Positions 1 through 7,400 of a DNA stretch of 7,400 nucleotides are shown here, one piece after another. The notes beneath the pieces were generated by a model, which was not told where the DNA came from, searched no databases, and saw only the letters and a list, made by a program, of their open reading frames with translations. A program made the translations under genes and the position numbers. The first letter of the stretch is position 1, and each line of letters starts with the position of its first letter. Source of the DNA: Sphingomonadaceae bacterium (lineage in GTDB: Bacteria; Pseudomonadota; Alphaproteobacteria; Sphingomonadales; Sphingomonadaceae); the NCBI GenBank assembly GCA_020446665.1, contig JAGREF010000224.1, positions 1 to 7,400 of the forward strand, given 5' to 3'.

Positions 1-66
1 GCCCCCGGCTGGAGCGACCGCGCCCCGAGCTTCTATCCCGAATTTATCGAGAAAGAGGCGGCGTAA
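1..66 (+). CDS. C-terminal end of an unidentified protein (partial)
   Basis: Only the last 22 codons before a TAA stop at 64-66 are in the window. They are read from base 1 in frame 1 and end in ...FYPEFIEKEAA. The GC-rich codons fit the host. The tail is too short to assign a family: I see aromatic residues and a Glu/Lys-rich terminus but no recognisable motif. The stop overlaps the start of a 28-codon ORF by one base (TAATG). The frame is open from the window edge to the stop, and no other frame gives a better reading here. Most of the gene lies upstream, so its function cannot be stated. Confidence 0.6.
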   Translation, partial: APGWSDRAPSFYPEFIEKEAA

Positions 67-152
67 TGATGCGCAAAGTCCTGCGCCATCTGGCCGCTGC
101 AATCCGTCTGCAGAACGATCCGAACGTGCGCGAATTCATCGCGATGCATTGA
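66..152 (+). CDS. possible 28-aa micro-protein, translationally coupled
   Basis: The ORF begins with ATG ATG at 66-71, overlapping the upstream stop codon in the arrangement TAATG, and ends at TGA 150-152. The product is 28 residues: a basic N-terminal half (MMRKVLRHLAAAIRL) and a more polar tail ending in REFIAMH. The first half could form a short amphipathic helix with Arg/Lys/His on one face; it is not hydrophobic enough for a membrane span. An upstream GAGAAAGAGG stretch (50-59) could act as Shine-Dalgarno sequence, and termination-reinitiation at the overlap would help translation. I do not recognise the family. It could be a genuine small gene co-expressed with its neighbour or a chance frame. 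Length alone is not evidence, so confidence is moderate to low. Confidence 0.4.
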   Translation: MMRKVLRHLAAAIRLQNDPNVREFIAMH

Positions 153-166
153 GCGTCGCGGAGGCA

Positions 167-1969
167 TTACCCCCGATACAACCCGTCCAGCCGTTCCTGA
201 TAGCGCTCGCGGATCTTGTGGCGGCGAATTTTCAGGCTCGGCGTCATTTCGTGATTGTCGATGGAGAAGGCTTCATCGGCAAAGGCGAACTGGCGGACTT
301 TTTCGATCACGGAAAGGTCCTGATTCACCCGGTCAATCGCGGCGCGCACCGCACTGCGGAAGGCGGGCAGGTTCTGCAGCGCGGCCAGATCGAATTTTTC
401 GTCATTCGCCCGCGCCCATTCCAGCGCCCATTCGGCATCGGGTACGATCAGCCCGACAATATAGGGCCGCTTGTCCCCCGCCACCATCGCCTGCGCGATC
501 TCGGGCTGCAGCGTCAGCATCCCTTCGATCTTTTGCGGGGCGACATTGTCACCCTTGTCATTGACGATCATGTCCTTCTTGCGGTCGGTGATGACGATCC
601 GCCCGGCATCGTCCAGATGGCCGATATCGCCAGTATGGAGCCAGCCATCAATCAGCGTTCGCTCCGTCTCTGCGCGGTTTTGCCAATAGCCTTTCATCAC
701 CAGTTCGCCGCGCACCAGCAATTCGCCGTCATCCGCGACCTTGATCTCCACCCCGCGCATGGGCGGGCCGACCGTGTCCATCTTCAGCCCGGTCTTGGGC
801 CGGTTGCAGCTGATCACCGGACCGGCCTCGGTCTGGCCATAGCCCTGCAGCATGGTCAGCCCCATCGCTTCGAAGAAATTGCCGACATCGGGGTTGAGCG
901 GCGCGCCGCCTGACACCATCGCCTTGATCCGGCCGCCAAAACGCTGACGAATCTTCGGGCGCAGGGTGCGCTCGATCACCGCATTCATCGGCCGGTCGCG
1001 CAGGCGCGGCTTGCCGTTCTTCGTGCGCCCGGCAATCGTCAGTGCGCGGTCCATCATGTAGTTCGGGATGCGGCCCTGCTTCTCCACCTGCTTCATGATG
1101 CGCGTGCGCAAGACCTCGAACAGGCGCGGGACGACGACCATGATGGTCGGGCGCACTTCCTCGATATTGCTGGCGAGCTTTTCCAGCCCTTCCGAATAAT
1201 AGATTTCCGCGCCTACCCCGATGGGCAGATATTGCCCGCCCGTATGTTCATAGGCATGGCTGAGCGGCAGGAAGGAGAGGAAGCGTTCTTCCCCCAGCCC
1301 GAAATCCTCGCTCAAGATCTCGGCTGCCCCGGCGACATTGCACAATATAGCGCCGTGATGCTGCAACACGCCGCGCGGTGCCCCGCCTGTGCCGCTGGTA
1401 TAGATGATGCAGGCCGTATCATCGCGCTTGATCGCGGCGATCCGGGCTTCCACTGCCTTGCGCGCTGCCGCGGCATCGCCAGCGGTCATCGCTTCCCAGC
1501 CATGATAATCGAACGTGCCCGACTGGTGGCGGTGCAGATCTTCAATGCCGATGACGTGCCGCGCGGTCCCTGTGGATTGCAGCGCCGGATGGAGCGGTTT
1601 CAGCAATTTCTCGTTTGAGACAATCACCGCATAGGCACTGCTATTGTCCAGAATATGCGCGTGGTCGCGTTCCGTATTGGTCGTATAGGCCGGCACGGTG
1701 ATGCAACCTGCGGCCATGATGGCGAGATCTGCCAGGCACCATTCCGGGCGATTTTCGCTGACCAGCACCACGCGGTCACCATCGCTCAACCCGATCCGGC
1801 GCAGATTTTCAGCCAGCAGGCAAACCGTTTCCGCCGCTTCGCGCCAGCTGATCGTGCGCCATGTGCCATCGCGCTTTGCGCCCAGAAACGGCGCGTCGCC
1901 CTTGGCATCGGCCCGCGAAAGGAACAGTTCGACGAGATTGTTCGCTGTATCGAGATCAGACAGATCCAC
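167..1969 (-). CDS. long-chain acyl-CoA synthetase (AMP-forming, FadD/FAA1-like)
   Basis: This 600-residue adenylate-forming enzyme activates fatty acids to acyl-CoA through an acyl-AMP intermediate, at the cytoplasm or inner membrane face. Visible motifs in order: the P-loop YTSGTGGAPRG at 190-200; PLSHAYEH at 235-242; SGGAPL at 353-358; the adenine-binding GYGQTEAGP at 376-384; HTGDIG at 445-450 with the ribose-binding Asp448; the hinge DRKKD at 462-466; and the C-terminal catalytic lysine K580 in MTPSLKIRR. The length matches the long-chain type (COG1022) and exceeds short-chain acyl-CoA ligases. The start is GTG at 1967-1969, with GGAG six bases upstream; no in-frame ATG fits better. The P-loop lysine is Arg199 and the second Thr of SGTTG is Gly, a conservative variant that keeps the loop plausible. 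The gene ends 14 bp from the converging micro-ORF and is divergent from ggt. Exact chain-length preference cannot be read from the sequence. Confidence 0.95.
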   Translation of the reverse strand: MDLSDLDTANNLVELFLSRADAKGDAPFLGAKRDGTWRTISWREAAETVCLLAENLRRIGLSDGDRVVLVSENRPEWCLADLAIMAAGCITVPAYTTNTERDHAHILDNSSAYAVIVSNEKLLKPLHPALQSTGTARHVIGIEDLHRHQSGTFDYHGWEAMTAGDAAAARKAVEARIAAIKRDDTACIIYTSGTGGAPRGVLQHHGAILCNVAGAAEILSEDFGLGEERFLSFLPLSHAYEHTGGQYLPIGVGAEIYYSEGLEKLASNIEEVRPTIMVVVPRLFEVLRTRIMKQVEKQGRIPNYMMDRALTIAGRTKNGKPRLRDRPMNAVIERTLRPKIRQRFGGRIKAMVSGGAPLNPDVGNFFEAMGLTMLQGYGQTEAGPVISCNRPKTGLKMDTVGPPMRGVEIKVADDGELLVRGELVMKGYWQNRAETERTLIDGWLHTGDIGHLDDAGRIVITDRKKDMIVNDKGDNVAPQKIEGMLTLQPEIAQAMVAGDKRPYIVGLIVPDAEWALEWARANDEKFDLAALQNLPAFRSAVRAAIDRVNQDLSVIEKVRQFAFADEAFSIDNHEMTPSLKIRRHKIRERYQERLDGLYRG

Positions 1970-2099
1970 GAGTCACTCCACTCCAGGCGGGCATTTGCGC
2001 CACATTATCGCTTTACGCTTCCTAGTTTGCCCGTTCCATGGCGGCAAGCAAGTGGCTTGCTGCGTTGCCAGCGGGATAGGGCGGATTTAAGGGTGGCGT
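1970..2099. promoter_or_regulatory. divergent promoter region between the acyl-CoA synthetase gene and ggt
   Basis: This 130-bp gap must hold the promoters of both divergent genes. For the minus-strand gene, a GATAAT hexamer (revcomp of 2004-2009) is a fair -10 box about 35 bases from the GTG, but the -35 is weak. For ggt I see no convincing -35/-10 pair; its Shine-Dalgarno AAGGG (2089-2093) lies six bases before the ATG. A short inverted repeat, AGCAAG-tgg-CTTGCT at 2047-2061, sits between the two starts and could be an operator or chance. Promoter assignments are by eye. Confidence 0.35.
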
Positions 2100-3827
2100 A
2101 TGAAACTTGCTCGCCTGTTTGCTCCGCTCCTGCCCGTCTTTGCCCTTGCTGCATGCGCCACTGATTCCGGCCCGGCGCCCGATATTGCCAGCGCCCCGTC
2201 CGCGCAGGAGACAGTCCTGCCCTTTGTGATCGCGGCCAATCCGCTGGCGGCGCAGGCCGGGATGGAAGTGCTGGAACGCGGCGGCAGCGCCAGCGATGCG
2301 GCGGTGGCGGTGCAGGCGATGCTTTCGCTGGTGGAGCCGCAAAGCTCGGGCGTCGGGGGCGGGACCTTCATCACCTATTATGATGCGGCCAGCGGCGAAG
2401 TGATGATCTATGACGGGCGCGAAACCGCCCCGGCGCAGGCCAGCCGGACGATGTTCCTCGACAATGCAGGCCAGCCGCTCGGTTTCCGCACTGCGGTAGT
2501 CAGTGGCCGCGCCACCGGCGTGCCAGGAGCCGTGGCGGCACTGGCCATGGCGCAGGGGGAGCATGGCAAATTGCCGTGGAACAGCCTGTTCGGCAGCGCG
2601 ATCACCACGGCGCAGGATGGCTTCACCATCTCGCCGCGGCTGGGGCGCTTCCTGCAGATGGACTTCCCGCAGCTCTCAACGCCCGATGCGATGGCCTATT
2701 TCAGCAATCCCGATGGCAGCCGCAAACAGGCCGGTGATGTGCTGAAAAACGCGGCCTATGCGGATTTCCTCACCCGGTTGGCGGAGCAGGGGCCGGATGC
2801 GCTCTATCGCGGCAGCACAGCGGCTAAGATCGTCCAGCGCACGCGGGAAGCGCCCTATGGCGGAACCATGACCATGGCGGATTTGGCGGCCTACAGGCCG
2901 GTGAAGCGCGATCCGGTTTGTGGCCCATGGCATGATTACAAGGTCTGCGTGCCCCCGCCGCCATCGAGCGGGGCGGCCTTCCTGCAACTGCTCGCATTGT
3001 TGGAGCGGACCGACATTGCCGAACGTGGCCCGGATGATCCGCAGGCCTGGTATCTCTTCGCAGAGGCCAGCCGGCTGATGTATGCTGACCGCGACGCCTA
3101 TTTCGGCGATGGCGATTTCGTGCATGTGCCGATCAAAGGCTTGCTCGATCCCGCCTATCTCGATCAGCGCGCCGCATTGATCGGACCGCGCGCCGCGGCC
3201 AACGTGGCGGCGGGTGTGCCCGAAGGCGTGGCCCGTCCGGTGGCGGACAAGACGCTGGAGCCCGCCGGAACCTCGCATTTCATCGTCCGCGATCGCTGGG
3301 GCAATGTCGTGTCGATGACCACCACGGTCGAATCCATTTTCGGCAGCGGGCGGATGGTCGATGGCTTCTTCCTCAATAACCAGCTGACCGATTTCTCCTT
3401 CAACCCGCTGCAGGCAGATGGCAGCGCCGCCCCCAATGCGGTCGCGCCGGGCAAGCGCCCGCGTTCTTCCATGGTTCCGCTCATCATGCTGGATAGCGAC
3501 GGGAAATTTGCCGGGGCGGTTGGTTCTGCCGGGGGCAATTCGATCCTCGCCTATGTCGGCAAGTCACTGGTCGCGGCGGTCGATTGGGGCATGCCGATGC
3601 AGGACGCGCTGGCGCAGCCCAATCTGATCGCACGCGGCAATGTGATCGGCGCGGAAGTGAGCGATTTCGATCCCGCGATTGTCGAGGGACTCGCCGAACG
3701 CGGCATGACACTGGTGCCGGGGCAAGGCGAGGATTCGGGCGTCCACGCCGTGCTGATCCGCGATGGTGCGGTCGATGGCGGCTACGACCCAAGGCGCGAA
3801 GGCGTGGTGCTGGTGGGGGAGAGATAA
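2100..3827 (+). CDS. ggt: gamma-glutamyltransferase (glutathione hydrolase), lipoprotein
   Basis: This 575-residue enzyme of the N-terminal nucleophile family removes or transfers the gamma-glutamyl group of glutathione and related peptides. It begins with a lipoprotein signal: basic MKLAR, a hydrophobic stretch, and the lipobox LAAC with Cys19. Ala at +2 predicts outer-membrane sorting on the periplasmic side. Family motifs: gamma-glutamyl-binding Arg107 in GRETAP; the autocleavage site between Gly390 and the nucleophile Thr391 (GTSHFIV); the NNQ motif at 426-428 with Asp431; PRSSM at 454-458; and the oxyanion-hole Gly-Gly at 478-479 in GSAGG. Self-cleavage should give a large subunit up to 390 and a small subunit of 185 residues. 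The length is normal and all key residues are present, so it should be active. The ATG at 2100 is preceded by AAGGG at six bases. It overlaps a small downstream gene at TAATG, suggesting one transcript. Confidence 0.96.
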   Translation: MKLARLFAPLLPVFALAACATDSGPAPDIASAPSAQETVLPFVIAANPLAAQAGMEVLERGGSASDAAVAVQAMLSLVEPQSSGVGGGTFITYYDAASGEVMIYDGRETAPAQASRTMFLDNAGQPLGFRTAVVSGRATGVPGAVAALAMAQGEHGKLPWNSLFGSAITTAQDGFTISPRLGRFLQMDFPQLSTPDAMAYFSNPDGSRKQAGDVLKNAAYADFLTRLAEQGPDALYRGSTAAKIVQRTREAPYGGTMTMADLAAYRPVKRDPVCGPWHDYKVCVPPPPSSGAAFLQLLALLERTDIAERGPDDPQAWYLFAEASRLMYADRDAYFGDGDFVHVPIKGLLDPAYLDQRAALIGPRAAANVAAGVPEGVARPVADKTLEPAGTSHFIVRDRWGNVVSMTTTVESIFGSGRMVDGFFLNNQLTDFSFNPLQADGSAAPNAVAPGKRPRSSMVPLIMLDSDGKFAGAVGSAGGNSILAYVGKSLVAAVDWGMPMQDALAQPNLIARGNVIGAEVSDFDPAIVEGLAERGMTLVPGQGEDSGVHAVLIRDGAVDGGYDPRREGVVLVGER

Positions 3828-4087
3828 TGACTGACAATATCACTCAAAATCCAGAAGACGAATGGCAGAATAGCGGATTGGCCGCCACTCATCTGTATGC
3901 TGGGGCCTTGCGCACCTTGCATCGCACCAACCCGTGGGAGAACATTCCAGTCTTGCCTCAGGCAATATGTCATTTGATGACAGAGTTATGGGATTTCGGA
4001 TTTACGCAGACACAAATAAGAGAAGCCTTTGAGCAAGCACTTGTTGAGCTTCCCAAATACACGGTCGGAGAAGAGGTCAGACCCTAA
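3827..4087 (+). CDS. 86-aa orphan protein coupled to ggt
   Basis: The ATG at 3827-3829 overlaps the ggt stop codon by one base (TAATG). A good Shine-Dalgarno GGAG (3818-3821) lies five bases upstream, inside the ggt end, so translation is probably coupled. An open frame extends upstream, but that part only shadows ggt. The 86-residue product begins MTDNITQNPEDEWQNSG and ends GEEVRP. It is acidic, has three Trp (13, 37, 55), no signal peptide and no membrane span. The middle and C-terminal parts (about 17-32 and 60-76, TQTQIREAFEQALVELP) look helical, so a small cytosolic helical protein is likely. I do not recognise a family. My hand count gives about 48% GC, far below the neighbours, and it uses codons rare in such genomes (ATA twice, AGA twice, TTA once). 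This suggests recent acquisition or a fast-evolving orphan. Its stop interlocks with that of convergent pyrD. Confidence 0.8.
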   Translation: MTDNITQNPEDEWQNSGLAATHLYAGALRTLHRTNPWENIPVLPQAICHLMTELWDFGFTQTQIREAFEQALVELPKYTVGEEVRP

Positions 4088-5127
4088 ATCTCACTACCCA
4101 CCGCCTCGGCTACGCTCGCAAACCCGTCGCGCACCATCAGCTTTTCCAGCCCGCTGGTGATGCATTTGGCGATCCCCGGCCCTTCATAGACCATCGCGCT
4201 GTATAGCTGGACGAGGCTCGCCCCGGCGCGGATACGTTGCCACGCGTCTTCGGCTGTAGCGATGCCGCCCACGCCGATCAGCGGGATGGCCCCGCCTGTG
4301 GCCTTGCGGAAATCGCGCAGCCGCTCCAGCGCCATGGCTTTTAACGGCGCGCCCGATAGCCCGCCCGTCTCGCCCGCATGGCGCGATTTCAGCGCGGGGC
4401 GTTCAATCGTGGTGTTGGAGATAATCAGCGCGCCCAGCTGCTTGTCCATTGCAATGCGGGCAATTGCATCGACATCGGCAGGCGTCAGATCGGGCGCGAC
4501 CTTGAGGAAGACCGGAGGCGGATTGTCGTGAATCACCGCCGCACGCGCTTCCAGCACGCCATCGAGTAGCCCGGTCAGCGCGGCCTCATCCTGCAGCGCG
4601 CGCAGGCCCGGCGTGTTGGGGCTGGAAATATTGACCGCCAGATAAGTTGCGAGCGGGGCCATGATCCGCGTCATGGTGGAATAATCGGCCACCCGGTCAG
4701 CGGCGTCCTTGTTCGCGCCGATATTGATCCCGACAATTCCGGGATTGTGCCGCCGTGCTGCCAGCCTTTTCGCTGCCGCTTCTGCGCCGCCATTGTTGAA
4801 CCCCATGCGGTTGATCACGGCGCGGTCTTCGCTGAGGCGGAACAGGCGCGGTTTCGGATTGCCCGGCTGCGGCAGGGGCGTGATCGAGCCAACCTCGGCA
4901 AAGCCAAAGCCCAGCCCCAGCAGCGCATCGGGCACTTCGCCATCCTTGTCATAGCCAGCGGCCATGCCCAGCGGATTGGGGAAGGTGATCCCGGCCACAT
5001 CCACCGCCAGCTTTCCCGGCACGGGCAGCTTGCTCTTTGGCATCATGCGCAGGGCAGACAGGCTCAGCCGATGGGCGTCTTCCGGCTGGAAGGCAAATAT
5101 CGCGGGGCGGATAATATCGAACAGCAT
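4084..5127 (-). CDS. pyrD: dihydroorotate dehydrogenase (quinone), class 2
   Basis: This membrane-associated flavoenzyme oxidises dihydroorotate to orotate, the fourth step of pyrimidine synthesis, passing electrons to the quinone pool. Numbered from the ATG at 5125-5127 it has 347 residues. The N-terminal helical part (1-40, MLFDIIRPAIFAF...DAHRLSL) is the membrane/quinone segment typical of class 2. The FMN barrel follows: GMAAGYDKDG at 54-63, PRLFRL at 93-98, NRMGFNN at 106-112, NISSPNTPGLR at 166-176 with Ser169 as catalytic base (a Cys in class 1), FLKVAPDL at 207-214 with Lys209, ISNTT at 236-240, GGLSG at 255-259, GVGGI at 285-289 and the phosphate-binding QLYSAMVYEGP at 307-317. A TTG 54 bases further upstream would add 18 residues unlike the family, so I chose the ATG. 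The Shine-Dalgarno is weak (AGGCGG). It converges with the ggt-linked orphan, with a 4-bp overlap covering both stop codons. Confidence 0.96.
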   Translation of the reverse strand: MLFDIIRPAIFAFQPEDAHRLSLSALRMMPKSKLPVPGKLAVDVAGITFPNPLGMAAGYDKDGEVPDALLGLGFGFAEVGSITPLPQPGNPKPRLFRLSEDRAVINRMGFNNGGAEAAAKRLAARRHNPGIVGINIGANKDAADRVADYSTMTRIMAPLATYLAVNISSPNTPGLRALQDEAALTGLLDGVLEARAAVIHDNPPPVFLKVAPDLTPADVDAIARIAMDKQLGALIISNTTIERPALKSRHAGETGGLSGAPLKAMALERLRDFRKATGGAIPLIGVGGIATAEDAWQRIRAGASLVQLYSAMVYEGPGIAKCITSGLEKLMVRDGFASVAEAVGSEI

Positions 5128-5184
5128 GCACCGCCTATGGCAAGCGTCCGGCGTGCTGTCGAGCAGCGAAGGCAGACCCAATAG

Positions 5185-5206
5185 CCCGGATTTGCCGGGT
5201 ATTTTT
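5185..5206 (+). other. GC hairpin followed by a T-rich tract
   Basis: CCCGG (5185-5189) pairs perfectly with CCGGG (5195-5199) around a 5-base loop ATTTG and is followed by TATTTTT. On the + strand this resembles a weak intrinsic terminator, but no + strand gene ends just upstream. Its left arm also takes part in a longer-range 8-bp inverted repeat with 5232-5239. It could stop antisense transcription entering from the pyrD side, or be a DNA operator for pyrD or the small RNA. The role is unknown. Confidence 0.35.
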
Positions 5207-5244
5207 CACAAAGATGACAGGTTTGGCCATGAAATCCGGTCACC

Positions 5245-5263
5245 TATGTCGAATCCATACAAT
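5245..5263 (+). promoter_or_regulatory. candidate -10 elements for the predicted small RNA
   Basis: TACAAT at 5258-5263 is close to the TATAAT consensus and would place the transcript start near 5269-5271, just before the first hairpin; its -35 region is weak. An alternative is TATGTC (5245-5250) with TTGGCC (5223-5228) at a 16-base spacing, starting near 5257. Either would give a transcript of about 110-125 bases ending at the terminator. Assigned by eye. Confidence 0.3.
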
Positions 5264-5269
5264 CCTGAA

Positions 5270-5381
5270 TCAACCCTTTGGCGTAGCAAGGCTTTGCGAC
5301 CCGAAGGGCTCGAGGCAGCGATGCAACGAGTTCCTCAACTTCAGAGGGCGGTTTTCAGCGATGGAAGCCGCCCCTTTTTTT
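5270..5381 (+). ncRNA. predicted structured small RNA with three hairpins
   Basis: Three consecutive hairpins are visible on the + strand. Hairpin 1: CCCTTTGG (5274-5281) pairs with CCGAAGGG (5301-5308) over eight base pairs including one G-U; inside it GCAA (5286-5289) pairs with TTGC (5294-5297). Hairpin 2 starts at the next base: CTCG (5309-5312) with CGAG (5327-5330), a small purine internal loop, then GCA/TGC closed by a GCGA tetraloop (5318-5321). A single-stranded linker of 15 bases (5331-5345) containing UUCCUC follows, then the terminator hairpin, also with a GCGA loop. The G-U pairs would be A-C mismatches on the other strand, so the + orientation is supported. The shape (5' hairpins, exposed linker, terminator with U-tail) is typical of trans-acting sRNAs, some Hfq-dependent. 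I do not recognise an Rfam family: it does not look like SRP RNA, 6S, tmRNA or a known riboswitch. The 5' end is approximate. Confidence 0.6.
5346..5381 (+). terminator. strong intrinsic terminator with GCGA tetraloop
   Basis: The stem GGGCGGTTTTCA (5346-5357) pairs with TGGAAGCCGCCC (5362-5373) over 12 uninterrupted base pairs, two of them G-U (5352-5367 and 5355-5364). The loop is GCGA (5358-5361), a GNRA tetraloop. Seven T follow at 5375-5381. On the minus strand the G-U pairs are lost and there is no T-tract, so it works on the + strand. No protein gene ends upstream on that strand, which implies a noncoding transcript. It also insulates the AraC-type gene downstream. Confidence 0.88.
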
Positions 5382-5442
5382 CGTGCCTCGCCTGACCGCC
5401 CGCCCGCTTCCCGACTGGCCTAATTGCCACACTTCTCGGGAA

Positions 5443-5470
5443 TTTTGCGTACTTGCCTGTTGCCTAATAT
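5443..5470 (+). promoter_or_regulatory. candidate promoter of the AraC-type gene
   Basis: TAATAT at 5465-5470 is a good -10 hexamer, preceded at 16 bases by TTTTGC (5443-5448), a poor -35 match. It lies after the terminator and would give a leader of roughly 55 bases before the GTG at 5533. Assigned by eye; a regulator-dependent promoter would be expected to have a weak -35. Confidence 0.3.
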
Positions 5471-5532
5471 GGCGATGCTGCCCCATAGCGCGCACAAACA
5501 GGGGGTTGGCCAGCGGGCCATTCATTCAGAAC

Positions 5533-6429
5533 GTGACAGTCGCGCCGTCGCCATACACTTTCAGCTTTCTGCCTGCTCCGGCGGATCTGCAGCCCTATGT
5601 GAATGCCCTTTACCTGTTCGGGACCGAGCGGGAGATGCTGGTGGAATCGCTGCCTGCCTATTCCGCACAGCTGGCGATTTTCGTCACAGGCTCAACCGAG
5701 ATCGACCTGCCCAACCCGCCTGTTGGAGAGGTTGGCGATATATTTTTCCTCGCGCCGCAGATGAAGGCCTCGCCCTTTGTCGCCTATGGGCCTGTGCATG
5801 GGGTGGGGGTGTCATTCACCGCGCAGGGCTGGGCTGCGCTGGCGGGCCGGTCGGTGGATGAATGCCATAGCTGCCAGCTTGCCCCCGATGCGTGTCTGCC
5901 CGAAGACATGGCGCGGCGGCTGGATCAGTTGCTGGCGCTGCGGCGCGAAGGGCAGATTTCCGATGCGGCCCTGGCAGAGGGGCTGGCTGATGCAGTGCGG
6001 GCGGGGATAACGCCGCTGTCGGAACGGCACACGGCCTTGCTGCGCACGACATTTCAGTGGCTGGGGGAAAGCTGGTCACCGCGGGTGGAGGATCTCTATG
6101 CGCGCCTGCCCTTTTCGCAGCGGCAGGCACAGCGGCTGATCGTGCGCTTTTTTGGCCAGCCCCCGGCCACGCTGATGCGCCGTTATCGCGCGATCCGGGC
6201 GGCGACGTTCCTGTCCATGCCACAGGTTCCGCCCTTCATCCTCGAACAGATTCGCGATGCCTATTACGATCAGGCGCATTTCATCCGCGATATTCGCGAA
6301 TTTACCGGGCGCACCCCGTCACGGCTGGGGCCGGATGAAGAGACAGTGATCAAGGATATGCTCAGCCCCGCCGGGCACGGGCTGGTCGATCCTTTCGCCG
6401 CGACAGTGAATGAGCAGCCCTGCGAGTAA
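5533..6429 (+). CDS. AraC-family transcriptional regulator
   Basis: From the GTG at 5533 the product has 298 residues, normal for an AraC-type regulator. The N-terminal half (about 7-110) has the PADLQPYVNALY opening and the HGVGVSFTAQGWAALAG segment seen in AraC regulators with a DUF6597-type sensor domain, whose ligands are mostly unknown. The C-terminal DNA-binding domain (about 184-266) has two helix-turn-helix units: VEDLYARLPFSQRQAQRLIVRFFGQ, then ILEQIRDAYYDQAHFIRDIREFTGRTPSRL, with the characteristic F-x-R-x-F-TG-x-TP ending. The frame is open back to 5383, but those extra 50 residues are Cys/Pro-rich, unlike the family and start directly after the terminator, so I prefer 5533; no strong Shine-Dalgarno supports either. 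The target is unknown: pyrD and the SUF genes are not typical AraC-type targets, while the adjacent small RNA or the gene itself are possible. Confidence 0.88.
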   Translation: MTVAPSPYTFSFLPAPADLQPYVNALYLFGTEREMLVESLPAYSAQLAIFVTGSTEIDLPNPPVGEVGDIFFLAPQMKASPFVAYGPVHGVGVSFTAQGWAALAGRSVDECHSCQLAPDACLPEDMARRLDQLLALRREGQISDAALAEGLADAVRAGITPLSERHTALLRTTFQWLGESWSPRVEDLYARLPFSQRQAQRLIVRFFGQPPATLMRRYRAIRAATFLSMPQVPPFILEQIRDAYYDQAHFIRDIREFTGRTPSRLGPDEETVIKDMLSPAGHGLVDPFAATVNEQPCE

Positions 6430-6445
6430 ATGCTAACGACTCGCA
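6421..6445 (+). terminator. possible weak hairpin over the AraC-type stop codon
   Basis: TGCGAGT (6421-6427) and ACTCGCA (6439-6445) form a perfect 7-bp inverted repeat with an 11-base loop, covering the TAA stop. No T-tract follows directly, so it is at best a weak or Rho-assisted terminator, or an mRNA 3'-end stabiliser. Confidence 0.3.
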
Positions 6446-6448
6446 ACA

Positions 6449-6476
6449 AGCGGTTTTCCGTTGAAAGAGCGGTTTT
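6449..6476 (+). repeat. two direct copies of AGCGGTTTT, 19 bp apart
   Basis: AGCGGTTTT occurs at 6449-6457 and again at 6468-6476, a 19-bp step close to two helical turns, upstream of the Rrf2-type gene. It overlaps a possible -35 (TTGAAA, 6461-6466). It could be a tandem regulator site or chance. Confidence 0.4.
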
Positions 6477-6489
6477 GCGTGCATAGGTG
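6461..6489 (+). promoter_or_regulatory. candidate promoter of the SUF operon
   Basis: TTGAAA (6461-6466) and TAGGTG (6484-6489) are separated by 17 bases. The -35 is good and the -10 is weak. Transcription would start near 6495, inside the left arm of the adjacent palindrome, so a bound repressor would block it. Assigned by eye. Confidence 0.35.
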
Positions 6490-6490
6490 A

Positions 6491-6513
6491 ATTCGGAACA
6501 AATTGGTCCGAAT
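6491..6513. promoter_or_regulatory. 23-bp near-palindromic operator upstream of the Rrf2-type gene
   Basis: The arms ATTCGGA (6491-6497) and TCCGAAT (6507-6513) are exact reverse complements. The centre is also symmetric except at one base pair: CAA and TTG flank the middle position, so ten of eleven pairs match. It ends seven bases before the ATG at 6521. Size, symmetry and position fit the dimer-binding site of an Rrf2-family regulator such as IscR, so autoregulation of the SUF operon is the likely role. This is inference; I do not match it to a published consensus. Confidence 0.65.
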
Positions 6514-6520
6514 TGAGAAT

Positions 6521-6937
6521 ATGCGCCTGTCCAACCTTGCAGACTATGCTGTCGTCACGATGAGCGCCGCCGCGCGCCATTGCGGCGGAGCGCGGGTTTC
6601 CGCCGCCCAACTGGCGGAAGAGACCGGCCTGCCCGCGCCTACGGTGCAGAAACTGGTCAGCCGATTGACCGCCGCGGGCCTCCTGCGTTCGATCCGCGGG
6701 GCGGGCGGTGGATTGCAACTCGCGCGTCCGGCGGCGGCTATCAGCCTGGCCGACATCATCGAGGCGGTCGAAGGGCCGATTGCGCTGACTTCCTGCGTCG
6801 AACAGGGACGGCACGAGTGTTCGCTCGAGGGGTGCTGCACCGTGCGCCCGCACTGGCCCGTTGTGAACGACGCCCTGCGCGGCGCGCTGGCGCAAGTCCC
6901 GCTGACGCAGCTTGCCCGGATGGAAGCCCACGCATGA
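6521..6937 (+). CDS. Rrf2-family Fe-S regulator of the SUF operon
   Basis: This 138-residue protein resembles IscR and the Rrf2-type SUF-system regulators. The opening MRLSNLADYAVVTM is characteristic of Rrf2 proteins. The winged helix-turn-helix covers about 26-70: VSAAQLAEETGLPAPTVQKL as helices, RSIRGAGGGLQLARP as wing. A cysteine cluster follows, with Cys92, Cys100, Cys105, Cys106 and His111, in the place where IscR binds its [2Fe-2S] cluster, though with different spacing and one extra Cys. The expected role is to sense Fe-S status and control suf transcription. I start at ATG 6521; the frame continues back to TTG 6503, but those codons lie in the operator and precede the conserved Met. 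The Shine-Dalgarno is weak (GAG at 6515-6517). The stop overlaps the sufB start at ATGA, so the two are co-translated. The adjacent palindrome suggests autoregulation. Confidence 0.93.
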   Translation: MRLSNLADYAVVTMSAAARHCGGARVSAAQLAEETGLPAPTVQKLVSRLTAAGLLRSIRGAGGGLQLARPAAAISLADIIEAVEGPIALTSCVEQGRHECSLEGCCTVRPHWPVVNDALRGALAQVPLTQLARMEAHA

Positions 6938-7400
6938 CCGAAGAAGTGAAAGACCAGCAGGCGCGCGAAGCGGCGGCGAAAGTTGCCGACTACGAACATG
7001 GCTGGTCGGCAGACATCGAGCAGGAATTTGCGCCCAAGGGGCTGAACGAGGACATCGTCCGCTTCATTTCCGCCAAGAAGAACGAGCCGGCCTGGCTCAC
7101 CGAATGGCGGCTCGAAGCCTATCGGCGCTGGCTCACCATGACCGAGCCGACCTGGGCGCGGGTCAGCTATCCGAAGATCGACTTCCAGAACATCTACTAT
7201 TACGCGGCGCCGAAGAGCACGTCGGGGCCGAAGAGCCTCGACGAGGTCGATCCGGAACTGCTCGCCACCTACGAGAAGCTCGGCATCCCGCTTAAGGAGC
7301 AGGAAATCCTCGCCGGCGTGCGGAAGCACGGCGAGCCGTCGGAACTCGATGGCGAAACCGGCGACAATGTCTACGCATCCGGCAATGTCGCCGTCGACGC
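6934..7400 (+). CDS. sufB: Fe-S cluster assembly scaffold protein SufB (5' part)
   Basis: The first 155 residues are present; the gene runs off the window. SufB forms the SufBCD scaffold with the ATPase SufC and with SufD, assembling Fe-S clusters from sulfur supplied by SufS/SufE-type proteins in the cytosol. The family's N-terminal signature is clear: KGLNEDIVRFISAKKNEP at about 35-52, EWRLEAYRRWLTM at 57-69, SYPKIDFQNIYYYAAPK at 78-94 and LDEVDPELLATYEKLGIPL at 102-120. The metal- and cluster-related residues lie further downstream and cannot be checked. From about residue 130 to 151 an acidic, glycine-containing segment (KHGEPSELDGETGDNVYASG) precedes the conserved VAVDA; E. coli SufB, as I remember it, has no counterpart. 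The ATG at 6934 overlaps the regulator's stop (ATGA). sufC, sufD and sufS are expected next but are not in view. Confidence 0.95.
   Translation, partial: MTEEVKDQQAREAAAKVADYEHGWSADIEQEFAPKGLNEDIVRFISAKKNEPAWLTEWRLEAYRRWLTMTEPTWARVSYPKIDFQNIYYYAAPKSTSGPKSLDEVDPELLATYEKLGIPLKEQEILAGVRKHGEPSELDGETGDNVYASGNVAVD

Follow-up and report, generated by a model that had tools for sequence, protein, structure and literature searches.

One sphingomonad small RNA (sRNA) with a named target has been characterised in the literature that we searched, namely SuhB of Sphingopyxis granuli TFA, which is described as a trans-encoded, Hfq-dependent RNA of 61 nt that binds the 5' UTR of thnR and lowers its translation (PMC6563040). 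For GsrN of Caulobacter, the published account describes a terminator, target pairing through a 5' region and a full-length form influenced by Hfq, and it gives the blastn hits of this RNA as confined to the Caulobacteraceae (PMC5869019). Based on the comparative evidence presented here, we propose that the window, a stretch of 7,400 nucleotides from a Sphingomonadaceae bacterium (assembly GCA_020446665.1, contig JAGREF010000224.1), encodes a further sRNA on its + strand (Table 1). Judged from the comparison of related sequences, the existence of a conserved RNA gene at this pyrD-adjacent site is almost certain. The family is new as far as Rfam and the literature searched tell, and it is of a known kind, that of the trans-acting sRNAs. 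None of the 4227 Rfam families reached its gathering score, either in the window or in 17 related loci, and no description of the RNA appeared in the titles and abstracts of the open-licence literature among the matches listed. The core claim of a previous, sequence-only reading of this DNA, that of a new + strand sRNA outside known families, is thus supported by the Rfam comparison that had been proposed with it and by compensatory changes in relatives. As that reading also stated, the sequence upstream of the RNA has no evident protein gene on the + strand, pyrD lying on the - strand with its start near 5127. The RNA is common and sharply bounded, its promoter motif is specific enough for fishing out the regulator, and sphingomonads are a group much used to degrade aromatic pollutants.

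Table 1. Features of the window (positions counted from its first letter) and the evidence for each
Feature	Position	Strand	Evidence
Predicted small RNA, 86 nt	5296..5381	+	Start from promoter anatomy; end from terminator
Promoter box TGTCGAATCCATACAAT, predicted activator site centred near -41	5247..5263	+	Spacing to GCGACCC in copies
-10 element TAGCAA, TA at -12/-11	5284..5289	+	Base composition in the 49-base group (98 copies)
Unpaired 5' tip GCGACCC, proposed seed	5296..5302	+	Folds of 57 copies; conservation
Conserved hairpin GGGCUC/GAGUUC, inner GCA/UGC	5306..5333	+	Compensatory changes
Linker CUCAACUUCAGA, possible Hfq contact	5334..5345	+	Largely unpaired in fold; variable among copies
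Intrinsic terminator, 12-bp stem and seven T	5346..5381	+	All 11 counted pairs change on both sides (A2, A3)
pyrD, quinone-dependent dihydroorotate dehydrogenase, divergent neighbour	4084..5127	-	
rrf2-type SUF regulator gene	6521..6937	+	TIGR02944, 122.1 bits against a cut-off of 110.65
sufB, cut by the window end	6934..7400	+	Best NCBIfam match PRK11814.1 SufB, 162.3 bits

The fold that is supported consists of the unpaired GCGACCC tip, the hairpin at 5306-5333 (5306-5311 with 5328-5333, and an inner part joining 5315-5317 to 5322-5324), the linker and the terminator. The predicted RNA, 5296-5381, folds at -37.1 kcal/mol (z -3.05), a value that none of 200 shuffles equalled; for the wider stretch 5240-5395, z is -2.59 and two of 200 shuffles were equally good. 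Three alignments bear on the conservation of this structure. In A1, which holds 18 blastn rows turned to one strand before aligning, 29 cells change on both sides of a pair against 9.1 in shuffles, and no shuffle out of 500 was as high on any of the five measures. A2 is a plain MAFFT alignment of 55 diverse copies, its rows having been chosen for CGACCC; it was built from 60 representatives, two of them lengthened (L002 and L018), with the omission of L134, L197 (cut short), L127, L260 and L261 (strongly diverged). L134, a Flavobacteriales-labelled record of 13.8 bits, has no promoter box. In A2, 16 of the 20 pairs change on both sides (0/500 shuffles) and 88.8% of cells pair; no shuffle among 500 was as high on four of the measures and a single one was on the fifth. 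A3, whose 53 model hits were aligned by way of the structure and which therefore leans towards it, has 17 of 20 pairs changing on both sides and 96.9% of cells paired (0/500 shuffles). When the partners are slid by 1-3 columns, pairing falls to 39-57% in A1, A2 and A3. The compensatory substitutions by which the sequence-only reading proposed to be judged are therefore present in relatives: L353 has AAGAUC with GAUCUU (by eye), L276 has GAAC with GUUC, and some relatives have A-U, G-C or U-A in place of the stem's two G-U pairs. The argument from G-U pairs for the + strand also holds, since the conserved stem contains G-U pairs, which are standard only on that strand. A mini-hairpin at the 5' end, CCC-GAA-GGG, was considered and rejected: 97% of cells pair, without covariation, CCC being invariant and GGG changing in 3 of 55 rows.

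The terminator stands as originally described. Its stem (5346-5373) is followed by C and seven T, and its 12 pairs are the longest among four terminator-like sites in 4000-7400, a number of sites that is not above that in shuffles (mean 3.2). A second + strand terminator-like site, with six pairs and ATTTTT, is located near the pyrD start (5184-5200). The hairpins drawn upstream of the terminator in the sequence-only reading have to be revised. Hairpin 2 (5310-5331) forms in the fold of 5296-5381, but is lost from the minimum-energy fold of 5240-5395, in which its bases pair with 5382-5391, past the terminator. The GGG assigned to hairpin 1 belongs instead to the longer conserved hairpin GGGCUC/GAGUUC. 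Terminator-like stems are plentiful in GC-rich genomes, and weak matches of up to 33 bits to a covariance model of the family (R1, see below) occur in 11 genomes outside the Sphingomonadaceae, as might be expected of a chance cluster of hairpins or of a repetitive terminator element; such an origin is nevertheless refuted by covariation, near-fixed promoter spacing and synteny, and we give it practically no credence. A short coding gene is extremely improbable as well: open frames do cross the region, but the two frames tested had no Pfam match, and the copies differ by insertions and deletions in loops while the RNA pairs are kept.

The 5' end is predicted from the anatomy of the promoter. 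In 149 of 151 copies, a box TGTCG-N4-CATACAAT with at least 10 of 13 letters is found 49 bases (98 copies) or 50 bases (51 copies) before the G of GCGACCC. These 151 copies are distinct and were selected for exact GCGACCCGAAGGGCTC, the invariance of their tip being given by construction. Many of them were obtained with a pattern containing ACAA, so these letters of the box are also partly conserved by construction; TGTCG, CAT and TA lie outside that pattern. Counting the G of GCGACCC as +1, the 49-base group has T in 97% and A in 100% of copies at -12/-11. In the 50-base group the TA is less pronounced and is mostly shifted upstream by one base (T 62%, A 60% at -13/-12). Scarcely anything but this TA is conserved between box and tip in the 149 promoters. 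A spacer of constant length and free sequence looks like a promoter, and 5296 is therefore the predicted start. This leaves the 5' arm of hairpin 1 (5274-5289) outside the RNA: hairpin 1 forms in the fold of 5240-5395, but its 5' arm precedes the predicted start, the stacking of hairpins 1 and 2 falls away together with it, and the size of 110-125 nt first proposed is replaced by a predicted 86 nt. Six or more contiguous pairs between the promoter spacer and ACCCGAAGGGC were found in 20% of the 151 copies against 12% of shuffled spacers, a slight excess.

The box was also recovered at loci collected independently of it. Among 58 copies that were located with blastn or covariance models or retrieved as hits of these searches (61 rows minus the chance matches L064 and L214 and a second-strand match in L229), 52 have a box of at least 10 of 14 letters at a spacing of 48-50, whereas, after shuffling, 42 of 3050 upstream stretches scored as high as 10. 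The six copies below this score are L218, L219, L223, L227, L348 and L354. When the pattern TGTCGNNTNCATACAAT was used, 67 sites were obtained in 58 of 249 family genomes, and its reversed control gave none. Inspection of 44 box sites (44 loci) placed 21 ahead of a recognisable sRNA. Seven of the 23 others turned out to be diverged sRNA copies (L249, L257, L260, L261, L273, L276, L277), and by eye a PyrD-like frame lies beside five of these, L249 and L261 being the unclear cases. The remaining 16 sites have no obvious gene in common, and two of them (L240, L241) are inside one coding frame; genes for LysM, PEP-CTERM and GGDEF proteins (Pfam) are included among the other box sites. No regulator could be named from the box scans and the inspection of the 44 sites. 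In one locus (L060 of genome G016, 1437-1517), three promoter boxes follow each other in a row, 31-32 bases apart, and by eye they adjoin a MarR-like frame and a long secreted-looking frame.

Plain blastn with 5205-5400 matched 18 of 98 relatives, the window's own genome included, and the covariance model R1 was built from these 18 copies. With E up to 1e-3, R1 matched 229 of 397 Sphingomonadaceae genomes, a count whose weak end is unsafe because a class-wide scan (13 of 240 genomes matched) gave 11 matches of at most 33 bits outside the family, next to two of at least 88 bits inside it, one of these in the window's own genome. A second model, R2, was built from 55 diverse copies and matches the window at 5296-5379 with 79.9 bits. 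With E up to 1e-8, it was found in 165 of the 397 Sphingomonadaceae genomes and in 48 of 96 genera, the other 232 genomes having no match. At 1e-5, it matched 25 of the 98 relatives, all of them Sphingomonadaceae, and none of 39 Sphingomonadales genomes outside that family. In the scans made, this sequence family was thus found with confidence only in the Sphingomonadaceae. Records with promoter and tip, among the 80 matches listed, mostly bear the labels Novosphingobium, Erythrobacter, Altererythrobacter, Qipengyuania and Porphyrobacter. Plasmid and phage collections held no match to the window RNA.

The usual arrangement of the locus appears, from the sequences compared, to be pyrD (divergent), the RNA, rrf2 and sufB. 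Homologues within 3 kb of the 151 copies were counted at no fewer than 136 copies for PyrD, 92 for Rrf2, 81 for SufB and 64 for the AraC-type protein, these being lower bounds because many loci are cut short. In the window, the score of sufB is under the full-length cut-off, the gene being cut, and SufB chains were matched in the PDB; the AraC-type label corresponds to an HTH_18 match of 31.3 bits, under the Pfam cut-off of 33.6. Just before the rrf2 start codon, at 6490-6514, a palindrome AATTCGGA...TCCGAATT can be seen by eye and may be a binding site of the Rrf2 regulator itself. The closeness of the sufB homologues, together with the fact that rrf2 homology starts about 150-300 bases past the RNA start in many rows among the matches listed, would suit a 5' leader of a downstream araC or rrf2-suf transcript, the terminator then acting as a regulated attenuator. 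However, the AraC homologue, where present, often stands between the RNA and rrf2, and the terminator pairs are formed in 86.8% (A2) and 96.3% (A3) of cells. Moreover, the RNA is not bound to this site. When 20 regions around R1 hits were fetched from nine multi-copy genomes, nine copies were at pyrD and 11 elsewhere. Around seven of the 11, none of the window's neighbour proteins found a match, and all seven have the box; the other four (L218, L219, L223, L227) lack the box, and judged by eye their neighbouring frames seem unrelated. Positions as free as these are in keeping with an autonomous RNA gene and argue against a suf leader, and we consider the leader explanation quite unlikely.

Some of the copies away from pyrD have features of their own. 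Five (L213, L215, L221, L224, L229) lie in similar surroundings: Pfam identifies SSB, a RES toxin and an Xre antitoxin in L213 and a YAcAr protein in L215, and frames resembling those of L213 and L215 appear in part in L221, L224 and L229. These SSB/YAcAr/RES-Xre surroundings look like a mobile island; the island copy of the RNA was unmatched in the plasmid collection. The RNA sequence of L132, a Henriciella-labelled MAG record, is identical to that of L229. The four box-less copies L218, L219, L223 and L227 read GCGACCCAAAGGG or GCGACCCGGAGGG. Those with GCGACCCAAAGGG (L218, L223 and L227, in genomes G185, G237 and G344) share another upstream sequence, ATCAAAAGTTACTGGATCATT, and siblings may thus answer to different signals.

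An autonomous gene of this design probably acts in trans. We consider it likely that the window RNA pairs through its 5' tip GCGACCC with mRNAs carrying GGGUCGC, and that it is probably assisted by Hfq. Its anatomy is that of the Hfq-type trans-acting sRNAs: a short RNA with its own predicted promoter and an intrinsic terminator, a U-rich end, an unpaired conserved tip in the predicted folds and no tie to one neighbour gene, in organisms that have hfq (6/6 genomes searched). A linear, unpaired tip is the usual form of a pairing seed. In the predicted folds of 57 copies (the 60 representatives without L002, L134 and L197), the mean unpaired probability of the first seven bases is 0.74-0.99. The tip GCGACCCGAAGGGCTC is present in all 18 blastn rows, which were not selected for it, and is followed by the hairpin, the linker and a terminator that is rich in GC and carries a T run. 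All 25 R2 hits among the 98 relatives, the window's own included, begin with GCGACCCGA while their stems have changed, a count that is supportive and not independent because the rows from which R2 was built had been selected for CGACCC. According to the scheme that we propose, a putative activator would bind the box centred near -41, in a class II geometry, and transcription would begin at 5296, the G of GCGACCC. Hfq would then hold on to the U-rich 3' end of the RNA, and pairing of GCGACCC with GGGUCGC in mRNAs would alter the translation or stability of the targets. The hfq locus has a peculiarity: in the window's own genome (G000:C376:2166-2591) and in five relatives, two Hfq domain matches lie 237 bases apart, and the open frames given for them are equally long (182-219 aa, depending on the genome), which suggests that Hfq is here one double-domain protein.

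The search for targets covered 16 genomes. A perfect complement of the first 11 bases occurs at 108 sites, a number that includes copies of the RNA itself; the reversed control, which differs in codon make-up, has 233 and is exceeded by the complement in three of the 16 genomes. Most of the complement sites fall within unrelated coding sequences, on one strand or the other. With 20 further sites fetched, the 39 complement sites outside the RNA (from 50 loci) showed, by eye, no recurring gene or position relative to a start codon. The seed reading thus comes without target support, no recurring target having emerged for the 11-base complement. The same result, the strong conservation of the tip and the presence of several copies in some genomes would also agree with a role in binding or titrating a protein, or in soaking up other RNAs via GCGACCCGAA, without pairing to mRNAs. 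Yet the tip is linear and predicted to be unpaired, and we regard such a role as unlikely; the pairing of GCGACCC with mRNAs remains the mechanism that we prefer. A broader picture, which we offer as speculation and hold to be possible and yet doubtful, is that sphingomonad-specific sibling sRNAs with one seed form the RNA arm of a regulon. One activator would read the TGTCG-N7-TACAA box before the sRNA and before a few genes (LysM, PEP-CTERM, GGDEF), and extra copies would travel in the SSB/RES-Xre island, influencing the mRNAs of their hosts.

How does this RNA compare with the described systems? The alphaproteobacterial family suhB/MmgR (RF00519, 77 model positions) and the window RNA seem alike in plan, with hairpins, a pyrimidine linker and a terminator. 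RF00519 was also the best + strand Rfam match below thresholds, in a weak alignment over the whole model (5319-5388, 16.2 bits, E 0.83), which could suggest a diverged member of that family. This score is, however, far under the cut-off of 41 bits, and suhB is a separate gene: the same genome has its own suhB over the cut-off (G000:C113:1525-1602, locus L037, 55.8 bits), the only match in G000. Among the 98 relatives, 79 have suhB over the cut-off, several copies being present in some. R1 found nothing at locus L037, and at 30 suhB loci the scanned stretches contained no box site above 10/14. Membership in RF00519 is refuted by the score and by the separate suhB gene, and we judge it highly improbable. 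The SuhB of Sphingopyxis has a reported 61 nt against the predicted 86 nt of the window RNA. Transcription of GsrN depends on the general stress sigma factor, whereas the promoter of the window RNA has a different box. The consensus of general stress promoters is GGAAC, 16-17 bases and CGTT; it is absent from the composition of the 149 promoters, which show TGTCG...CATACAAT and TA instead. Because suhB is a separate gene that R1 misses, and because the promoter is not that of GsrN, the window RNA is probably neither SuhB nor GsrN. Sibling sRNAs in general are several copies with one seed; in some genomes, several copies of the RNA described here likewise keep one tip, with varied stems and partly other upstream sequences.
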